A stretch of DNA of 64,000 bases, taken from positions 1,081,773-1,145,772 of the forward strand of contig JAHLLG010000001.1 in assembly GCA_020444275.1 (NCBI GenBank), in the 5' to 3' direction. A program made the translations under genes and the position numbers. Below, in pieces: positions 1 through 64,000 of this stretch. A model generated the notes under the pieces. The model made no database searches. It worked only from the letters and a program-made list of their open reading frames with translations, and had not been told where the DNA came from. This DNA comes from Bacteroidota bacterium (lineage in GTDB: Bacteria; Bacteroidota; Bacteroidia; Bacteroidales; UBA12077). How positions within the stretch are numbered: the first letter of the stretch is position 1; each line of letters opens with the position of its first letter.

Positions 1-577
1 GTCCGTTATTGCTAATTTCAAGGAGTAATTTCATTAAGTTTTCAGATGTTTCCGGATCAAGGTTACCAGTGGGTTCATCTGCTAAAATAATTTCAGGATC
101 GTTTAGCAGAGCGCGTGCTATAACAACACGCTGTTGTTCTCCTCCGGATAACTGATGAGGCATTTTATATCCTTTGTAACTTAATGCAACGCGATCTAAT
201 ACTTCGGCAATGCGATCATTTATCTCTGTTTTGTTTTTCCAACCGGTGGCTTTTAAAACAAACAGTAAATTATCATAAATAGTTCTGTCGGTAAGAAGCT
301 TAAAATCCTGGAAAACAATTCCCAGTTTCCTTCTTAGTAGCGGTGTTTGTTTGGTTTTTAGTTTGGTAAGATCATAGCCGGCAACTCTTGCTTCACCTTC
401 CACTAAAGGGATTTCGGCATTAATAGTTTTGATTAAACTGGTTTTTCCGCTACCAACCTTACCCACAAGATAAACAAATTCACCTTTATTTATCGATAGG
501 TTAACATCTGTAAGGATCAGGTGATCTTTCTGAAAAATATTTGCATGTTCAAATTCTATGATCGTATCTAAAGCCAT
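1..577 (-). CDS. ftsE: FtsE-like ABC transporter ATP-binding protein (partial, C-terminus outside window)
   Basis: The frame is open from an ATG at 577 to the window edge (192 codons), so the C-terminus is missing only because the window starts here. It has a Walker A GKVGSGKT (about residues 39-46), a Q-loop Gln at 90, an ABC signature LSGGEQQR (143-150) and a Walker B IILADEP (163-169) followed by the TGNLD typical of the FtsE/LolD/MacB group. FtsE is the cytoplasmic ATPase partner of the membrane protein FtsX and acts in division and control of peptidoglycan hydrolases. The lone-ATPase architecture and Bacteroidota context favour FtsE over LolD, but ftsX is not visible. It lies 21 bases downstream of a 65-residue gene on the same strand, so the two are probably co-transcribed. 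Confidence 0.85.
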
Positions 578-598
578 AATTATTTTTATTAAAATCTA

Positions 599-796
599 TT
601 ATAATTTATATAAGATTCCAAATGGTGATGTTTCAATTAATTGTTTTATTTTTTGTTCATAATTTGTCAAGCCAAATTTCTGAATCTGGTTTTCCGGATG
701 ATTTGTTTTAAAATGCGCTAATAAAACAAAATTGTCATCCCTTATCTGAACATAATCAGGAATCTTATCTGTGCCTTGCGTTTTTAAAAAATACAT
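599..796 (-). CDS. Small conserved-looking hypothetical protein, 65 aa, upstream of ftsE
   Basis: A 65-residue reading frame with an ATG start lies 21 bases upstream of ftsE on the same strand. It has no signal peptide or membrane segment. It is charged and aromatic, with N-terminal MYFLKTQGTDKIPDYVQIRD and an amphipathic middle, and looks like a small soluble beta/alpha domain. A good -7 element (819-826) lies just upstream, which supports a real first gene of the ftsE transcript. I do not recognise the family and assign no function. Being co-directional with ftsE hints at a link to envelope or division but does not prove one. Confidence 0.6.
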   Translation of the reverse strand: MYFLKTQGTDKIPDYVQIRDDNFVLLAHFKTNHPENQIQKFGLTNYEQKIKQLIETSPFGILYKL

Positions 797-818
797 GGTA
801 TGCTATTTGCTTTAATCA

Positions 819-826
819 CAAATGTA
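819..826 (-). promoter_or_regulatory. Candidate -7 element for the 65-aa gene and ftsE
   Basis: On the minus strand this reads TACATTTG, an exact match to the Bacteroidota -7 consensus TAnnTTTG. It ends about 23 bases before the ATG at 796. I see no good TTTG -33 element at the expected distance, so confidence is moderate. Confidence 0.45.
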
Positions 827-1010
827 GATAAAAAAATAGAATTTTAGGATTTTGTTATGAGCACTTGCGAAAATAAGGTCAAATGTTGATAACTATAAAA
901 TATCTATTAAGATTAGATAATTTTTATAGAAATTAACAGTTTTATGTTAATTAAAAACGTGGGAATACACAAACGGTTAGCTTTATTCTTTATAAATTTA
1001 TGCGAATTTC

Positions 1011-1018
1011 AAGGAGAG
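1011..1018 (+). promoter_or_regulatory. Shine-Dalgarno that sets the start of the TPR gene
   Basis: AAGGAGAG lies 5 bases before the ATG at 1024 and downstream of the possible in-frame ATG at 1000. Strong SD sequences are rare in this window, so this one argues for initiation at 1024. That start also gives a cleaner signal peptide. Confidence 0.6.
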
Positions 1019-1023
1019 ATTAT

Positions 1024-4000
1024 ATGATAAAACAAACATATTTTAAATTACTAACAGTTAGCTTGTTAGTGATTATGGGTATAGAGGTTTTTGGACAAAA
1101 ACCAAGAATTTATACCGATCCTGATTTAACTTATAAAACCGGATTAGAACTTTTCGAAAAGCAAAAGTATGGCGTGGCTCAAAAACATTTTCAGGAAGCC
1201 ATAAAGTTATATGGCGATGAAAATGTTGAATTCAAGGCAAATGCCGAGTTTTATACTGCAATTTGTGCAATCGAGCTCTTTAACGAGGATGCTGAATATT
1301 TAATCTCTCGTTTTATTGCTGAACATCCAGAAAATTCAAAGGTAAATGCTGCTTACTTTCACATGGCCAAGTTTCAGTATCGACAAAAGCAATATCATCA
1401 GGCAATTAATTGGTTTAACAAACTAAATAAAAATAAGCTAAACGATGAGGAGCTGGATGAATATCACTTTAAGCTGGGATACAGCTTTTTTATGCGTAAA
1501 AAATACAACAAAGCGAGTGCGCAGTTTTATGAAATAAAAGATTTAAATACCAAGTACAGCGCTCCTGCAAAATACTATTATGCCCATATTGCATATCAGG
1601 ATAAAAATTATGAAACAGCACTGCAAGGATTTCAGAGCTTAAGTACGAATGAAACATTTGCTCCTGTTGTGCCATACTATATTACCCAAATTTATTATCT
1701 ACAGGGGCGATACGATGAGGTGTTGGAGTATGCTCCGGCTTTACTGGAATCGGCAAGTGCTAAGCGCACACCTGAAATTGCTAAGGTAATTGGAGATTCA
1801 TATTACAAAAAGCAACAGTACAGCGATGCTATTGAGTATTTGCAAAAACATAAAAATGAAGCAAAAACAGTAACCAGAAAAGATTACTACCAGTTAGGAT
1901 ATTGTTACTATCAATTAGATCAGTATGATAGTGCAGCTGTTGCTTTCGAAAATGCCGTTGGCGAAACCGATATGCTTGGACAAAATGCCTATTTTCATTT
2001 AGCGGATTGCTATATTGAGCTCGATGAGAAAAATAAAGCACGACTGGCTTTTGAGTTTGCTTCTAAACTCGATTTTGATGCAGAAATTAAAGAAGAGGCA
2101 CTTTTTAATTATGCACTGCTAACTTACGAATTGTATCATTCACCATTTAATGAAGCAATTGGAGCTTTCCACGATTTTATCGAATTATATCCAAACTCTG
2201 ATCGATTAGACGATGCCTATAACTTTTTAGTTATGGCATACCTCTACACTAGTAATTATAAGGAGGCTTTAAATTCCCTGGAAATGATTTCTGAAAAAGA
2301 TCACGGGATGAAAGAAGCCTATCAAAAGGTTGCTTACTACAGAGGATTAGAACTCTTTAACAATTTGCACTATCAGGAAGCAATTGAAACCTTTGATAAA
2401 TCGCTTCAATATCCTGGTTATAACAGGAATATTGCTGCACAAAGCTATTATTGGAAAGCTGAGGCATATTATCAATTGGAGAAATACGAACAAGCTATTG
2501 AGTCATATGATAAGTTTTTAATATCAAGTGGTGCTTTTCAGTTAGAGGAGTATAATCTGGCGCACTACAATATGGGATATTCTTACTTTAAGTTAAAAGA
2601 TTATCCAAATGCAATTCAGTGGTTTAGAAAGTATATCGGATTTACCAAGAATGAGAAGTCTAAAACTGTTGCAGATGCTTACAACAGAATTGGCGATAGC
2701 TACTTTATTACAAGAACATACTGGGTTGCTATTGAGTTTTATGATAAAGCGATTGCTGTTGGTTTACTGGATAAGGATTATGCACTTTTCCAACGTGGTT
2801 TTGCATTAGGTTTGGTAATTCGTCCAGAGAAAAAAATAAACACCTTACAGCGCTTGTTGGATGAACACCCCGAATCTGCTTATGTGGACGATGCTTTATT
2901 CGAAATGGCCAAAAGTTATATGGATCTGCAAAAGCAGGATGAGGCTATCGAAAAGTACAAGCGTGTAATTGACGAATTTCCGGCAAGCAGTTATGTTAAA
3001 AAATCACTGGTGCAGTTAGGTTTATTGAATTATAACCAGGACAATAACGAAGAAGCACTTAAATACTATCAACGCGTTGTTGCAGAGTTTCCGGGTACAG
3101 CCGAAGCGAAAAATGCATTAACCGGTATTAAGAATATTTATGTTGATATGAACGATGTAGATGCTTATTTTGCTTATGTTAATGGTTTGGGCGAATTTGC
3201 AGATATCAGTTTAAGTGAGCAGGATTCTCTTACCTATATTTCCGCCGAAAAAATGTATATGGCAGGTAATTGCGAAAAATCAATTCTGCAGTTTAATGAT
3301 TATCTGTCAAAATTTCCTGACGGTTCGTTTGTTTTAAATGCTAAATTCTACCTGGCTGATTGTTACAATCGCAATGAAAATTTTGAACGCGCATTAGAGG
3401 CATATAATTACGTAATTGAAAAACCAAAGAATACATTTACAGAACAGGCTTTAATAGCTGCTGCTCAAATAAATTATGCGAACAAAAATTACGAAGAAGC
3501 TTTAGCGGATTATCAAAAGTTAGATCAGGTTGCCGAGGTGAATAATCACTTAATAGAATCAAGGGTTGGACAATTACGAACAAGCTATCTGTTAAACGAT
3601 TATAAGAATGCCATTGCAGCAGCAGATAAGGTGTTACATACCGAAAAAATCTCTGGTGAATATAAACGCGAAGCGCATTACAAAAAGGGCAAAGCGTTAC
3701 TAAAGACTGATAACAAGGAATTAGCACTCGACGAGTTTAGAATTATTTCCGAAGAGGTAAATAGCAAAGAAGGAGCAGAAGCAAAATACCTGATTTGTAA
3801 AATATATTATGAAGATAAGCAGTTAGAAGTAGCCGAAACGGAAGTGTTTGATTTTGCTGCACAGAATACTTCACAGGAATACTGGTTAGCTAAATCTTTT
3901 ATCTTACTTGCAGATATTTACCTGGCCAAAGAAGATATGTTCCAGGCTAAGCATACTTTAAAGAGTATTATCGATAATTATAATCCTAATGCTGATGATG

Positions 4001-4164
4001 AAATAGTTGCTACAGCAAAAGAGAAATACAATGCTATACTTGCAAAGGAAAAAGAAATTGAGGAACAAAAAGGGTCAGATGAAATTGAATTGAATTTCGA
4101 AGAGAATAAAGAAGGACAATATAACGAGTTATTCGAAGAAAAAACGGATACTATAAGCTTTTAA
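1024..4164 (+). CDS. Large secreted tetratricopeptide-repeat protein
   Basis: From ATG 1024 the product has 1046 residues: a signal peptide (MIKQTYFKLL... ending near VFGQ, about residue 25), then almost continuous TPR-like helical pairs to about residue 1000, and a charged C-terminus rich in Glu and Lys. Repeat signatures such as A.YYKGLALF.., YPNSDRLDDAYNFL and FPASSYVKKSLVQLG recur about every 34-37 residues. No enzyme motif is visible. The protein should be exported to the periplasm, where TPR arrays act as assembly or docking scaffolds. The next gene starts 11 bases later and encodes an outer-membrane barrel, so the two probably work together. The frame could also start at 1000, but the SD at 1011 and the signal peptide favour 1024. 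Confidence 0.85.
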   Translation: MIKQTYFKLLTVSLLVIMGIEVFGQKPRIYTDPDLTYKTGLELFEKQKYGVAQKHFQEAIKLYGDENVEFKANAEFYTAICAIELFNEDAEYLISRFIAEHPENSKVNAAYFHMAKFQYRQKQYHQAINWFNKLNKNKLNDEELDEYHFKLGYSFFMRKKYNKASAQFYEIKDLNTKYSAPAKYYYAHIAYQDKNYETALQGFQSLSTNETFAPVVPYYITQIYYLQGRYDEVLEYAPALLESASAKRTPEIAKVIGDSYYKKQQYSDAIEYLQKHKNEAKTVTRKDYYQLGYCYYQLDQYDSAAVAFENAVGETDMLGQNAYFHLADCYIELDEKNKARLAFEFASKLDFDAEIKEEALFNYALLTYELYHSPFNEAIGAFHDFIELYPNSDRLDDAYNFLVMAYLYTSNYKEALNSLEMISEKDHGMKEAYQKVAYYRGLELFNNLHYQEAIETFDKSLQYPGYNRNIAAQSYYWKAEAYYQLEKYEQAIESYDKFLISSGAFQLEEYNLAHYNMGYSYFKLKDYPNAIQWFRKYIGFTKNEKSKTVADAYNRIGDSYFITRTYWVAIEFYDKAIAVGLLDKDYALFQRGFALGLVIRPEKKINTLQRLLDEHPESAYVDDALFEMAKSYMDLQKQDEAIEKYKRVIDEFPASSYVKKSLVQLGLLNYNQDNNEEALKYYQRVVAEFPGTAEAKNALTGIKNIYVDMNDVDAYFAYVNGLGEFADISLSEQDSLTYISAEKMYMAGNCEKSILQFNDYLSKFPDGSFVLNAKFYLADCYNRNENFERALEAYNYVIEKPKNTFTEQALIAAAQINYANKNYEEALADYQKLDQVAEVNNHLIESRVGQLRTSYLLNDYKNAIAAADKVLHTEKISGEYKREAHYKKGKALLKTDNKELALDEFRIISEEVNSKEGAEAKYLICKIYYEDKQLEVAETEVFDFAAQNTSQEYWLAKSFILLADIYLAKEDMFQAKHTLKSIIDNYNPNADDEIVATAKEKYNAILAKEKEIEEQKGSDEIELNFEENKEGQYNELFEEKTDTISF

Positions 4165-4175
4165 AAAGAACAGAT

Positions 4176-5840
4176 ATGATTCGTAAAATATTTATATATA
4201 TACCAGTTACCGCGTGTCTGATTGTATTGGCTCACGTAGTTAACGCACAGGAAAAACTTCAGAAAGAAGTACAGGTTGTTAAACCGTATGAACCTACAAT
4301 TTCTGATGCTTATAAAATTACTCACCTGCCAAAAATAACAGATACTGTAAAAACAATTCCTGAAATTAACTATTTGTTGCAGACCAAACCAATGAATGTT
4401 GGGTACGATATTACCCCCATAAAGCCTGCCAAAATGGTTGGAGAACCACTTTCAAAATTGTATAACAGTCATGTAAAGGTTGGGATAGGAACAAAAATGT
4501 TACCCATGTTCGAAGCTTATGTGAACAATAAACGATCAAAAGATTATTCAATTGGAGCATACTACAAATTTCTAAACTCTATCGGTCAGGTTACCATGGA
4601 CAATGATGAGAAAGAGTTTGCTGGTTTTAGCGACAATGATTTATCATTCTTTGGTAAAAAATTTATGGATAATTCCATACTACTTGGAGAGTTAGGCGTA
4701 CTGAGTAATACCCGTTACTTTTATGGTTACGACACAAAAGTGGATACCATAATTGAGAAAGAGAATATTAAACAAAATTTTCTGAATTTTAATCTTAGTG
4801 CCCATTATAAAAGCGATTACGTTGATTCGCTGCACCTTAATTATGATTTTGGTGTAAACTTTGACTATACCAGAGATAAGTTTGATAATAATGAGTTAGG
4901 TTTTAAGATTTCTGGTGATGTAAACAGAATTTTTACCAAAGAAATGGTGGGAGTAAAGGTGGCAGTTGAACACTTTTCCACTAATGAAGCCCTGGATTCA
5001 TCGAATAACACCGTAATTAATATAAATCCATGGATAGGAATATTCGGCGATAAATGGAGAGTAAGAGCGGGAATTAATATCTTTTCAGATATACGAGATG
5101 ATAATTCGCAGGCATTGTATTATCCAACAGGTCATTTGGAATACGATATGGCAAATCACTATCTAATTCCTTATGCAGGGGTTGATGGCAAGCTGGAAGT
5201 AAATAATTTTCAAAAAATAAGCCAGGTTAATCCATTTTTAACACCCGGAACGCATATTTACAATACCGATCACAAAATTAAATTATATGGAGGTATACGC
5301 GGCAATTTTAATTCAACAACCTATTATAATTTTAAAGTATCGTACGAGTTAATCGACAATATGCCTTTTTATTATAATGATTTGATGAATACGGATAGTA
5401 TTGGTAATACATTTGGTGTATTGTATGATGATATTACGTTATTAACTTATTTTGGAGAAATTTCAGTCTCACCATCCGAAGCCTTAACGTTTAATGCAAA
5501 AGCTTATTTCAGAGACTATGAGATGGAAAATGAGGCCGAACCTTGGCATAAATCATCATTTGATATGTCTTTTACCACAAGGTATAATTTACGCGATAAA
5601 ATTATCTTAAAAGGTGATATTTTGGCCATTGGAAAGCGCTATGTTAAATTGAATGATGCGGGAGATATTGGAGAGCTAGAGTCGGCTATTGATATTAATA
5701 TTGGTGCTGAGTACAGATATTCAAGAGTGTTGTCAGGATTTATTCAGTTGAATAACATCCTATCTGATGGTTACTATGAGTGGAATTATTATCCTACCTA
5801 TGGATTTAATATACTTTTGGGACTTACATATTCATTCTAG
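4176..5840 (+). CDS. Outer-membrane beta-barrel protein paired with the TPR protein
   Basis: A 554-residue protein with an N-terminal signal peptide (cleavage near VVNAQ, about residue 25), a short periplasmic segment with VQVVKPYEPTISDAYKI at about 30-47, and then many alternating amphipathic strands ending in the aromatic GLTYSF typical of outer-membrane barrels. The N-terminal segment has no recognisable TonB box or full plug, although the barrel resembles porin or TonB-dependent-receptor barrels. It begins 11 bases after the TPR gene and is almost certainly in its operon. The ligand or cargo is unknown; a combined scaffold and barrel role in export, assembly or uptake is inference from the pairing. 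Confidence 0.75.
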   Translation: MIRKIFIYIPVTACLIVLAHVVNAQEKLQKEVQVVKPYEPTISDAYKITHLPKITDTVKTIPEINYLLQTKPMNVGYDITPIKPAKMVGEPLSKLYNSHVKVGIGTKMLPMFEAYVNNKRSKDYSIGAYYKFLNSIGQVTMDNDEKEFAGFSDNDLSFFGKKFMDNSILLGELGVLSNTRYFYGYDTKVDTIIEKENIKQNFLNFNLSAHYKSDYVDSLHLNYDFGVNFDYTRDKFDNNELGFKISGDVNRIFTKEMVGVKVAVEHFSTNEALDSSNNTVININPWIGIFGDKWRVRAGINIFSDIRDDNSQALYYPTGHLEYDMANHYLIPYAGVDGKLEVNNFQKISQVNPFLTPGTHIYNTDHKIKLYGGIRGNFNSTTYYNFKVSYELIDNMPFYYNDLMNTDSIGNTFGVLYDDITLLTYFGEISVSPSEALTFNAKAYFRDYEMENEAEPWHKSSFDMSFTTRYNLRDKIILKGDILAIGKRYVKLNDAGDIGELESAIDINIGAEYRYSRVLSGFIQLNNILSDGYYEWNYYPTYGFNILLGLTYSF

Positions 5841-8165
<2,325 letters not shown>

Positions 8166-8182
8166 TTAGTTTCAGATATTAA

Positions 8183-8218
8183 AAAAAAGGCGATAAAAAA
8201 TAGTTTATCGCCTTTTTT
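8183..8218 (+). terminator. Bidirectional terminator between gyrB and the S9 hydrolase gene
   Basis: Arms GGCGATAAA and TTTATCGCC are flanked by an A run before and a T run after, with a 6-base loop. It lies between two convergent genes and can stop transcription in both directions. Confidence 0.85.
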
Positions 8219-8240
8219 GTTTTAAATGCTGAGAGTTTAT

Positions 8241-9329
8241 TTAATTAAATTTATATGCTGCTTTCTCTAAATCTCGAACTGAATTTATTTTTTTAGGAGG
8301 ATTTAAAAACTGATCTAAAAACTTATAGATCTTTACTCGTATTTCACGCGCTTCTTTGGTATCCATCCTATCAAAAGAGTGGCCTCCAGGCACAGCCTGG
8401 AAAATTTCATAATCGAATTTAGCACCATTTGCTTTTAACGATTTTATAAGATGTTCTACTTCCAGAACATTTACATCATCATCAATTGTGTTGGTATGAA
8501 TTAAAAGAGGAGGATTACTTTTATACTTGTGCGTGTTCCAGGCTGGCGACCGTCTTCTATATTCCTGCACATCTTCAAAAGCTGTTTTACCAATATGATA
8601 ATCGGCAGAATACAAATCACGATATCCTTGTGTTTGGTAACCCATACGGGCGATTAAATCGCTTACCGGAACCCCTGCAAATGCAACCTTGTAATTTTTC
8701 GGATGATCAAAAATATTCATTAAAGTAATTAATCCGCCATGACTCCAACCAATAATTCCTACCCGGTTTTTATCAACTATATCATAATTATCAATCATAA
8801 ATTGACGGCTTGCATTTACATCTTCAACTTCTAATCCACCGTAATCAATCTTCTCATAATGCCCTTTACCATACCCTGTACTGCCTCTGTATTCAGCTGC
8901 AACAACAATATATTGTTGCGCCATTAATTCGCGAATAATATGCGTGTAATACGTTGTAAAGTCGGCATGTACACCTCCATGTGGCAATACTATTAGGGGG
9001 TATTTCTTAGAAGGATCAATATCTTTTGGGATAAATGTGTAGGTCCAGAATTTAACCGGATTTCCTGCACCTTGTGCTGTTGGATTTTCTTCTTTCCATT
9101 TTGGCGGTCCATAAATATAAACTTTATCAACATAAGCAACATCACCTACTTTATTGTACCATAAAATGTCGTCTGAAATTTTTTCCAGTCGATCCAGGCG
9201 ATGATTCAAATACTCCAGTTGGTCGTTTAACTTTTCTATAATAGCATCTTTGTCTGCATCTGTTTGAGCAAAGCTAATTGAAGCACCTAGTATTAAAAAT
9301 AAAATAAATAGTTGAGTAACTTTTTTCAT
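8241..9329 (-). CDS. Secreted S9-type alpha/beta-hydrolase (prolyl oligopeptidase family)
   Basis: 362 residues. A signal peptide (cleavage near SISFAQ, residues 20-22) is followed by a predicted helical segment (about 25-55) and an alpha/beta-hydrolase domain. The nucleophile is Ser196 in GWSHGG, the oxyanion region is HGG at about 117-119, the acid is one of the Asp residues at 283-285 (TIDDD) and the histidine is His317 in GGHSFD. This is the C-terminal catalytic module of S9 peptidases without the large beta-propeller, so it may be a dipeptidyl-type peptidase or an esterase. It should act in the periplasm or outside the cell. The gene stands alone, convergent with gyrB; dapF lies upstream on the same strand with a 49-base gap. 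Confidence 0.85.
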   Translation of the reverse strand: MKKVTQLFILFLILGASISFAQTDADKDAIIEKLNDQLEYLNHRLDRLEKISDDILWYNKVGDVAYVDKVYIYGPPKWKEENPTAQGAGNPVKFWTYTFIPKDIDPSKKYPLIVLPHGGVHADFTTYYTHIIRELMAQQYIVVAAEYRGSTGYGKGHYEKIDYGGLEVEDVNASRQFMIDNYDIVDKNRVGIIGWSHGGLITLMNIFDHPKNYKVAFAGVPVSDLIARMGYQTQGYRDLYSADYHIGKTAFEDVQEYRRRSPAWNTHKYKSNPPLLIHTNTIDDDVNVLEVEHLIKSLKANGAKFDYEIFQAVPGGHSFDRMDTKEAREIRVKIYKFLDQFLNPPKKINSVRDLEKAAYKFN

Positions 9330-9378
9330 GATATTAATTTTAGGATTATGTGGTTAGACTATCTTAATTTGTACACGT

Positions 9379-10158
9379 TTAAATGGTAATTTCTCCTTTA
9401 AACACGAAAGTAGCCGGACCGGTTAACCAGATATTTTTAAATGATTTATTATCAATCTTTTCGAAGGAAACTTTCAGATTACCTCCCTTGGTAATAATTC
9501 TATATGAACTTTTGTCAGTTTTAGTATGAATTGAAGCAGATATGGCAGATGCTGTTGCACCTGTACCACATGATAAAGTTTCATTTTCAACACCTCGTTC
9601 GTATGTTCTTACATATAGTTCATTGTTCTTAAACTCAACAAAGTTTACATTGGTTCCATCGGGTTTAAATTCTCCACTGTATCTAATTTCTCTACCTCTG
9701 TTTATTACATCAATTTTATCAATCTCATCTCTAAATAGAACATAATGAGGCGAACCTGTATTAAGATAGTAATTGTTGTTAACTGCATTAACACCAGATA
9801 CATCCTGCATTTCTAATGAAATTGTTTCATCATTATTAAGAATTGCTTTATGGATTCCGTCAATAGCTTTAAATTGCGTTTCTTTATCAATAATACCCAG
9901 CCTTTTGGCGAAAGAAACCAGACATCTTCCACCGTTACCACACATGGTACTTTCTTTACCATCCGAATTAAAGTATTTCATCGCAAAGTCATAATCAGCA
10001 TCATTTTCAAGTAGCATTAATCCATCAGCACCAATGCCAAATCTTCTGTCGCATAATGTATTGATTTGTTGTTCGGTAAATTTTACTTTCAATTCTCTGT
10101 TATCCATGATAACAAAATCGTTGCCTGTTCCCTGATATTTGTAAAAATTGAACTTCAT
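9379..10158 (-). CDS. dapF: Diaminopimelate epimerase
   Basis: A 259-residue cytoplasmic enzyme that interconverts LL- and meso-diaminopimelate, supplying lysine synthesis and peptidoglycan cross-linking. The two catalytic cysteines are present: Cys73 in MCGNGGRC and Cys197 in SCGTGA. Other family motifs include the N-terminal YQGTGNDFV, FGIGADG, the substrate-binding FNSDG and the YERGVENETLSCGTG block. Its length matches the family and it has no signal peptide. It is upstream of the secreted S9 hydrolase on the minus strand and divergent from htrA across a 149-base region that must hold both promoters. Confidence 0.96.
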   Translation of the reverse strand: MKFNFYKYQGTGNDFVIMDNRELKVKFTEQQINTLCDRRFGIGADGLMLLENDADYDFAMKYFNSDGKESTMCGNGGRCLVSFAKRLGIIDKETQFKAIDGIHKAILNNDETISLEMQDVSGVNAVNNNYYLNTGSPHYVLFRDEIDKIDVINRGREIRYSGEFKPDGTNVNFVEFKNNELYVRTYERGVENETLSCGTGATASAISASIHTKTDKSSYRIITKGGNLKVSFEKIDNKSFKNIWLTGPATFVFKGEITI

Positions 10159-10307
10159 ATGCTATTTTTTTGTAAACTTATAAATAAATTGCGATAAAGT
10201 TACAATAGTTTATAGTTTGTTAAATAATGTTAAACAAGCTCCTGTTTTAAAGCAATAGGTATTAATTTTGATTAATGATTGTAGTTGTAAATTAAAAATT
10301 GTTAGCT

Positions 10308-11795
10308 ATGAAAACCAAGAGATTTTTAGGAAATATTTCAATTGCTATATTATCTGCTTTAATAGCAGTATTTGTATATTCTCATTATTTTAGAAAAGAG
10401 AATTCTTCAACGGTAAGTATTGAACAGCAGAAACAAAAAGCGCTTGATTTGTTAGAAGATTCGAATCAGGTGAATTATTCACCGGCTCCATATGGAACAA
10501 ATGGTGATATAGTTGATTTTACAGAAGCTGCCGACAAAAGTGTTCATGCGGTTGTTCACGTAACCTCTAAGTATAATCTGCAAAACGATGAATATTATCA
10601 AAATCCGATTTATGATTTTCTTTTTGGTAATGTCCAAAGACAACCAAGTGTATCATTTGGTTCAGGAGTAATTATTTCCGAGGATGGATACATTGTTACT
10701 AATTACCACGTTGTTGAGAAATCGGATGAAATACAGGTTGTACTTAACGATAAAAGAACTTTTTCTGCTGAGGTTATCGGGACAGATCCCGGAACTGATT
10801 TGGCATTACTTAAAGTCGAAGGAGAAAAGTTGCCATATATTGAGCTGGGTAATTCTGATTTGTTGAAAGTTGGTGAATGGGTATTGGCAGTTGGTAACCC
10901 GTTCAATTTAACTTCTACAGTTACAGCAGGAATAGTAAGTGCAAAGGCGCGAAACATAAATATTTTAAGAGATCAAAGCAGGTACCCCATTGAATCTTAC
11001 ATTCAAACAGATGCAGCCGTTAACAGAGGTAACAGTGGAGGAGCATTGGTAAATCTTCGTGGAGAGCTGGTAGGAGTGAATTCTGCTATTATATCTCCTT
11101 CCGGAACTTATTCCGGATATTCTTTTGCTATTCCAATTAATCTGGTGAAAAAAGTTGTTGCAGATATTATTAAATATGGTGAGGTACAAAGAGCCATTCT
11201 TGGAGTTTCAATTTTTGATGTAAATAGTGTTGTAGCCGATGAATATAATTTGAATAAGATCGAGGGAGTATTTGTTGAATCGGTTACCGACGATGGAGCT
11301 GCAAGAGATGCAGGAATTAAAAAGGGAGATGTTGTCCTTGAAATAAATAATATTAAAGTAAATAGTGCAACGGAACTTACCGAGCAAATTGGAAAATATA
11401 GACCAGGTGAAACCATATATGTTACGGTTAAAAGAGATAATAAAAGGAAACAATTTGAAGTGGTTTTACGTAATATGCATGGAAACACTAAAATTGTAAA
11501 AGCAGAAGAGTATCTGGAGGTTCTTGGAGCATCGTTTCAGAAACTAAGTACCAGCGAAAGACGAAGATTGGGTGTAGATTACGGAATTGGAGTTGTTGAT
11601 CTGAAAGATGGAGCTTTACGTGACGCTGGAATTAAAGAGAATTTTGTAATTACTCGCATTCAAAGCGAAAAAATTACAGATGTGGAAGATCTGAAAAGAG
11701 TTCTTAGTCGTGAAGGATTAGGTGCTGTTACCGAAATTGAAGGTACATATCCGGGAAGCCGCTACATGTATGTTTACAAAGTAAAAATTGAATAG
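10308..11795 (+). CDS. degP: HtrA/DegP-type periplasmic serine protease with PDZ domains
   Basis: From the ATG at 10308 the product has 495 residues; the frame extends to a TTG at 10299, but the ATG gives a proper N-terminal signal anchor (about residues 7-24). The trypsin-like domain carries His134 (TNYHVVE), Asp164 (GTDLALL) and Ser243 (RGNSGGAL). A PDZ domain follows at about 290-385 (VFVESVTDDGAARDAGIKKG) and a second, more divergent one at about 400-495 (VVDLKDGALRDAGI). Family members degrade or refold damaged envelope proteins in the periplasm. It is divergent from dapF and 82 bases upstream of the sigma-factor gene. Confidence 0.94.
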   Translation: MKTKRFLGNISIAILSALIAVFVYSHYFRKENSSTVSIEQQKQKALDLLEDSNQVNYSPAPYGTNGDIVDFTEAADKSVHAVVHVTSKYNLQNDEYYQNPIYDFLFGNVQRQPSVSFGSGVIISEDGYIVTNYHVVEKSDEIQVVLNDKRTFSAEVIGTDPGTDLALLKVEGEKLPYIELGNSDLLKVGEWVLAVGNPFNLTSTVTAGIVSAKARNINILRDQSRYPIESYIQTDAAVNRGNSGGALVNLRGELVGVNSAIISPSGTYSGYSFAIPINLVKKVVADIIKYGEVQRAILGVSIFDVNSVVADEYNLNKIEGVFVESVTDDGAARDAGIKKGDVVLEINNIKVNSATELTEQIGKYRPGETIYVTVKRDNKRKQFEVVLRNMHGNTKIVKAEEYLEVLGASFQKLSTSERRRLGVDYGIGVVDLKDGALRDAGIKENFVITRIQSEKITDVEDLKRVLSREGLGAVTEIEGTYPGSRYMYVYKVKIE

Positions 11796-11877
11796 TGTAT
11801 TGTTTTAGTTGTTTCTATAAATAAGAAGGCGTTAATACAATCAAATAATATTCATTCGCTCAAATTTCTTGTAATTC

Positions 11878-12738
11878 ATGAGACAACTAAAAATTACAAA
11901 ATCGATAACCAACAGAGAGAGTGCCTCTCTCGATAAATATTTACAGGAGATAGGGAGAGAGGACCTCATTACTGTTGAAGAGGAAGTTGAACTGGCACAG
12001 CGTATACGAAAAGGCGACCGGGCTGCACTTGAGAAACTTACTAAAGCAAACTTGCGATTTGTAGTTTCAGTAGCAAAGCAATATCAAAACCAGGGGTTAA
12101 CACTTCCTGATTTAATAAACGAGGGTAATCTTGGGTTGATAAAAGCTGCTGAAAAGTTCGACGAAACCAGGGGATTTAAATTCATTTCTTATGCTGTTTG
12201 GTGGATACGACAATCTATTTTGCAAGCATTGGCAGAACAATCAAGAATTGTAAGGTTACCCTTAAACCAGGTGGGGTCGTTAAATAAAATTAACAAAGAG
12301 CTTTCTCGCTTTGAGCAGGAAAATGAAAGGGCTGCATCACCCGATGAGATTGCTGAGAAACTGGATTTACCCGAAGATAAGGTAAAAGATACCATGCGAG
12401 TTTCGGGGCGACATGTTTCTGTTGATGCACCATTTTCTGATAGTGAAGATGGTAGTTTGTTGGATGTTCTCATAAACGATGATTTGCCGAAAACAGATAA
12501 TACACTAATTAATGAATCTCTGGTTCGTGAAATAGATCGATCTTTAGCTACATTAACCGAGCGTGAGCGCGATATTGTCAAATACTTTTTCGGAATAGGT
12601 GTTTCGGAAATGACACTGGAAGAAATTGGAGAGCATTTTGGGTTAACAAGAGAGCGTGTGCGACAAATTAAGGAGAAAGCTATACGTAGATTAAGACATT
12701 CTTCCAGAAGTAAGCTCCTAAAAACATATTTAGGATAA
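11878..12738 (+). CDS. rpoD: Primary RNA polymerase sigma factor (RpoD/SigA)
   Basis: A 286-residue sigma-70 protein. It has region 1.2 ([14 protein letters not shown]), region 2 with [31 protein letters not shown] and the -10 recognition helix [13 protein letters not shown], region 3 (about 130-210) and region 4 ending in the helix-turn-helix [18 protein letters not shown]. It lacks the long N-terminal region 1.1 and the non-conserved region of proteobacterial RpoD, as is usual for the primary sigma factor of Bacteroidota. That fits the unusual TAnnTTTG promoters seen in this window. The gene follows htrA and ends in a hairpin terminator. Confidence 0.95.
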
Positions 12739-12768
12739 ACGATTAAGAAATATAAAATTAGATGAAGT

Positions 12769-12795
12769 GGGACTTATGAAAGTCCCCTTTTTATT
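12769..12795 (+). terminator. Terminator after the sigma-factor gene
   Basis: Arms GGGACTT and AAGTCCC with an ATGA loop are followed by a C and a T run. The hairpin overlaps the 3' end of the convergent uvrB gene by a few bases. Confidence 0.8.
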
Positions 12796-14806
12796 TTTTA
12801 TTGAGCAGTTCTTGTAAGGCAAACATCTCATCGCGTAATCGGGCTGCCTCAGGGAAATCTAACGCTTTGGCTGCTTTTTCCATTTGCAATTTGGTTTTTT
12901 CAATGGCTTTTTCCAGTGCTTCCTTATTCATATACTGTACAATCGGATCGGCAGCAACATTTAAATCATCAGGACCTGCATAAGCTTTTTCTTTTCGTCC
13001 CAGTTTTTGGTTGTAATGCCCCATAATTGAGCCTTGTGCCTTTTTTATCTGGGTAGGAGTAATATTGTGCTCCTCGTTATATTTCAACTGTTTTTCCCTT
13101 CGATAAGTAGTTTGATCAATTGTTTGCTGCATCGAATCTGTAATCTTGTCGGCATACATAATTACTTTTCCTTCGATGTTTCTTGCAGCTCGTCCTGCAG
13201 TTTGCGTTAGCGAGCGGTTCGATCGCAAGAATCCTTCTTTATCAGCATCTAAAATTGCCACTAATGCTACTTCTGGTAAATCTAATCCTTCTCGTAATAA
13301 GTTTACACCGATAAGTACATCAAAAGTGCCATTACGCAACTGATCCATAATTTCAATACGTTCAAGCGTATCAATATCCGAATGAATATACCTGCATTTT
13401 ATTTCAAAACGCGTAAGGTATTTGGTAAGCTCTTCGGCCATTCGTTTGGTTAGCGTTGTAACTAACGTACGTTGCCCTTTTTGAGTTTGAATATTGATTT
13501 CCTCCATCAAATCGTCAATCTGATTTAATGACGGACGAACTTCAATTTGAGGATCCAGCAACCCGGTTGGTCGTATAACCTGCTCAACAAAGAAACCATC
13601 GCATTTTTGAAATTCATAATCACCCGGAGTAGCACTTACAAAAAGTGTTTGCCCGGTTATTTTTTCAAATTCTTCAAATTTTAGTGGTCGGTTGTCCACA
13701 GCTGCCGGCAGACGGAAACCATATTCTACCAAATTTTTCTTCCTGGAGTTATCTCCACCATACATGGCACGAATTTGTGGTAGTGTAACATGACTTTCAT
13801 CTACAACGGTCAGGAAATCATCGGGGAAATAATCCAATAAACAGAAAGGTCTGGTTCCGGGGTTTCTTCCGTCAAAGTAACGCGAATAGTTTTCAATTCC
13901 CGGACAGTAACCAAGTTCTTTGATCATCTCCAGGTCATATTCTACCCGTTCTTTTATTCGTTTGGCTTCGTGGTTCTTGCCCACTGATTTAAAGTATTCA
14001 ATCTGTTTAAAAAGATCGTCCTGTATTTGATGGATTGCCCGATTCATTCGATCTTTGGTTGTAACAAAAATATTAGCCGGATAAATAATTCCTGTTTCCA
14101 GATTTTCAATTTTTTGATTATTAATCGGATCATAAGACTCTATTTCTTCAATTTCATCTCCCCAAAAGGTTACCCGATAAACCAAATCATTATAAGCAAG
14201 ATAAATATCTATAGTATCTCCATTTACTTTAAAAGTTCCCGGTTTAAAATCTATTTCTGATCTGGAGTATAAACTTTCAACAAGTGATCGTAAAAACTGA
14301 TTTCGATTAATGGTTTGCCCTGCTTTTATAGTAACTGTATTGCTATGAAAATCTTCAGGATTCCCAATCCCATACAAACAGGAAACCGATGAAACTACAA
14401 TAACATCTCTTCGTCCTGACAATAGGGAAGATGTAGCACTTAATCGTAATTTTTCTATTTCGTCATTAATAGACAGATCTTTTTCAATATAGGTATCTGT
14501 GATTGGCAAATAGGCTTCGGGCTGATAGTAATCGTAATACGAAACAAAATACTCCACGGCATTATCAGGAAAAAACTGTTTGAATTCTCCGTATAACTGA
14601 GCAGCCAAGGTTTTGTTGTGACTAAGCACCAGGGTTGGCCTTTCAACTTTGTCAATGGCATTGGCAACCGTAAACGTTTTTCCCGATCCGGTTACACCAA
14701 GCAGTGTAAGATATTGATCGCCCCGTTGAATGCCCTCTACAAGTTGCTTAATAGCTTCGGGTTGATCGCCTGTAGGTTTATATTCTGATGTTAATTTGAA
14801 TTTCAT
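12791..14806 (-). CDS. uvrB: Excinuclease ABC subunit B
   Basis: The 671-residue DNA-damage-loading helicase of nucleotide excision repair, working with UvrA and UvrC. It has Walker A LGVTGSGKTFT, the damage-wedging hairpin region YYDYYQPEAYLP, the helicase motif VVDESHV, motif VI QTAGRAARN and a C-terminal UVR motif (about 632-668) that contacts UvrC. The true start is the ATG at 14806; the preceding TTG at 14809 is in frame but unlikely. The ATG shares one base with the TGA of the upstream gene, which suggests translational coupling. Confidence 0.97.
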   Translation of the reverse strand: MKFKLTSEYKPTGDQPEAIKQLVEGIQRGDQYLTLLGVTGSGKTFTVANAIDKVERPTLVLSHNKTLAAQLYGEFKQFFPDNAVEYFVSYYDYYQPEAYLPITDTYIEKDLSINDEIEKLRLSATSSLLSGRRDVIVVSSVSCLYGIGNPEDFHSNTVTIKAGQTINRNQFLRSLVESLYSRSEIDFKPGTFKVNGDTIDIYLAYNDLVYRVTFWGDEIEEIESYDPINNQKIENLETGIIYPANIFVTTKDRMNRAIHQIQDDLFKQIEYFKSVGKNHEAKRIKERVEYDLEMIKELGYCPGIENYSRYFDGRNPGTRPFCLLDYFPDDFLTVVDESHVTLPQIRAMYGGDNSRKKNLVEYGFRLPAAVDNRPLKFEEFEKITGQTLFVSATPGDYEFQKCDGFFVEQVIRPTGLLDPQIEVRPSLNQIDDLMEEINIQTQKGQRTLVTTLTKRMAEELTKYLTRFEIKCRYIHSDIDTLERIEIMDQLRNGTFDVLIGVNLLREGLDLPEVALVAILDADKEGFLRSNRSLTQTAGRAARNIEGKVIMYADKITDSMQQTIDQTTYRREKQLKYNEEHNITPTQIKKAQGSIMGHYNQKLGRKEKAYAGPDDLNVAADPIVQYMNKEALEKAIEKTKLQMEKAAKALDFPEAARLRDEMFALQELLNKK

Positions 14807-15810
14807 CAATTATTCGTCCTTATAATCGTAACATAAATAGGATAGTGATCACTATATCCACCGTAATAGTTTGGTCCTCCATACGTTCTGTTTGGACTTT
14901 TGTTTCCGCTTTTACTGGTATAGGATATCCAATCGGCAGAATAAATTTGTCCTATCTTATCTTTCACAAATAGCTTTTTTGATTGAACTAAATTATTTGA
15001 TACTATGATATTATCCAGCATATTCCATTCGCCTCTGTAATTATGCGTTCCAAATCCTTCCTCAGAAAGTGGAAGCATAATATTATACAATGATCCTTTT
15101 TCCATTTTATTGTTCGCTTGCAGGGTTTCATAAATACTTTTATCCTTCGGCGTATCATTCAAATCGCCCATTATTAAAACATTGGCATCAGGCTGAGCAG
15201 ATCTAATAGAATCGATCGTGTTTTTAAGCGTTAATGCACACTGAATTCGTTGGGGTTCGGTTTCTTTCTGTCCTCCGCTTCTCGATTTCCAATGATTAAC
15301 AAAAAGATGGAAAGTGTCTGTGTTAAAGAAAATACCTTTAACATAGAGAATGTCTCTTACTTTATACTTTGTAGTTAATGGAATAGGAATTTTCTGATGA
15401 TTAATATATTCGAAATTTGTTGGATTATATAGTAATGCAACATCAATACCTCTTGCATCAGGGCTGTCCTCATGCACAATTTTATAATTTGAAGAGGATA
15501 AATCTTCTGTTTTTATCAGATCTTCAAGTACAGTTCTGTTTTCAACTTCAGCAAAACCAACAATATCTGGTGCCCTGTCTTCCTGAATTGAACCGATTAC
15601 TTTGGCCAGATCGTTTAATTTCTTCTGATATCTTTCATTAGTCCACTTCTTTTTTCCTTCGGGAGTAAAATCTTCATCGAAGATATTGGGATCATCAACC
15701 GTATCAAAAAGATTTTCCACATTGTAAAATGCAATGGTTACTTCTTCTGTTTGAGAATATAAAAGAGTTGAGATTACTATTAGGATGCAGAGAAATACTA
15801 TCTTTTTCAT
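14806..15810 (-). CDS. Secreted endonuclease/exonuclease/phosphatase-family protein
   Basis: 334 residues with a signal peptide (MKKIVFLCILIVISTLLYSQ), then an EEP/DNase I-like fold. Metal and catalytic motifs are visible: FYNVENLF (Asn), FAEVEN (Glu), HWKSR, GDLND and the C-terminal SDHYPI (Asp-His). Family members are metal-dependent nucleases or phosphodiesterases, and the export signal puts this one in the periplasm or outside, where it could harvest phosphate or nucleotides from DNA. It overlaps uvrB by one base (TGATG), so they share a transcript, although one product is exported and the other is cytoplasmic. Confidence 0.87.
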   Translation of the reverse strand: MKKIVFLCILIVISTLLYSQTEEVTIAFYNVENLFDTVDDPNIFDEDFTPEGKKKWTNERYQKKLNDLAKVIGSIQEDRAPDIVGFAEVENRTVLEDLIKTEDLSSSNYKIVHEDSPDARGIDVALLYNPTNFEYINHQKIPIPLTTKYKVRDILYVKGIFFNTDTFHLFVNHWKSRSGGQKETEPQRIQCALTLKNTIDSIRSAQPDANVLIMGDLNDTPKDKSIYETLQANNKMEKGSLYNIMLPLSEEGFGTHNYRGEWNMLDNIIVSNNLVQSKKLFVKDKIGQIYSADWISYTSKSGNKSPNRTYGGPNYYGGYSDHYPIYVTIIRTNN

Positions 15811-15882
15811 GTTTTGAATGGATTAAGTTAAGAGATGTAAAAGTAGTAATTATATGACAATTTATTACTGACATAAAGACAG

Positions 15883-15913
15883 AAAAGCCACAAAGTAAAC
15901 TTTATGGCTTTTT
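15883..15913 (-). terminator. Terminator downstream of tRNA-Pro
   Basis: Read on the minus strand just after the tRNA, the arms AAAAGCCA and TGGCTTTT plus AAAG/CTTT enclose a short loop with one C-A mismatch, then a T-rich tract. The A and T runs on both sides could let it act in both directions. Confidence 0.75.
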
Positions 15914-15914
15914 G

Positions 15915-15988
15915 TCGGGGTGATCCGACTCGAACGGACGACCACTTGCACCCCATGCAAGTACGCTAGCCAACTGCGCCACACCCCG
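15915..15988 (-). tRNA. tRNA-Pro (anticodon GGG)
   Basis: The 74 bases fold as a full cloverleaf. The 7-bp acceptor stem is CGGGGTG/CACCCCG with discriminator A. The D stem is GCGC/GCGT, and the anticodon stem CTTGC/GCAAG holds loop ATGGGGT, giving anticodon GGG. The T arm is GTCCG-TTCGAGT-CGGAT with a G-T wobble. C1-G72 pairing is a proline-tRNA feature. CCA is not encoded. The CAT at the loop edge is not the anticodon, because the stem register places GGG at positions 34-36. Confidence 0.93.
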
Positions 15989-16072
15989 AAATTTATATGA
16001 CAACCAGACATAAAACATATTAAGTATATAGGCTCATGTGCTGGTTTTTAATTACTTATTCTAACCTGGCTG

Positions 16073-16096
16073 AGCCTGCCTGCCGGCAGGCAGGCT
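16073..16096. repeat. Perfect 24-bp GC-rich palindrome
   Basis: A perfect palindrome whose arms contain CCTGCCTGCC and its complement, sitting in otherwise very AT-rich DNA between tRNA-Pro and trxB. The same core, with one extra T, occurs at 26002-26022. There is no T run after it, so it is not a standard terminator. It looks like a small dispersed palindromic repeat. Confidence 0.75.
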
Positions 16097-16256
16097 ACAT
16101 CCCGAAACTGGCTGTAAAAATAATTATCAATTCTTAATAAGCAAAATTTATATTCAATTAAAATGTGGTATATTTATTGATTAGAAATAGAAATCAACAA
16201 TTAAAATAGTTAGATAATTAGTTATGTTAAATAAATCAATAAAATAAAATCTTAAA

Positions 16257-17249
16257 ATGGCACTATTTAAAACGTTAGAAAATCAGGAAGAAGAAAATAA
16301 GGCTCGATCAGTAGATGCAGAAGTTGAGAAAGTAAAATGTTTAATTGTAGGATCAGGACCAGCAGGTTACACAGCTGCAATTTATGCAGCCAGAGCCAAC
16401 TTAAATCCTGTAATGTATGAAGGTTTGGAACCGGGTGGACAATTAACCACAACCACTGATGTTGAAAATTATCCTGGTTACCCTGAAGGTGTTACAGGTC
16501 CGGTTATGATGGAAGATTTCAAAAAGCAAGCACAACGATTTGGAACTGATGTTCGTTTCGGATTAGCTACTGCTGCTGATTTATCAAAAAGACCTTTTAA
16601 AGTGACTATTGATGGTAAAAAAGTAATTGAAGCAGATAGTTTAATCATTGCTACCGGAGCAACTGCAAAATATTTAGGATTAGAATCTGAAGAAAAGTAT
16701 AAAGGTCAGGGAGTTTCGGCATGTGCTACTTGCGATGGATTCTTTTATAAAGGTAAAGATGTTGCTGTTGTTGGTGGTGGTGATACCGCTGCTGAAGAAG
16801 CAACATATTTAGCAGGAATTTGTAATAAGGTGTATTTAATAATCCGTAAAGACCATATGCGTGCTTCAAAAGTGATGCAGGAGCGGGTTAAGAAAACTAA
16901 AAATATAGAGGTGTTATTCGAGCATAACACTAAAGAAATAGTTGGAGATACCAGTGGAGTTACAGGAGCAATTTTAACCAATGGTAAAGGCGAAGATGTA
17001 AAAATTGATATTCATGGATTTTTTGTCGCTATTGGTCATAAGCCAAATTCTGATATCTTTAAAGAGTATATCGACACAGACGAGGTTGGATATATTACAA
17101 CTGAACCAGATACTACAAAAACCAAAGTACCAGGAGTATTTGCATGTGGTGATGTTATGGATCCTCATTACAGACAGGCAGTTACTGCTGCAGGGTCAGG
17201 ATGTAGAGCAGCTATTGATGCAGAGAGATTTTTAGGCGCACAAGAATAA
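16257..17249 (+). CDS. trxB: Thioredoxin reductase
   Basis: A 330-residue FAD/NADPH enzyme that reduces thioredoxin. The FAD-binding GSGPAG motif is at 32-37, the redox-active CATC at 156-159 (Cys156, Cys159), the NADPH-binding VGGGDTAAEEA at about 172-182, and the C-terminal FAD motif VFACGDVMD near 295-303. It has about 25 extra N-terminal residues, charged and rich in Glu, compared with the minimal form. The ATG at 16257 follows a long AT-rich leader. The gene stands alone and ends in a strong hairpin. Confidence 0.96.
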   Translation: MALFKTLENQEEENKARSVDAEVEKVKCLIVGSGPAGYTAAIYAARANLNPVMYEGLEPGGQLTTTTDVENYPGYPEGVTGPVMMEDFKKQAQRFGTDVRFGLATAADLSKRPFKVTIDGKKVIEADSLIIATGATAKYLGLESEEKYKGQGVSACATCDGFFYKGKDVAVVGGGDTAAEEATYLAGICNKVYLIIRKDHMRASKVMQERVKKTKNIEVLFEHNTKEIVGDTSGVTGAILTNGKGEDVKIDIHGFFVAIGHKPNSDIFKEYIDTDEVGYITTEPDTTKTKVPGVFACGDVMDPHYRQAVTAAGSGCRAAIDAERFLGAQE

Positions 17250-17270
17250 ATACCAATCACATATAAATAG

Positions 17271-17302
17271 AAAAGCCATCTTTTATGTAAGATGGCTTTT
17301 TT
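17271..17302 (+). terminator. Bidirectional terminator between trxB and the oxoamine synthase gene
   Basis: A perfect 12-bp stem (AAAAGCCATCTT/AAGATGGCTTTT) with a 6-base loop and a following T run. It separates two convergent genes. Confidence 0.88.
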
Positions 17303-17320
17303 ATGATGTGTTTCAAATAA

Positions 17321-18574
17321 TTATTGAACCTGAGCAATCGTATCAGCCTGATATTCTCCATCAATAAGTTTCTTATGAACAGCTTTAAATGCATTAATGG
17401 TGTATTCTACATCTTCTAATGTATGCATTGCTGTTGGTATAAGTCTTAATAATAGTTGTCCTTTAGGTATTACAGGATAAACCACTATTGAACAGAATAC
17501 ATTGTAGTTTTCACGTAAGTCCATCGTAATATTTGTACCTTCAGGAATACTACCTGATAAATAAACAGGAGTAACTGGCGATTCGGTAACACCTAAGTCA
17601 AATCCTGCATCACGTAAACCTTTTTGTAATGCTCTAACAACGGTCCAAAGATTTTCTCTTAACTGCTTTTCGTTTTGTAATAACTCCAATCGTTTTAACG
17701 ATCCAATTACAAATGGCATAGGTAACGATTTTGCAAACGTTTGAGATCTCATATTATATCTCAAGAAATTTGTAACTTCTTCGGTTGATGCAACAAAAGC
17801 ACCAATTCCTGCCATAGCTTTAGCGAAAGTAGAGAAGTAAATATCGATACCATCTTGTACTCCAAAGTGTTCACCTGACCCGGCTCCGGTTTCACCCATT
17901 GTACCAAAACCATGCGCATCATCAACAAGCAATCTGAAATTGTATTTTTCTTTTAAAGCTACAATATCTTTTAATTTTCCCAAATCACCGGCCATACCAA
18001 AAACACCTTCAGTAATAACTAAAATTCCACCGCCTGTTTCTTGAACTCGTTTTGTAGCAAAACCAAGCATTTTCTCGAATTTGTCCATTTCGTTATGAGC
18101 AAAAACAAAGCTTTTACCACCTTTGGCTTTATGTAAGAAAACACCATCCATTATACATGCATGCGATTCTGAATCGTATACAATAACATCATTTCTGCTT
18201 GCTAAAGCATCAATGATTGAAACCATTCCCTGGTAGCCGTAGTTTAATAGAAAAGCATCATCCTTACTAACAAATTCTGCTAATTTATTTTCTAGCTCTT
18301 CATGCTTACTTGTCTGTCCCGACATCATTCGTGCACCCATAGGGTATGCTAAGCCGTACTCTTTTGCCGCTTCGGCATCAGCTTTTCTTACTTCAGGGTG
18401 ATTTGCCAAACCAATGTAATTATTCAAACTCCAGGTTAGAACTTCCTTACCACGGAATTTCATTTTTGAATGAATTTCACCTTCTAATTTTGGAAATGAG
18501 AAATAACCATGAGACTGTTTCATATGCTGACCTATAGGTCCCATGCTTTCTTTTATTTTATTAAAAATATCCAC
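17321..18574 (-). CDS. PLP-dependent alpha-oxoamine synthase (KBL / serine palmitoyltransferase-like)
   Basis: A 417-residue fold-type I PLP enzyme. The PLP-stacking His138 (ESHAC), the cofactor Asp in VDDAHG (217-222) and the Schiff-base Lys252 in STFAKAMAGIGAF are present. Family members condense an amino acid with an acyl-CoA or acyl-ACP: glycine C-acetyltransferase, serine palmitoyltransferase and cysteate acyltransferase for sulfonolipids. In Bacteroidota this subgroup is often suspected of long-chain-base synthesis, but the sequence alone does not fix the substrate. The start is a GTG at 18574; the first ten residues (DIFNKIKES) read as genuine protein. A near-perfect promoter lies at 18610-18640. 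Confidence 0.85.
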   Translation of the reverse strand: MDIFNKIKESMGPIGQHMKQSHGYFSFPKLEGEIHSKMKFRGKEVLTWSLNNYIGLANHPEVRKADAEAAKEYGLAYPMGARMMSGQTSKHEELENKLAEFVSKDDAFLLNYGYQGMVSIIDALASRNDVIVYDSESHACIMDGVFLHKAKGGKSFVFAHNEMDKFEKMLGFATKRVQETGGGILVITEGVFGMAGDLGKLKDIVALKEKYNFRLLVDDAHGFGTMGETGAGSGEHFGVQDGIDIYFSTFAKAMAGIGAFVASTEEVTNFLRYNMRSQTFAKSLPMPFVIGSLKRLELLQNEKQLRENLWTVVRALQKGLRDAGFDLGVTESPVTPVYLSGSIPEGTNITMDLRENYNVFCSIVVYPVIPKGQLLLRLIPTAMHTLEDVEYTINAFKAVHKKLIDGEYQADTIAQVQ

Positions 18575-18609
18575 GATAGTAATTTTTTAATGTTATTTAT
18601 ATTTTGGCA

Positions 18610-18640
18610 CAAAAGTACGTTTTTTTAAAAAATTAGCAAA
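18610..18640 (-). promoter_or_regulatory. Bacteroidota-type promoter for the oxoamine synthase gene
   Basis: On the minus strand, TTTG (18637-18640), 19 bases, then TACTTTTG (18610-18617). This matches the TTTG-N19-TAnnTTTG consensus exactly and lies 36 bases upstream of the GTG start. Confidence 0.75.
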
Positions 18641-18685
18641 TGGATGAAAATAAATTAAAGAAAATAAGCGTTTAATGTAATTAAA

Positions 18686-18717
18686 TTTCAACAAATAAAA
18701 CTAAAATTGTACATTTG
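18686..18717 (+). promoter_or_regulatory. Promoter of the bamD-rpoZ-coaBC-porD operon
   Basis: TTTC (18686-18689), 20 bases, then a perfect -7 TACATTTG (18710-18717). The predicted transcript start falls at about 18722-18725, so the mRNA is leaderless or has a very short leader at bamD. Confidence 0.65.
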
Positions 18718-18721
18718 CAAA

Positions 18722-19516
18722 ATGTTTAAAAAAATGAGATATATAATACCATTAATTCTACTGTTGGCAATAGTTTCATCGTGTAAATACGAGAAATTAT
18801 TAAAGAGCAGAGATTATAAATTAAAATATAAAAAAGCACTCGAATACTACGAGGAAGAGGATTATATGCGTGCTGAAGGTTTGTTTGAGCAGTTAAAACC
18901 AATACTTAAGGGAACAAAACAAGCCGATTCAGTGTTTTATTATGCAGCATATTGCAGTTATCATCAGGAAAGCTATTTATTGGCATCGCATTATTTTGAT
19001 GAGTTTAGGAAAACATTTGGTAACAGTAAGTTTGCTGAAGATGCTGAATTTATGAATGCATATTGTACCTATAAATTGTCTCCACGTCCTAGTTTAGATC
19101 AGGAGTATTCCTATAGGGCAATATCACTGTTTGGTATTTATATGTCAAGATATCCAAATAGTGGACGAACTGATGAATGTATTGGATATATACAAGAGTT
19201 GAGAAACAAATTGGTTCAGAAATCGTATCAAAGTGCAAAACTTTATTATGATTTGGAAGATTATAAAGCTGCAATTGTAGCTTTAAATAATAGTTTAGAT
19301 GAATTTCCGGAAACAGAATACAGAGAGGAAATCATGTTTCTTATTTTAAAAGCCAAATATTTATTAGCAGAAAATAGTATTGAAAATAAAAAAGTTGAAC
19401 GATATCAGTCTACAGTTGATGAATACTATTCATTTATTGGTGAATTTCCGGAAAGTGAGTATCATAAAGAAGCAATTGATATGTACGATAACTCACAACA
19501 TATTTTGAAAAATTAG
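18722..19516 (+). CDS. bamD: Outer-membrane assembly lipoprotein BamD
   Basis: About 264 residues. A short hydrophobic signal ends in the lipobox IVSSC, so the protein is lipidated and anchored in the outer membrane. The rest is TPR-like helical repeats (LKYKKALEYYEEEDYMRAEGLFEQL, SVFYYAAYCSYHQESYLLASHYF), as in BamD/ComL. BamD works with BamA to fold barrels into the outer membrane. The -7 box at 18710 rules out the longer TTG start at 18707. ATG 18722 (MFKKMRY) and ATG 18734 (MRYIIPL) both remain possible, the latter fitting a predicted short leader. It is the first gene of a conserved Bacteroidota order with rpoZ, coaBC and porD. Confidence 0.88.
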   Translation: MFKKMRYIIPLILLLAIVSSCKYEKLLKSRDYKLKYKKALEYYEEEDYMRAEGLFEQLKPILKGTKQADSVFYYAAYCSYHQESYLLASHYFDEFRKTFGNSKFAEDAEFMNAYCTYKLSPRPSLDQEYSYRAISLFGIYMSRYPNSGRTDECIGYIQELRNKLVQKSYQSAKLYYDLEDYKAAIVALNNSLDEFPETEYREEIMFLILKAKYLLAENSIENKKVERYQSTVDEYYSFIGEFPESEYHKEAIDMYDNSQHILKN

Positions 19517-19541
19517 TGTTTAATAAAACGATAAAGTAAGG

Positions 19542-19871
19542 ATGGATTACAAAAAGACTAAAGCTCCAGCTACAACCATTACCCGTAACCTAAATGAAAT
19601 AGATAAGAATACAGGTAATATCTATGAGACCGTTGCAATTGTGTCTAAAAGAGCTAATCAGATTGGAAGCGAGCTTAAAGAGGAGTTGAACAGAAAGTTG
19701 GAAGAATTTGCATCGTATACCGATAATTTGGAAGAGGTTTTTGAAAACAGAGAACAAATCGAAATTTCCAGGTTTTATGAAAGACTGCCAAAACCTTCAT
19801 TAATTGCAATGCAGGAATATATGGATGATCAGGTTTATCACAGAAAACCTGAAGCAGAGAATGGTGAATAA
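19542..19871 (+). CDS. rpoZ: RNA polymerase omega subunit (RpoZ/Rpb6-like)
   Basis: A 109-residue protein with the omega/Rpb6 signature region: TRNLNEIDKNTGNIYETVAI followed by VSKRANQIGSELKEEL, the segment that latches the beta-prime subunit. A charged C-terminus follows. Omega helps assemble and stabilise RNA polymerase and in many bacteria takes part in ppGpp binding. It starts 25 bases after bamD and ends 21 bases before coaBC; omega next to coaBC is a widely conserved arrangement, which supports the call for a small, divergent protein. Confidence 0.85.
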   Translation: MDYKKTKAPATTITRNLNEIDKNTGNIYETVAIVSKRANQIGSELKEELNRKLEEFASYTDNLEEVFENREQIEISRFYERLPKPSLIAMQEYMDDQVYHRKPEAENGE

Positions 19872-19892
19872 TATGATCCAAAAAATTAGCTT

Positions 19893-21098
19893 ATGAAGCT
19901 AAAAGGGAAAAATATTTTATTAGGAGTAACTGGAGGAATAGCGGCCTATAAGGCTGCTATTCTTGTAAGATTACTTGTGAAAGAAGGAGCACAGGTAAAG
20001 GTGGTTATGACCAAATTAGCAAAAGAATTTATTACTCCTTTAACCTTAGCTACACTTTCCAAAAATCCCATTTTAGTAGATTTTTTTGATCCTGAAGATG
20101 GACGTTGGAATAGTCATGTGGATATAGGTTTATGGGCAGATTTATATGTTATTGCGCCTGCAACTGCCAATTCAATGGGTAAAATGGCAAATGCTGTGGC
20201 TGATAATTTATTAATCACAACATACCTATCAGCAAGATGCCCCGTAATGCTTGCTCCAACAATGGATCTGGATATGTACCAACATCCGGCAAATCTTAAA
20301 AATATCGAAACACTTAAATCCTACGGAAATATTATTGTTGAGCCGGATAGTGGTGAGTTAGCCAGTGGTCTTGTAGGTAAAGGTCGAATGGCTGAGCCGG
20401 AAGTTATTACAGAAAGAATTATCGAACACTTTTCTTCAAAAAAAAAACTAAAATCTAAAAAAGTATTAGTTACGGCTGGCCCGACTTATGAACCGATCGA
20501 TCCGGTAAGATTTATAGGTAATTTTAGTTCCGGAAAAATGGGCTATGCTATTGCTGAAGAACTTGCAAATCAGGGTGCCGAAGTTGTTTTAATTTCAGGA
20601 CCTACACATCTAAAACCATGTAATTCATTAATAACCAGAATTGATATCCAAACTGCACAGGAAATGCACGATGCAGCTGTAAAGCATTTTTCAACGTGTG
20701 ATGCCGCAATTATGTCAGCAGCAGTAGCTGATTTTAAACCTGCAACAATAGCCAAAGAAAAAGTAAAGCGAGGAAAAGATAATATGCAAATTGACCTTAC
20801 TCCAAATAAAGATATTGCTGCTGAGTTGGGTAAGTTGAAAAAGAATAAACAAGTATTAGTAGGGTTTGCATTGGAAACAAACGACGAAATCAAAAATGCT
20901 CAAAAAAAGGTTCAAAATAAAAATCTCGATTTTATCGTTCTTAATTCATTAAAGGAAAAAGGAGCAGGATTTGGAGTGGATACCAATAAGATTTGTATTA
21001 TAGACCGATTGGGTAACACTAAAAATTTTGAATTAAAATCAAAAAAGGAAGTTGCTGTTGATATTGTGAATGAACTGATCACTAAAATAGAGGAATAA
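19893..21098 (+). CDS. coaBC: Bifunctional phosphopantothenoylcysteine decarboxylase/synthetase (Dfp)
   Basis: A 401-residue fusion catalysing two consecutive steps of coenzyme A synthesis. The N-terminal CoaC flavoprotein (about 1-180) has LLGVTGGIAAYKAA, the His in NSHVDIGLWAD, and PATANSMGKMANAVADNLL. The C-terminal CoaB domain (about 185-400) has VTAGPTYEPIDPVRFIGNFS, SSGKMGYA and AAVADFKP followed by the Lys-rich KEKVKRGKD region. Another CoA gene, coaE, lies at 62075. It is in the bamD-rpoZ operon and only 3 bases separate it from the next gene. Confidence 0.96.
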   Translation: MKLKGKNILLGVTGGIAAYKAAILVRLLVKEGAQVKVVMTKLAKEFITPLTLATLSKNPILVDFFDPEDGRWNSHVDIGLWADLYVIAPATANSMGKMANAVADNLLITTYLSARCPVMLAPTMDLDMYQHPANLKNIETLKSYGNIIVEPDSGELASGLVGKGRMAEPEVITERIIEHFSSKKKLKSKKVLVTAGPTYEPIDPVRFIGNFSSGKMGYAIAEELANQGAEVVLISGPTHLKPCNSLITRIDIQTAQEMHDAAVKHFSTCDAAIMSAAVADFKPATIAKEKVKRGKDNMQIDLTPNKDIAAELGKLKKNKQVLVGFALETNDEIKNAQKKVQNKNLDFIVLNSLKEKGAGFGVDTNKICIIDRLGNTKNFELKSKKEVAVDIVNELITKIEE

Positions 21099-21101
21099 CT
21101 C

Positions 21102-21998
21102 ATGAGAAAACTGATTGTACTTACCTTTGGATTACTATTCTCGATAACCATATTTAGTCAGGAACTTAGATGTAATATTCAGGTTAACTCTTCGCAAATT
21201 CAGGGAACAAATAAACAAGTTTTTCAGACCTTACAAACAGCTATATATGAGTTTATGAATAATACTGCATGGACCAACCATGTTTATGCGAACGAGGAGC
21301 GCATTGAATGTAACATTATGATTACTTTGCAGGATCATAGTGGCGATGAGTTTACAGGTAGTATACAGGTACAATCGCGTCGTCCTGTTTTTAATACTTC
21401 ATACAACACTACAGTGCTTAATTATAAAGATGACAATTTAAAATTTAATTATGTAGAATTTGAACCATTAGAATTTAGTTTAAACGAACATCGATCTAAT
21501 CTAACATCGGTTCTTGCGTATTATGCGTATGTCATCATCGGTTTGGATTATGACACCTTTTCTTTGATGGGAGGAACAGAATTTTTCCAGAAAGCTGAGC
21601 GAATTGTGAATAACGCTCAAAATGCTCCGGAAAGTGGTTGGAAAGCTTTTGAAAGCAGAAGAAACCGATATTGGTTAATCGAAAATATTTTAAATGATAG
21701 ATATAAAGGAATACGAGAGTTTTTATATCGATATCACAGGTTAGGTCTGGATGTTATGGAAAGTAAGGAGGCTCAGGGAAGAGCGGTTATTGCAGAAAGC
21801 CTGGAACTTTTGCAAAAGATTTACAGACAAAAGCCTGATCCGTATCTGTTTTTTTATGACTTAATACTGAATGCTAAATCAGATGAGCTGGTTAATGTGT
21901 TCTCAGAATCGTTCATGGCTGAGGCCGATCGTGCTTATAATATTCTTGTAGAGATTGACCCTACACGATCTGATAAGTATAAAAAGATCAAACAGTAG
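21102..21998 (+). CDS. porD: DUF4835 protein, probable type IX secretion protein PorD
   Basis: 298 residues with a signal peptide (LTFGLLFSITIFSQ) and then a periplasmic domain with ELRCNIQVNSSQIQGTNKQV near the mature N-terminus. This start, the NTTVLNYKDDNLKFNYVEFEPLEF segment and the VLAYYAYVIIGLDYDTFS segment are typical of DUF4835, to which PorD of Porphyromonas belongs. PorD is needed for type IX secretion in that genus, but its exact role is unclear. It lies 3 bases after coaBC, the usual position in Bacteroidota. The family is firm; the PorD function is by homology. Confidence 0.78.
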   Translation: MRKLIVLTFGLLFSITIFSQELRCNIQVNSSQIQGTNKQVFQTLQTAIYEFMNNTAWTNHVYANEERIECNIMITLQDHSGDEFTGSIQVQSRRPVFNTSYNTTVLNYKDDNLKFNYVEFEPLEFSLNEHRSNLTSVLAYYAYVIIGLDYDTFSLMGGTEFFQKAERIVNNAQNAPESGWKAFESRRNRYWLIENILNDRYKGIREFLYRYHRLGLDVMESKEAQGRAVIAESLELLQKIYRQKPDPYLFFYDLILNAKSDELVNVFSESFMAEADRAYNILVEIDPTRSDKYKKIKQ

Positions 21999-22032
21999 TC
22001 ACTATTTTTAGTTTCTAACCGCGAATAGTGGG

Positions 22033-22061
22033 TTTTCAATAATCTTTTTTTAGTAAGTTTG
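22033..22061 (+). promoter_or_regulatory. Candidate promoter for recN
   Basis: A perfect -7 TAAGTTTG (22054-22061) with a weak TTTT -33 (22033-22036) 17 bases before it. It overlaps the TTG at 22059, which argues that recN starts at the ATG at 22089. Confidence 0.5.
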
Positions 22062-22088
22062 TATCAACATTCTGATAAAAACAAAACT

Positions 22089-23750
22089 ATGCTGCAATCA
22101 ATTTATATTCAGAATTATGCTTTAATCAATGAATTAGAAATTGATTTTAATAAAGGATTAAATATCATCACAGGAGAAACCGGTGCTGGTAAATCCATTT
22201 TATTAGGTGCCTTATCGCTGGTGCTTGGGCAACGTGCCGACACTTCTGTTTTAAAAGATAAGTCAAAAAAATGTTTTGTTGAAGCAAATTTCCAGATCAA
22301 GCAATATCATATAAAAGATTTTTTTAAGCAGAATGATCTGGACTATGAAGATGTTACAACTATACGGAGAGAAATCACCGATAACGGAAAATCAAGGGCA
22401 TTTATAAATGATACGCCGGTAAATCTTTCGGTTTTAAAAGATTTAAGCAACAATTTAATTGACATTCATTCGCAGCACGAAAGTTTACTCCTGGGCGATG
22501 ATCATTTTCAGTTGAGCCTGGTTGATTCTTTTGCTAATCATCAGGGGTTACTTGATACATATCGGAATAAATTCGAAGAATATCTTGTTCTGAATTCAGA
22601 ATACAATAAATTGGTAAATAATGCCGATAAGGCAAAATCTGATTTGGATTATTTTCAATATCAATTTGACCAGTTAGAGGAGCTAAAGCTTGTTGAAGGA
22701 GAACAAGAAGAATTAGAAGAGGAATTAGAACAATTAAATCATGCTGAAGAAATTAAGTTAAAGCTCTCAGAATGCTATAATTTATTGTCGGGTGAAGAAC
22801 TATCCATAATATCTAATTTAAAGCAGGCAAAAACGGCTATTGAATCCATTTCAAAATATATTAAGGAGGGAGAGGAGCTTACGAAGCGCCTGGATTCTGC
22901 TTATATCGAGTTACAGGATATAGAAAACGAAATAGAACTGTTAAATGAAAAAATTGAGCACGATCCGGCACGAATTGAGTTTATTCGCGAAAGATTGGAT
23001 AGTATTTATGCACAGGAACAAAAACACAAAGTTTCATCTGTTGAGGAATTGATAAAAATTAAAGAGGAGCTGCAGCAAAAAATAGATCATATTAATTCCT
23101 ATGATTTTGAAACCGAAAAGGTGAAAAAGCAATTGGATTTGTTGCAAACTGAACTTGAGCAAGATGCAACGAGTATTTCAGAGAACAGGAAAGCGGTAAT
23201 ACCTAAAATTGAGCAAAAGGTAATTGAGATACTTAAATTATTGGGTATTACAAATGCCAACTTTAAGGTTGAGCAGATACCATCAGAGGAATTTTTACCA
23301 ACAGGCAAGGAGTTTATACGTTTCTTGTTTTCAGCAAATAAGAATGTTCCTTTAGAAGAGCTTTCGAAGGTAGCATCGGGAGGTGAAATTTCAAGATTAA
23401 TGCTAAGTATTAAATCGTTAATTGTTGAAACCAAAACCTTACCAACCATAATTTTTGATGAGATTGATACGGGAATATCCGGTGAAATTGCCGATAAGAT
23501 GGGATCAATTATTAAAAAAATGTCTAAAAATATGCAGGTAATTAATATTACTCATTTACCTCAAATTGCAGGTAAAGGAGATTTTCATTATCTGGTATAT
23601 AAAAAAGATAATCACGAAACTACAAATACATATATAAAACTTTTATCGCAGGAAGAACGAGTAAATGAAATTGCAAAAATGTTGAGTGGAGAAGCGCTAA
23701 CAGATGCTGCAATTCAGAATGCAAAAGTTTTACTGTCTAAAGTAGAATAA
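22089..23750 (+). CDS. recN: DNA repair protein RecN
   Basis: A 553-residue SMC-like ATPase that acts early in double-strand-break repair. The N-terminal ATPase half has Walker A GETGAGKS near residues 31-38 and DIHSQHESLLL. A central coiled coil spans about 150-370 and is rich in Glu and Lys. The C-terminal half carries the signature KVASGGEISRLMLSIK and Walker B TIIFDEIDTGISG, and ends with INITHLPQIA. The frame opens at a TTG at 22059, but the ATG at 22089 starts the conserved MLQSIYIQNYALI, and a -7 promoter box overlaps the TTG. Confidence 0.95.
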   Translation: MLQSIYIQNYALINELEIDFNKGLNIITGETGAGKSILLGALSLVLGQRADTSVLKDKSKKCFVEANFQIKQYHIKDFFKQNDLDYEDVTTIRREITDNGKSRAFINDTPVNLSVLKDLSNNLIDIHSQHESLLLGDDHFQLSLVDSFANHQGLLDTYRNKFEEYLVLNSEYNKLVNNADKAKSDLDYFQYQFDQLEELKLVEGEQEELEEELEQLNHAEEIKLKLSECYNLLSGEELSIISNLKQAKTAIESISKYIKEGEELTKRLDSAYIELQDIENEIELLNEKIEHDPARIEFIRERLDSIYAQEQKHKVSSVEELIKIKEELQQKIDHINSYDFETEKVKKQLDLLQTELEQDATSISENRKAVIPKIEQKVIEILKLLGITNANFKVEQIPSEEFLPTGKEFIRFLFSANKNVPLEELSKVASGGEISRLMLSIKSLIVETKTLPTIIFDEIDTGISGEIADKMGSIIKKMSKNMQVINITHLPQIAGKGDFHYLVYKKDNHETTNTYIKLLSQEERVNEIAKMLSGEALTDAAIQNAKVLLSKVE

Positions 23751-23824
23751 ATCTTAATAACATATACGAGTGAACATTCTAACTACATTATTGTATGTAA
23801 CTTGTATTTATAAAAAATTTAATC

Positions 23825-24691
23825 ATGGCATTTAATTTATTAAAAGGTAAAAAAGGATTAATTTTTGGTGCATTGAACGATAAATCAATAGCATGGAAGG
23901 TAGCTGAAAAGGCTTATGAAGAAGGAGCAGAAATTGTTCTTACAAATGCACCATTTGCTTTACGCTTAGGAGATACAGAAGAGTTAGCAAAAAAATGTAA
24001 TACTGAGGTTATTCCCGCTGATGCAACAAAAATTGAGGATATTGAAAACTTGGTAGATAAAGCCATGGAACGTTTCGGTGGCAAATTTGATTTTATTCTT
24101 CATTCAATCGGAATGTCGCCAAATGTTCGAAAAGGAATCACGTATGATAACTTAAATTACGATTATTTTCTTAAGACATTAGATGTTTCGGCATTATCAT
24201 TTCATAAAATTTTACAGGTTTCCAGAAAAAAGGATGCTTTGAATAAATGGGGATCGGTATTAGCGCTTTCATATGTTGCTGCACAGCGAACACTTTATGG
24301 TTATAACGATATGGCCGATGCAAAATCATTATTGGAATCTATAGCACGAAGTTTTGGTTATATCTACGGGCGTGAACGAAAAATCAGGATTAATACTATT
24401 TCGCAATCACCAACACAAACAACAGCTGGATCAGGTGTTATGGGCCTGGATGAGTTGATGGATTTCTCCAATCGAATGTCGCCTTTAGGAAATGCCGACG
24501 CTGAAGAGTGTGCCGATTTCTGTATCACGATGTTCTCAGATTTAACCAGGAAAATCACCATGCAAAATATTTTCCACGATGGAGGATTCTCAAGTATGGG
24601 TATGAGTCGTCGTGCAATGGATGTGTATAGTAAAAACCTGGATGAATGTTGTGAGTTTAGAGATGTGACACATAAATTTGAAGAATTTTAA
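23825..24691 (+). CDS. fabI: Enoyl-[acyl-carrier-protein] reductase (NADH), FabI
   Basis: A 288-residue short-chain dehydrogenase-type enzyme that performs the last reduction of each fatty-acid elongation cycle. The N-terminal nucleotide-binding region has the FabI pattern KGLIFGALNDKSIAWKVA, followed by HSIGMSP. The catalytic Tyr-(6 residues)-Lys motif appears in YNDMADAKSLLES, and IRINTISQSPTQTTAGSGV forms the substrate-loop region. The C-terminus extends about 25 residues past the usual end (DVYSKNLDECCEFRDVTHKF). The gene stands alone and ends in a short strong hairpin. Confidence 0.95.
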   Translation: MAFNLLKGKKGLIFGALNDKSIAWKVAEKAYEEGAEIVLTNAPFALRLGDTEELAKKCNTEVIPADATKIEDIENLVDKAMERFGGKFDFILHSIGMSPNVRKGITYDNLNYDYFLKTLDVSALSFHKILQVSRKKDALNKWGSVLALSYVAAQRTLYGYNDMADAKSLLESIARSFGYIYGRERKIRINTISQSPTQTTAGSGVMGLDELMDFSNRMSPLGNADAEECADFCITMFSDLTRKITMQNIFHDGGFSSMGMSRRAMDVYSKNLDECCEFRDVTHKFEEF

Positions 24692-24700
24692 AGATAATAT

Positions 24701-24724
24701 AAACCGGCAAAAGCCGGTTTTTTT
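24701..24724 (+). terminator. Terminator after fabI
   Basis: Arms AAACCGGC and GCCGGTTT with an AAAA loop, followed by four more T residues. Confidence 0.88.
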
Positions 24725-24785
24725 ATGACTTCTTTGGAAGATTGTAAATTTTCACTTAGTTTTCCGGCTTTTAAAAATTACGGCT

Positions 24786-25931
24786 ATGGCATTCGTTATT
24801 CTTACATTATTCTATGTCTTCTTCCCAATTGTGCTTTTATATCTGAGTCATAAATATGCTATTATTAATAAGATAGGCGCAATTTTATTGGCCTATGCTT
24901 TTGGTTTAGTATTAGGTAATCTGGGTATATTGCCTGAGGAGAGTGATAAGATTCAAGATATACTAACAACCTTAACTGTTCCATTAGCAATACCATTATT
25001 GCTTTTTTCAACAAACATCAAGGTATGGTTTAAAATGGCAGGAAAAACATTGGCTTCTATGTTAATTGCCTTGGTTAGTGTTGTGTTGGTCGTTTTTATT
25101 GGATATGTCATTTTTAGTGGGAATGGCATTAAAGATTTGTGGAAAGTTGGCGGTTTATTGGTTGGTTTATATTCTGGTGGCACACCGAATCTGGCGTCCT
25201 TAAAATTGGTTTTAAATGTCGATCCTGATGTGTTTGTGATAACACACTCCTTTGATATGCTGATATCTGCAATATACTTACTGTTTTTAATTTCAATTGG
25301 ACAGAAAGTATTCCATTTGATATTACCAAAATATAAAAGTGTTCATGGAGATTATAGTAATAATAAGAATACATTTGATAACGATTACTGGGGATTTTGG
25401 AAGAAACCATATAGGATGTCTGTATTAAAAGGTTTAGGACTGTCCATACTAATATTTGCCATAGGAGGGAGCTTAACTTTTATTGTACCAGAAAAAGCAG
25501 AAATGGCAGTTGTGATTTTAACTATAACAACCCTGGCAATCTTAAGTTCTTTAATCAAAGGAGTCAATAAACTCGATAAAACATTTGATTTAGGAATGTA
25601 TTTTATCTTGGTATTCAGCTTGGTTATTGCTTCAATGGCCGACATACATACTTTTAAGGGAACAGCACCTGATTTATTGATGTACATCTCATTTGTAATA
25701 TTTGGGTCATTAATTCTTCATGTATTAATTTCCAAAATATTTAAAATTGATGCCGATACTGTGATGATTACTTCTACTGCATTAATCTGTTCTCCGCCAT
25801 TTGTGCCTGTAATTGCAGGTGCTATAAAAAACAGGGAAATTATAGTTTCAGGTTTAACTGTTGGAATAATAGGCTATGCCATAGGGAATTATTTAGGATT
25901 TATTGTAGCCGAAATTTTAAAGGTAATATAA
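24786..25931 (+). CDS. DUF819 family multi-spanning membrane protein
   Basis: A 381-residue hydrophobic protein with about 10-11 membrane segments and a cytoplasmic-looking charged stretch at about 178-205 (PKYKSVHGDYSNNKNTFDND). The segment GLYSGGTPNLASLKLVL and the C-terminal PPFVPVIAGAIKNREIIVSG repeat-like half are characteristic of DUF819 (YjcL-like) proteins. These resemble secondary transporters with an inverted-repeat fold, but no substrate is established. It sits alone after the fabI terminator with no obvious functional partner. Confidence 0.8.
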   Translation: MAFVILTLFYVFFPIVLLYLSHKYAIINKIGAILLAYAFGLVLGNLGILPEESDKIQDILTTLTVPLAIPLLLFSTNIKVWFKMAGKTLASMLIALVSVVLVVFIGYVIFSGNGIKDLWKVGGLLVGLYSGGTPNLASLKLVLNVDPDVFVITHSFDMLISAIYLLFLISIGQKVFHLILPKYKSVHGDYSNNKNTFDNDYWGFWKKPYRMSVLKGLGLSILIFAIGGSLTFIVPEKAEMAVVILTITTLAILSSLIKGVNKLDKTFDLGMYFILVFSLVIASMADIHTFKGTAPDLLMYISFVIFGSLILHVLISKIFKIDADTVMITSTALICSPPFVPVIAGAIKNREIIVSGLTVGIIGYAIGNYLGFIVAEILKVI

Positions 25932-25980
25932 AGATTAATCAATTTAATAATATTACGTTAGTAGCTAATTCAAGAAAATC

Positions 25981-26042
25981 TTTGTGGAACTTTGTGCCTT
26001 CCCTGCCTTGCCGGCAGGCAGGTTCGTGTTCCTTTGTGGTTT
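25981..26042. repeat. Four decamer repeats interrupted by a GC-rich palindrome
   Basis: TTTGTGGAAC (25981), TTTGTGCCTT (25991), TTCGTGTTCC (26023) and TTTGTGGTTT (26033) form a 10-base-period array. Exactly between units 2 and 3 lie 22 bases (26001-26022) holding the near-palindrome CCTGCCT-TGCC/GGCAGGCAGG, which shares its core with the perfect palindrome at 16073-16096. The phase of the array is kept across the 22-base block. It lies in the 210-base gap between two convergent genes, which otherwise shows nothing. Confidence 0.75.
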
Positions 26043-26141
26043 AGTTATTTATATTCTGTTCCAAAGAACACCAAGAATTGTATAAAGCAACAAATTGACT
26101 TTTTAGACAACTCATCGTTTTATAATATCTTACTGAATATT

Positions 26142-27506
26142 CTAAAATAAAAAGTTCATTCCGATATATAAGCCACTGCTTCCATCTCGTTCATCAGCAG
26201 CTAAACCGTAATCGAAAGCTACGATAAAATTTTCATTCAATGCAAAATGAAGTCCTAATCCATAACCCATATGTAGTTCATCAGAACTAGCATCAAAATA
26301 ATTCTCAACATTTACACTACCATCATCAGGAATATTGCTTTTATCAATTTCTGTTTCCTGAACAACCTGTCCAAAATCAGCGAATGTGCTTAAGGCAATA
26401 TATAAGTTTTGATTCATAATTACCGTATTCACAAATTTCCATCGAAACTCCAGATTACCATATACAATTCCATCTCCAATTATACGGTTTCTTAATACTC
26501 CACGAACTGTTTTTGATCCTCCCAATCCTTCAATTACAATTGATGGATTGTAAGAAAAATTCAAGTAAGGTAACATGTAGAATGGTGTTGTACCAGCAAT
26601 AGTTCCTTGGTAACCTAAACGGTATGCAAATGATAATTTCTTTTGAATTAGTGTAAGATATTGTCGATGTGTTAGTGATAGCTGTGTATAACTGTTCTCA
26701 TAATTATCCAGGAAGGAAGGTGCTGTGACAACAATTATTTCCGACCAGATTCCTTTCATTGGATTCGCTTCATTATCACGAGTATCATAAATTCCTCCCA
26801 GTTTAATGTAATTGACTTTTCCTCCATCGGCATCTTTCTCCGGAATAATTCCCCAATCTACATATCGATCATACAAACCCGGAACACTATCGGTTGATGG
26901 CAGCAACTCATCTTCATCTAACCCATCGTTTAAAGCATCAATATCAACCGATCCTAATTTATGATTGATATGAGCAAACCCAGCCAACCATTTAAAATTA
27001 CTTTGAAAAATACTACCAGAAAAATCGGCTGCAACACGAAGCATTTTGCGTTCCATACGATAATACATTCTTGATCTGTACAATGAATTATCGTCATCTT
27101 CAAAATCGGGTATGTAAGCCGATTGGTAGCCATTAAATCCGTAAAAGTCCAAAGCTTGTTCGGTTAAATAACTAACATCAGCAGTAATACGAATAGATTT
27201 TTCAGGAAACATATGCCCGGAGTCAAAAGATAGTTGGTTAATTCCACTACCTTTCGTTGTTCGCGATATCTCAAAATAGATGGATTGCAGATATTCAGGA
27301 TAACTGGTCGGTTTTCCATAATTGTAAAAATTTACCAAACCACCATATTTAAATCCCAAATCGCTGTCGTAAGCTACAACAGGCACAGCTCCAAAAGTCC
27401 AGCCATCTTTTATTTTTTCCTCTTTCGTATTTAATGTGTCAACCTGACTAAACGCCGTAATTGTTGATAAACTGAATAAAACAAGGACTGCTGATAGCTT
27501 TTTCAT
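26142..27506 (-). CDS. Omp85-family-like outer-membrane barrel protein
   Basis: 454 residues with a signal peptide (LVLFSLSTITAFSQ). The mature protein is a barrel without obvious POTRA domains: GWTFGAVPVVAYDSDLGFKYGG opens it, YIKLGGIYDTRDNEANPMKG resembles the conserved surface-antigen motif, and LGGSKTVRGVLRNRI with YGNLEFRWKF matches the lid-loop (VRGY-like) and penultimate strands of the BamA/TamA barrel. It ends in GLYIGMNFLF, an aromatic outer-membrane sorting end. Such short Omp85-like proteins are common in Bacteroidota and mostly uncharacterised. It starts 15 bases after the YfcC-type transporter gene and should share its transcript. Confidence 0.8.
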   Translation of the reverse strand: MKKLSAVLVLFSLSTITAFSQVDTLNTKEEKIKDGWTFGAVPVVAYDSDLGFKYGGLVNFYNYGKPTSYPEYLQSIYFEISRTTKGSGINQLSFDSGHMFPEKSIRITADVSYLTEQALDFYGFNGYQSAYIPDFEDDDNSLYRSRMYYRMERKMLRVAADFSGSIFQSNFKWLAGFAHINHKLGSVDIDALNDGLDEDELLPSTDSVPGLYDRYVDWGIIPEKDADGGKVNYIKLGGIYDTRDNEANPMKGIWSEIIVVTAPSFLDNYENSYTQLSLTHRQYLTLIQKKLSFAYRLGYQGTIAGTTPFYMLPYLNFSYNPSIVIEGLGGSKTVRGVLRNRIIGDGIVYGNLEFRWKFVNTVIMNQNLYIALSTFADFGQVVQETEIDKSNIPDDGSVNVENYFDASSDELHMGYGLGLHFALNENFIVAFDYGLAADERDGSSGLYIGMNFLF

Positions 27507-27521
27507 CTACGTGTAATTAAA

Positions 27522-29129
27522 TTAAAAACCATTTAAATCCATGAGCACTGTTGGGATCAATAATAGAAATCCCAGTAAAATCAGAATGATCATAAATGGA
27601 GTAATCCATTTTACCCATTTTTCATATGGAATTTTGGCAACACCTAAAACACCAATCAACACGCCGGATGTTGGTGTTATCATGTTGGTAAAACCATCTC
27701 CAAACTGAAAAGCCATAACTGTAGCCTGACGCGATATGCCAATTAAATCAGAAAAAGGAGCCATAATAGGCATGGTTAACGCAGCTTTGGCACTTCCTGA
27801 AGGAATAATAATATTTATAAATGTTTGAATAATATACATGATTCCTATAGAACCAACCTTGCCCATAGATTTCATCGATTGAGAAACCGAGTATAATATG
27901 GTATCAATAATTTTTCCTTCCTGCAGAACAATAATAATTCCTCCTGCAAGCCCTACAATTAAAGCTGCAGAAGAGATGTCGCGTGCTCCTTCCAAGAATA
28001 ATTTTGTAATATTATTGGGTGATTTATTGTTGGCAATACCGGCTGCCAGTCCCATAACAAAGAACAATGTAGCAATTTCCATTACGTACCATCCGTAACC
28101 CATTACACCTATAATAAGAAATAGAATAGTAAAGAGAAGAATGTTTAGTATAAAAAAGTGTACTGATTTTCTTAATACCAGTGGTCCAAGAATAACAAAT
28201 AATCCTGTCAATACAGGAATAATTGGAATTGTTGTTGATGAGTTACCTATTGATAAAGTTGTTTGCATATTAATAACAGATGCAATAATCAATATTACTG
28301 AAATAAAACCATAAACGATCCAGGCCGATATTGGAGTATAATATTTAAGATGCTCTTCGTCAAGGTGTTCTTTTTGTCTCCAGTTGATGTTGTCATCTTC
28401 GAAAACCGGTGATAATCTTGGGTTTTTCTTTATTTTATTGGCATATCTGAGAACATAGGCAATTCCAACCACATTTAGTACAATCCAGGTAAAAAATCTA
28501 TATTCAATTCCTGTAAATAAGGGAATGCCAGATAAACCTTGTGCTATACCTATTGTAAATGGATTTAAAAGTGCACCTGCAAATCCTAAACCTGCACCCA
28601 CAAAACATAAATTTACACCTACAATTGAATCATAACCCATGGATAAAGCAAGGGGAACGAAAATGATCACAAATGCTATGGTTTCTTCACTCATACCAAA
28701 CACGGCTCCAAAAATGGAAAACATAAGCATGATCAACACAATAATTATATTGTTAATACCCAGGAATTTGAAAATTTTGATGTGTTCTATTTTCTTGGTT
28801 TTTTTCAAGAAAGTAAATATTCCTACATCAATGGCTTTGCTGTCATTCATAATCCAGAAAGCACCACCAATCATTAAAATAAAAACAATAATGTTTGATT
28901 TATCTACAAATCCTTCAAAAAAGGCAGAGAATATTTCCCAGGTTTGCGGTTGATTCTCTGTGTAATGAAAAGAGTCTTTTACAATTACTTCTTTTTGTGT
29001 TCCATCTTCCAAAGAGATAATCTCACGATCAAATTCTCCTCCCGGAACAAACCAGGTTAGTATTGCTGATAAAACAATTATAAAAAATACAATGACATAC
29101 GTGTGTGGAATATTCCTTTTCTTTTTCAT
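27522..29129 (-). CDS. YfcC/DcuC-family inner-membrane transporter
   Basis: A 535-residue protein with about 12-13 membrane segments. It begins with a cytoplasmic basic start and one membrane helix followed by WFVPGGEFDRE, a signature of the YfcC branch, and has FGMSEETIAFVIIFVPLALSMGYD and the repeated SGSAKAALTMPIMAP and FQFGDGFTNMITPTSG motifs of the substrate-binding re-entrant regions. Family members move C4-dicarboxylates or amino acids; the substrate here is unknown. It is divergent from hutI across 283 bases and upstream of an Omp85-like barrel gene, so uptake linked to histidine use is possible but unproven. Confidence 0.82.
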   Translation of the reverse strand: MKKKRNIPHTYVIVFFIIVLSAILTWFVPGGEFDREIISLEDGTQKEVIVKDSFHYTENQPQTWEIFSAFFEGFVDKSNIIVFILMIGGAFWIMNDSKAIDVGIFTFLKKTKKIEHIKIFKFLGINNIIIVLIMLMFSIFGAVFGMSEETIAFVIIFVPLALSMGYDSIVGVNLCFVGAGLGFAGALLNPFTIGIAQGLSGIPLFTGIEYRFFTWIVLNVVGIAYVLRYANKIKKNPRLSPVFEDDNINWRQKEHLDEEHLKYYTPISAWIVYGFISVILIIASVINMQTTLSIGNSSTTIPIIPVLTGLFVILGPLVLRKSVHFFILNILLFTILFLIIGVMGYGWYVMEIATLFFVMGLAAGIANNKSPNNITKLFLEGARDISSAALIVGLAGGIIIVLQEGKIIDTILYSVSQSMKSMGKVGSIGIMYIIQTFINIIIPSGSAKAALTMPIMAPFSDLIGISRQATVMAFQFGDGFTNMITPTSGVLIGVLGVAKIPYEKWVKWITPFMIILILLGFLLLIPTVLMDLNGF

Positions 29130-29350
29130 ACTATTTTAGATTAAGAATTATAATTAAGGCGTAAAAATAGAATATAACCTGATTAATTCATAAATCTTTC
29201 AGATTAATCTTGTAGCGAAGAAATTATATAGGTCTTATTGATTAAACTTTAATTATTATTTCTTGTTAAAGTTATTCTTCAGTAATTGTTAATCATAGAC
29301 CGTAATGATAGTTATGAATACCTCAGGATAAGTTATAGAACAGGATTTTT

Positions 29351-29383
29351 TTTGTTTATATAGCGATGAATTTTGTATTTTCG
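29351..29383 (+). promoter_or_regulatory. Promoter of hutI-ftcD
   Basis: TTTG (29351-29354), 21 bases, then TATTTTCG (29376-29383), one mismatch from TAnnTTTG. It lies 30 bases before the hutI ATG. Confidence 0.55.
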
Positions 29384-29397
29384 TACCAAATATAAAG

Positions 29398-29403
29398 AAG
29401 GAG
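29398..29403 (+). promoter_or_regulatory. Shine-Dalgarno of hutI
   Basis: AAGGAG ends 9 bases before the ATG at 29413, one of the few clear SD sequences in the window. It supports this start. Confidence 0.6.
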
Positions 29404-29412
29404 TAATCAGTT

Positions 29413-30651
29413 ATGAGCTTATTAATAAAGAATATCAAAAGTTTAGTAAATGTATTAGAGAAGCCTGTAAAGTGGGTAGCAGGAAAAGATATGCAAAGTT
29501 TAAAAACAATAGAGGATGCTTATCTTATAATTAAAGATGAAAAGATTGCTGATTTTGGTAAAATGGAAAGCTTAAAGCAAGATGATTTTAAGGGTGAAAT
29601 TATCGATGCTAAAGGGAAAATGGTATTTCCATCATTTTGCGATTCACACACGCATTTGGTATATGCAGGTAGCAGAGAAATAGAATATGGCGATAAAATT
29701 CGGGGATTATCGTATGAAGAGATTGCTAAACGAGGTGGAGGAATCCTTAATTCTGCAAAGCTACTGCATAATACTTCGGAGGATTCATTATACGAGCAAG
29801 CTTTGAAACGGATTCATGAAATTATTGGATTTGGGACTGGAGCAGTAGAAATCAAAAGCGGTTATGGACTGGCAGTCGAAGATGAACTAAAAATGCTTCG
29901 TGTAATTAAACGATTAAAGGAAACAACACCAATTACAATAAAGTCGACCTTCCTTGGAGCGCATGCAGTACCAGCAGAATACAAAGGAAAGCAGGATGAA
30001 TATGTTGATTTAGTAATCAATGAGATGATTCCCCAGGTTGCTGCTGAAGATTTAGCAGATTATATAGATGTTTTCTGCGATAAAGGATTTTTTACGGTTG
30101 AACAAACCGACCGAATTTTAATGGCCGGAATGAAATACGGGTTAAAACCTAAAATTCATGCCAACGAGTTAGATTATTCTGGTGGAATTCAGGTTGGTGT
30201 TAAATATAATGCGCTATCTGTTGATCATTTAGAGTTTACTGGTAAGGAGGAAATAGAGACTTTGTTAAAGTCTGAAACGATGCCAACATTATTACCTGGA
30301 GCAGCTTTCTTTTTAGGAATGATTGACCCTCCGGTTCGTGAAATGATTAATGCTGGGTTACCCATTGCTTTAGCATCTGATTATAATCCTGGTTCATCAC
30401 CATCAGGTAATATGAAATTTATTATGTCATTAGGTACTATTAAATTAAGAATGTTACCAGAGGAGGTGATTAATGCTACTACTATAAATGGAGCATATGC
30501 TATGGGATTAAATGAAACTCATGGAAGCATTTCCAAAGGTAAAGTTGCAAATGTATTTATCACAAAGGAAATTCCTACGTATGATTTTATGCCATATGCA
30601 TACACAAGTCATTTAATTGATCAGGTAATATTAAATGGTAAAGTAATCTAG
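29413..30651 (+). CDS. hutI: Imidazolonepropionase
   Basis: A 412-residue amidohydrolase that hydrolyses 4-imidazolone-5-propionate to N-formimino-glutamate, the third step of histidine degradation. The metal-binding CDSHTHLVYAGSRE, the IKSGYGL segment, the second His cluster in IHANELD and SVDHLEF, and the LASDYNPGSSPS block near the C-terminus are all present. Its length matches the family. The next gene, ftcD, uses the product, and no terminator separates them. HutH and HutU are not in the window, so the pathway must be completed elsewhere. Confidence 0.96.
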   Translation: MSLLIKNIKSLVNVLEKPVKWVAGKDMQSLKTIEDAYLIIKDEKIADFGKMESLKQDDFKGEIIDAKGKMVFPSFCDSHTHLVYAGSREIEYGDKIRGLSYEEIAKRGGGILNSAKLLHNTSEDSLYEQALKRIHEIIGFGTGAVEIKSGYGLAVEDELKMLRVIKRLKETTPITIKSTFLGAHAVPAEYKGKQDEYVDLVINEMIPQVAAEDLADYIDVFCDKGFFTVEQTDRILMAGMKYGLKPKIHANELDYSGGIQVGVKYNALSVDHLEFTGKEEIETLLKSETMPTLLPGAAFFLGMIDPPVREMINAGLPIALASDYNPGSSPSGNMKFIMSLGTIKLRMLPEEVINATTINGAYAMGLNETHGSISKGKVANVFITKEIPTYDFMPYAYTSHLIDQVILNGKVI

Positions 30652-30790
30652 TGATGTACAATTTGATAATTCATAAAGCTGAAGAGCTTCGGATAAAGAA
30701 GATAAATAGTATTAGATATCCATAGGCACATATGGTTAAATTCGAGATAAATTATATAAGTATAGGTAAAATATAAAAACAGTATAAAGC

Positions 30791-32476
30791 ATGAAACAAT
30801 TAATAGAATGTGTTCCCAACTTTAGCGAGGGGAACAATATGGATATAATAAAACAAATTACAAATGAAATTGAAGGAGTTGAAGGTGTTAGTTTATTAGA
30901 TGTCGATCCCGGTCAGGCAACAAATAGAACTGTTGTTACTATGGTTGGTACTCCTGAAGAAGTTTGTGAGGCAGCTTTCCGCGCTGTTAAAAAGGCATCT
31001 GAACTAATTGATATGCGCCATCATAAAGGAGCTCACCCGCGTTTTGGAGCAACAGATGTATGTCCGTTAGTGCCTGTTTCTAATATTACTATGGAAGAAA
31101 CAGTAGAGTATGCTCATAAATTAGCAAAACGCATAGGTGAGGAGCTTAACATTCCGATTTATTGTTATGAGAATGCAGCTTTAAAAGAGGAAAGAAGAAA
31201 TCTTGCCGTATGTCGAGCTGGAGAATATGAAGGATTAAAAGATAAGTTAGCTAAACCTGAGTGGAAGCCCGATTTTGGGCCAGCAGAATTTAATGCAAAG
31301 TCGGGTGTTACTGCTGTTGGTGCTAGAGATTTCCTAGTTGCGTACAATGTTAATTTAAATACAACATCAACCCGAAGAGCAAATGCAATTGCTTTTGACG
31401 TGCGTGAGAAGGGAAGAGTAAAACGCGAAGGAGGCTCATTAACAGGAAAACCTGTCTTGGATGAAAATGGTAAAAAAGTTTGGGAACCAGGAACTCTGAA
31501 ATGTGTTAAAGCAATAGGATGGTTCATTGATGAATATGGTATAGCACAGATTTCAATGAACTTAACTAATATTAGTGTTACTCCGGTTCATATTGCATTC
31601 GATGAAGTATTTAAAAAAGCATTAGATAGAGGAATAAGAGTTTCCGGATCAGAATTAGTTGGGTTAATTCCTCTACAAGCTATGCTAGATGCTGGTAAAT
31701 ATTTTTTAAGAAAACAAAATAGATCGGTGGGTATCCCTGAAAAGGAAATTATTAAGATTGCCGTTAAATCAATGGGATTAGATGATCTCTATGAATTTAA
31801 ACCAGAAGAAAAGATTATTGAATATAAATTGGCAGCTGAAGAGAAAAAGAAGAAATTGGTTAATATGACCCTAACTGAGTTTACAGATGAAACCGCTTCA
31901 GAATCACCGGCACCAGGTGGAGGTTCGGTTTCAGCGTATATGGGAGCTATGGGTGTTGCCCTGGGAACAATGGTTGCAAACTTGTCTTCACATAAAAGAG
32001 GTTGGGACGATCGTTGGGAAGAATTCTCTAACTGGGCAGAGAAAGGAATGGAATACCAATCACAATTAATACGTCTGGTTGATGAAGATACAGAGGCATT
32101 TAATAAAATTATGGATGCTTTTGGTTTACCAAAGAAAACAGATGAGGAAAAAGCATGTAGAAAACAAGCTATTCAGGATGCTACAAAAAATGCTATAATG
32201 GTACCTTTTAAAGTTATGGAAGTTGCTCACAAAGCACTGGAAGTGATTAAAGCAATGGCTGAAACAGGTAATCCAAATTCAGTTTCGGATGCAGGTGTTG
32301 GGGCACTGGCAATTCGTTCTTGTGTAAAAGGTGCTTTTTTGAATGTAAAAATCAATTCTGGTGATCTGGAAGACAAAACATTTGTACAGACCGTTAGAAA
32401 AAAAGCAGATGTGATTGATAAAGAGACCGAGACGCTGGAAAAAGAGATATTAGCTATAGTTGAAAGTAAGTTATAG
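30791..32476 (+). CDS. ftcD: Bifunctional glutamate formimidoyltransferase / formimidoyl-THF cyclodeaminase
   Basis: 561 residues with both halves of the metazoan-type FTCD. The transferase region (about 1-325) has IECVPNFSEG, the catalytic-His segment MRHHKGAHPRFGATDVCPLVP split over about 76-96, and RVSGSELVGLIPLQAML. The cyclodeaminase domain (about 355-561) begins with LTEFTDETASESPAPGGGSV. The enzyme moves the formimino group from N-formimino-glutamate to tetrahydrofolate and releases ammonia. It lies 139 bases after hutI with no terminator between them. Confidence 0.96.
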   Translation: MKQLIECVPNFSEGNNMDIIKQITNEIEGVEGVSLLDVDPGQATNRTVVTMVGTPEEVCEAAFRAVKKASELIDMRHHKGAHPRFGATDVCPLVPVSNITMEETVEYAHKLAKRIGEELNIPIYCYENAALKEERRNLAVCRAGEYEGLKDKLAKPEWKPDFGPAEFNAKSGVTAVGARDFLVAYNVNLNTTSTRRANAIAFDVREKGRVKREGGSLTGKPVLDENGKKVWEPGTLKCVKAIGWFIDEYGIAQISMNLTNISVTPVHIAFDEVFKKALDRGIRVSGSELVGLIPLQAMLDAGKYFLRKQNRSVGIPEKEIIKIAVKSMGLDDLYEFKPEEKIIEYKLAAEEKKKKLVNMTLTEFTDETASESPAPGGGSVSAYMGAMGVALGTMVANLSSHKRGWDDRWEEFSNWAEKGMEYQSQLIRLVDEDTEAFNKIMDAFGLPKKTDEEKACRKQAIQDATKNAIMVPFKVMEVAHKALEVIKAMAETGNPNSVSDAGVGALAIRSCVKGAFLNVKINSGDLEDKTFVQTVRKKADVIDKETETLEKEILAIVESKL

Positions 32477-32514
32477 CTTATATTTTATTAGATTTATTAA
32501 AAAAAGTTAAAAAC

Positions 32515-32547
32515 AAAAAGCAGACATAATTTTATGTCTGCTTTTTA
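32515..32547 (+). terminator. Terminator after ftcD
   Basis: A long, almost perfect stem (AAAAAGCAGACATAA/TTATGTCTGCTTTTT) with a minimal T loop and a terminal T run. Confidence 0.85.
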
Positions 32548-32668
32548 TATTGTAAAGCATTGAAAATCAATATACAATAATTGCATTATTTTGATGTATT
32601 ATTGATGTTAAATGTTCGCTATTCGCTATTTTTGTTGAAAAAACATGCATTATTATATTCCAGATTCT

Positions 32669-32698
32669 TTTGTTTGAATGATTTTTTTTTTACATTAG
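32669..32698 (+). promoter_or_regulatory. Promoter of the SusC/SusD operon
   Basis: TTTG (32669-32672), 18 bases, then TACATTAG (32691-32698), one mismatch from TAnnTTTG. A second TTTG at 32673 gives a poorer spacing of 14. The site lies 27 bases before ATG 32726. Confidence 0.5.
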
Positions 32699-32725
32699 CG
32701 CAATGAATATTTTAATTAACTATTT

Positions 32726-35700
32726 ATGAACCTAAAATTTTTATCTATGAAGAAATTAACAATTTTTCTTGCATTCTTGTTGTTTGTAGGGTTTACCGTA
32801 CAGGCACAAATGCAGATCTCGGGTACGGTAACCGGTGCAGAAGACGGGTTATCTATCCCTGGTGTATCAGTTGTGGTTAAAGATAACCTTACAATTGGTA
32901 CTACAACTGACATGGATGGTAAGTATTCATTAACTGTTCCTAGTGAAGCTGAAGCTTTAGTTTTCAGTTTTGTTGGTATGAAAACCCAGGAAGTAGTTAT
33001 TGGAGGCCGTTCAGTAATTGACGTTCAAATGGAGTCGGAAGTACTTCAAATGGACGAGGTAGTAGTTACTGCTATCGGTATTAAAAGAGAGAAAAGAGAG
33101 ATCACTTATCAAACACAAAAGGTTGTTGATGATGAATTAACAAAAGTTGCTCCAACAAGAGCTGCACAAGGTTTAGCTGGTAAAGTTGCCGGTATGCAGA
33201 TCAACGTACAGGACAATGGTGTTAATCCAAACTCTCAGATTCTTTTAAGAGGTGTTCGTTCGATTACTGCGAATAACGAAGCATTGATCGTTATTGACGG
33301 TTCGATTGCAACATCTGCAGCATTTGACGACTTAAACCCAAATGATATTGCTGATTTAAGTGTACTTAAAGGAGCTACTGCTGCTGCACTTTATGGATCG
33401 CAAGCGGGTAACGGTGCATTAATTGTTACTACTAAATCTGGTAAAGGTGCTGACAAGTTTACAGTAGGTATCAACTCTTCATACACTATGGAGAAAGTTG
33501 CTTACATGCCAGATTTCCAAACAGAATATGGTACAGGTTGGGAAGGCGCATACAATCCAGTTGAGAATACAAACTGGGGTCCTCGTTTCGATGGCCAAAT
33601 GCGCTTAATAGGTCCTGATTTCCCGGATGATTATCCCGTAGAAGATCAAATTGTACCTTATGCACCTGTAGAAGATAACCTATTGGATTTCTTCCAAACT
33701 GGTAACAGTTTGCAAAATACTGTTTACATGACAGGTAGCACTGAAGATAGTAAATTCTACTTATCATTTGGTGACCAGAGAACAAGTGGTATTGTTCCTG
33801 AGGATACTTACGAAAGAAACACATTACGTGTTAATGCTAGTAAAAAGATTGGTAAAGTTGAAGTTGGAGTTAATGCAAGTTTCTTAACTGATGAAACTGA
33901 TGTAGTTGGTAGCACAATTGGTGACCAGGACAGACCATTATATTGGTTTATCTTAAATACATCAGCAAATGTTCCATTATCAGAATATAGCGACTGGGAT
34001 AATCCATTAAGCTATGGTTACGCAGATAATTATCAGAATGCTTATTACCAGAATCCATACTGGGCTATAGGTACAAATAGAAATATGGACAAAACCAACA
34101 GATTAGTAGCTAATGTAAGTTTATCATATGATGTATTAGAGTGGTTAAACTTCACTGGAAGAGTTTCTGCAAACAATGTTTGGGGTAACGGTAAGAACTG
34201 GAGAGCTGCTCAAACATATGATCCTGATTTACAACCAGCTGCTGGTGCTGTTTCATCTTTTGTAGAAGATTACGAATTCAAAAGAGAAACGTATACTACT
34301 GATGCATTATTCACTGGTAACTTTGATTTCTATGATGCATTTACTTTAAAAACAATTGTTGGTGGATCTATGTATAGCGACCAACAAAGAGAAAGTGAGT
34401 ACAGAGGAAATAATTTAAGTATTCCTAATTTCTATGAGTTATCTAATGCAACAGGAAGCCTTGAAGGTGGACTAGTAGGTGGTGCATATGTAGATGAATA
34501 CCAAAAAAGAACAATTGGTTTATTTGGTGATTTTACTTTAGGATATAATAATTATTTATTCTTAAACTTCTCTGGAAGAAATGACTGGACATCTACCTTA
34601 CCAAAAGACGGAAGAAGTTACTTTTATCCAGCTGTAGGTTTATCATTTGTTGCAACAGATGCTTTTGAAGTATTAAAAACTGGTGATATTTTAACATTTG
34701 CTAAAATTACAGCTTCTAATTCGACTGTTTATAACGACTTAGCTCCTTATCAGGTAACGGAACGATTCTACCAGGAAAACGGATTCCCTTATGGACCGCA
34801 GAATGGTTTCTATTTGGGAAGAACAACTGTTGACGAGAGTATCTCAAAAGAGAAGTTAAATACAACTGAGGTAGGTTTAAACTTAGGTTTCTTAAATGGA
34901 AGAATTTTCTTAGATTTTGCTTGGTTTAAAACTATGATTCAAGATAACATCGTGTATACTACTCCATCTAATGCATCAGGTGCTACAAGTTACTTAACTA
35001 ACATTGGTGAGTTGGAAAGTACTGGTTATGAATTCTCAATAACAGGAAAACTAATCAATGCTAAAGATCTTAAGTGGGATATTAACTTAAACTATTTTAG
35101 CAATGAGACAGTAGTTAACGAAATTAAAGAAGGACTTGATGAAGTTGCTGTTTATTCTACTGGACAGTTTGGTGTTTATGCTGTTGTAGGAGAAGCCTAT
35201 CCGCAAATTAAGACAAATATTTATGAAAGAGACCCACAGGGAAGAATCGTTGTTGATCCTGTAAGTGGACATCCACAAACTAAAGAAGGTTTATATAATA
35301 TGGGTAAAGCTACACCTGATTATATTATGGGGTTAAGCTCAGTATTGAGTTATAAAGGATTCTCTTTATCAGGTACTATAGATTACAGAACAGGGCACGT
35401 ATATTATGAAGAAGGTTCTGATGCAATGGAATTTACTGGTCGTTCAATGGCTAGTGTTTCAGCAAACCGTCAGGATTTTGTAATCCCTAATACAGTAATT
35501 GAAACCAGCCCAGGTGTATATGTTGAAAATACTAACATACCTGTACAAGGTGGACGTCAAAGTTACTGGACAGACATTTACAATGAAGTAAGTGAAAACT
35601 ATGTAAAAGATGCAACAGCACTTAAGGTAAGAGAGCTTTCTGTAAATTATGAATTACCAAAATCTATATTAGGAAAAACTCCTTTGAAAAAAGTTGTTGT

Positions 35701-35884
35701 TGGCTTTATCGCAAGAAATCCTTGGACTTGGTTACCAGAAGAGAACAGATTCTCGGATCCTGAATTTAAAAATCAAACAGACCGCGGTGGTAACGTTACA
35801 GGAGCTAATGCAATTGGTATTGGTGGATATATGCAATCACCTCCAACCAAATCTTACGGATTTAGCCTAAACATTGAATTCTAA
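32726..35884 (+). CDS. SusC/RagA-family TonB-linked outer-membrane protein
   Basis: A 1052-residue importer. A signal peptide (MKKLTIFLAFLLFVGFTVQA) begins at the internal ATG 32747, so 32747 is an alternative start. After it come a carboxypeptidase-regulatory-like beta-sandwich (about 30-105, ISGTVTGAEDGLSIPGVSV), a TonB-box-like MDEVVVTAIG, a plug (about 125-235, with LAGKVAGMQINVQD and LLRGVRSI) and a 22-strand-type barrel ending in YGFSLNIEF. No STN signalling domain is present, so sigma/anti-sigma control through this protein is unlikely. It pairs with the SusD-like lipoprotein 10 bases downstream for TonB-driven uptake. The substrate is unknown, since no hydrolase gene is present. Confidence 0.95.
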   Translation: MNLKFLSMKKLTIFLAFLLFVGFTVQAQMQISGTVTGAEDGLSIPGVSVVVKDNLTIGTTTDMDGKYSLTVPSEAEALVFSFVGMKTQEVVIGGRSVIDVQMESEVLQMDEVVVTAIGIKREKREITYQTQKVVDDELTKVAPTRAAQGLAGKVAGMQINVQDNGVNPNSQILLRGVRSITANNEALIVIDGSIATSAAFDDLNPNDIADLSVLKGATAAALYGSQAGNGALIVTTKSGKGADKFTVGINSSYTMEKVAYMPDFQTEYGTGWEGAYNPVENTNWGPRFDGQMRLIGPDFPDDYPVEDQIVPYAPVEDNLLDFFQTGNSLQNTVYMTGSTEDSKFYLSFGDQRTSGIVPEDTYERNTLRVNASKKIGKVEVGVNASFLTDETDVVGSTIGDQDRPLYWFILNTSANVPLSEYSDWDNPLSYGYADNYQNAYYQNPYWAIGTNRNMDKTNRLVANVSLSYDVLEWLNFTGRVSANNVWGNGKNWRAAQTYDPDLQPAAGAVSSFVEDYEFKRETYTTDALFTGNFDFYDAFTLKTIVGGSMYSDQQRESEYRGNNLSIPNFYELSNATGSLEGGLVGGAYVDEYQKRTIGLFGDFTLGYNNYLFLNFSGRNDWTSTLPKDGRSYFYPAVGLSFVATDAFEVLKTGDILTFAKITASNSTVYNDLAPYQVTERFYQENGFPYGPQNGFYLGRTTVDESISKEKLNTTEVGLNLGFLNGRIFLDFAWFKTMIQDNIVYTTPSNASGATSYLTNIGELESTGYEFSITGKLINAKDLKWDINLNYFSNETVVNEIKEGLDEVAVYSTGQFGVYAVVGEAYPQIKTNIYERDPQGRIVVDPVSGHPQTKEGLYNMGKATPDYIMGLSSVLSYKGFSLSGTIDYRTGHVYYEEGSDAMEFTGRSMASVSANRQDFVIPNTVIETSPGVYVENTNIPVQGGRQSYWTDIYNEVSENYVKDATALKVRELSVNYELPKSILGKTPLKKVVVGFIARNPWTWLPEENRFSDPEFKNQTDRGGNVTGANAIGIGGYMQSPPTKSYGFSLNIEF

Positions 35885-35894
35885 AAAATAAAAA

Positions 35895-37415
35895 ATGAAT
35901 ACGAATATGAAAAACATATTAAAATATATAAACCTGCTTTTAGTAGTACTACTATTAGCATCGTGTGACGATTATCTGGATGTAAATACAGATCCAAATA
36001 ATCCAACAGAAGTAACTCCTGACTTATTACTTCCTGTTGCTCAGAAATACACTGGAGAAATAATAAGTGGATCAGATGAAGGAGGAAGAAGATACCAAAC
36101 TGTTGCTAACCTATTTATGTACAACTGGAGTCAGGCAGACGGTTATAACTGGTTTCCTGATGAATTTAAATATTTGGTTACAACATCATTCTATGATAGA
36201 ATTTTCGAACAATCATACTATGATGCATTAAAAGAGTATCAAGTATTAGTAGAGTTAGAAGATCCAAATTATGACTACTACAGAGCTATAGGTATGATAA
36301 TGAAAGCATATCATTTCCAATTGTTAGTTGATACATACGGAGATGTTCCTTATTTTGAAGCTTTACTACGCGGTGGAGATGCAACTCCTGCATATGATGA
36401 TGCAGCTACTATTTATGCAGATCTTATGGTACAACTGACAGCTGCAATTGATGTGATAAATAACGTTGATGAAGCAACAGTTATGGAAGTAGGAACTGAT
36501 GATGCTATGTTCGGTGGTGATATGACCTCATGGAAACAATTTGCTAATTCAGTTAAATTAAGAATATTGACTCGTTTGAGTAGCATGGCTTCTCCTCCTG
36601 TAAATATTTCAACTGAATTTGCTGCTATAGCTACTGAAGGATCTGGATTTATTACTGCTGATGCTAGTATTAACCCAGGTTATGTAGCAGAAGAAGGAAA
36701 ACAAAATCCATTCTGGAACTTATACGGATATGATCCAGCAGGTAGTGCAGAAATGAGTAATAATGCAACGTGTGCAACACAATACATATTAGATTATTTA
36801 ATGGCTACAGGCGATGATCGTATTGATTATATATATGAAGAACCAGCAACTGGTCATTTAGGAGTAGTTCAAGGATTATTGGGATATCCACCGGAAACGT
36901 ATACTTTTGATCTTGTTTCTAACTTAGGTCCTGGTATTTTAAAAGGAGCTGATCAAGACGTTGTGATCTACACTTTAGCTGAGTGTTATTTAAATTTAGC
37001 AGAAGCTGCATTAAATGGTTACGTTAGCGGAAGTGCCAGAACTTATTATGAAAGTGGTGTTCAAGCATCATTCGATTATTTAGGTGCCGGCGATGCAACT
37101 GCATATTTAACCAGTGGTTTAAATAATGTTAGCTGGACTGCCTCATCTAACGAATTACAAGCAATTATTACACAAAAATGGATTGCTACAAATAGTATTA
37201 CAGCTGAACAAGCTTGGTTCGAGTATAATAGAACAGGATATCCTGATCCTGCTGCATTTGGAGATTATGGAGCTGGTTTACCTATTTCTCAATTAGCATC
37301 AACACCAGACAGACCTGTTAGATTATACTATCCTGCAAGTGAAATTTCATCTAATGGTGAAAATGTTCCTTCACAGCCGGATGCATTTACAGCGAAAATA
37401 TTTTGGGCAAACTAA
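35895..37415 (+). CDS. SusD/RagB-family substrate-binding lipoprotein
   Basis: 506 residues with a signal peptide ending in the lipobox LLASC (Cys near residue 24), then DDYLDVNTDPNNPTEVTPDLLLP, the usual mature start of the SusD-like (RagB-type) group. The middle has TPR-like helices (DYYRAIGMIMKAYHFQLLVDTYGDVPYFEAL) and the C-terminus RPVRLYYPASEISSNGENV. SusD proteins form a lid over SusC on the cell surface and capture ligands. It starts 10 bases after SusC. The ATG at 35907 (MKNILKY) could also be the start. This SusD subgroup often occurs outside classical polysaccharide loci. Confidence 0.94.
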   Translation: MNTNMKNILKYINLLLVVLLLASCDDYLDVNTDPNNPTEVTPDLLLPVAQKYTGEIISGSDEGGRRYQTVANLFMYNWSQADGYNWFPDEFKYLVTTSFYDRIFEQSYYDALKEYQVLVELEDPNYDYYRAIGMIMKAYHFQLLVDTYGDVPYFEALLRGGDATPAYDDAATIYADLMVQLTAAIDVINNVDEATVMEVGTDDAMFGGDMTSWKQFANSVKLRILTRLSSMASPPVNISTEFAAIATEGSGFITADASINPGYVAEEGKQNPFWNLYGYDPAGSAEMSNNATCATQYILDYLMATGDDRIDYIYEEPATGHLGVVQGLLGYPPETYTFDLVSNLGPGILKGADQDVVIYTLAECYLNLAEAALNGYVSGSARTYYESGVQASFDYLGAGDATAYLTSGLNNVSWTASSNELQAIITQKWIATNSITAEQAWFEYNRTGYPDPAAFGDYGAGLPISQLASTPDRPVRLYYPASEISSNGENVPSQPDAFTAKIFWAN

Positions 37416-37433
37416 AAATAAAATGATTTAATT

Positions 37434-38288
37434 ATGAAAAACTTGAAATATATATTAATATTTATACTAAGCTTAGGAATTTTTAATTCTTGCTTGGTAG
37501 AAGATGAATCCGATATCGATGCAAATGATAGTGGGTACAATCTAGCTGCTTTTAACCTAGGTAGTAAGACTGTCGCAGGTATATCGGATGGTTCTGAGTA
37601 CACCTTTTATGTGGACTTAAGGTTAGTTGGTCCAACATATATGGATGTAAATAACGATATTACTGTTGAAATTGGAGTACATGAGTCTTCAACAGCTATT
37701 GCTGGTAAACACTTTAGAATCGACGATCCAACAGTTGTTTTACAAGCAGACCAAAATCATTTAGCAAAATTTGAGTTCACAATGCTAACCGATGGTATAT
37801 TTGCTCCATTAGCTGAAGCACCAGTATTAGTATTAGAAATGTTAAGTGCTACAGGTGATGAGAACGTAACGAATACTGGTAAATTAATAAATATAACATT
37901 AAGCTACCAATGCTTCTCAGACTTAGCAGGTGATTATATTGTTGAAGTAAGTATAAATGGTACTCCTCAAGATCCTGTTGCTTTATATTTAACAGATGTT
38001 GTTACAATTACGCAAACAGGTGTTGGTCAGTATCGTACAGATCAAGTAGGTCATTGGGATCAAGCTGATTTAGGCGGAACTCCAGGATATACATTTTTTG
38101 ATGAATGTAATAATATTACTATTCCAGGCCAGAACTTAGTAGATTTATATTCAAACTGGGTAGAAGGTTCAAAAGTGGGTTCTGTAACTGAAGATGGTGT
38201 TATTACAACTGAATATACTATTACTGCTTCATCATGGAGTGCTGCAAATACATATGCTAATACTTATACACCAGTAACAGCTAAGTAA
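37434..38288 (+). CDS. SusE-position lipoprotein, unknown function
   Basis: 284 residues. The signal peptide (LKYILIFILSLGIFNSC) ends in a lipobox with Cys at about residue 20 and is followed by the acidic LVEDESDIDANDS, a pattern linked to surface export in Bacteroidota. The remainder is predicted beta-rich: one domain at about 40-155 (with VEIGVHESSTAIAGKHF, suggestive of Calx-beta or DUF1735-type sandwiches) and a second at 160-284 (CFSDLAGDYIVEVSING). No enzyme motif is visible. It begins 18 bases after SusD, the position of SusE-like surface glycan- or ligand-binding proteins. The binding role is inference from position. Confidence 0.75.
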   Translation: MKNLKYILIFILSLGIFNSCLVEDESDIDANDSGYNLAAFNLGSKTVAGISDGSEYTFYVDLRLVGPTYMDVNNDITVEIGVHESSTAIAGKHFRIDDPTVVLQADQNHLAKFEFTMLTDGIFAPLAEAPVLVLEMLSATGDENVTNTGKLINITLSYQCFSDLAGDYIVEVSINGTPQDPVALYLTDVVTITQTGVGQYRTDQVGHWDQADLGGTPGYTFFDECNNITIPGQNLVDLYSNWVEGSKVGSVTEDGVITTEYTITASSWSAANTYANTYTPVTAK

Positions 38289-38325
38289 TATTAAAAGATG
38301 AATAATCATTAAAAATTTATTTATA

Positions 38326-39711
38326 ATGAAAAGAAAATTAATTTATAATATCATAGGATTAGCAATACTGATTACTGGAATAGTGTCATGTGATCAGGCA
38401 TCGCAAGAAGCTAGTCCAATAGTAGAGCCAGACGCTAGTTATCCGGTTGTTACTGGGATAACGTTAGAAACTACAGGTACAATACGAGAAGGTGACACTA
38501 TTGTTTATACAATAGCAATAAATAAACCATTAACTCATTCGTTAACTTTTTCAGCTATTGTTGACAGTACTGCAACAACTTTAGTTGAACATGAGGATTT
38601 TGATTTCGAAGGTGGAACAATTCCTGCATGGGAAACCGAAGGAGAATTATGGATTGTTTCGCATAAAGATTTTATACCTGAACCTGCAGGAGTAGTAGCT
38701 TTTGATATAACACTTGAAAGCGAAGGTGAAAAGTATACATTACATCCTGACAATGAATATCCTCCAACACAAGAAATAACTATAAATCCAGGTTTATGGT
38801 TAGATATTACAATGGAGTGGAGCAGCTCGGATGATATCGATTTTGTTATCTTTAAAGAGGATAATACAGATCCATATTTTGACATTAACTACAGTAGTGG
38901 TGCAACCCTTGATATGCCTGAGGGAAGTTCTGACATAGGTCGAGATGATGTAGGAACGTATTATATAGGTATAATTCATTGGGGAGTTCCTGCTTTCGAC
39001 TACACCTTTACATTTGGTAGTGCTTCGGATGGAATTGAGACCATAACAGGAACTTTCAATTCCGACTACTTAAGAGCTTATGATATTGATCCTTGGACAG
39101 CTTGGGGTGGTGTATATCATGCATATCGTGTTATAAAGGTTGTAAATGATGGTACCAATTATACTGTTACTAAACTTGATGAATATACAAGTGCAGATTA
39201 TATGGACCCTGCTGATCTTGTTGGAACATGGAGCGGTACAGATGGTGCATATCCAAACTGGGCTTATGCAACAAACACTGTAGAAGTAACCGAAGAGAAC
39301 GGAGAATCATATATTTATGGTCTAAATGAAGGTTGGATGACAAATTTCTGGGGAGAATCTGTAACCAGTGGAGAACCTGTAGTAATGCGTGTTTATAGCA
39401 ATGGGGATGTTTGGATTCCATATAGCTATTATTGGGAAACTTTGTATGACGGAGATCCTTATGATTATTGGATTTACGGTTCTGGTACTTATGATGCAGG
39501 AACTGGATTACATTTAGAATATGAAATGGATCAGGATGGTTTCTTATGTGCTGCATGGACTTATGAGAATGATTATAATGATTATGAGTATTTTCAGGCT
39601 GATTTAACAATGTCAAAAGGACAAATACAGAATAATTATGTAGAAGTACCTGAAAATTTCGTTAAACCAGAAAGGAAAGCAAATCGCACAAAAAAAGAGA
39701 TAATTAAATAA
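38326..39711 (+). CDS. SusF-position lipoprotein with aromatic-rich C-terminal domain
   Basis: 461 residues with a lipoprotein signal ending in GIVSC. The N-terminal domain (about 40-150, VTGITLETTGTIREGDTIVYTI) looks like a Calx-beta sandwich, the middle domain (about 155-285) has DFVIFKEDN and GTYYIGIIHWGVPAFDYTF, and the C-terminal domain (about 295-440) is unusually rich in Trp and Tyr (WMTNFWGES, IPYSYYWETLYD). Aromatic surfaces of this kind commonly bind sugars or other ligands. It ends in a basic tail (KPERKANRTKKEIIK). It is the last gene of the SusCD operon, with a terminator after it. I do not recognise a named family for the whole protein. Confidence 0.72.
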   Translation: MKRKLIYNIIGLAILITGIVSCDQASQEASPIVEPDASYPVVTGITLETTGTIREGDTIVYTIAINKPLTHSLTFSAIVDSTATTLVEHEDFDFEGGTIPAWETEGELWIVSHKDFIPEPAGVVAFDITLESEGEKYTLHPDNEYPPTQEITINPGLWLDITMEWSSSDDIDFVIFKEDNTDPYFDINYSSGATLDMPEGSSDIGRDDVGTYYIGIIHWGVPAFDYTFTFGSASDGIETITGTFNSDYLRAYDIDPWTAWGGVYHAYRVIKVVNDGTNYTVTKLDEYTSADYMDPADLVGTWSGTDGAYPNWAYATNTVEVTEENGESYIYGLNEGWMTNFWGESVTSGEPVVMRVYSNGDVWIPYSYYWETLYDGDPYDYWIYGSGTYDAGTGLHLEYEMDQDGFLCAAWTYENDYNDYEYFQADLTMSKGQIQNNYVEVPENFVKPERKANRTKKEIIK

Positions 39712-39747
39712 TAATCTCGAAAAATATCAGAGAGTAATCTCAAATCT

Positions 39748-39775
39748 GGCCCCGATAAATTCGGGGCCTTTTTTT
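39748..39775 (+). terminator. Terminator of the SusCD operon
   Basis: Arms GGCCCCGA and TCGGGGCC with a 5-base loop and a run of seven T residues. It is the strongest hairpin in the region. Confidence 0.92.
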
Positions 39776-40073
39776 AATTATTAAAGCATTGGAAGGAAAT
39801 ATATTAAGTAATTGATATAATGGTTTGCTGTTACTGTAGTAATTTATTTACAAGTTACTTAGGTTTATATAATTTTATTTAATTAATAGTTGAATTTATG
39901 GCAATGTGATGGTGTTAGTTATTAATAAAAAAAAGCAGTAAGTGCGAATTTTAAATCAGAAATCTTTTTTCAATGTTGTTGTTTTAATAATCCTTTTTTT
40001 TTTTGTTTAAAATTTGAAAGTGTATTTAATTGAATATTTAAGTGAGTAGTTTAAAATTAGCATTAACATAAAA
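39776..40073. other. AT-rich intergenic region upstream of cysC
   Basis: About 300 bases (362 including the terminator) with no coding frame of note, no clear promoter match and several A or T runs, including a long T tract near 39990-40002. The cysC promoter must be here. I see no recognisable riboswitch; the S-box/SAM-type conserved elements are not apparent. Confidence 0.4.
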
Positions 40074-40679
40074 ATGAAAGAACACATTCACCCAACATTT
40101 GATAAAATCCTGAAAAGAGAAGATAAGGAAAAGCTTCTTAACCAACGATCAATTGTAATTTGGATCACTGGATTGTCAGGATCAGGAAAAACTACAATAG
40201 CAAGAGACTTAGAGCTTGAGTTGCATAAAAAAGGATATCTAACCAAATTATTGGATGGTGATAATGTAAGAACCGGAATAAATAATAATTTAAGTTTTTC
40301 TGTTGAAGATAGAAAAGAGAATATTCGAAGAATAGCTGAGGTTTCAAAATTATTCATGTTGGGCGGGGTTATCCTAATAAACTGCTTTATATCACCTACA
40401 AAGGAAATAAGAGATCAGGCAAGAGAAATTATTGGCGAAGAGAATTTCTTTGAAATATTTGTTAACACTCCTTTAGAAGTTTGTGAAAAAAGAGATATCA
40501 AAGGTTTATACGCCAAAGCTAGAGCAGGATTAATTAAGAATTTTACAGGAATTGATTCTCCATATGAAGAACCTCAGAATCCATCTGTTGAAGTTAAGAC
40601 AGAAAATATTTCTGTGGAGGAAGCAGTGAGCGAAATATTAGATAAGCTTTTGCCTAGGATAGAATATAAAAATGATTAA
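40074..40679 (+). CDS. cysC: Adenylyl-sulfate (APS) kinase
   Basis: A 201-residue cytoplasmic kinase that phosphorylates APS to PAPS. It has Walker A ITGLSGSGKTTIA at about residues 30-42, LDGDNVRTGINNNLSFS, the RRIAEVSKLF helix, the FISPTKEIRDQAR segment and the VCEKRDIKGLYAKARAG substrate lid. The C-terminal block FTGIDSPYEEP is also typical. It is the first gene of cysC-cysD-cysN, which together convert sulfate and ATP to PAPS. No PAPS reductase or sulfite reductase is adjacent, so PAPS might feed assimilation elsewhere or sulfotransfer. Confidence 0.95.
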   Translation: MKEHIHPTFDKILKREDKEKLLNQRSIVIWITGLSGSGKTTIARDLELELHKKGYLTKLLDGDNVRTGINNNLSFSVEDRKENIRRIAEVSKLFMLGGVILINCFISPTKEIRDQAREIIGEENFFEIFVNTPLEVCEKRDIKGLYAKARAGLIKNFTGIDSPYEEPQNPSVEVKTENISVEEAVSEILDKLLPRIEYKND

Positions 40680-40711
40680 TTTTGCACTCTCTATTAGTAA
40701 ATTACTTTATA

Positions 40712-41620
40712 ATGGATAATAAATATACAATAAATCACTTAAGAGAATTAGAAGCCGAATCTATGTATGTGATTCGCGAGGTAGTAGCTCAATTTGAAAA
40801 CCCATGTATGTTATTTTCCGGTGGGAAAGACTCTATTGTTATGTTCCACTTGGCAAGAAAAGCATTTTGGCCGGCAAGAATACCTTTTCCTTTAATGCAT
40901 ATTGATACAGGACATAACTTTCAGGAGACATTAGATTATAGAGACAAACTAATGGCTGAAACTGAAACAAAATTGGTTGTTCGTTATGTACAGGATACCA
41001 TTGATCAGGGGAAAGCTGTTGACGAGGTTGGTGTTAACGCAAGTAGAAATAAAATTCAGACGATCACTTTGTTAGATGCTATTGAAGATCTGAAGTTTGA
41101 TTGTGCTATGGGAGGCGGAAGACGTGATGAGGAAAAAGCACGTGCCAAAGAAAGATTCTTTTCTCATCGTGACGAGTTTGGTCAATGGGACCCCAAAAAC
41201 CAAAGACCTGAGCTATGGAACATTTTCAATGGAAAGAAAAATATGGGAGAACATTTTAGAGTGTTCCCAATAAGTAACTGGACTGAAATGGATGTTTGGC
41301 AATATATTTTATTAGAAAACATTCCAATTCCAAGCTTGTATTTTTCTCATGAGCGAGAGGTTATAGAACGCGATGGTACTATCTTAGCGGCTGGTGAATT
41401 TGTTACATTAAAAGAAGACGAAGTTCCTGAAAAAAGAATAATTCGTTTCAGAACAATTGGTGATATGACTTGCACAGGTGCTGTTGAGTCAAAGGCTAAT
41501 TCATTAGAAGAAATTATAGAAGAAGTGGCTGCAACGAGAATTACCGAACGAGGTGGCCGATACGACGATAAAAGGTCAGAAGCTGCGATGGAAGATCGAA
41601 AAAAAGAAGGTTATTTTTAA
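40712..41620 (+). CDS. cysD: Sulfate adenylyltransferase subunit 2
   Basis: 302 residues from the ATG at 40712 (the frame extends back to a TTG at 40682, which is unlikely). This ATP-PPi-type subunit, a member of the PAPS-reductase-like fold, activates sulfate with CysN. Motifs are the P-loop-like LFSGGKDSIVMFHLARKA, HIDTGHNFQET, the GGGRRDEEKARAKER segment, and FPISNWTEMDVWQYI. It lies 32 bases after cysC and 29 bases before cysN. Confidence 0.96.
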   Translation: MDNKYTINHLRELEAESMYVIREVVAQFENPCMLFSGGKDSIVMFHLARKAFWPARIPFPLMHIDTGHNFQETLDYRDKLMAETETKLVVRYVQDTIDQGKAVDEVGVNASRNKIQTITLLDAIEDLKFDCAMGGGRRDEEKARAKERFFSHRDEFGQWDPKNQRPELWNIFNGKKNMGEHFRVFPISNWTEMDVWQYILLENIPIPSLYFSHEREVIERDGTILAAGEFVTLKEDEVPEKRIIRFRTIGDMTCTGAVESKANSLEEIIEEVAATRITERGGRYDDKRSEAAMEDRKKEGYF

Positions 41621-41649
41621 TTTTGAGAATATATTAAGAAATAAATATT

Positions 41650-42924
41650 ATGTCAGAAGATTTTAGTAAGGGTTACTTAGATATGGAGCTTTTGCGTTTT
41701 ACTACCGCAGGTAGTGTTGATGATGGCAAAAGTACGCTCATAGGAAGGTTATTATACGATAGTAAAGCCATTTTCGAAGATCAGATGGAATCTATCGAGA
41801 GAGCAAGTTTAAAAACAGGAGATGGTGAAGTTAACCTTGCTTTATTAACCGATGGACTTCGTGCTGAAAGAGAACAAGGTATAACAATTGATGTAGCCTA
41901 TAGATATTTCGCTACTCCAAAACGTAAGTTTATTATTGCAGATACACCTGGTCATGTGCAGTATACCCGTAATATGGTTACCGGAGCATCTACAGCTAAT
42001 GTTGCACTTATTTTAATCGATGCCAGAAATGGAGTAATTGAACAGACTCTTCGTCATGCTTTTATTGCTTCGTTACTGCAAATTCCACATATTATTGTTT
42101 GCATAAACAAAATGGACCTGGTAGATTTTAAAGAAGAAACATTTGAAAAAATTAAGAACGATTTTGATAATATAGCAACGAAGCTAGACGTGCACGATAT
42201 TCGTTTTGTACCTATTAGTGCAAAACTGGGTGATAACGTTGTTGATAGATCAAAAAATATGGGTTGGTATGATGGCCCTACCTTATTATATCTTTTGGAA
42301 AATATTCATATTGCAAGTGATATCAATTTTGATGATGCAAGATTTCCGGTACAATATGTTATTCGTCCAATGAAAGATGAATATCACGACTATCGTGGAT
42401 ATGCAGGAAGAATCGAAGGTGGAGTTTTCCATACAGGAGATAAAGTTAAGGTGTTACCATCGGGACTAACGTCAAAAATAAAATCGATTGATGTTTTTGA
42501 AGGACATGTTGAAGAAGCATTTGCTCCACAATCAATAACACTATCGTTAGAGGATGATATAGATATAAGTAGAGGTGATTTAATTATTAAGGATAACGGA
42601 TTGCCAAAATCAGGACAGGATATTGAGATGATGATGTGCTGGTTTCATGAAAAACCAATGGTTTTGGGTGGAAAATATACACTAAAGCATACCACCAATG
42701 ATTTGAGATGTGTTATTCGCGACGTAAACTATAAGATTGATGTAAATACATTAGAGCATATCGAAGGAGATAAGAAAGTTGGTTTAAATGATATAGCAAA
42801 AATTACTTTAAAAACGACAAAGCCACTTTACTATGATTCGTATAGAAAAAATAGGAAAACTGGTAGTGTAATTTTAATCGATGAAGCAACAAATAATACT
42901 GTTGCCGCCGGAATGATTCTTTAA
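41650..42924 (+). CDS. cysN: Sulfate adenylyltransferase subunit 1 (GTPase)
   Basis: A 424-residue EF-Tu-like GTPase that drives sulfate adenylylation by CysD. It shows G1 GSVDDGKST, the switch I EQGITIDVAYRYF, G3 DTPGH, G4 NKMD and G5 SAK, followed by two beta-barrel domains (about 225-424). It has no fused CysC domain, consistent with the separate cysC gene here. It ends before a hairpin terminator shared with the convergent NUDIX gene. Confidence 0.96.
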   Translation: MSEDFSKGYLDMELLRFTTAGSVDDGKSTLIGRLLYDSKAIFEDQMESIERASLKTGDGEVNLALLTDGLRAEREQGITIDVAYRYFATPKRKFIIADTPGHVQYTRNMVTGASTANVALILIDARNGVIEQTLRHAFIASLLQIPHIIVCINKMDLVDFKEETFEKIKNDFDNIATKLDVHDIRFVPISAKLGDNVVDRSKNMGWYDGPTLLYLLENIHIASDINFDDARFPVQYVIRPMKDEYHDYRGYAGRIEGGVFHTGDKVKVLPSGLTSKIKSIDVFEGHVEEAFAPQSITLSLEDDIDISRGDLIIKDNGLPKSGQDIEMMMCWFHEKPMVLGGKYTLKHTTNDLRCVIRDVNYKIDVNTLEHIEGDKKVGLNDIAKITLKTTKPLYYDSYRKNRKTGSVILIDEATNNTVAAGMIL

Positions 42925-42944
42925 TTTGTTTTATATATTTTTTC

Positions 42945-42975
42945 AAAAGCTCCTTAATTAAAGGAGCTTTTTTTG
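42945..42975 (+). terminator. Bidirectional terminator between cysN and the NUDIX gene
   Basis: Arms AAAAGCTCCTT and AAGGAGCTTTT with an AATTA loop and a T run. It overlaps the last codons of the convergent NUDIX gene. Confidence 0.87.
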
Positions 42976-43386
42976 TTTAAAATCCGATATGATTTGGGAA
43001 TGATCAAAAGCTAATTCAGGAAGTTTGTTTATATTAAACCATTGTAAATTTTTTGCATCATCTCCGGCTGCAATGTCCTGTTGATCATTTTTTAAAATCC
43101 CGAAGTATACAATCGAAATAGTTCTGCCGCGAGGATCTCTCCCGGGTTTACCATATGCCCTAAACTGATCCAGTTCGATATCTGATATTGATGTTTCTTC
43201 TTTTAATTCACGATACGCTGAAATCTCAATATCTTCATCCATATCAACAAATCCTCCGGGTAATGCCCACTGGTTTTTAAAAGGCTCATTACCTCGTTCA
43301 ATCAGTAATATATAATCTTTATTTTCTGATATTATAATAATATCTACTGTTACCGAAGGTCTTGGGTAGGCGTATGTATAAATCAT
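42958..43386 (-). CDS. NUDIX hydrolase
   Basis: A 142-residue enzyme with a complete NUDIX box at about residues 44-66: GFVDMDE, seven residues, then RELKEETSI. Family members hydrolyse nucleoside diphosphates linked to other groups, for example oxidised dNTPs or ADP-ribose; the substrate is not clear here. The segment LPGGFVDMDEDIE preceded by NEPFKNQWA resembles ADP-ribose or NADH pyrophosphatase-type enzymes. Its ATG at 43386 overlaps the TGA of the 41-codon upstream gene (ATGA), implying coupled translation. Confidence 0.88.
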   Translation of the reverse strand: MIYTYAYPRPSVTVDIIIISENKDYILLIERGNEPFKNQWALPGGFVDMDEDIEISAYRELKEETSISDIELDQFRAYGKPGRDPRGRTISIVYFGILKNDQQDIAAGDDAKNLQWFNINKLPELAFDHSQIISDFKQKKLL

Positions 43387-43508
43387 TCTTCATTCTCTTT
43401 ATCGTCAGTAAGATGTTTTTCTTCTTCCTTTTGTTGTAAACGCTTATTAATTACATAAACAACAATAATAACAGAAACAACAAATACTAAAATATAAAAC
43501 TTTCCCAT
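43383..43508 (-). CDS. Small single-span membrane peptide, 41 aa
   Basis: An ATG at 43508 opens 41 codons ending in TGA at 43383-43385. The product begins MGKFYILVFVVSVIIVVYVI, one hydrophobic helix, followed by a basic KRLQQK and an acidic tail (EEEKHLTDDKENEE). It starts 3 bases after the NlpC/P60 gene and overlaps the NUDIX start by 4 bases, so translation of the three is tightly linked. It is too short for default gene finders. Function is unknown; the topology is a small membrane anchor with a charged cytoplasmic tail. Confidence 0.65.
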   Translation of the reverse strand: MGKFYILVFVVSVIIVVYVINKRLQQKEEEKHLTDDKENEE

Positions 43509-43511
43509 AGT

Positions 43512-44279
43512 TTATAAGATTCTTTTAATTACTCGCAATTTATGTGTGTATTTTGCAATTTCTTTATTAAAAATTCCCTGTTGGTCAATATTGTCGATAC
43601 GCACTTTACCCGATGCATGAATAATCTCTTTTGGGTTTATAACAATTCCTACATGAATGATATTTCCTTCGCTATCATCAAAAAAAGCCAGGTCACCTGG
43701 TTGTATATCTGAAATAAAATTCACAGCAGTTCCATTGTTTACTTGCTCACGTGCATCTCTGGGTAGCTGTTTTCCCAATTCAAAGTAAATAACCTGAACC
43801 AGTCCGGAACAGTCAATTCCAAATGGATTTTTGCCTCCCCACAAGTACGGACAGTTTAGAAATTGTTTCGCAAGTTCATCTACTTTTGTAGTATTTAACA
43901 AGTCATCTTCGATGCGATAGCTGTTTTCACTTATACGGAATGTATTTTTTTCGCTGTCAAATTCCGGGAATGTTGAACCTGCAGGTAATATTATCTGCTC
44001 ATCTTTATCATTTGCTACTCGGGTAAATAAATTCTTTGATATAAAATGAGATGTAGTATTTAACTTGTTATAATACTCTTCGGAAATTGTTGTTATTGTT
44101 TTATTATCAATCCATCCAAGATATTTATCACCGTTAAGCTTAATATAGCTCCATTTAACGGTTTCTTCAACAATCTGAAATTTTTCACCAAATAAAACCT
44201 GAGTTATCATCTCAGCCCTTTCACTTGGCTCGTTTCTTACCGGTATAACACTTTGCTCACTAATACCAAATTTGATCAT
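43512..44279 (-). CDS. NlpC/P60 cysteine peptidase with SH3-like domain
   Basis: 255 residues without a signal peptide. An N-terminal SH3b-like region (about 1-125; KWSYIKLNGDKYLGWID) precedes an NlpC/P60 domain. The catalytic Cys is in GIDCSGLVQ (about residue 162), the His in NIIHVGIVI, and the CPYLWGGKNPFG substrate segment is typical. The arrangement matches YkfC-type gamma-D-glutamyl-L-diamino-acid endopeptidases, which cut peptides from cell-wall turnover. Without an export signal it probably works in the cytoplasm on recycled muropeptides. It is the first gene of a three-gene operon. Confidence 0.86.
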   Translation of the reverse strand: MIKFGISEQSVIPVRNEPSERAEMITQVLFGEKFQIVEETVKWSYIKLNGDKYLGWIDNKTITTISEEYYNKLNTTSHFISKNLFTRVANDKDEQIILPAGSTFPEFDSEKNTFRISENSYRIEDDLLNTTKVDELAKQFLNCPYLWGGKNPFGIDCSGLVQVIYFELGKQLPRDAREQVNNGTAVNFISDIQPGDLAFFDDSEGNIIHVGIVINPKEIIHASGKVRIDNIDQQGIFNKEIAKYTHKLRVIKRIL

Positions 44280-44411
44280 AGAGTTTTATTTTATCTAGGA
44301 TAAATTTACAAATTACTTGCTTACGATTTTCATCCTTGTATATTTTTATTGAATCAACAATTCTTCTTTTTTCTTGTTTACCTCAGAACACTATATATTA
44401 CGTAAAATTTA

Positions 44412-44419
44412 TACATTTG
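44412..44419 (+). promoter_or_regulatory. Candidate -7 element of the pgpH-like gene
   Basis: TACATTTG, an exact TAnnTTTG match, lies 22 bases before the ATG at 44442. No TTTG sits at the expected -33 position. Confidence 0.45.
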
Positions 44420-44441
44420 TATAAAGATCAATTTTATAACT

Positions 44442-46571
44442 ATGATTAAGTTTTTTAAATACATCAAAAAGAATTATAAATATATTTTTCGAGCGTTTCT
44501 TTTTGTTTTAACAACTGCTTTAATTGTATATATATTTCCACGCGAAGGTAAATTCAGGTATGAGTTTCAGAAGGGTAGACCATGGATGCATGAGAACTTG
44601 TTTGCACCATTCGATTTTCCAATTTATAAAAGTGATAAACAAATACAGGATGAACGGGATAGTGTTCTTAAGTATTTTAATCCATATTTTAAATACGATA
44701 GTGCCGTTTATATAGCCGAAAATCATAAGTTTACAAAGTATTATTCAGATAAACAAGAGGAGTTTATAAGTAAAGAAGAAGAAAATTCAAGTAATTTTTC
44801 TAATTACAGAAAGCAACAGTTTGTTCAGAATTCAGAAAAATTTAAAGCGTATGCTGAAGAAATCATAAAAAGCATTTATGTAAAGGGAATTGTTGAACTA
44901 AATGAAGTTACAGAGGCTTTAAATGATAATGAAGAGATTATCGTATTAAAAGATAAATTAGCTGAAAATAAAATTCTGGGTGATATTTTTACTCAGAAAG
45001 AAGCCTATGAATATGTTACACAATCGATAAATGCTTACACAGAAGAAAATAATGGCAGACTAAAATATCCTGATTTTTATCGTAATATTAATCTATACGA
45101 ATTTATAGTACCGAATGTATTTTATGATCAAAGTACTTCGGAAAAGGTTAAAAAAGAACTGTTAAGCAATGTATCGTTAACAAAAGGAATGGTTCAGGCT
45201 GGCGAAAAAATAATTTCTCAGGGAGAAATTATTGATAATAATCTGCATAGAATATTAGAGTCGTTGAAATATGAATCAGAAACCAGACTAGGAAGTGGAT
45301 ACTTCTCCGAAATAATCTTATTAGGACAAATCATCTTTGTTTTTGCCTGTATATTTATTTTGTTTCTATTCCTATTAAATTTTAGAAATGAAATCTTAAA
45401 GCACACTCTAAAAACAACATTTATTTTAATGTTGGTGCTGGTAATTGTAATTATAGCCAGGTTTACAGTTAACTGGCCATATGCAGTACCTGTAGTTTTA
45501 ATACCAATTATTATAAAAACCTTCTATGATGCCAGATTGGCGTTATTTATTCATATAGTAACAGTTCTTTTAATTGGATTTTTTGCCCCAAACGGTTTTG
45601 AGTTTGTTTTTTTAAGTTTCATTGCAGGAATTGTAGCTATTTTTAGTTTAACGAACTTGTATCGAAGAGGGAAACTGTTTCTGTCAGCCGGATTAGTATT
45701 CTTTACTTATAGCTTTGTATATTTTGGTTTAGCAATAACTCAGGAAGGGAATTTATCAGGTATTGAGTTATCAAATTATAAGCAATTTGCGGTAAATGGT
45801 GGATTAGTGCTGCTTGCATATCCTCTGATATATATATTTGAAAAAATGTTTAACTTTTTATCAGATTTAACTCTGATGGAGTTATCAGATACTAACCAAA
45901 AGCTTCTTAGAACACTGGCAGAAAAAGCACCAGGAACTTTTCAGCATTCCATGCAGGTAGCAAATCTGGCAGAGGAAGCTATTTATAAGATTGGAGGAAA
46001 TCCGCTATTGGTTAGGACAGGAGCATTGTATCACGATATTGGTAAAATGAATAATCCGATCTATTTTATTGAAAACCAACGATCTGGATTTAATCCTCAC
46101 GATATGCATGAGTTCGACGAAAGTGCTAATATCATTATAAGTCATGTTAAAGACGGAATCGAGTTGGCGAAAAAGCATAAATTGCCTGATCAACTAATTA
46201 ATTTTATCAGAACGCATCACGGAACAACAAAGGTTCAGTATTTTTATCGTTCATATATTAAAAAATTTCCGGATAAAGACGTTGATGTAAACATGTTTAC
46301 ATATCCAGGACCAAAGCCTTATACCAAAGAGATGGCAGTGCTAATGATGGCAGATGCTGTTGAAGCCGCATCAAGAAGTTTATCCGACATAAGCGAGGAG
46401 AAGATTGAAAATCTGGTAGAAGGAATAATTAATGATCAGATGAATGAAGGACAGTTTGACCATGTGGAGATCAACTTTAAGAATTTAACCGACATTAAAA
46501 TGCTATTTAAGGATAAATTAATGAATATCTATCATGCAAGGATAAAGTATCCTGAAAAGAAAGAAGATTAA
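44442..46571 (+). CDS. PgpH/YqfF-like 7TM HD-domain c-di-AMP phosphodiesterase
   Basis: 709 residues. One membrane helix (about 15-33) is followed by an extracellular region (about 40-280, 7TMR-HDED type), seven membrane helices (about 285-470) and a cytoplasmic HD domain (about 480-700). The HD metal ligands are in GTFQHSMQVANLAEEAI, ALYHDIGKM, and THHGTTKVQYFY, with MMADAVEAASRS near the end. PgpH proteins hydrolyse the second messenger c-di-AMP, which controls turgor and cell-wall balance. The predicted activity follows the family; the domain order and length fit. It is monocistronic, with a -7 box upstream and a hairpin downstream. Confidence 0.9.
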   Translation: MIKFFKYIKKNYKYIFRAFLFVLTTALIVYIFPREGKFRYEFQKGRPWMHENLFAPFDFPIYKSDKQIQDERDSVLKYFNPYFKYDSAVYIAENHKFTKYYSDKQEEFISKEEENSSNFSNYRKQQFVQNSEKFKAYAEEIIKSIYVKGIVELNEVTEALNDNEEIIVLKDKLAENKILGDIFTQKEAYEYVTQSINAYTEENNGRLKYPDFYRNINLYEFIVPNVFYDQSTSEKVKKELLSNVSLTKGMVQAGEKIISQGEIIDNNLHRILESLKYESETRLGSGYFSEIILLGQIIFVFACIFILFLFLLNFRNEILKHTLKTTFILMLVLVIVIIARFTVNWPYAVPVVLIPIIIKTFYDARLALFIHIVTVLLIGFFAPNGFEFVFLSFIAGIVAIFSLTNLYRRGKLFLSAGLVFFTYSFVYFGLAITQEGNLSGIELSNYKQFAVNGGLVLLAYPLIYIFEKMFNFLSDLTLMELSDTNQKLLRTLAEKAPGTFQHSMQVANLAEEAIYKIGGNPLLVRTGALYHDIGKMNNPIYFIENQRSGFNPHDMHEFDESANIIISHVKDGIELAKKHKLPDQLINFIRTHHGTTKVQYFYRSYIKKFPDKDVDVNMFTYPGPKPYTKEMAVLMMADAVEAASRSLSDISEEKIENLVEGIINDQMNEGQFDHVEINFKNLTDIKMLFKDKLMNIYHARIKYPEKKED

Positions 46572-46584
46572 AATAACATAAAAA

Positions 46585-46616
46585 AAACAGCCTTTAAAGA
46601 GGCTGTTTTGCTTTTA
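46585..46616 (+). terminator. Terminator between the pgpH-like gene and lolA
   Basis: Arms AAAACAGCCT and AGGCTGTTTT with a 6-base loop and a nearby T tract. It separates convergent genes and may work both ways. Confidence 0.82.
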
Positions 46617-46632
46617 TGTCTATATCTGTAAT

Positions 46633-47283
46633 CTAGAATCTCATATCGATCACTTCAACATCCGGATATTTACTTGTTTCGAAAGTAAAATATTTGTCAT
46701 CAAATTTTTCATTAGTTTTAAAATCCTTGATTCGAATGGTATAATTTGATCCGTCTTTTCCAAAAACAGTTGCAGAGGATAAGTAATATTTCGATGTGTT
46801 AATTTGTAATCTAATTCTGGAATAATCCTGATCTATATCTTTAGGATAGAGATCCACAATAGCATAATCTTTATTGTTTTCTGTAGAAGTACCTATTAAT
46901 TGGTATTTATAATCATCTTCATAAATGGTAAATAATCTTTTAGGATTATTAAAGATATCTTCATCGTCAGGTTCCGGTTCTGTTATGTTTACTTCATTTA
47001 CTTCGGGCAGGTAATTCCAAAGCGTTTTACCATCGAAAAAAGCTTCTGTACTCATAAAGTTTAGTCTGTATTTATCACCTTTAATAACAATGGTTCCTTC
47101 CGATGAGTTTTCGATATTATCTTTTACACTTTTAAAAGTAACCTTAAAATTGGTACTAATAACTTCGTGTGATTTGGTTTTCTCTGAGAGTTTATCCAAT
47201 ATTTTTTTAGCTTCCGGATCTTGTTGAGCCATTGCTGCAACTACTACCAGAATTATTAAGAATGTGCTTATTATTTTTTTCAT
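46633..47283 (-). CDS. lolA: LolA-like outer-membrane lipoprotein carrier protein
   Basis: 216 residues with a signal peptide (IISTFLIILVVVAAMAQ), then an unclosed-barrel fold with the LolA pattern: an initial helix DPEAKKILDKLSEKTK, strands with TNFKVTFKSV, EGTIVIKGDKYRLNF, FFDGKTLWNYLPEVNEV, and a late LDLYP-like VDLYPKD. LolA carries lipoproteins across the periplasm to the outer membrane. Many lipoproteins are encoded in this window. It starts 9 bases after ftsK, an order common in Bacteroidota. Confidence 0.87.
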   Translation of the reverse strand: MKKIISTFLIILVVVAAMAQQDPEAKKILDKLSEKTKSHEVISTNFKVTFKSVKDNIENSSEGTIVIKGDKYRLNFMSTEAFFDGKTLWNYLPEVNEVNITEPEPDDEDIFNNPKRLFTIYEDDYKYQLIGTSTENNKDYAIVDLYPKDIDQDYSRIRLQINTSKYYLSSATVFGKDGSNYTIRIKDFKTNEKFDDKYFTFETSKYPDVEVIDMRF

Positions 47284-47292
47284 AATGATTGA

Positions 47293-49710
47293 TTATACAT
47301 TTTCAAGAAAATCTTTCAAATACTGTTCCAAAGAATATTCATCCTGAAACAACACTTGGCGGGCTTTACTACCTTCAAACGGACCAACAATATTCGCCGC
47401 TTCAAGCTGGTCAATAATTCGTCCGGCTCGGTTATAACCTATCGAAAATTTACGCTGAATTAATGAAGTAGAACCTTGCTGGTGTCGAACAACCAATCGC
47501 GCAGCATCTTCAAACATGGCATCGCGTTTGGAGAAATCAACTTCTCCAATTTCTTCAGCTCCTTCAGGAGTATATTCCGGAAGCATAAATGCCGATGGAT
47601 AACTCTGCTGACCTCCAATATAATCTGTTATCTCGTCTAATTCAGGAGTGTCAATAAAAGCACACTGTAATCGAACCAAATCTCCTCCGGTTGAAATAAG
47701 CATATCACCACGACCAATAAGCTGATTCGCTCCAGGACTATCCAAAATTGTTCTTGAGTCGATCATGGATGATACCCGGAATGCTATTCGGGCAGGAAAG
47801 TTTGCTTTAATAACACCTGTAATAATATTGGTTGATGGTCGTTGTGTTGCTATAATTAAATGAATTCCAATGGCACGAGCTAATTGAGCTAAACGAGCAA
47901 TTGGTCCTTCAATTTCTTTTCCTGCAGTCATAATTAAATCCGCAAACTCATCAACAACAACCACGATATACGGTAAATACTTGTGTCCTTTTTCAGGATT
48001 TAACTTACGTGCAATAAATTTTGCATTATACTCTTTAATATTTCTAACTTGAGCAGCCTTAAGCATATCATAACGCTGATCCATTTCAATACATAATGAA
48101 TTTAATGTATTGACAACCTTTTGCGTATCGGTAATAATGGCTTCTTCTGTATCGGGAAGTTTAGCTAAAAAGTGCTTTTCTATTTTGGTGTATAGCGTTA
48201 ATTCTACTTTTTTCGGATCAACCATTACAAATTTCAATTGCGCAGGATGCTTTTTATATAGTAATGAGGCTATGATTGCATTTAATCCAACCGATTTTCC
48301 TTGTCCGGTAGCACCTGCCACTAACAAGTGAGGCATTTTTGCCAAATCGATAACATACGTATCATTCGAAATGGTTTTTCCTAAACCAATGGCTAAATCA
48401 TATTTCGATTCACTAAATACTTTCGATTCCAGAATGGAACGCATGGAAACAATTTCGGGTTTTTGGTTTGGCACTTCAATACCGATTGTTCCTCGACCCG
48501 GAATTGGAGCAATAATTCGAATGCCAAGAGCCGCAAGACTTAAGGCAATGTCGTCTTCAAGATTTTTAATTTTTGAGATTCGTACTCCAGGTGCCGGAAT
48601 AATCTCGTATAATGTGACAGTTGGACCAACGGTGGCTTTAATTTTATCAATCTGAATTTTATAATTTGCCAGCGTTTCAACAATTCTGTTTTTATTATTG
48701 ATAATTTCATCCTTATCAATTTCACCATTGGTATCTTTTCCATGATCCTCTAATAAATCAAGTGGAGGTAAGTTATATGATGATAATTCCAACGTAGGAT
48801 CATAATCTTCGAGCTGATAGTTTTTAAGACTACCATTGCGTGCTTCTTCTTTATGTTTTTCTTCAATGGTTAACTCAATGTCTTCATCTTTGTTTTCTTT
48901 CGAAGTATTTGCTGGATCTGCTGTTTCAGGGGGCGTTGATTGTTCTTTTTTCGAATCAGTAGCATTGTTTCTTTTGGTAGTAAAAATGAGTTCCTCGTCT
49001 TCAGATTCTTTTTCTATTTCAGTTGTTTTTTCATTTTTTGTCGATTCAGTATCTGCAACAGTACTTTGGTGTACTTCTTCCTGATCGATAAACTCGGTAA
49101 GTTCTTTTCTAAATAATTGTGAGGATATTTTTATAAGCCAATCATAAGTTTTTCTGAACGAAAGAATAACAAAAGATACAATTACCACGAATAAAAGAAA
49201 GGCTGTTCCAACCTTGCCTAAAAATGAGTTAAGCCATTGAGCTATAACATAACCATGGCTGCCACCTAATCCACTGCCCAGATAACCATTCGAGTTACCA
49301 AATAAATATCCCAATAATACCGATAAAATAATGGTGCCAATTATAGTGATTTTAAACGCTTTACGGATTGAATAGATTTTGATCTTGAAGAAACGAAATC
49401 CAATTACTACCAATAGGAATGGGAAGGTGAACGAAGCAATTCCAAACCAATTGTTTATAAATAAGTTTGCAAAATGAGCTCCTGCTTTACCCGACCAGTT
49501 TTCAACCGACACTTCGGCTGGCGATACTACCTTTGAAAACTGAAAACTCTGATCTACTTTCCAGGTAAAAAAGTAAGATATGAAAGCGAGTGTTAAAAAT
49601 GCCGCAATAAAAATTGTGGTAACACCCAATATTATTTTAATGCGCTCGTCAGAGAATAATTTTTTCTTCTTCTTTGTTGTTTTTGGATTTGTATTTTTTC
49701 TTTTAGCCAT
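47293..49710 (-). CDS. ftsK: DNA translocase FtsK
   Basis: 805 residues. The N-terminus has about four or five membrane helices (about 25-195) that anchor it at the septum. A linker rich in Glu, Lys, Ser and Thr (about 205-300) follows, then the motor: alpha domain, Walker A VAGATGQGKSVGLN, Walker B VVVDEFADLI, and IIATQRPSTNIITG. A C-terminal gamma winged-helix (about 740-805, with KFSIGYNRAGRIIDQLE) recognises polar DNA motifs. FtsK segregates chromosome termini during division. The linker is moderate in length. It lies directly upstream of lolA. Confidence 0.96.
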   Translation of the reverse strand: MAKRKNTNPKTTKKKKKLFSDERIKIILGVTTIFIAAFLTLAFISYFFTWKVDQSFQFSKVVSPAEVSVENWSGKAGAHFANLFINNWFGIASFTFPFLLVVIGFRFFKIKIYSIRKAFKITIIGTIILSVLLGYLFGNSNGYLGSGLGGSHGYVIAQWLNSFLGKVGTAFLLFVVIVSFVILSFRKTYDWLIKISSQLFRKELTEFIDQEEVHQSTVADTESTKNEKTTEIEKESEDEELIFTTKRNNATDSKKEQSTPPETADPANTSKENKDEDIELTIEEKHKEEARNGSLKNYQLEDYDPTLELSSYNLPPLDLLEDHGKDTNGEIDKDEIINNKNRIVETLANYKIQIDKIKATVGPTVTLYEIIPAPGVRISKIKNLEDDIALSLAALGIRIIAPIPGRGTIGIEVPNQKPEIVSMRSILESKVFSESKYDLAIGLGKTISNDTYVIDLAKMPHLLVAGATGQGKSVGLNAIIASLLYKKHPAQLKFVMVDPKKVELTLYTKIEKHFLAKLPDTEEAIITDTQKVVNTLNSLCIEMDQRYDMLKAAQVRNIKEYNAKFIARKLNPEKGHKYLPYIVVVVDEFADLIMTAGKEIEGPIARLAQLARAIGIHLIIATQRPSTNIITGVIKANFPARIAFRVSSMIDSRTILDSPGANQLIGRGDMLISTGGDLVRLQCAFIDTPELDEITDYIGGQQSYPSAFMLPEYTPEGAEEIGEVDFSKRDAMFEDAARLVVRHQQGSTSLIQRKFSIGYNRAGRIIDQLEAANIVGPFEGSKARQVLFQDEYSLEQYLKDFLENV

Positions 49711-49829
49711 TGATTAACAGTAACAAAATTTATTTTGCCTTGAAGCATGAAATTTACTACAAAGTAATATAAATAAACACAAAAATGAATAGAAAAAACA
49801 ATTTATATAGGAAACGGAATAAAAACCAA

Positions 49830-50516
49830 TTATTGTTTTAATAGCTCAATTATTTCGGCCATTGTTTTTTTATTGATCGTTTCGTAACCTTTAGGAATTT
49901 TGAAGTTCTCTGCTGGTATTTCTGCCGCCTCAATTTTTGATGCTGTAAGTCGCATAGGCATATCGTAAAGTTTTAACTGAAATTCCAGCAAAACACCATC
50001 AACAGATCGAAATGGAGTTTGCGCATTTACATTATTAATAATAATATCATCTGTATAATAGATATAGAATGGCTTAAAACTTGAATCGGGAATGGTTACT
50101 TTGGCTTTCTTACTTTTAAATCCACAAATTTCAACAATAGTATCTTCCTCCTCAATTTGCATTCCCGGTAACTTTTCGAAAAACAATGATTCATCATTTA
50201 TTTTTTCGATATACTTATACTTTTTATTCAAAACCTTTACAAGTGTGATATTTTTCTTTTCTCTAAAATTCTGAATGTGTGTAAAACTGACAATACCTGA
50301 AAAACCTTCAATTTTATTTAGTGTATTGTTGTTTTTAAATTTGATAGTCATTTTTTTAGGCAGTAAACCTTTCATAAAGCTATCAATAGAATCATTAAGA
50401 TATTCGATATCATATTCAATATAACCTTCTTTTATTCGATCTTTATGCTCAATCTTTTTACATGAAGCAAAAGTAATAAGTATAAGGGCTGTACTAAATA
50501 ATATTGCTACTCTCAT
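49830..50516 (-). CDS. Hypothetical lipoprotein (DUF4412-like)
   Basis: 228 residues with a lipoprotein signal: hydrophobic segment then FASCKKIEH (lipobox Cys at about residue 19). The mature part begins EGYIEYDIEYL and includes KMTIKFKNNNTLNKIEGFSGI and ICGFKSKKAKV, a beta-rich pattern that resembles DUF4412 proteins or GLPGLI-type repeats. No enzymatic residues are apparent. It stands alone upstream of ftsK on the same strand, 119 bases away, and may have its own transcript. Function is unknown. Confidence 0.65.
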   Translation of the reverse strand: MRVAILFSTALILITFASCKKIEHKDRIKEGYIEYDIEYLNDSIDSFMKGLLPKKMTIKFKNNNTLNKIEGFSGIVSFTHIQNFREKKNITLVKVLNKKYKYIEKINDESLFFEKLPGMQIEEEDTIVEICGFKSKKAKVTIPDSSFKPFYIYYTDDIIINNVNAQTPFRSVDGVLLEFQLKLYDMPMRLTASKIEAAEIPAENFKIPKGYETINKKTMAEIIELLKQ

Positions 50517-50586
50517 ATACGTTCGTTAAGGGTTACTCCCAAATAATGTGTAAAATAGATACTAAAAATAGCGAAAGAAAAGAAAA

Positions 50587-50627
50587 AATCAAAGAGATAT
50601 ATTTTTGAATATGCTATTTCTTTGATT
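50587..50627. repeat. Inverted repeat upstream of carbamate kinase
   Basis: AATCAAAGA (50587-50595) and TCTTTGATT (50619-50627) are perfect inverted copies with a 23-base spacer. A third half-copy, ATCAAAG, occurs near 50667. No T run follows, so it is not a terminator. It might be an operator or just chance in AT-rich DNA. Confidence 0.4.
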
Positions 50628-50690
50628 AAGTGCAAAAAATAAATGTTAAGTATTGTTTCTAAACATATCAAAGTGTACTTATTTTATTAT

Positions 50691-50717
50691 TTTGAAATGA
50701 TTTTTTTTATAGATTTG
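50691..50717 (+). promoter_or_regulatory. Candidate promoter of arcC-arcB
   Basis: An exact -7 TAGATTTG (50710-50717) with TTTG at 50691-50694. The 15-base spacing is shorter than usual, so only the -7 part is convincing. It lies 30 bases before the ATG at 50748. Confidence 0.45.
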
Positions 50718-50747
50718 TAAACTTAATTAGTAATAACATATAAATTA

Positions 50748-51710
50748 ATGAATATGAATAAATTAGCTGTAGTTGCATTGGGCGGAAATGCTCTTTTACG
50801 CGGTAACCAAATAGGAACCATTGAAGAACAAGAACAAAACACTTACGATACACTGGAAAACATAGTGTATATGATTAAGGAGGGTTATGATATTATTATT
50901 GGTCATGGTAATGGTCCGCAGGTGGGAAACATTTTAATGAGAAATGATGCTGGTGAGAATATGTATAACATTCCTCAAATGCCATTGGATATTTGCGTTG
51001 CAGATTCACAGGGTGGAATAGGATACATGATTGAAAGAATGTTGCGAAATGTTCTTAAAAAGCATGGTATCGACAAGAATGTTGTACCTGTTGTTACTTC
51101 TGTAATTGTTGATAAGGATGATCCTGCTTTCAAAGATCCTCAAAAACGTGTAGGTAAAATTTACAATAAAGAAGAAGCAGATAAATTAGCAGCTGATAAA
51201 GGCTGGGAATTTAAAGAAGAAGTCAAAGCTGACGGTGGTTGGAGAAGAGTTGTTCCTTCGCCAAAACCAATCGGAATTATGAATCAGGATATTATTGAAA
51301 AGCTAGCTCGAGAAGGTAATATTGTCATTGCTGTTGGTGGTGGTGGAGTTCCTGTTTATATTGATGAAAAAGGCGATGTTCGTCCTTCTGAAGCTGTTAT
51401 TGATAAAGATGCTGCATCTTCATTGTTAGGAGCTAAAATTAAAGCGGACGAATTCTATATCTTAACCGATGTACCTTTTGTATATATTAACTATAAGAAA
51501 GAGAACGAAGAAGTAAAAGAGTTCTTAACTGTTGCTGATGCAGAAAAATATATGGAAGAGGGACAGTTTGCAAAAGGTAGTATGGCTCCGAAAATCCAGG
51601 CTTGTATCGATTTTGTGAAAAAAGGTGGTAAGAAAAGTGTTATTACCGAAAGTACTAAATTAGAAGATCGTTCATACGGTACTAAAATTACAATGGAATA
51701 CGAAGATTAA
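50748..51710 (+). CDS. arcC: Carbamate kinase
   Basis: A 320-residue amino-acid-kinase-fold enzyme that makes ATP from carbamoyl phosphate and ADP. The N-terminal [21 protein letters not shown], the [10 protein letters not shown] segment, the [14 protein letters not shown] loop, and the C-terminal [17 protein letters not shown] are diagnostic. It precedes ornithine carbamoyltransferase by 29 bases; in catabolic operons the two follow arginine deiminase, which is absent here. ATG 50754 (MNKLA) is an alternative start. Confidence 0.94.
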
Positions 51711-51739
51711 TAATTATAAACAATAATAAATTTAAAGTT

Positions 51740-52762
51740 ATGGCATTTAATTTAAGAAACCGCAATTTTTTAAAGCTTTTGGATCTTTCACCAAAAGAAA
51801 TACAGTTTTTACTTGACTTATCGTTAGACCTTAAAAAGGCTAAATATGCCGGAACAGAGCAAAAAAAGTTAGAAGGTAAAAATATTGTTTTACTTTTCGC
51901 AAAAGACTCAACTCGTACACGTTGTGCTTTTGAAGTAGCAGCTTTAGATCAAGGTGCTCATGTTACTTTCTTGGGGCCTAGTGGTTCGCAGATGGGTAAA
52001 AAAGAATCTATGAAAGATACGGCAAGAGTTTTAGGTCGTATGTATGATGGTATAGAATATCGTGGTTTCGGTCAGGAAATCGTTGAAGAATTAGGAAAAT
52101 ACGCAGGCGTACCTGTTTGGAACGGTTTAACAACTGAATATCACCCAACTCAAATTCTTGCTGACTTTATGACAATGCTTGAGCATTCAGATAAGCCATT
52201 AAGCCAGATTAAATTTGCTTACTTAGGCGATGCTCAAAACAATATGGGTAACAGCCTTATGGTAGGTGCTGCTAAAATGGGTATGGATTTCAGAGCTTGT
52301 GCTCCGAAGAAATTTCATCCAACACCTGAATTAGTTGCTCAATGTGAAGAAATTGCTAAAGAAACAGGTGCTAAAATTACAATTACCGAAAATGTAGACG
52401 AAGGTGTTAAAGATTGTGATTTCCTTTATACTGACGTTTGGGTTTCTATGGGCGACCCAGCTGAGAAATGGGAAGAAGCTGTTGAAGTAATGGCTCCTTA
52501 TCAGGTTAATATGGATATGATTAAGAAGACAGGAAATCCAAATGTTAAATTTATGCACTGTTTACCAGCTTTCCATAACGACGAAACTACTATCGGAAAA
52601 GAAATGGCTGAAAAATTAGGTGCTAAATTCCCAATCGTTGCTAAAGGCGAAATGGAAGTAACTGAGGAAGTTTTTGAATCAGCACATTCAATTGTATTCG
52701 ACGAAGCAGAAAACAGACTGCACTCAATTAAAGCTGTTATGGTTGCTACATTAGGAGCATAA
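51740..52762 (+). CDS. arcB: Ornithine carbamoyltransferase, probably catabolic
   Basis: 340 residues. The carbamoyl-phosphate motif [10 protein letters not shown], the HPTQILADF segment, the ornithine-binding DVWVSMGD and the active-site HCLPAFH are all present, with the length and C-terminus of the family. The DxxxSMG motif indicates true ornithine use, not N-acetyl- or N-succinyl-ornithine. Pairing with arcC suggests the catabolic direction (citrulline to ornithine plus carbamoyl phosphate), so arcB is preferred over argF, but this is inference from context. Confidence 0.92.
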
Positions 52763-52782
52763 TTTAATTGAACACTACATAT

Positions 52783-52813
52783 AAAAAAGGTATCTTTTGG
52801 GATACCTTTTTTT
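52783..52813 (+). terminator. Terminator after arcB
   Basis: A 12-bp perfect stem (AAAAAAGGTATC/GATACCTTTTTT) with a 6-base loop and a terminal T run. Convergent genes flank it. Confidence 0.9.
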
Positions 52814-52836
52814 ATGTCTTACGTTAAATATATTAT

Positions 52837-53955
52837 CTATCCAAATTTTAAGAATAATCTCGTTTTGGGGAAAATTATTCTGAGATTAATAATTATTAAA
52901 ATAAGTATTACAGGCAAATAGCTCCATTCTATATACTGAATATTGAATGCCCATATTGGTACCATCATAAGTAATAAAATCTGAAGTAAAATTGCCAGTT
53001 TTCTTTTTAGGTCAGACTTTCTGCTTAAAAAAACCAAAAGAATATATAAAGGATTAATCCATAAAGGATTAAGATTATATCTTAATTCAATATGTTCGGT
53101 TATTAAACTTACGCTAAAAATTACTAAACCGGTTAATCCGATTACCAACAATATTGTGTTTTGTAAGGTCTTGTCCATTGTAATTAAAACTGCAATGAGC
53201 AGCATGGATAAAATAAACAAGGGACTTAAAAGAATTGGGTATGAATCGTCATCTTTTAAGGTGTTATAGATATTTTCATTCTTCACAAGTTTCTTTCCAT
53301 TAGATGTTAAGTCTTTTATGCCATTATACAAATAATAAGGCAAAAACAGACTTTCGAATTTATCTATCTTCTTGTCTACCTTATAGCCCATAATTAAGCT
53401 CATGCTAAATTTTAACCAGAGTCTGTTTTTTAAATATTCATTTAGTTGTTGCCGATATGTTTTCGTGGTGATCTCATTTTCAAAGTCTGTTTCAACATTT
53501 TCTAAAAGAAGGTCACGCAGCTCCGTTGTGCAGTTTTTCTTAACAAAACTGTAATAGTAATATCTGTTTTCAGGGCGATACAAATATTCTAATCTATTAA
53601 TAATCTCTTCTTTGTCTTCATTTGTAAGTTCGAGTTCCTGCTCAATTATTTGTCTGTTTTCAAGCAGGTAACTGTTATAAAATCTTTGTGTATGATGTAC
53701 GCCTAACTTGTATTTTAACTTGCCTTTGATAAATTTCATGTAGAAATTTGGGGTATCAAAATCAAAAAGTCCGAAATTGTAAACCACATCAATTTTTGCT
53801 TTCTTATCCTGAACTCTTATGGCACTGTGCCCCCAGGCTGTAAATGTTTCTTTACCACTGGAGCAGGTTAGAAGACTTATTTCAATATGATCGTTTGATA
53901 ATAAATCAAAACTTGTTAGGTATAGTATGCTAAGAAGAAGAGTTATTTTTTTCAA
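52837..53955 (-). CDS. DUF4105 membrane-associated protein
   Basis: 372 residues with a signal peptide or first membrane helix, then a DUF4105 domain: ISLLTCSSGKETFTAWGHSAIRVQD with invariant-looking Cys, Gly-His and YNFGLFDFDTPNFYMKF, and NCTTELRDLLL near residue 143. The C-terminal third (about 240-372) has four or five membrane helices. The His and Cys pattern suggests a catalytic hydrolase-like domain, but no activity is established. The start is a TTG at 53955; no in-frame ATG lies nearby upstream. Confidence 0.8.
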   Translation of the reverse strand: MKKITLLLSILYLTSFDLLSNDHIEISLLTCSSGKETFTAWGHSAIRVQDKKAKIDVVYNFGLFDFDTPNFYMKFIKGKLKYKLGVHHTQRFYNSYLLENRQIIEQELELTNEDKEEIINRLEYLYRPENRYYYYSFVKKNCTTELRDLLLENVETDFENEITTKTYRQQLNEYLKNRLWLKFSMSLIMGYKVDKKIDKFESLFLPYYLYNGIKDLTSNGKKLVKNENIYNTLKDDDSYPILLSPLFILSMLLIAVLITMDKTLQNTILLVIGLTGLVIFSVSLITEHIELRYNLNPLWINPLYILLVFLSRKSDLKRKLAILLQILLLMMVPIWAFNIQYIEWSYLPVILILIIINLRIIFPKTRLFLKFG

Positions 53956-53985
53956 GATGATAATCTTTATGGTTATTGAATATTT

Positions 53986-54462
53986 TTAAAATACACCTTT
54001 TATAAAATGCCATGTAATATAAATTGAAGCAGCTAATTTAAGTCCTACGCCGGTTAAAAAACCAATAAAAGCGCCAAGACCTGCTCTGAAAGCATCTTTA
54101 TTATTAGCTCCTTGTATCGATTCTCCTATTATGGCACCAACTAATGGACCTAAAATTAAACCTAACGGGCCTAAAAAGATCATTCCTACAATCATGCCGA
54201 TTGTAGCACCCCACATTCCGGCTTTTGTTCCACCAAATCGTTTGGTGCCCCAAATGGGAACAATATAGTCTAATACGGTTACAACAATGGCAATAAAAGC
54301 AAGTAGCAGTAGAAAGTTAGTGGTATAATCGGCGAATTTCGTAAAATGTAGAACCAGAATTCCTAAAAAACTTAACGGAGGACCCGGTATAATTGGTAAT
54401 ATACAACCAAGAAGCCCGGCAATGATCAAAATTATACCTATTCCAAGAAGAAAATAATCCAT
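53986..54462 (-). CDS. DUF456 family membrane protein
   Basis: 158 residues with four hydrophobic segments. Glycine-rich repeats are characteristic of DUF456: GCILPIIPGPPLSFLG, then RFGGTKAGMWGATIGMIVG, MIFLGPLGLILGPLVGAIIGE and FRAGLGAFIGFLTG. The function of the family is unknown; the Gly-zipper helices suggest tight packing in the membrane. It lies 30 bases before DUF4105 on the same strand and 59 bases after the small feo-associated gene, so it could be read from the feo promoter. Confidence 0.85.
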   Translation of the reverse strand: MDYFLLGIGIILIIAGLLGCILPIIPGPPLSFLGILVLHFTKFADYTTNFLLLLAFIAIVVTVLDYIVPIWGTKRFGGTKAGMWGATIGMIVGMIFLGPLGLILGPLVGAIIGESIQGANNKDAFRAGLGAFIGFLTGVGLKLAASIYITWHFIKGVF

Positions 54463-54521
54463 AATGCATTAAAATTAATTTGAAGATAAAAATAAGAATT
54501 AATAGAAATTTTAATGCGGTT

Positions 54522-54710
54522 TTATGAATATTCTTTTTTTACGTTTTTATGAATTAATGCTTGCAGCTCTTTATTGCCACTTTTTAAATCGCACGATGAG
54601 CAGGCACAACCGCTTGATGGTTTCTGGCTGAAAATATTTATAATGCCATAAATTGTATACAATAAAGCTCCGCCAATTAATATGATCACAATTATTTCCT
54701 GAATTCCCAT
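54522..54710 (-). CDS. FeoB-associated Cys-rich membrane protein
   Basis: A 62-residue protein with one membrane helix (about 4-27) and a short C-terminal Cys cluster (SGCACSSCDLKSG). These match the FeoB-associated small-protein family, encoded right after feoB in many anaerobes. Only 3 bases separate it from feoB, so co-translation is likely. The cysteines may bind metal; the precise role in iron uptake is unknown. Confidence 0.85.
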   Translation of the reverse strand: MGIQEIIVIILIGGALLYTIYGIINIFSQKPSSGCACSSCDLKSGNKELQALIHKNVKKEYS

Positions 54711-54713
54711 ATC

Positions 54714-57164
54714 TTAAATTATTAACGATCCAACCTGATGTATTAAGAAAGACACAAACCAGGCCAGAAATGTTGTGTAAAAAACAGTAAAAATAGCCCA
54801 TTTCCAGTGACCTGCTTCCTTGCTTATAGCTGCAACCGATGCTACGCAAGGAAAATACAATAAAATAAAAATCAGAAATCCGAATGCAACAAGAGGTGTA
54901 AATACAGGTTCCCCGTTTTCGTATTTTTCATTTTGCAGTCGGTAAACTAAGTTATTTGTATCTTCATCATCTTCTGACTGGTATAAAACACCCATGGTAC
55001 TTACAACAATTTCTTTAGCTGCCACACCTGATAAAAGACTTATGCTCATTTTCCAGTCAAAACCCAGGGGTCTCATTGCAGGTTCAATAAATTTTCCTAT
55101 CCTGCCAATATAAGATTTAGACTGAGCTTCTGAATGTTTATCGCTTTTTAATTCTTGAATTCGTATATATTTATCGCTAGTAGAAAGATCACTTTTTTCT
55201 ACTTCGGTTATTTTTTGATCGTAGTTTACAGAATATTCAATATTTTTTGGATAATAACCCAGAGCCCAAATTAGAATTGATGCCACTAAAATTACACCAC
55301 CCATTTTTTGTAAATACTGTGCACCTTTAAACCACATGTGTCGGGTAAGGTTTCTGAATGTTGGAATTCGATAAGGCGGTAATTCCATTACAAAAGGAAC
55401 TTCGTTCGATTTAAACAGTGTTTTCTTAAATATTATTGCAACAATTGCGGCAACAACAATTCCAATAATATAAATAGAAAAAAGTACTAATCCCGGTCTG
55501 TTTACAAAAAACGCGGAGATAATCAATACATAAACGGGTAGGCGTGCACTACACGACATAAATGGATTAATGAGGATAGTAAGTATCCTGTTTTGCCTGT
55601 TTTCAATGGTTCGAGTAGCCATTATAGCCGGAACATTACATCCAAATCCCATAATTAATGGAATAAATGATCGCCCGTGTAAACCAATTTTATGCATTAT
55701 CCGGTCCATGATAAAGGCAGCCCTGGCCATATAACCAGTATCTTCCATCAACGATATAAAAAAGAAGAGTATCAAAATATTTGGTAAAAAGACAATAACA
55801 CCACCAACGCCACCAATTACACCATCAACGAGCAGATCTTTTAACGGTCCGTCGGTCATTATTTTGCCAATAAAATCGCTTAGATGCACAATAAGGGTAT
55901 CTATCCAATTCATAGGATATTGTCCAAGCGTAAAGGTCGATTGAAACATAACCCACAAAAACAAAAGGAAAAATGGAAATCCTAAATATTTGTGCGTTAA
56001 AAATTTATCTATTTTTTCCGTCTTTTTTCTTCGCGTGTTAATGTTTCCTTTGTATGTTTCTTTTAGTGCACCGGCAACAAAACCGTATTTGGCATCAGTT
56101 ATAATGGTTTCACTATCATCGTCGATTAGGGCTTCTAATGTTCGTATTTCTTTATCGGCAATATCTTTTATTTTCTCATAATTACTCCACTTGGAAAGTG
56201 TAAAATGAGCAGATGCATCTTTTTCAAGTAGCTTAATAGCATAAAACCTTGATGAAACCAAGTCGGTTAGTCTTTTATTTTCCCAGATTTCATCTTGTAT
56301 TTTTCGAATAGATTTTTCTACATCTTTACCATAGTTGATGTGAATATGTCTTACCGAAGGATCTTTATCTTCGTAAACCTCTATGGTTTTTTCAAATAGG
56401 TCTTTTACTCCAAATCCTTTCGAGCCAATGGTAGGAATAATAGGTATTCCCATCATTTTCCCCAGCGCTTCGAAATTAAATTCATCGCCTTTTTTTCGCA
56501 GTTCGTCGTACATGTTTAAAGCAATAACTACTTTAATATCCATGTCGATTAACTGGGTTGTTAAATACAGGTTTCGTTCCAGGTTCGATGCATCAATCAC
56601 ATTAATAACAACATCAGGCATTTCGCCAAAAATATATTTCCGTACATAAAGCTCTTCAGGTGAATAAGCCGAAAGAGAATAAGTCCCCGGCAAATCGGTA
56701 ATGTTAAGTGCATAATCGCGAACTTTAACCTGTGCACTTTTAGAGTCAACCGTCACTCCACTGTAGTTTCCTACATGTTCTTTTGATCGCGAAGCAAAAT
56801 TAAAAAGCGATGTTTTACCACAGTTCGGATTTCCTACTAAAGCAATGTGAATCTCTTTTCCTTTATTTCGAGCCGAAGTTTTAAGTGTTTCTTCAGTAAT
56901 AACGCCATTATATTTGTTCAGATTTAGCTTTTTGGCTTCTTCTTTAGTAATTACCTCAATTAGCGAAGCTTCACTTCGGCGAAGAGAAACCTCATATCCC
57001 ATGATACTATATTCTACAGGGTCTTTTAATGGTGCATTTTTAACAACAGTAACTTTTTTACCTCTAACAAAACCCATTTCGGTAATACGCTTTCGAAAAG
57101 CACCTCTACCTTTAATTTTTGTTATGTAACCTACCTGATTATCTTTTAACTGTGATAGTTTCAT
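54714..57164 (-). CDS. feoB: Fused FeoA-FeoB ferrous iron transporter
   Basis: 816 residues. An SH3-like FeoA domain (about 1-73; GYITKIKGRGAFRKRITEMG) is fused to FeoB. The GTPase domain (about 105-270) has G1 GNPNCGKTS, the GNYSGVTVDSK switch, DLPGTYSLSAYSPEE and ALNMYDE. The C-terminal region (about 395-815) has the Gly-rich gating motifs MGFGCNVPAIMATRTIE and ATRLP-like SCSARLPVYVLI, with about eight to ten helices. It imports Fe2+ across the inner membrane. An inverted repeat overlaps the promoter (57230-57249), implying iron-linked repression. The next gene is a FeoB-associated Cys-rich peptide. Confidence 0.95.
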   Translation of the reverse strand: MKLSQLKDNQVGYITKIKGRGAFRKRITEMGFVRGKKVTVVKNAPLKDPVEYSIMGYEVSLRRSEASLIEVITKEEAKKLNLNKYNGVITEETLKTSARNKGKEIHIALVGNPNCGKTSLFNFASRSKEHVGNYSGVTVDSKSAQVKVRDYALNITDLPGTYSLSAYSPEELYVRKYIFGEMPDVVINVIDASNLERNLYLTTQLIDMDIKVVIALNMYDELRKKGDEFNFEALGKMMGIPIIPTIGSKGFGVKDLFEKTIEVYEDKDPSVRHIHINYGKDVEKSIRKIQDEIWENKRLTDLVSSRFYAIKLLEKDASAHFTLSKWSNYEKIKDIADKEIRTLEALIDDDSETIITDAKYGFVAGALKETYKGNINTRRKKTEKIDKFLTHKYLGFPFFLLFLWVMFQSTFTLGQYPMNWIDTLIVHLSDFIGKIMTDGPLKDLLVDGVIGGVGGVIVFLPNILILFFFISLMEDTGYMARAAFIMDRIMHKIGLHGRSFIPLIMGFGCNVPAIMATRTIENRQNRILTILINPFMSCSARLPVYVLIISAFFVNRPGLVLFSIYIIGIVVAAIVAIIFKKTLFKSNEVPFVMELPPYRIPTFRNLTRHMWFKGAQYLQKMGGVILVASILIWALGYYPKNIEYSVNYDQKITEVEKSDLSTSDKYIRIQELKSDKHSEAQSKSYIGRIGKFIEPAMRPLGFDWKMSISLLSGVAAKEIVVSTMGVLYQSEDDEDTNNLVYRLQNEKYENGEPVFTPLVAFGFLIFILLYFPCVASVAAISKEAGHWKWAIFTVFYTTFLAWFVSFLIHQVGSLII

Positions 57165-57200
57165 CCTGCGAAATACCTGCTTCTGTTGTTAAATAAGGCT

Positions 57201-57231
57201 CAAAAGTAGTTTTATTAAACTAGTGATACAA
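57201..57231 (-). promoter_or_regulatory. Promoter of the feo operon
   Basis: On the minus strand: TTG (57229-57231), 20 bases, then TACTTTTG (57201-57208), an exact -7 match. It lies 37 bases before the feoB ATG. Its -33 element touches the inverted repeat at 57230. Confidence 0.65.
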
Positions 57232-57249
57232 TACCATACTTTTGGTATT
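57230..57249. promoter_or_regulatory. Candidate operator: inverted repeat over the feo promoter
   Basis: AATACCA (57230-57236), 6 bases, then TGGTATT (57243-57249), a perfect 7+7 inverted repeat overlapping the feo -33 element. The placement suits a repressor responding to metal. It does not match the classical Fur box or DtxR box that I know, so the regulator is unidentified. Confidence 0.5.
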
Positions 57250-57332
57250 TTTTGTTTTTATGAATACCTTTTTCTATTTAGAACAGAATTATACAATAAA
57301 AGTTTTAAGTTTGCTTGTAAATACGACATTAT

Positions 57333-58067
57333 ATGAATCAAGATGATATATATAATCAGCTAAAAAAACTACTGGCAGAGTCGGGAGGTAAGTTTAATAT
57401 TCTTGAAGAACAAGTTGATATAGATTTACAGGTAGAATTTTTTGAAATGATCAACGAGGTAAAGAATGGTGATACTGTTACAGAAACAGACCATCTTGCT
57501 GATTTAGAGAAAAAATTGAATGATAACGATACTGAGGTTTCAGAGAAAAAACAGATCCTGATTACCTTGTCAAATATTAAAGAAGAACCTGAAGCTTATA
57601 GGATAATAGAACGATTTGTTGGTACTCAAGATAAAGATCTGAACTCTTGGGCTACTTTAGCTTTACAACATAGTAGAATTAATCTGGAGTCGCACTTTTT
57701 AGACGAGCAACAAATATTTATTTCTACCGGGTTAGGAGGGAAACACGAAAAATTGAGATATTTTATTGTGTGTAGATTGAATGATAATGTTGAACTTTCT
57801 GAGGCACAAAAGAAAATTGTAGAGACAGAGTTTGAGCATATTTTCACTAAATATCAGTCTGTTATTGAAAAACTTAGTCAGTTTAAAAACTATTTTACTA
57901 TTGTTGGATTAATCCCTATAGATGTTTCACTGAATGAAGTAATTAAAGCAGCTATTGATGAGTCAAATATGTATGGAGATTTTATCCATTCAAAGTTTTT
58001 AGTTACCAATGTTAAAATATTACAACAACACGAAATAGAAAAACAATTTAAAAAATTAGGAATATAA
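57333..58067 (+). CDS. Uncharacterised HEAT-like helical protein
   Basis: 244 residues, no signal peptide or membrane segment. Predicted all-helical with an acidic N-terminus; the segment KKQILITLSNIKEEPEAYRIIERFVGTQDKDLNSWATLALQHSR (about 70-115) resembles a pair of HEAT-type repeats. A C-terminal alpha/beta stretch (about 160-205, FTIVGLIPIDVSLNEVIKAAI) follows. No catalytic motif is visible and I do not recognise the family. It lies 6 bases before a thiamine-binding-like gene, so the two probably function together, and is divergent from feoB. Confidence 0.7.
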   Translation: MNQDDIYNQLKKLLAESGGKFNILEEQVDIDLQVEFFEMINEVKNGDTVTETDHLADLEKKLNDNDTEVSEKKQILITLSNIKEEPEAYRIIERFVGTQDKDLNSWATLALQHSRINLESHFLDEQQIFISTGLGGKHEKLRYFIVCRLNDNVELSEAQKKIVETEFEHIFTKYQSVIEKLSQFKNYFTIVGLIPIDVSLNEVIKAAIDESNMYGDFIHSKFLVTNVKILQQHEIEKQFKKLGI

Positions 58068-58073
58068 TTAAAT

Positions 58074-58370
58074 ATGATGAAAAATCACGTGAATATCGCA
58101 CTACAGGTTTTACCTAAATCAAAAACTAAAGAAACGTATGATTTGGTTGATGATGCCATAAAGGTTATTCAGGAATCGGGTTTAAAATACCAGGTTTGCC
58201 CTTTTGAAACTGCTATTGAAGGGCCATACAATGAAGTAATGCAATTAGTTGAAAAGGTTCAGGAAAAATGCTTTAATAGTGGAGCCGATGAGTTATTAGT
58301 GTATGTGAAAATTCAAAACCGGAAACAAGGAGATGTCACCATTGAAGAGAAGATGAAAAAGTATAGATAA
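58074..58370 (+). CDS. Thiamine-binding-like protein (MTH1187/YkoF family)
   Basis: A 98-residue ferredoxin-like protein. The N-terminal strand NIALQVLP, the central LKYQVCPFETAIEGPYNEVMQ and the later VYVKI strand match the MTH1187/YqgV family, whose members bind thiamine or related ligands and form tetramers. The Cys-Pro followed by T-A-I-E-G is the family's ligand-region signature. There are two consecutive ATGs (58074 and 58077). It follows the HEAT-like gene by 6 bases and precedes a terminator. Confidence 0.8.
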   Translation: MMKNHVNIALQVLPKSKTKETYDLVDDAIKVIQESGLKYQVCPFETAIEGPYNEVMQLVEKVQEKCFNSGADELLVYVKIQNRKQGDVTIEEKMKKYR

Positions 58371-58380
58371 CTAAAAAAGA

Positions 58381-58410
58381 AAAAGCTGCCCAATTAGGCA
58401 GCTTTTATTT
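58381..58410 (+). terminator. Bidirectional terminator
   Basis: Arms AAAAGCTGCC and GGCAGCTTTT with a 6-base loop, then a T run. It separates the MTH1187-like gene and the convergent DUF3276 gene. Confidence 0.87.
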
Positions 58411-58412
58411 TT

Positions 58413-58838
58413 TTATTCATTTGTGTTTCCCAGGTCATCGAAATCTACGTCTGAGGAGTAACCTTCGGTTTTTACAGTTTCTAATTCTGTTTTTTCCTGA
58501 GTTACTTCAGCGTTTACTCCGGTATTTTCTTTTTCAAGAGGTTCTTGTTCCGGAGCATTTTCCTTGATAAAATCAATTACTTCAGTAAGGTTTTCCGCAA
58601 ATTTGTCAAAATCTTCTTTATACAAGAAAATTTTGTGCTTCTCAAAATAATGTCTTCCGTCACGGTTAAACCTTTTCTTACTTTCTGTGATGGTTAAATA
58701 ATAATCATTTCTTCTTGTTGCTTTAACATCTAAAAAGTAAGTCCTTTTCCCAGCTCTTACAACTTTAGAGAAAATTTCTTCACGTGTGTTTTCGCCATTC
58801 TTCTCTAATCCTTCATTTTTGTCGTATCCGTCCATCAT
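58413..58838 (-). CDS. DUF3276 PUR-fold nucleic-acid-binding protein
   Basis: 141 residues. The core (about 20-90) has FSKVVRAGKRTYFLDVKATRRNDYYLTITESKK and HYFEKHKIFLYKEDFDKFAENL, the PUR-alpha-like repeat found in DUF3276 proteins (BpuR of Borrelia is a studied relative that binds DNA and RNA). The C-terminus (about 95-141) is acidic and disordered. A nucleic-acid-binding regulatory role follows from the family; targets are unknown. Two adjacent ATGs (58838 and 58835) exist, and a -7 box lies at 58873. Confidence 0.85.
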   Translation of the reverse strand: MMDGYDKNEGLEKNGENTREEIFSKVVRAGKRTYFLDVKATRRNDYYLTITESKKRFNRDGRHYFEKHKIFLYKEDFDKFAENLTEVIDFIKENAPEQEPLEKENTGVNAEVTQEKTELETVKTEGYSSDVDFDDLGNTNE

Positions 58839-58872
58839 AAATTAATTTAGTTGTTTAAATTTATCAACACCT

Positions 58873-58880
58873 CAAAAGTA
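58873..58880 (-). promoter_or_regulatory. Candidate -7 element of the DUF3276 gene
   Basis: TACTTTTG on the minus strand, an exact -7 match 34 bases before the ATG at 58838. No convincing -33. Confidence 0.45.
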
Positions 58881-59084
58881 AAAAATAATTTGATATATCA
58901 TTAAATAATTGGTTTTTTTTAGAAAAACGATGTTAACAAGATTTTAACAAAAAGATTATTAACTAATTAATACTGAGTATTTATAGTATTAATTAATGAT
59001 CAGCTTTAAATAATTCAAGAAAAGCTGTTATGGATTGTAAAAATTCATTTACTTTGCAGGCTTTAAAGCTAAACTATAAATATT

Positions 59085-59090
59085 AAGGAG
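59085..59090 (+). promoter_or_regulatory. Shine-Dalgarno of nusB
   Basis: AAGGAG ends 10 bases before the ATG at 59101 and supports that start. A near-match -7 (TACTTTG) lies at about 59050-59056. Confidence 0.5.
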
Positions 59091-59100
59091 TTCTTATAAA

Positions 59101-60054
59101 ATGATAAGCAGAAGGTTATTACGAACCAAAACACTACAAATCTGTTATGCTTATTTAAAATCGGGCGGGCAAACGATTAATCAGGCAGAAAAAGAGTTAT
59201 TTTTTAGTATCCAAAAATCATATGATCTATATCACTATCTATTATTACTTATGTTAGACGTGGTTGATTATGCTGAGTCGCGAATTGAGCTGGCAAAGAA
59301 TAAAAAAATGCCGACGTATGATGATCTTAATCCAAATACAAAGTTTATCGACAATAGATTAATACAAGCCCTTAGGGAAAATGAGGATCTTAAAAAGTAC
59401 TTAAACGATCAGAAGCTTAGTTGGACTAATTATCCTGAATTAATAAAAGGTTTGTATAATGAAATCCGTGAGTCGGAGTTCTATAAGAAATATATGGAAT
59501 CGACAACAAGAGGGTTTAACGAGGATAAAAAATTCATTGTTGAACTCTACTCTAAAGTAGTTATTATTTACGAACCACTATATCAAAACCTTGAAGAGCA
59601 AAGTATTTTCTGGAACGATGATGTTGAATTTGTTGTAGGAATGATTGTTAAATCACTTAGAGCATTTAAAGCATCGGATAATCAGAATGTAAGGTTGATG
59701 CCTTTATTTAAGAACGAGGAAGACAGGGATTTTGTAAAGCGACTGTTTAGAAAAGCGGTTCTAAATCACAAGGAAAATGAGGAGCTGATTTCACAGTTTA
59801 TTAAAAACTGGGATGTGGAGCGGGTAGCATTTATGGATATTGTTGTAATGAGTTTAGCTATAACAGAGATGGTAGAGTTTTCCGAAATTCCGGTTAAAGT
59901 GAGCCTTGATGAGTATATTGAAATATCAAAATATTATAGCACACAAAAAAGTAACATATTTATTAATGGTATTTTGGATAAAACAGTTGAACACCTAAAA
60001 GAGCAAGGCAAGATAAAGAAAGTTGGGCGCGGTTTAATTGGCGAGGTTAATTAA
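59101..60054 (+). CDS. nusB: Transcription antitermination factor NusB (long Bacteroidota form)
   Basis: 317 residues, more than twice the usual 130-150. The conserved N-terminal SRRLLRTKTLQICYAY and the C-terminal NusB core WDVERVAFMDIVVMSLAITEMVEFSEIPVKVSLDEYIEISKYYSTQKSNIFINGILD are clear. Between them are about 150 extra residues of helical sequence (about 50-215), as in other Bacteroidota. NusB binds boxA RNA with NusE to prevent early termination in rRNA operons. It heads a conserved group with DUF1573, yajC, ybbR and coaE. Confidence 0.93.
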   Translation: MISRRLLRTKTLQICYAYLKSGGQTINQAEKELFFSIQKSYDLYHYLLLLMLDVVDYAESRIELAKNKKMPTYDDLNPNTKFIDNRLIQALRENEDLKKYLNDQKLSWTNYPELIKGLYNEIRESEFYKKYMESTTRGFNEDKKFIVELYSKVVIIYEPLYQNLEEQSIFWNDDVEFVVGMIVKSLRAFKASDNQNVRLMPLFKNEEDRDFVKRLFRKAVLNHKENEELISQFIKNWDVERVAFMDIVVMSLAITEMVEFSEIPVKVSLDEYIEISKYYSTQKSNIFINGILDKTVEHLKEQGKIKKVGRGLIGEVN

Positions 60055-60115
60055 ACTTTGATTGAAGGTAAATAATGTATTACTTTATGATCTATTTAAT
60101 TGATATTTACACGAT

Positions 60116-60568
60116 ATGAGACAGAAAAGGCAATATTTAATCTATTTAACCCTCATGGTTACGGTTTTTGCTTTGTCATGTTCGTCAGGTAATAAGAAAA
60201 CATCTGGGAAAGCAAACCAATCGACCACAGATGTAAAAGGATTTCCAGAAATACAGTTTGATACTACGTATTACGATTTTGGAACACTAATACAAGGCGA
60301 GAAAGCTGCGTATACATTTAGGTTTAAAAATACAGGAACTGCCGACTTAATCATTTATGATGCTTTCTCTACATGTGGTTGTACAGTTCCTGAGTTTAGT
60401 AATGAACCAATAAATCCGGGCAATAGCGGAAAAATTGATGTGGTATTTAATAGTGAAGGGAAACGAGGATTACAATACAAAACAGTTACATTAAAACTAA
60501 ATACTGAACAAAAAGAAAAGACGTTAACAATTAAAGCAAACATTATAGAAAATAATTATAAATCTTAA
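60116..60568 (+). CDS. DUF1573 lipoprotein
   Basis: 150 residues with a lipoprotein signal ending in ALSC, then a single immunoglobulin-like DUF1573 domain (about 45-145): FDTTYYDFGTLIQGEKAAYTFRF, DAFSTCGCTVPEF with its Cys-Gly-Cys, and the PINPGNSGKIDVVFNSEGKRG strand pair. The domain is common in Bacteroidota and usually lies between nusB and yajC. The function is unknown; surface or periplasmic protein-protein contact is plausible. Confidence 0.87.
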   Translation: MRQKRQYLIYLTLMVTVFALSCSSGNKKTSGKANQSTTDVKGFPEIQFDTTYYDFGTLIQGEKAAYTFRFKNTGTADLIIYDAFSTCGCTVPEFSNEPINPGNSGKIDVVFNSEGKRGLQYKTVTLKLNTEQKEKTLTIKANIIENNYKS

Positions 60569-60581
60569 TAACTAAAAAATC

Positions 60582-60905
60582 ATGAACAATTTATTGTATG
60601 TATTATTAATGGGACAACCAACAGAAGGACAAAACCCACTGATGTCTTTTTTACCATTATTACTAATTATTGTGGTTTTCTACTTTTTTATGATTCGTCC
60701 TCAGATGAAACGTCAGAAAGATTTAAGAAAATACAGAGAATCGTTAGCAAAAGGCGATAAAGTAATTACTACAGGAGGAATTTATGGTAAAGTAGATGGC
60801 CTTAAAGATAACTATGTTATTGTTGAAGTTGACAATAATGTAAAATTAAAAATTGATAAAAGTGCTATTTTAAAAGATTCTTCCGATATTAGTACTGCAA
60901 AATAA
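60582..60905 (+). CDS. yajC: Preprotein translocase subunit YajC
   Basis: 107 residues with one membrane helix (about 20-42) and the family pattern PLLLIIVVFYFFMIRPQMKRQKD followed by the small soluble SH3-like domain KGDKVITTGGIYGKVDGL. YajC associates with SecDF in the Sec translocon. It lies 14 bases after the DUF1573 gene. Confidence 0.94.
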   Translation: MNNLLYVLLMGQPTEGQNPLMSFLPLLLIIVVFYFFMIRPQMKRQKDLRKYRESLAKGDKVITTGGIYGKVDGLKDNYVIVEVDNNVKLKIDKSAILKDSSDISTAK

Positions 60906-60908
60906 TAT

Positions 60909-61050
60909 AAACGGGTTAATGTGCTAGCGGTTTTTAGTTTAATTAAACTATTGACAAGTCTGCCCGTTTAAAGGTAGGCTCAGTGCGATATCCAGAATAT
61001 AAATAGTTGTCGATCTGAACCTGCTGGTGATGAATTTGACAACTATTTTT
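60909..61050. other. Structured intergenic region between yajC and ybbR
   Basis: The 168-base gap holds two long-range pairings. AAACGGG (60909-60915) pairs with CCCGTTT (60963-60969) around an inner palindrome AGTTTAATTAAACT (60937-60950). Then AAATAGTTGTC (61001-61011) pairs with GACAACTATTT (61038-61048), followed by TTATATTTT. The last hairpin could be a terminator with a long loop, or the leader of the ybbR transcript. It is more ordered than other gaps here. Confidence 0.4.
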
Positions 61051-61073
61051 ATATTTTAAACGTTGTAATTATT

Positions 61074-62075
61074 GTGGAAATAAAGCAGATTGAAGAAAAT
61101 ATTAAGAACTTTTTTAAGAAAAGAAATTTTAAAGCTGATCGCAGGTTAATGATTTTTCTTTTTTTTGTTGTGTTGTCTACAATATTTTGGTTTTTAAACC
61201 AGTTGGAAGATGAATATGTTTCGGACATAACACTTCCCGTGCGATATACTAACTTTCCGAATAATAAGATATTGGTTAATGAACTGCCAGATCATTTAGA
61301 TTTAAGAGTTAGAGCACATGGGTATAAATTGTTAGAGTATAAAATAAGTAATAAATTTTTACCATTCGCAATTAACGTAAATTCGCTTACTTTACGCATG
61401 CACTCACAGTCAAGTTATGCTAAGTTTTTTTCCCGAACAGCCCTTCTAGCTGATAAAATTGAAGATCAGCTGAGTTCTGAGCTCGAAATTGTATCCATTT
61501 CTCCGGATACACTCTATTTTGATTTTGCCGATAAGGTTTTTAAAAGAGTTCCTGTAGTTTCGAATCTGGATATCAATCCGGCAACACAGCATATGGTTCG
61601 TGGTAAAATAAAGTTCGACCCTGATAGTATTACAATTGCAGGTGCTAATCCTATTGTTGATACCATTCAGATGGTATTTACACAAAAAGAGAAGTTAACT
61701 GAGCTGCATGAGAATTATACCGACGAGGTAAAACTGAAAGAAATCAGTAATATAGATTTCTCTGAGGATGAGGTTGAAGTGCATATTAATATAGATAAAT
61801 TTACAGAAGGTGCACAAAAGGTTAAATTAAATATTATTAACGTGCCCGATTCACTTATTATCCGCACATTTCCCAAGGAGGTAACGGTAACCTATTTTGT
61901 GGCGTTAAGTGATTATGAAAAAGTACTACCACAGCTTTTTGAAGCCATTGTAGATTATAGTCAAGCGACAACCCAGGAGAATAAACTCAAAATTGAAATT
62001 AAGAATGCTCCGGATTATGTACAGTCGTTGCGTTATAATCCAAAATCTGTTGAATATATTATTGAAAAGAAATAA
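61074..62075 (+). CDS. YbbR-domain protein (CdaR-like)
   Basis: 333 residues with a GTG start at 61074, one N-terminal membrane helix (about 27-43, LMIFLFFVVLSTIFWFLNQ) and an extracytoplasmic part with two or three YbbR-like repeats (SDITLPVRYTNFPNNKIL; KVFKRVPVVSNLDI; DFSEDEVEVHINIDKFTEG). YbbR domains occur in CdaR, the regulator of the c-di-AMP cyclase CdaA in Firmicutes. Here it stands between yajC and coaE, without cdaA beside it, so a c-di-AMP role is only a possibility. It overlaps coaE by one base (TAATG). Confidence 0.83.
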   Translation: MEIKQIEENIKNFFKKRNFKADRRLMIFLFFVVLSTIFWFLNQLEDEYVSDITLPVRYTNFPNNKILVNELPDHLDLRVRAHGYKLLEYKISNKFLPFAINVNSLTLRMHSQSSYAKFFSRTALLADKIEDQLSSELEIVSISPDTLYFDFADKVFKRVPVVSNLDINPATQHMVRGKIKFDPDSITIAGANPIVDTIQMVFTQKEKLTELHENYTDEVKLKEISNIDFSEDEVEVHINIDKFTEGAQKVKLNIINVPDSLIIRTFPKEVTVTYFVALSDYEKVLPQLFEAIVDYSQATTQENKLKIEIKNAPDYVQSLRYNPKSVEYIIEKK

Positions 62076-62662
62076 TGATTAAGGTTGGATTAACGGGTGG
62101 TATAGGTAGTGGAAAAACCTTGGTAAGCAAAGTTTTTATTCGGTTGGGAATTCCTGTTTTTAATGCCGATTACGAAGCTAAGGTTATTCTAAATAGCGAT
62201 AAAGAAACCATTAAACAGGTAAAAAAAGAATTTGGCAGTGAAATTTATACCGATCAGGGTATTGATAGAAAGAAACTTGCTGAGATTATCTTCAACAATA
62301 TAACTGCTTTACAGAAAATAAATGCAATCATTCACCCTCGTGTACGTCAATATTTTTATGAATGGTTGAAAAAGCAAAAGGTACCATATGTGATCGAGGA
62401 GGCAGCAATTCTTTTCGAGAGTGGTGCAAATCAGGAGCTCGATTTAACAATAAATGTACATGCCGATGAGTTAGTTAGGGTTAGGCGTGTAATGTTGCGA
62501 GATAATACAACCGAGGAGACAGTTAAAAGTCGAATGAAAAATCAAATGAGCGATAGGCAAAGAGAAAAACTTGCCGATTATACAATTCATAATAATGGTG
62601 ATAGAATGCTATTACCGCAAATTTTAGAAATACATCAACATATTTTAAGTAAGAGTAAATAA
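62075..62662 (+). CDS. coaE: Dephospho-CoA kinase
   Basis: 195 residues. The P-loop [13 protein letters not shown] is at about 5-17, the substrate Asp in FNADYEAK follows, [11 protein letters not shown] and [14 protein letters not shown] form the CoA-binding domain, and [12 protein letters not shown] and RVRRVMLRD complete the family pattern. It makes coenzyme A in the final step; coaBC is at 19893. It overlaps ybbR by one base and ends 1 base before the next gene. Confidence 0.95.
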
Positions 62663-62663
62663 C

Positions 62664-63383
62664 ATGGGAAAATTTGGTAAATGGATAGCCGGTGGATTAG
62701 GTTGGGCAGTGTTTGGACCCATAGGAGGAATCTTAGGTTTTGCGCTGGGAGCAATGTTCGAATCTCCGGAAGTTAGCCAAAAAAGAGGATATTCTGCTAC
62801 CACAACAGGTAGCTTTGCAATGACACTTTTAGTTTTAGTCGCTGCTGTGATGAAAGCCGATGGACGAGTATTAAAATCGGAACTGAATTATGTAAAAAAA
62901 TATTTTGTACAGGCTTTTGGTGAAGATTCCGCTGCAGAGGCCATTAAGATGCTACGGGACATTTTACAACAGAATATTCCAACACAATCAATTGGAATGC
63001 AAATTAAACAAAACATGGATTACGCATCGCGGTTACAGTTGCTCCATCTATTATTCGGAGTTGCGCAGGCCGACGGGAAAGTAGATATTTCTGAACTAAA
63101 TACAATTGCCTCCATAGCAGGTTATATGGGAATCGGATCAAAAGATTTTGAGTCGATAAAATCCATGTTTGTTGAAGATGTAAACTCAGCATATAAAATT
63201 CTGGAGGTTGATCAGCATGCTAGTGATGAGGAGATTAAGAAGGCTTACCGTAAAATGGCTGTTAAATATCATCCTGATAAAGTGAGTCATTTGGGTGAAG
63301 ATTTTCAGATAAAAGCCAAAGAGAAGTTTCAGAAAGTGAACGAAGCGTACGAAAAAATTAAAAAGGAGAGAGGAATAGCATAA
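62664..63383 (+). CDS. TerB/DnaJ-domain protein (DjlA-like)
   Basis: 239 residues. A Gly-rich membrane or membrane-associated start ([23 protein letters not shown]) is followed by a TerB-like helical domain (about 45-165) with conserved acidic motifs [11 protein letters not shown] and [12 protein letters not shown], then a C-terminal J domain (about 175-239) with the HPD in [11 protein letters not shown] domains activate DnaK, so the protein may recruit DnaK to the membrane, as DjlA does. It starts 1 base after coaE. Confidence 0.87.
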
Positions 63384-63479
63384 AATTATGATGAATAAGC
63401 AACAAATTTTATAAAAACTATTTCCGTTTATTAAATTGAATATTAATTTTGCAAGGCAATAAAAACAAAAATCAAATTT

Positions 63480-63959
63480 ATGTTAAAAGATATTTTATCA
63501 ATTTCAGGGTACGGTGGTTTATTTAAATTTATTTCGCAAGGAAGAAATGGTATAATTGTAGAATCGCTAGAAGATAAAAAAAGAATGAATGCCAGTGCAA
63601 CAGCAAAAATTAGTGCATTGGAAGATATAGCCATTTTTACCGAAACCGAAGATATTCCGTTAAAAGATGTTTTTAAAGCCATTTCGGAAAAGGAAAACGG
63701 AGGCGAGGCGATTAAGCATAAATCATCTGCCGACGAACTAAAAAGCTACTTTGAAGAGGTATTGCCAGACTATGATCGAGACAGAGTATATGTTTCGGAT
63801 ATTAAAAAGGTTGTACAGTGGTATAATATTTTGCATAAGTTCGATATGTTAAACTTTGATGAGGAAGAAGAAACAGAAGAGAAACAGGAAGAGGTAAATG
63901 CTGAAGAGAAGAAGGAAGAAAAGAAAGAGGACAAAACAAAAAAGGAAGACAAAGAATAA
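63480..63959 (+). CDS. DUF5606 family protein
   Basis: 159 residues. The N-terminal domain (about 1-60) starts MLKDILSISGYGGLFKFISQ and continues with GRNGIIVESLEDKKRMNASA, a conserved opening of DUF5606 proteins. A second segment (about 60-125) has DRDRVYVSDIKKVVQWYNILH. The last 35 residues are nearly all Glu and Lys (EEEETEEKQEEV..), a disordered charged tail. No function is known. It lies 96 bases after the J-domain gene, probably with its own promoter. Confidence 0.83.
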   Translation: MLKDILSISGYGGLFKFISQGRNGIIVESLEDKKRMNASATAKISALEDIAIFTETEDIPLKDVFKAISEKENGGEAIKHKSSADELKSYFEEVLPDYDRDRVYVSDIKKVVQWYNILHKFDMLNFDEEEETEEKQEEVNAEEKKEEKKEDKTKKEDKE

Positions 63960-63985
63960 TTATCAAATAGTTTCCAAAAGAAAAT

Positions 63986-64000
63986 CCGCCCGAAAGGCGG
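63986..64000 (+). terminator. Terminator hairpin cut by the window end
   Basis: CCGCC (63986-63990), loop CGAAA, GGCGG (63996-64000), preceded by AAAAT. The T run would lie past the window, so this is probably the terminator of the DUF5606 gene. Confidence 0.6.

Follow-up and report, generated by a model that had tools for sequence, protein, structure and literature searches.

The small dispersed repeats (SDRs) of cyanobacteria (Nostoc and relatives), the subject of Elhai et al. 2008, 'Very small mobile repeated elements in cyanobacterial genomes', are reportedly 21-27 nt long and dispersed, carry compensatory changes, and insert in other repeats and in themselves. They are said to be confined to a cyanobacterial group. 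Insertion of IS200/IS605 elements is clean, without duplication. Their ends carry a tetranucleotide 5' of a small hairpin that is read by a single-strand transposase, as described in passages of PMC6006769. Cyanobacterial SDRs are mentioned in passages of PMC3116915 and PMC2884548. The GTAG and CGTC REPs are presented, in parts of PMC3733652, PMC6006769 and PMC3116915, as short hairpins with an unpaired terminal tetranucleotide (variants TGTC and CCTC), and the same parts describe CGTC REPs without a dedicated transposase. Some REP copies lie inside genes, uvrA being named in an excerpt of PMC3733652. In passages of PMC6006769, REPs are called species-specific, and a Bacteroidetes subclass of TnpA-REP type is outlined, with genes flanked by atypical structures and the signature YIH[QN]NP. 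Rickettsia palindromic elements, of about 150 bp, are described in an excerpt of PMC10969869 as palindromes inserted into protein genes that have nothing else in common, with the reading frame preserved.

The window, meaning the whole 64,000-nucleotide stretch analysed here (G000:C7:1081773-1145772 of a 4.22-Mb genome), has 32-37% G+C along its length. At 25981-26042 it contains four near-copies of a decamer (TTTGTGGAAC, TTTGTGCCTT, TTCGTGTTCC and TTTGTGGTTT) and a GC-rich block, both of which are seen directly in the sequence, as the original prediction held. The features are as follows.

26002..26022, minus strand: very small palindromic element, form B CCTGCCTTGCCGGCAGGCAGG, 21 bp, from filled/empty comparison and folding
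25980..26001, plus strand: decamer array, left part (CTTTGTGGAACTTTGTGCCTTC), up to the insertion junction CTTC/TTCGTG (slash at the junction), from sibling arrays
26023..26042, plus strand: decamer array, right part (TTCGTGTTCCTTTGTGGTTT), from sibling arrays
26059..26113, plus strand: probable opposite arm and end of the degenerate MITE-like host repeat, with mirrored AAAG units and terminus ACTTTTTAGACAACTC, from by-eye sibling alignment
16075..16094, no strand: second family member in the window, the perfect palindrome CCTGCCTGCCGGCAGGCAGG, 24 bp with its AG/CT ends (16073-16096)

Read on the minus strand, form B consists of a CCTG tag, the stem CCTGCC, the loop GGCAA and the stem GGCAGG. 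On the left side of the host repeat, a matching end was not recognisable in the window. At up to three mismatches the core CCTGCCTGCCGGCAGGCAGG gave one match in the window and none in 100 shuffles; the block at 26002-26022, which has one additional base, was not matched at this threshold. At up to one mismatch TTYGTGNNNYTTYGTG gave three window matches against 0.79 expected, two of them exact and both of these in this array, and a count of three was reached by 3 of 100 shuffles. Within the window alone the decamers exceed chance only modestly. A mis-specified pattern, TGCCNNGGCAGGCAGG, returned 0 matches. Better support for the array comes from its siblings elsewhere in the genus.

Searches with an empty-array pattern at up to three mismatches returned 69 rows in 8 of 20 genus genomes (control 0), a count in which the two arms of one repeat may each appear, and 11 rows in the window's own genome were empty at both junctions. 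The empty sibling L314 reads ...TCTGCGTCTTC/TTCGTG... (in full CTTTGTGAAACTCTGCGTCTTCTTCGTG), L321 and L337 are similar, and the empty junction of the siblings is CTTC/TTYGTG. Because L314 has a C before the junction, the C at 26001 belongs to the array. Relative to the empty siblings the window thus carries 21 extra bases (26002-26022) after ...CTTC, and the length of 22 originally given for the block is corrected to 21 bp. Removal of 26001-26022, as first proposed, gives a neater decamer phase but does not regain the junction of the siblings. Four arrays in the window's own genome are filled, and which of the two junctions is filled varies: only the second in the window (form B), only the first in L003 and L016 (form A, mutated in L016), and both in L009. 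When L003 is compared with L337, both flanks align and the difference amounts to a 20-bp insert and scattered substitutions. Over the 45 bases that precede the array there are 2 differences between L009 and L314, and at the two junctions L009 has one insert of 20 bp and one of 21 bp; past the second junction it carries another small palindrome, so this pair is not clean there. No target duplication was seen at the filled/empty array pairs. The repeat of which the array forms one arm (155 bp in L337) has the inverted ends GGCTGTCTGAAAAGT...ACTTTTCAGACAG, and the "older repeat" of the original prediction is therefore MITE-like. That prediction, of a small palindrome inserted into an older repeat without target duplication, is borne out by the four filled arrays and the 11 rows empty at both junctions.

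Some further observations were made around these arrays. A very small palindrome of a different kind, TTCCGATA..TATCGGAA, occurs in L009, where it substitutes part of the decamer array relative to the siblings, and in L032, where it adjoins form A. The membrane-protein gene flanking the window's array is present in 6 of the 20 genus genomes including its own (the G018 match being only 29% identical). The window's intergenic region gave no alignment in relatives and hence no empty orthologue of the window copy. In G014 the region downstream of this gene (L105) holds form B in a different host repeat.

By sequence, the block belongs to a family of 20-21-bp palindromic elements, of which form A is CCTGTCTGCCGACAGGCAGG (20 bp), form B is the 21-bp sequence of the window and CCTGCCTGCCGGCAGGCAGG is the perfect palindrome. 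The second copy of the core is where the original prediction put it, and further copies were found: at up to three mismatches the window's own genome has 21 matching places, including 8 exact copies of form A and 1 exact perfect palindrome (backward control 0). Exact matches to the pattern CCTGYCTGCCGRCAGGCAGG, which covers form A and close variants, occur in 17 of the 20 genus genomes, the window's own among them (backward control 0), in 0 of 5 sister-genus genomes and in 3 of 34 further genomes from the order. Form B with one free base occurs at 25 exact places in 14 of the 20 genus genomes, 23 of them with T (backward control 0), and in a sample of the phylum 43 of 395 genomes, the window's own included, had an exact match (backward control 0).

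On one strand the two forms read CCTG-CCTGTC-GGCA-GACAGG (A) and CCTG-CCTGCC-GGCAA-GGCAGG (B). For form A, its A-T variant and form B, DNA folding of this strand gave four unpaired bases and a 6-bp stem, of the type ....((((((....)))))), with a loop of 4 nt in form A and 5 nt in form B, which accounts for 20 versus 21 bp. The opposite strands of A and B, and also the perfect palindrome, fold without an unpaired tag. When the fifth stem pair was searched with a purine on one side and the other side free, the search recovered 68 copies from 14 of the 20 genus genomes (control 0), of which 65 had A-T and 3 had G-T. These copies are related rather than independent events, but they require a minimum of two paired changes. 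At this position form A has T-A and the palindrome C-G; on the other hand, at least four copies with C.A and at least two with T.G are among the CCTGYCTGCCGRCAGGCAGG matches listed. The fifth pair, the one stem pair that this comparison covers, covaries, which fits a 6-bp stem.

We regard the window block as probably a copy of a mobile very small palindromic element of 20-21 bp, with a probability of about 0.88. Transposition was not observed; mobility is well supported by comparison, which points to a family, to insertion relative to empty siblings and orthologues, to nesting, to in-frame insertion and to covariation at one stem pair.

The family was also found in hosts other than the decamer array. 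A host-site script over the loci, in which only inserts of 20 or 21 bp were allowed, found the host TCATNYTGAR/YTTRT filled in 6 cases, each by exactly 20 bp, and empty in 14, with both orientations of the insert (L010 versus L033/L035). A genus-wide search for this host allowing 0-28 bases returned mostly empty hosts among the matches listed, and its backward control a few matches. The matches listed include an exact filled case in G014:C11, TCATCCTGAG[20]CTTGTCGAAG, and a 19-bp variant insert in G014:C16. One host (L043) holds two inserts. Fragments resembling the 5' part of tRNA-Leu were filled in 7 cases versus 9 uninterrupted copies, and those resembling tRNA-Arg in 6 versus 1; as most loci were chosen for holding an element and unfilled fragments would be missed, these filled/empty ratios, like the ones above, are not frequencies, and as repeated hosts, the tRNA-like fragments included, may have multiplied with their insert, the counts are of sites and not of events. 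The insert position in these fragments looks like the D-loop, and the uninterrupted copies were taken for tRNA genes (ARAGORN was run on L065 and L098). At 95 sites whose flanks were joined minus 20, 21 or 22 bases, ARAGORN restored no tRNA, and the tRNA-like hosts are therefore read as 5' fragments.

Ten loci have an element-bearing tRNA-like 5' fragment followed within 7-41 nt by an ORF of approximately 80-90 aa (L210, L218, L253, L302, L306, L309, L232, L236, L046 and L055), and all five of these ORFs that were searched (L210, L218, L232, L046 and L055) match Pfam GIY-YIG. In six of these tRNA-like-fragment loci an uninterrupted tRNA-Leu-like copy lies beside the filled one. No ORF of 60 aa was found within 150 nt of four of the five fragments in L232, nor in L020 and L271. 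By eye, form A lies shortly upstream of apparent start codons in L023, L031, L034, L063, L069, L085 and L100, of which L034, L063 and L100 may represent one orthologous gene; form A in this position could possibly act as a 5' UTR hairpin.

The position of the insertions relative to hairpin loops was examined at 226 sites, chosen for distinct 30-base flanks and for no fewer than 100 clean bases to either side. Stems of at least 6 bp bracketed the junction at 29 of 226 sites (12.8%) versus 140 of 2712 shifted controls (5.2%), and stems of at least 8 bp at 14 sites versus 31 controls; stems of at least 9 bp were not enriched (1/226 versus 16/2712). Insertion into hairpin loops is an enrichment that concerns a minority of sites and is no rule. 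For flank preferences, sites differing by more than 6 in their 24 flanking bases were used. A purine precedes the tag at 120 of 149 form-A sites and at 20 of 20 form-B sites. Other flank positions of form A carry at most 0.15 bits, and for form B the values beyond the hairpin are 0.73 bits at +1 and 0.98 bits at +4, from 20 sites only.

Wherever filled and empty alleles are comparable, copies insert without target duplication or loss, in either orientation at one host repeat, and mostly with a purine directly 5' of the tag. Targets comprise the arms of MITE-like repeats, REP-like hairpin loops, tRNA-like 5' fragments, short distances ahead of start codons, the element's own copies, and, in frame, protein genes. 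The element may move as a single-stranded hairpin, with a Y1/HUH-type (IS200/IS605/TnpA-REP-like) enzyme acting in trans and reading tag and hairpin. We consider this route doubtful, in part because the flank preferences of form B also lie on the side away from the tag, and the enzyme is a guess because, in addition, no Y1-gene arrangement was found and the copy-number correlation is weak.

Among 30 Y1 loci one contained the element, as a loosely matching palindrome, and among 23 loci around mostly weak Y1 matches the palindrome was present in 4. Loci with a YIHxNP-type signature had it in 1 of 16 cases (L381, inside the gene) and loci without the signature in 3 of 7; the signature YIH[QN]NP itself was found in 11 of the 23. 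Palindrome density was 6 in 70.9 kb at Y1 loci, 3 in 103 kb at UvrA-like loci and 7 in 82 kb at decamer loci, so that Y1 loci exceed the UvrA-like loci and equal the decamer loci, which leaves room for a weak Y1 link. Across 20 genomes the counts of Y1 genes and elements gave rho 0.33 (p 0.15). A link to RAYTs was considered and is unsupported by the Y1 loci (1/30 and 4/23) and by this correlation.

An RNA-mediated route, reportedly proposed for the cyanobacterial small dispersed repeats, is one alternative. The hairpin would spread via an RNA copy, by ligation or reverse splicing into RNA loops followed by reverse transcription and recombination. Such a route would suit the copies found within protein genes, in tRNA-like fragments, ahead of start codons and, by eye, in terminator-like hairpins, as well as the G-T found at the covarying pair in 3 copies. 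Most sites lie outside hairpin loops by the stem test, however, and both orientations occur at one host repeat (L010 versus L033/L035), and we judge the RNA route unlikely.

The strongest evidence for insertion of a mobile element comes from a site in a UvrA-like gene. Among its 14 closest orthologues, 10 are empty (G000, G004, G007, G008, G009, G010, G013, G015, G016 and G017), 3 are filled with the same in-frame 21-bp insert, equal to 7 codons, and 1 is apparently decayed; a gene fragment in G012 (50 residues, starting past the site) lies outside this comparison. In G018 form B is in frame; in G002 this insert contains a nested CCTGTCTGCCGAACAGGCAGG, and in G005 it contains a different nested 21-mer, which has CCCG at the tag position. 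The in-frame stretch in G011 looks like a decayed copy. When the inserts are removed from the filled allele of G002, the empty allele of G016, GATAAATGT, is obtained at the junction. In a tree of the UvrA-like protein without the loop, G016 stands beside G005 (support 0.68), within the filled group. The interspersion of filled and empty alleles on this tree could come from several gains at the one spot, from precise loss, or from an error in the tree.

Other protein genes also contain the element. Form A is in frame in an oxidoreductase (L038, within the Pyr_redox_2 match) and just ahead of an M20 peptidase match (L068), and it is nested in a glycosyltransferase (L082). Form B lies in long open frames at 8 of its 25 places, of which L120 and L129 are doubtful, leaving 6 of 25 as credible: inside the Pfam match in a UvrA-like ATPase (L115), a metallo-beta-lactamase-fold protein (L118) and two histidine kinases (L119 and L123), just after the match in a Y1-type transposase (L108), and in a large protein (L131). 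Nested elements were found in L093, L082, G002 and G005.

These alleles bear on the reading of the palindrome as a recognition signal (DNA-uptake-like, a protein-binding site or a terminator) accumulated through mutation and selection. Its constancy, shortness and dispersal, and some terminator-like contexts (L011 and L012, by eye), are what such a signal would show; against this, filled and empty alleles differ by a whole 20- or 21-bp insert, the element is also found in frame in genes and inside itself, and there are few exact copies per genome, which makes this reading very improbable. A palindrome that had long been fixed in the decamer array or MITE, and was never inserted, would account for several filled arrays having it at the same junctions, but the window's own genome has empty arrays with closely similar flanks and the same palindrome occurs in unrelated hosts, so this explanation has next to no chance of being right.

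Form A was found in exact form in at least 119 stretches across the deposited records. Among the 80 record titles listed, 31 place the record outside Bacteroidota, one of these being a 334-kb contig; Rhodothermia and three unnamed bacteria were left out of this count, and the phylum names are those of the titles as deposited, so that mis-binned contigs may be included. These titles include Patescibacteria lineages, Neomarinimicrobiota, Omnitrophota, Nitrospirae, Proteobacteria, Deltaproteobacteria, Bacillota, Planctomycetota, Verrucomicrobia, Actinomycetota, Chlorobiota, Ignavibacteria and others. By comparison, exact form A thus appears in records titled as many phyla. Many of its carriers are, by title, metagenome-assembled genomes, and isolate-titled records with exact form A are those of Galbibacter orientalis DSM 19592, Maribacter arenosus and Flavobacterium undicola. 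In viral contigs, exact form A was found in 23 stretches and form B in 7, some of which share a contig. A sequencing, adapter or assembly artefact, with identical 20-mers in unrelated metagenome assemblies, would accord with the many metagenome-assembled carriers, but it is made very improbable by copies that vary with stem covariation, a copy in G011 that looks decayed in frame, three genomes with the same insert at the same codon, and the isolate-titled records with form A.

Two further arrangements were observed. On the viral contigs L368 and L370, two form-B copies stand back to back as an inverted pair, giving a 42-bp palindrome. At G294:C1:842649-843206 and G352:C1:660835-661096, copies of form A follow one another at even intervals (76-77 and 121 bp), which suggests tandem arrays containing the element.

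The family may be among the smallest mobile DNA elements seen. A tentative extension, to which we give somewhat less than even odds, is that it represents a third, CCTG-tagged REP-like class, in which the complete mobile unit would be 20-21 bp, near-constant across at least 10 phyla and viruses, and moved by one widespread enzyme acting on single strands, possibly with precise excision. Natural experiments on how anything as short as 20 bp can be mobile are available here: one gene site has empty, filled, nested and apparently decayed alleles in relatives, and the arrays of one genome are in different filled and empty states. Because the sequence hardly varies between records of many phyla, the mover can be searched for. 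In-frame inserts of 7 residues in conserved proteins may be encountered unrecognised by annotators and protein modellers.

Neither the exact DNA words nor the encoded peptides were present in the open-licence PMC papers, and a keyword search of that literature returned no recognised description of the element. A MITE has the terminal inverted repeats of a DNA transposon and a target duplication; for the palindrome itself, no target duplication was seen at the filled/empty pairs. The original label "REP-like or MITE-like" divides: the host repeat is MITE-like and the palindrome REP-shaped, but neither a GTAG/CGTC tag nor an associated transposase was found. With REPs the element shares a short stem-loop and an unpaired tetranucleotide at one foot, on one strand of A and B, as well as the presence of some copies inside genes. 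It differs from them in having CCTG at the tag position of A and B rather than GTAG or CGTC (or TGTC, CCTC), in its 6-bp stem and total of 20-21 bp, and in being near-constant in records of different phyla. No arrangement of copies around a RAYT/TnpA-REP gene, as in GTAG REPs, was found among the 30 + 23 Y1 loci, and instead of the mainly inverted doublets of REPINs, the 95 exact copies stood one per locus except for two each in L043 and L092. IS200/IS605 ends resemble the element in the tetranucleotide at the 5' foot of a hairpin and in clean insertion; here, however, a single hairpin is the whole element, and no transposase gene lies between two ends. In-frame insertion into unrelated genes is common to this element and the Rickettsia palindromic elements, which by their description are about 150 bp long versus 20-21 bp here. 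Set against the reported description of cyanobacterial SDRs rather than their sequences, the element is alike in its 20-21 bp, its presence in other repeats and its self-nesting, and it differs in that form A occurs in records of many phyla, whereas SDRs are reportedly found in one group. The closest kinds are the cyanobacterial SDRs, the tagged REPs and the Rickettsia palindromic elements, from which the present element is set apart by its CCTG tag, its size of 20-21 bp and its constancy across records of many phyla.
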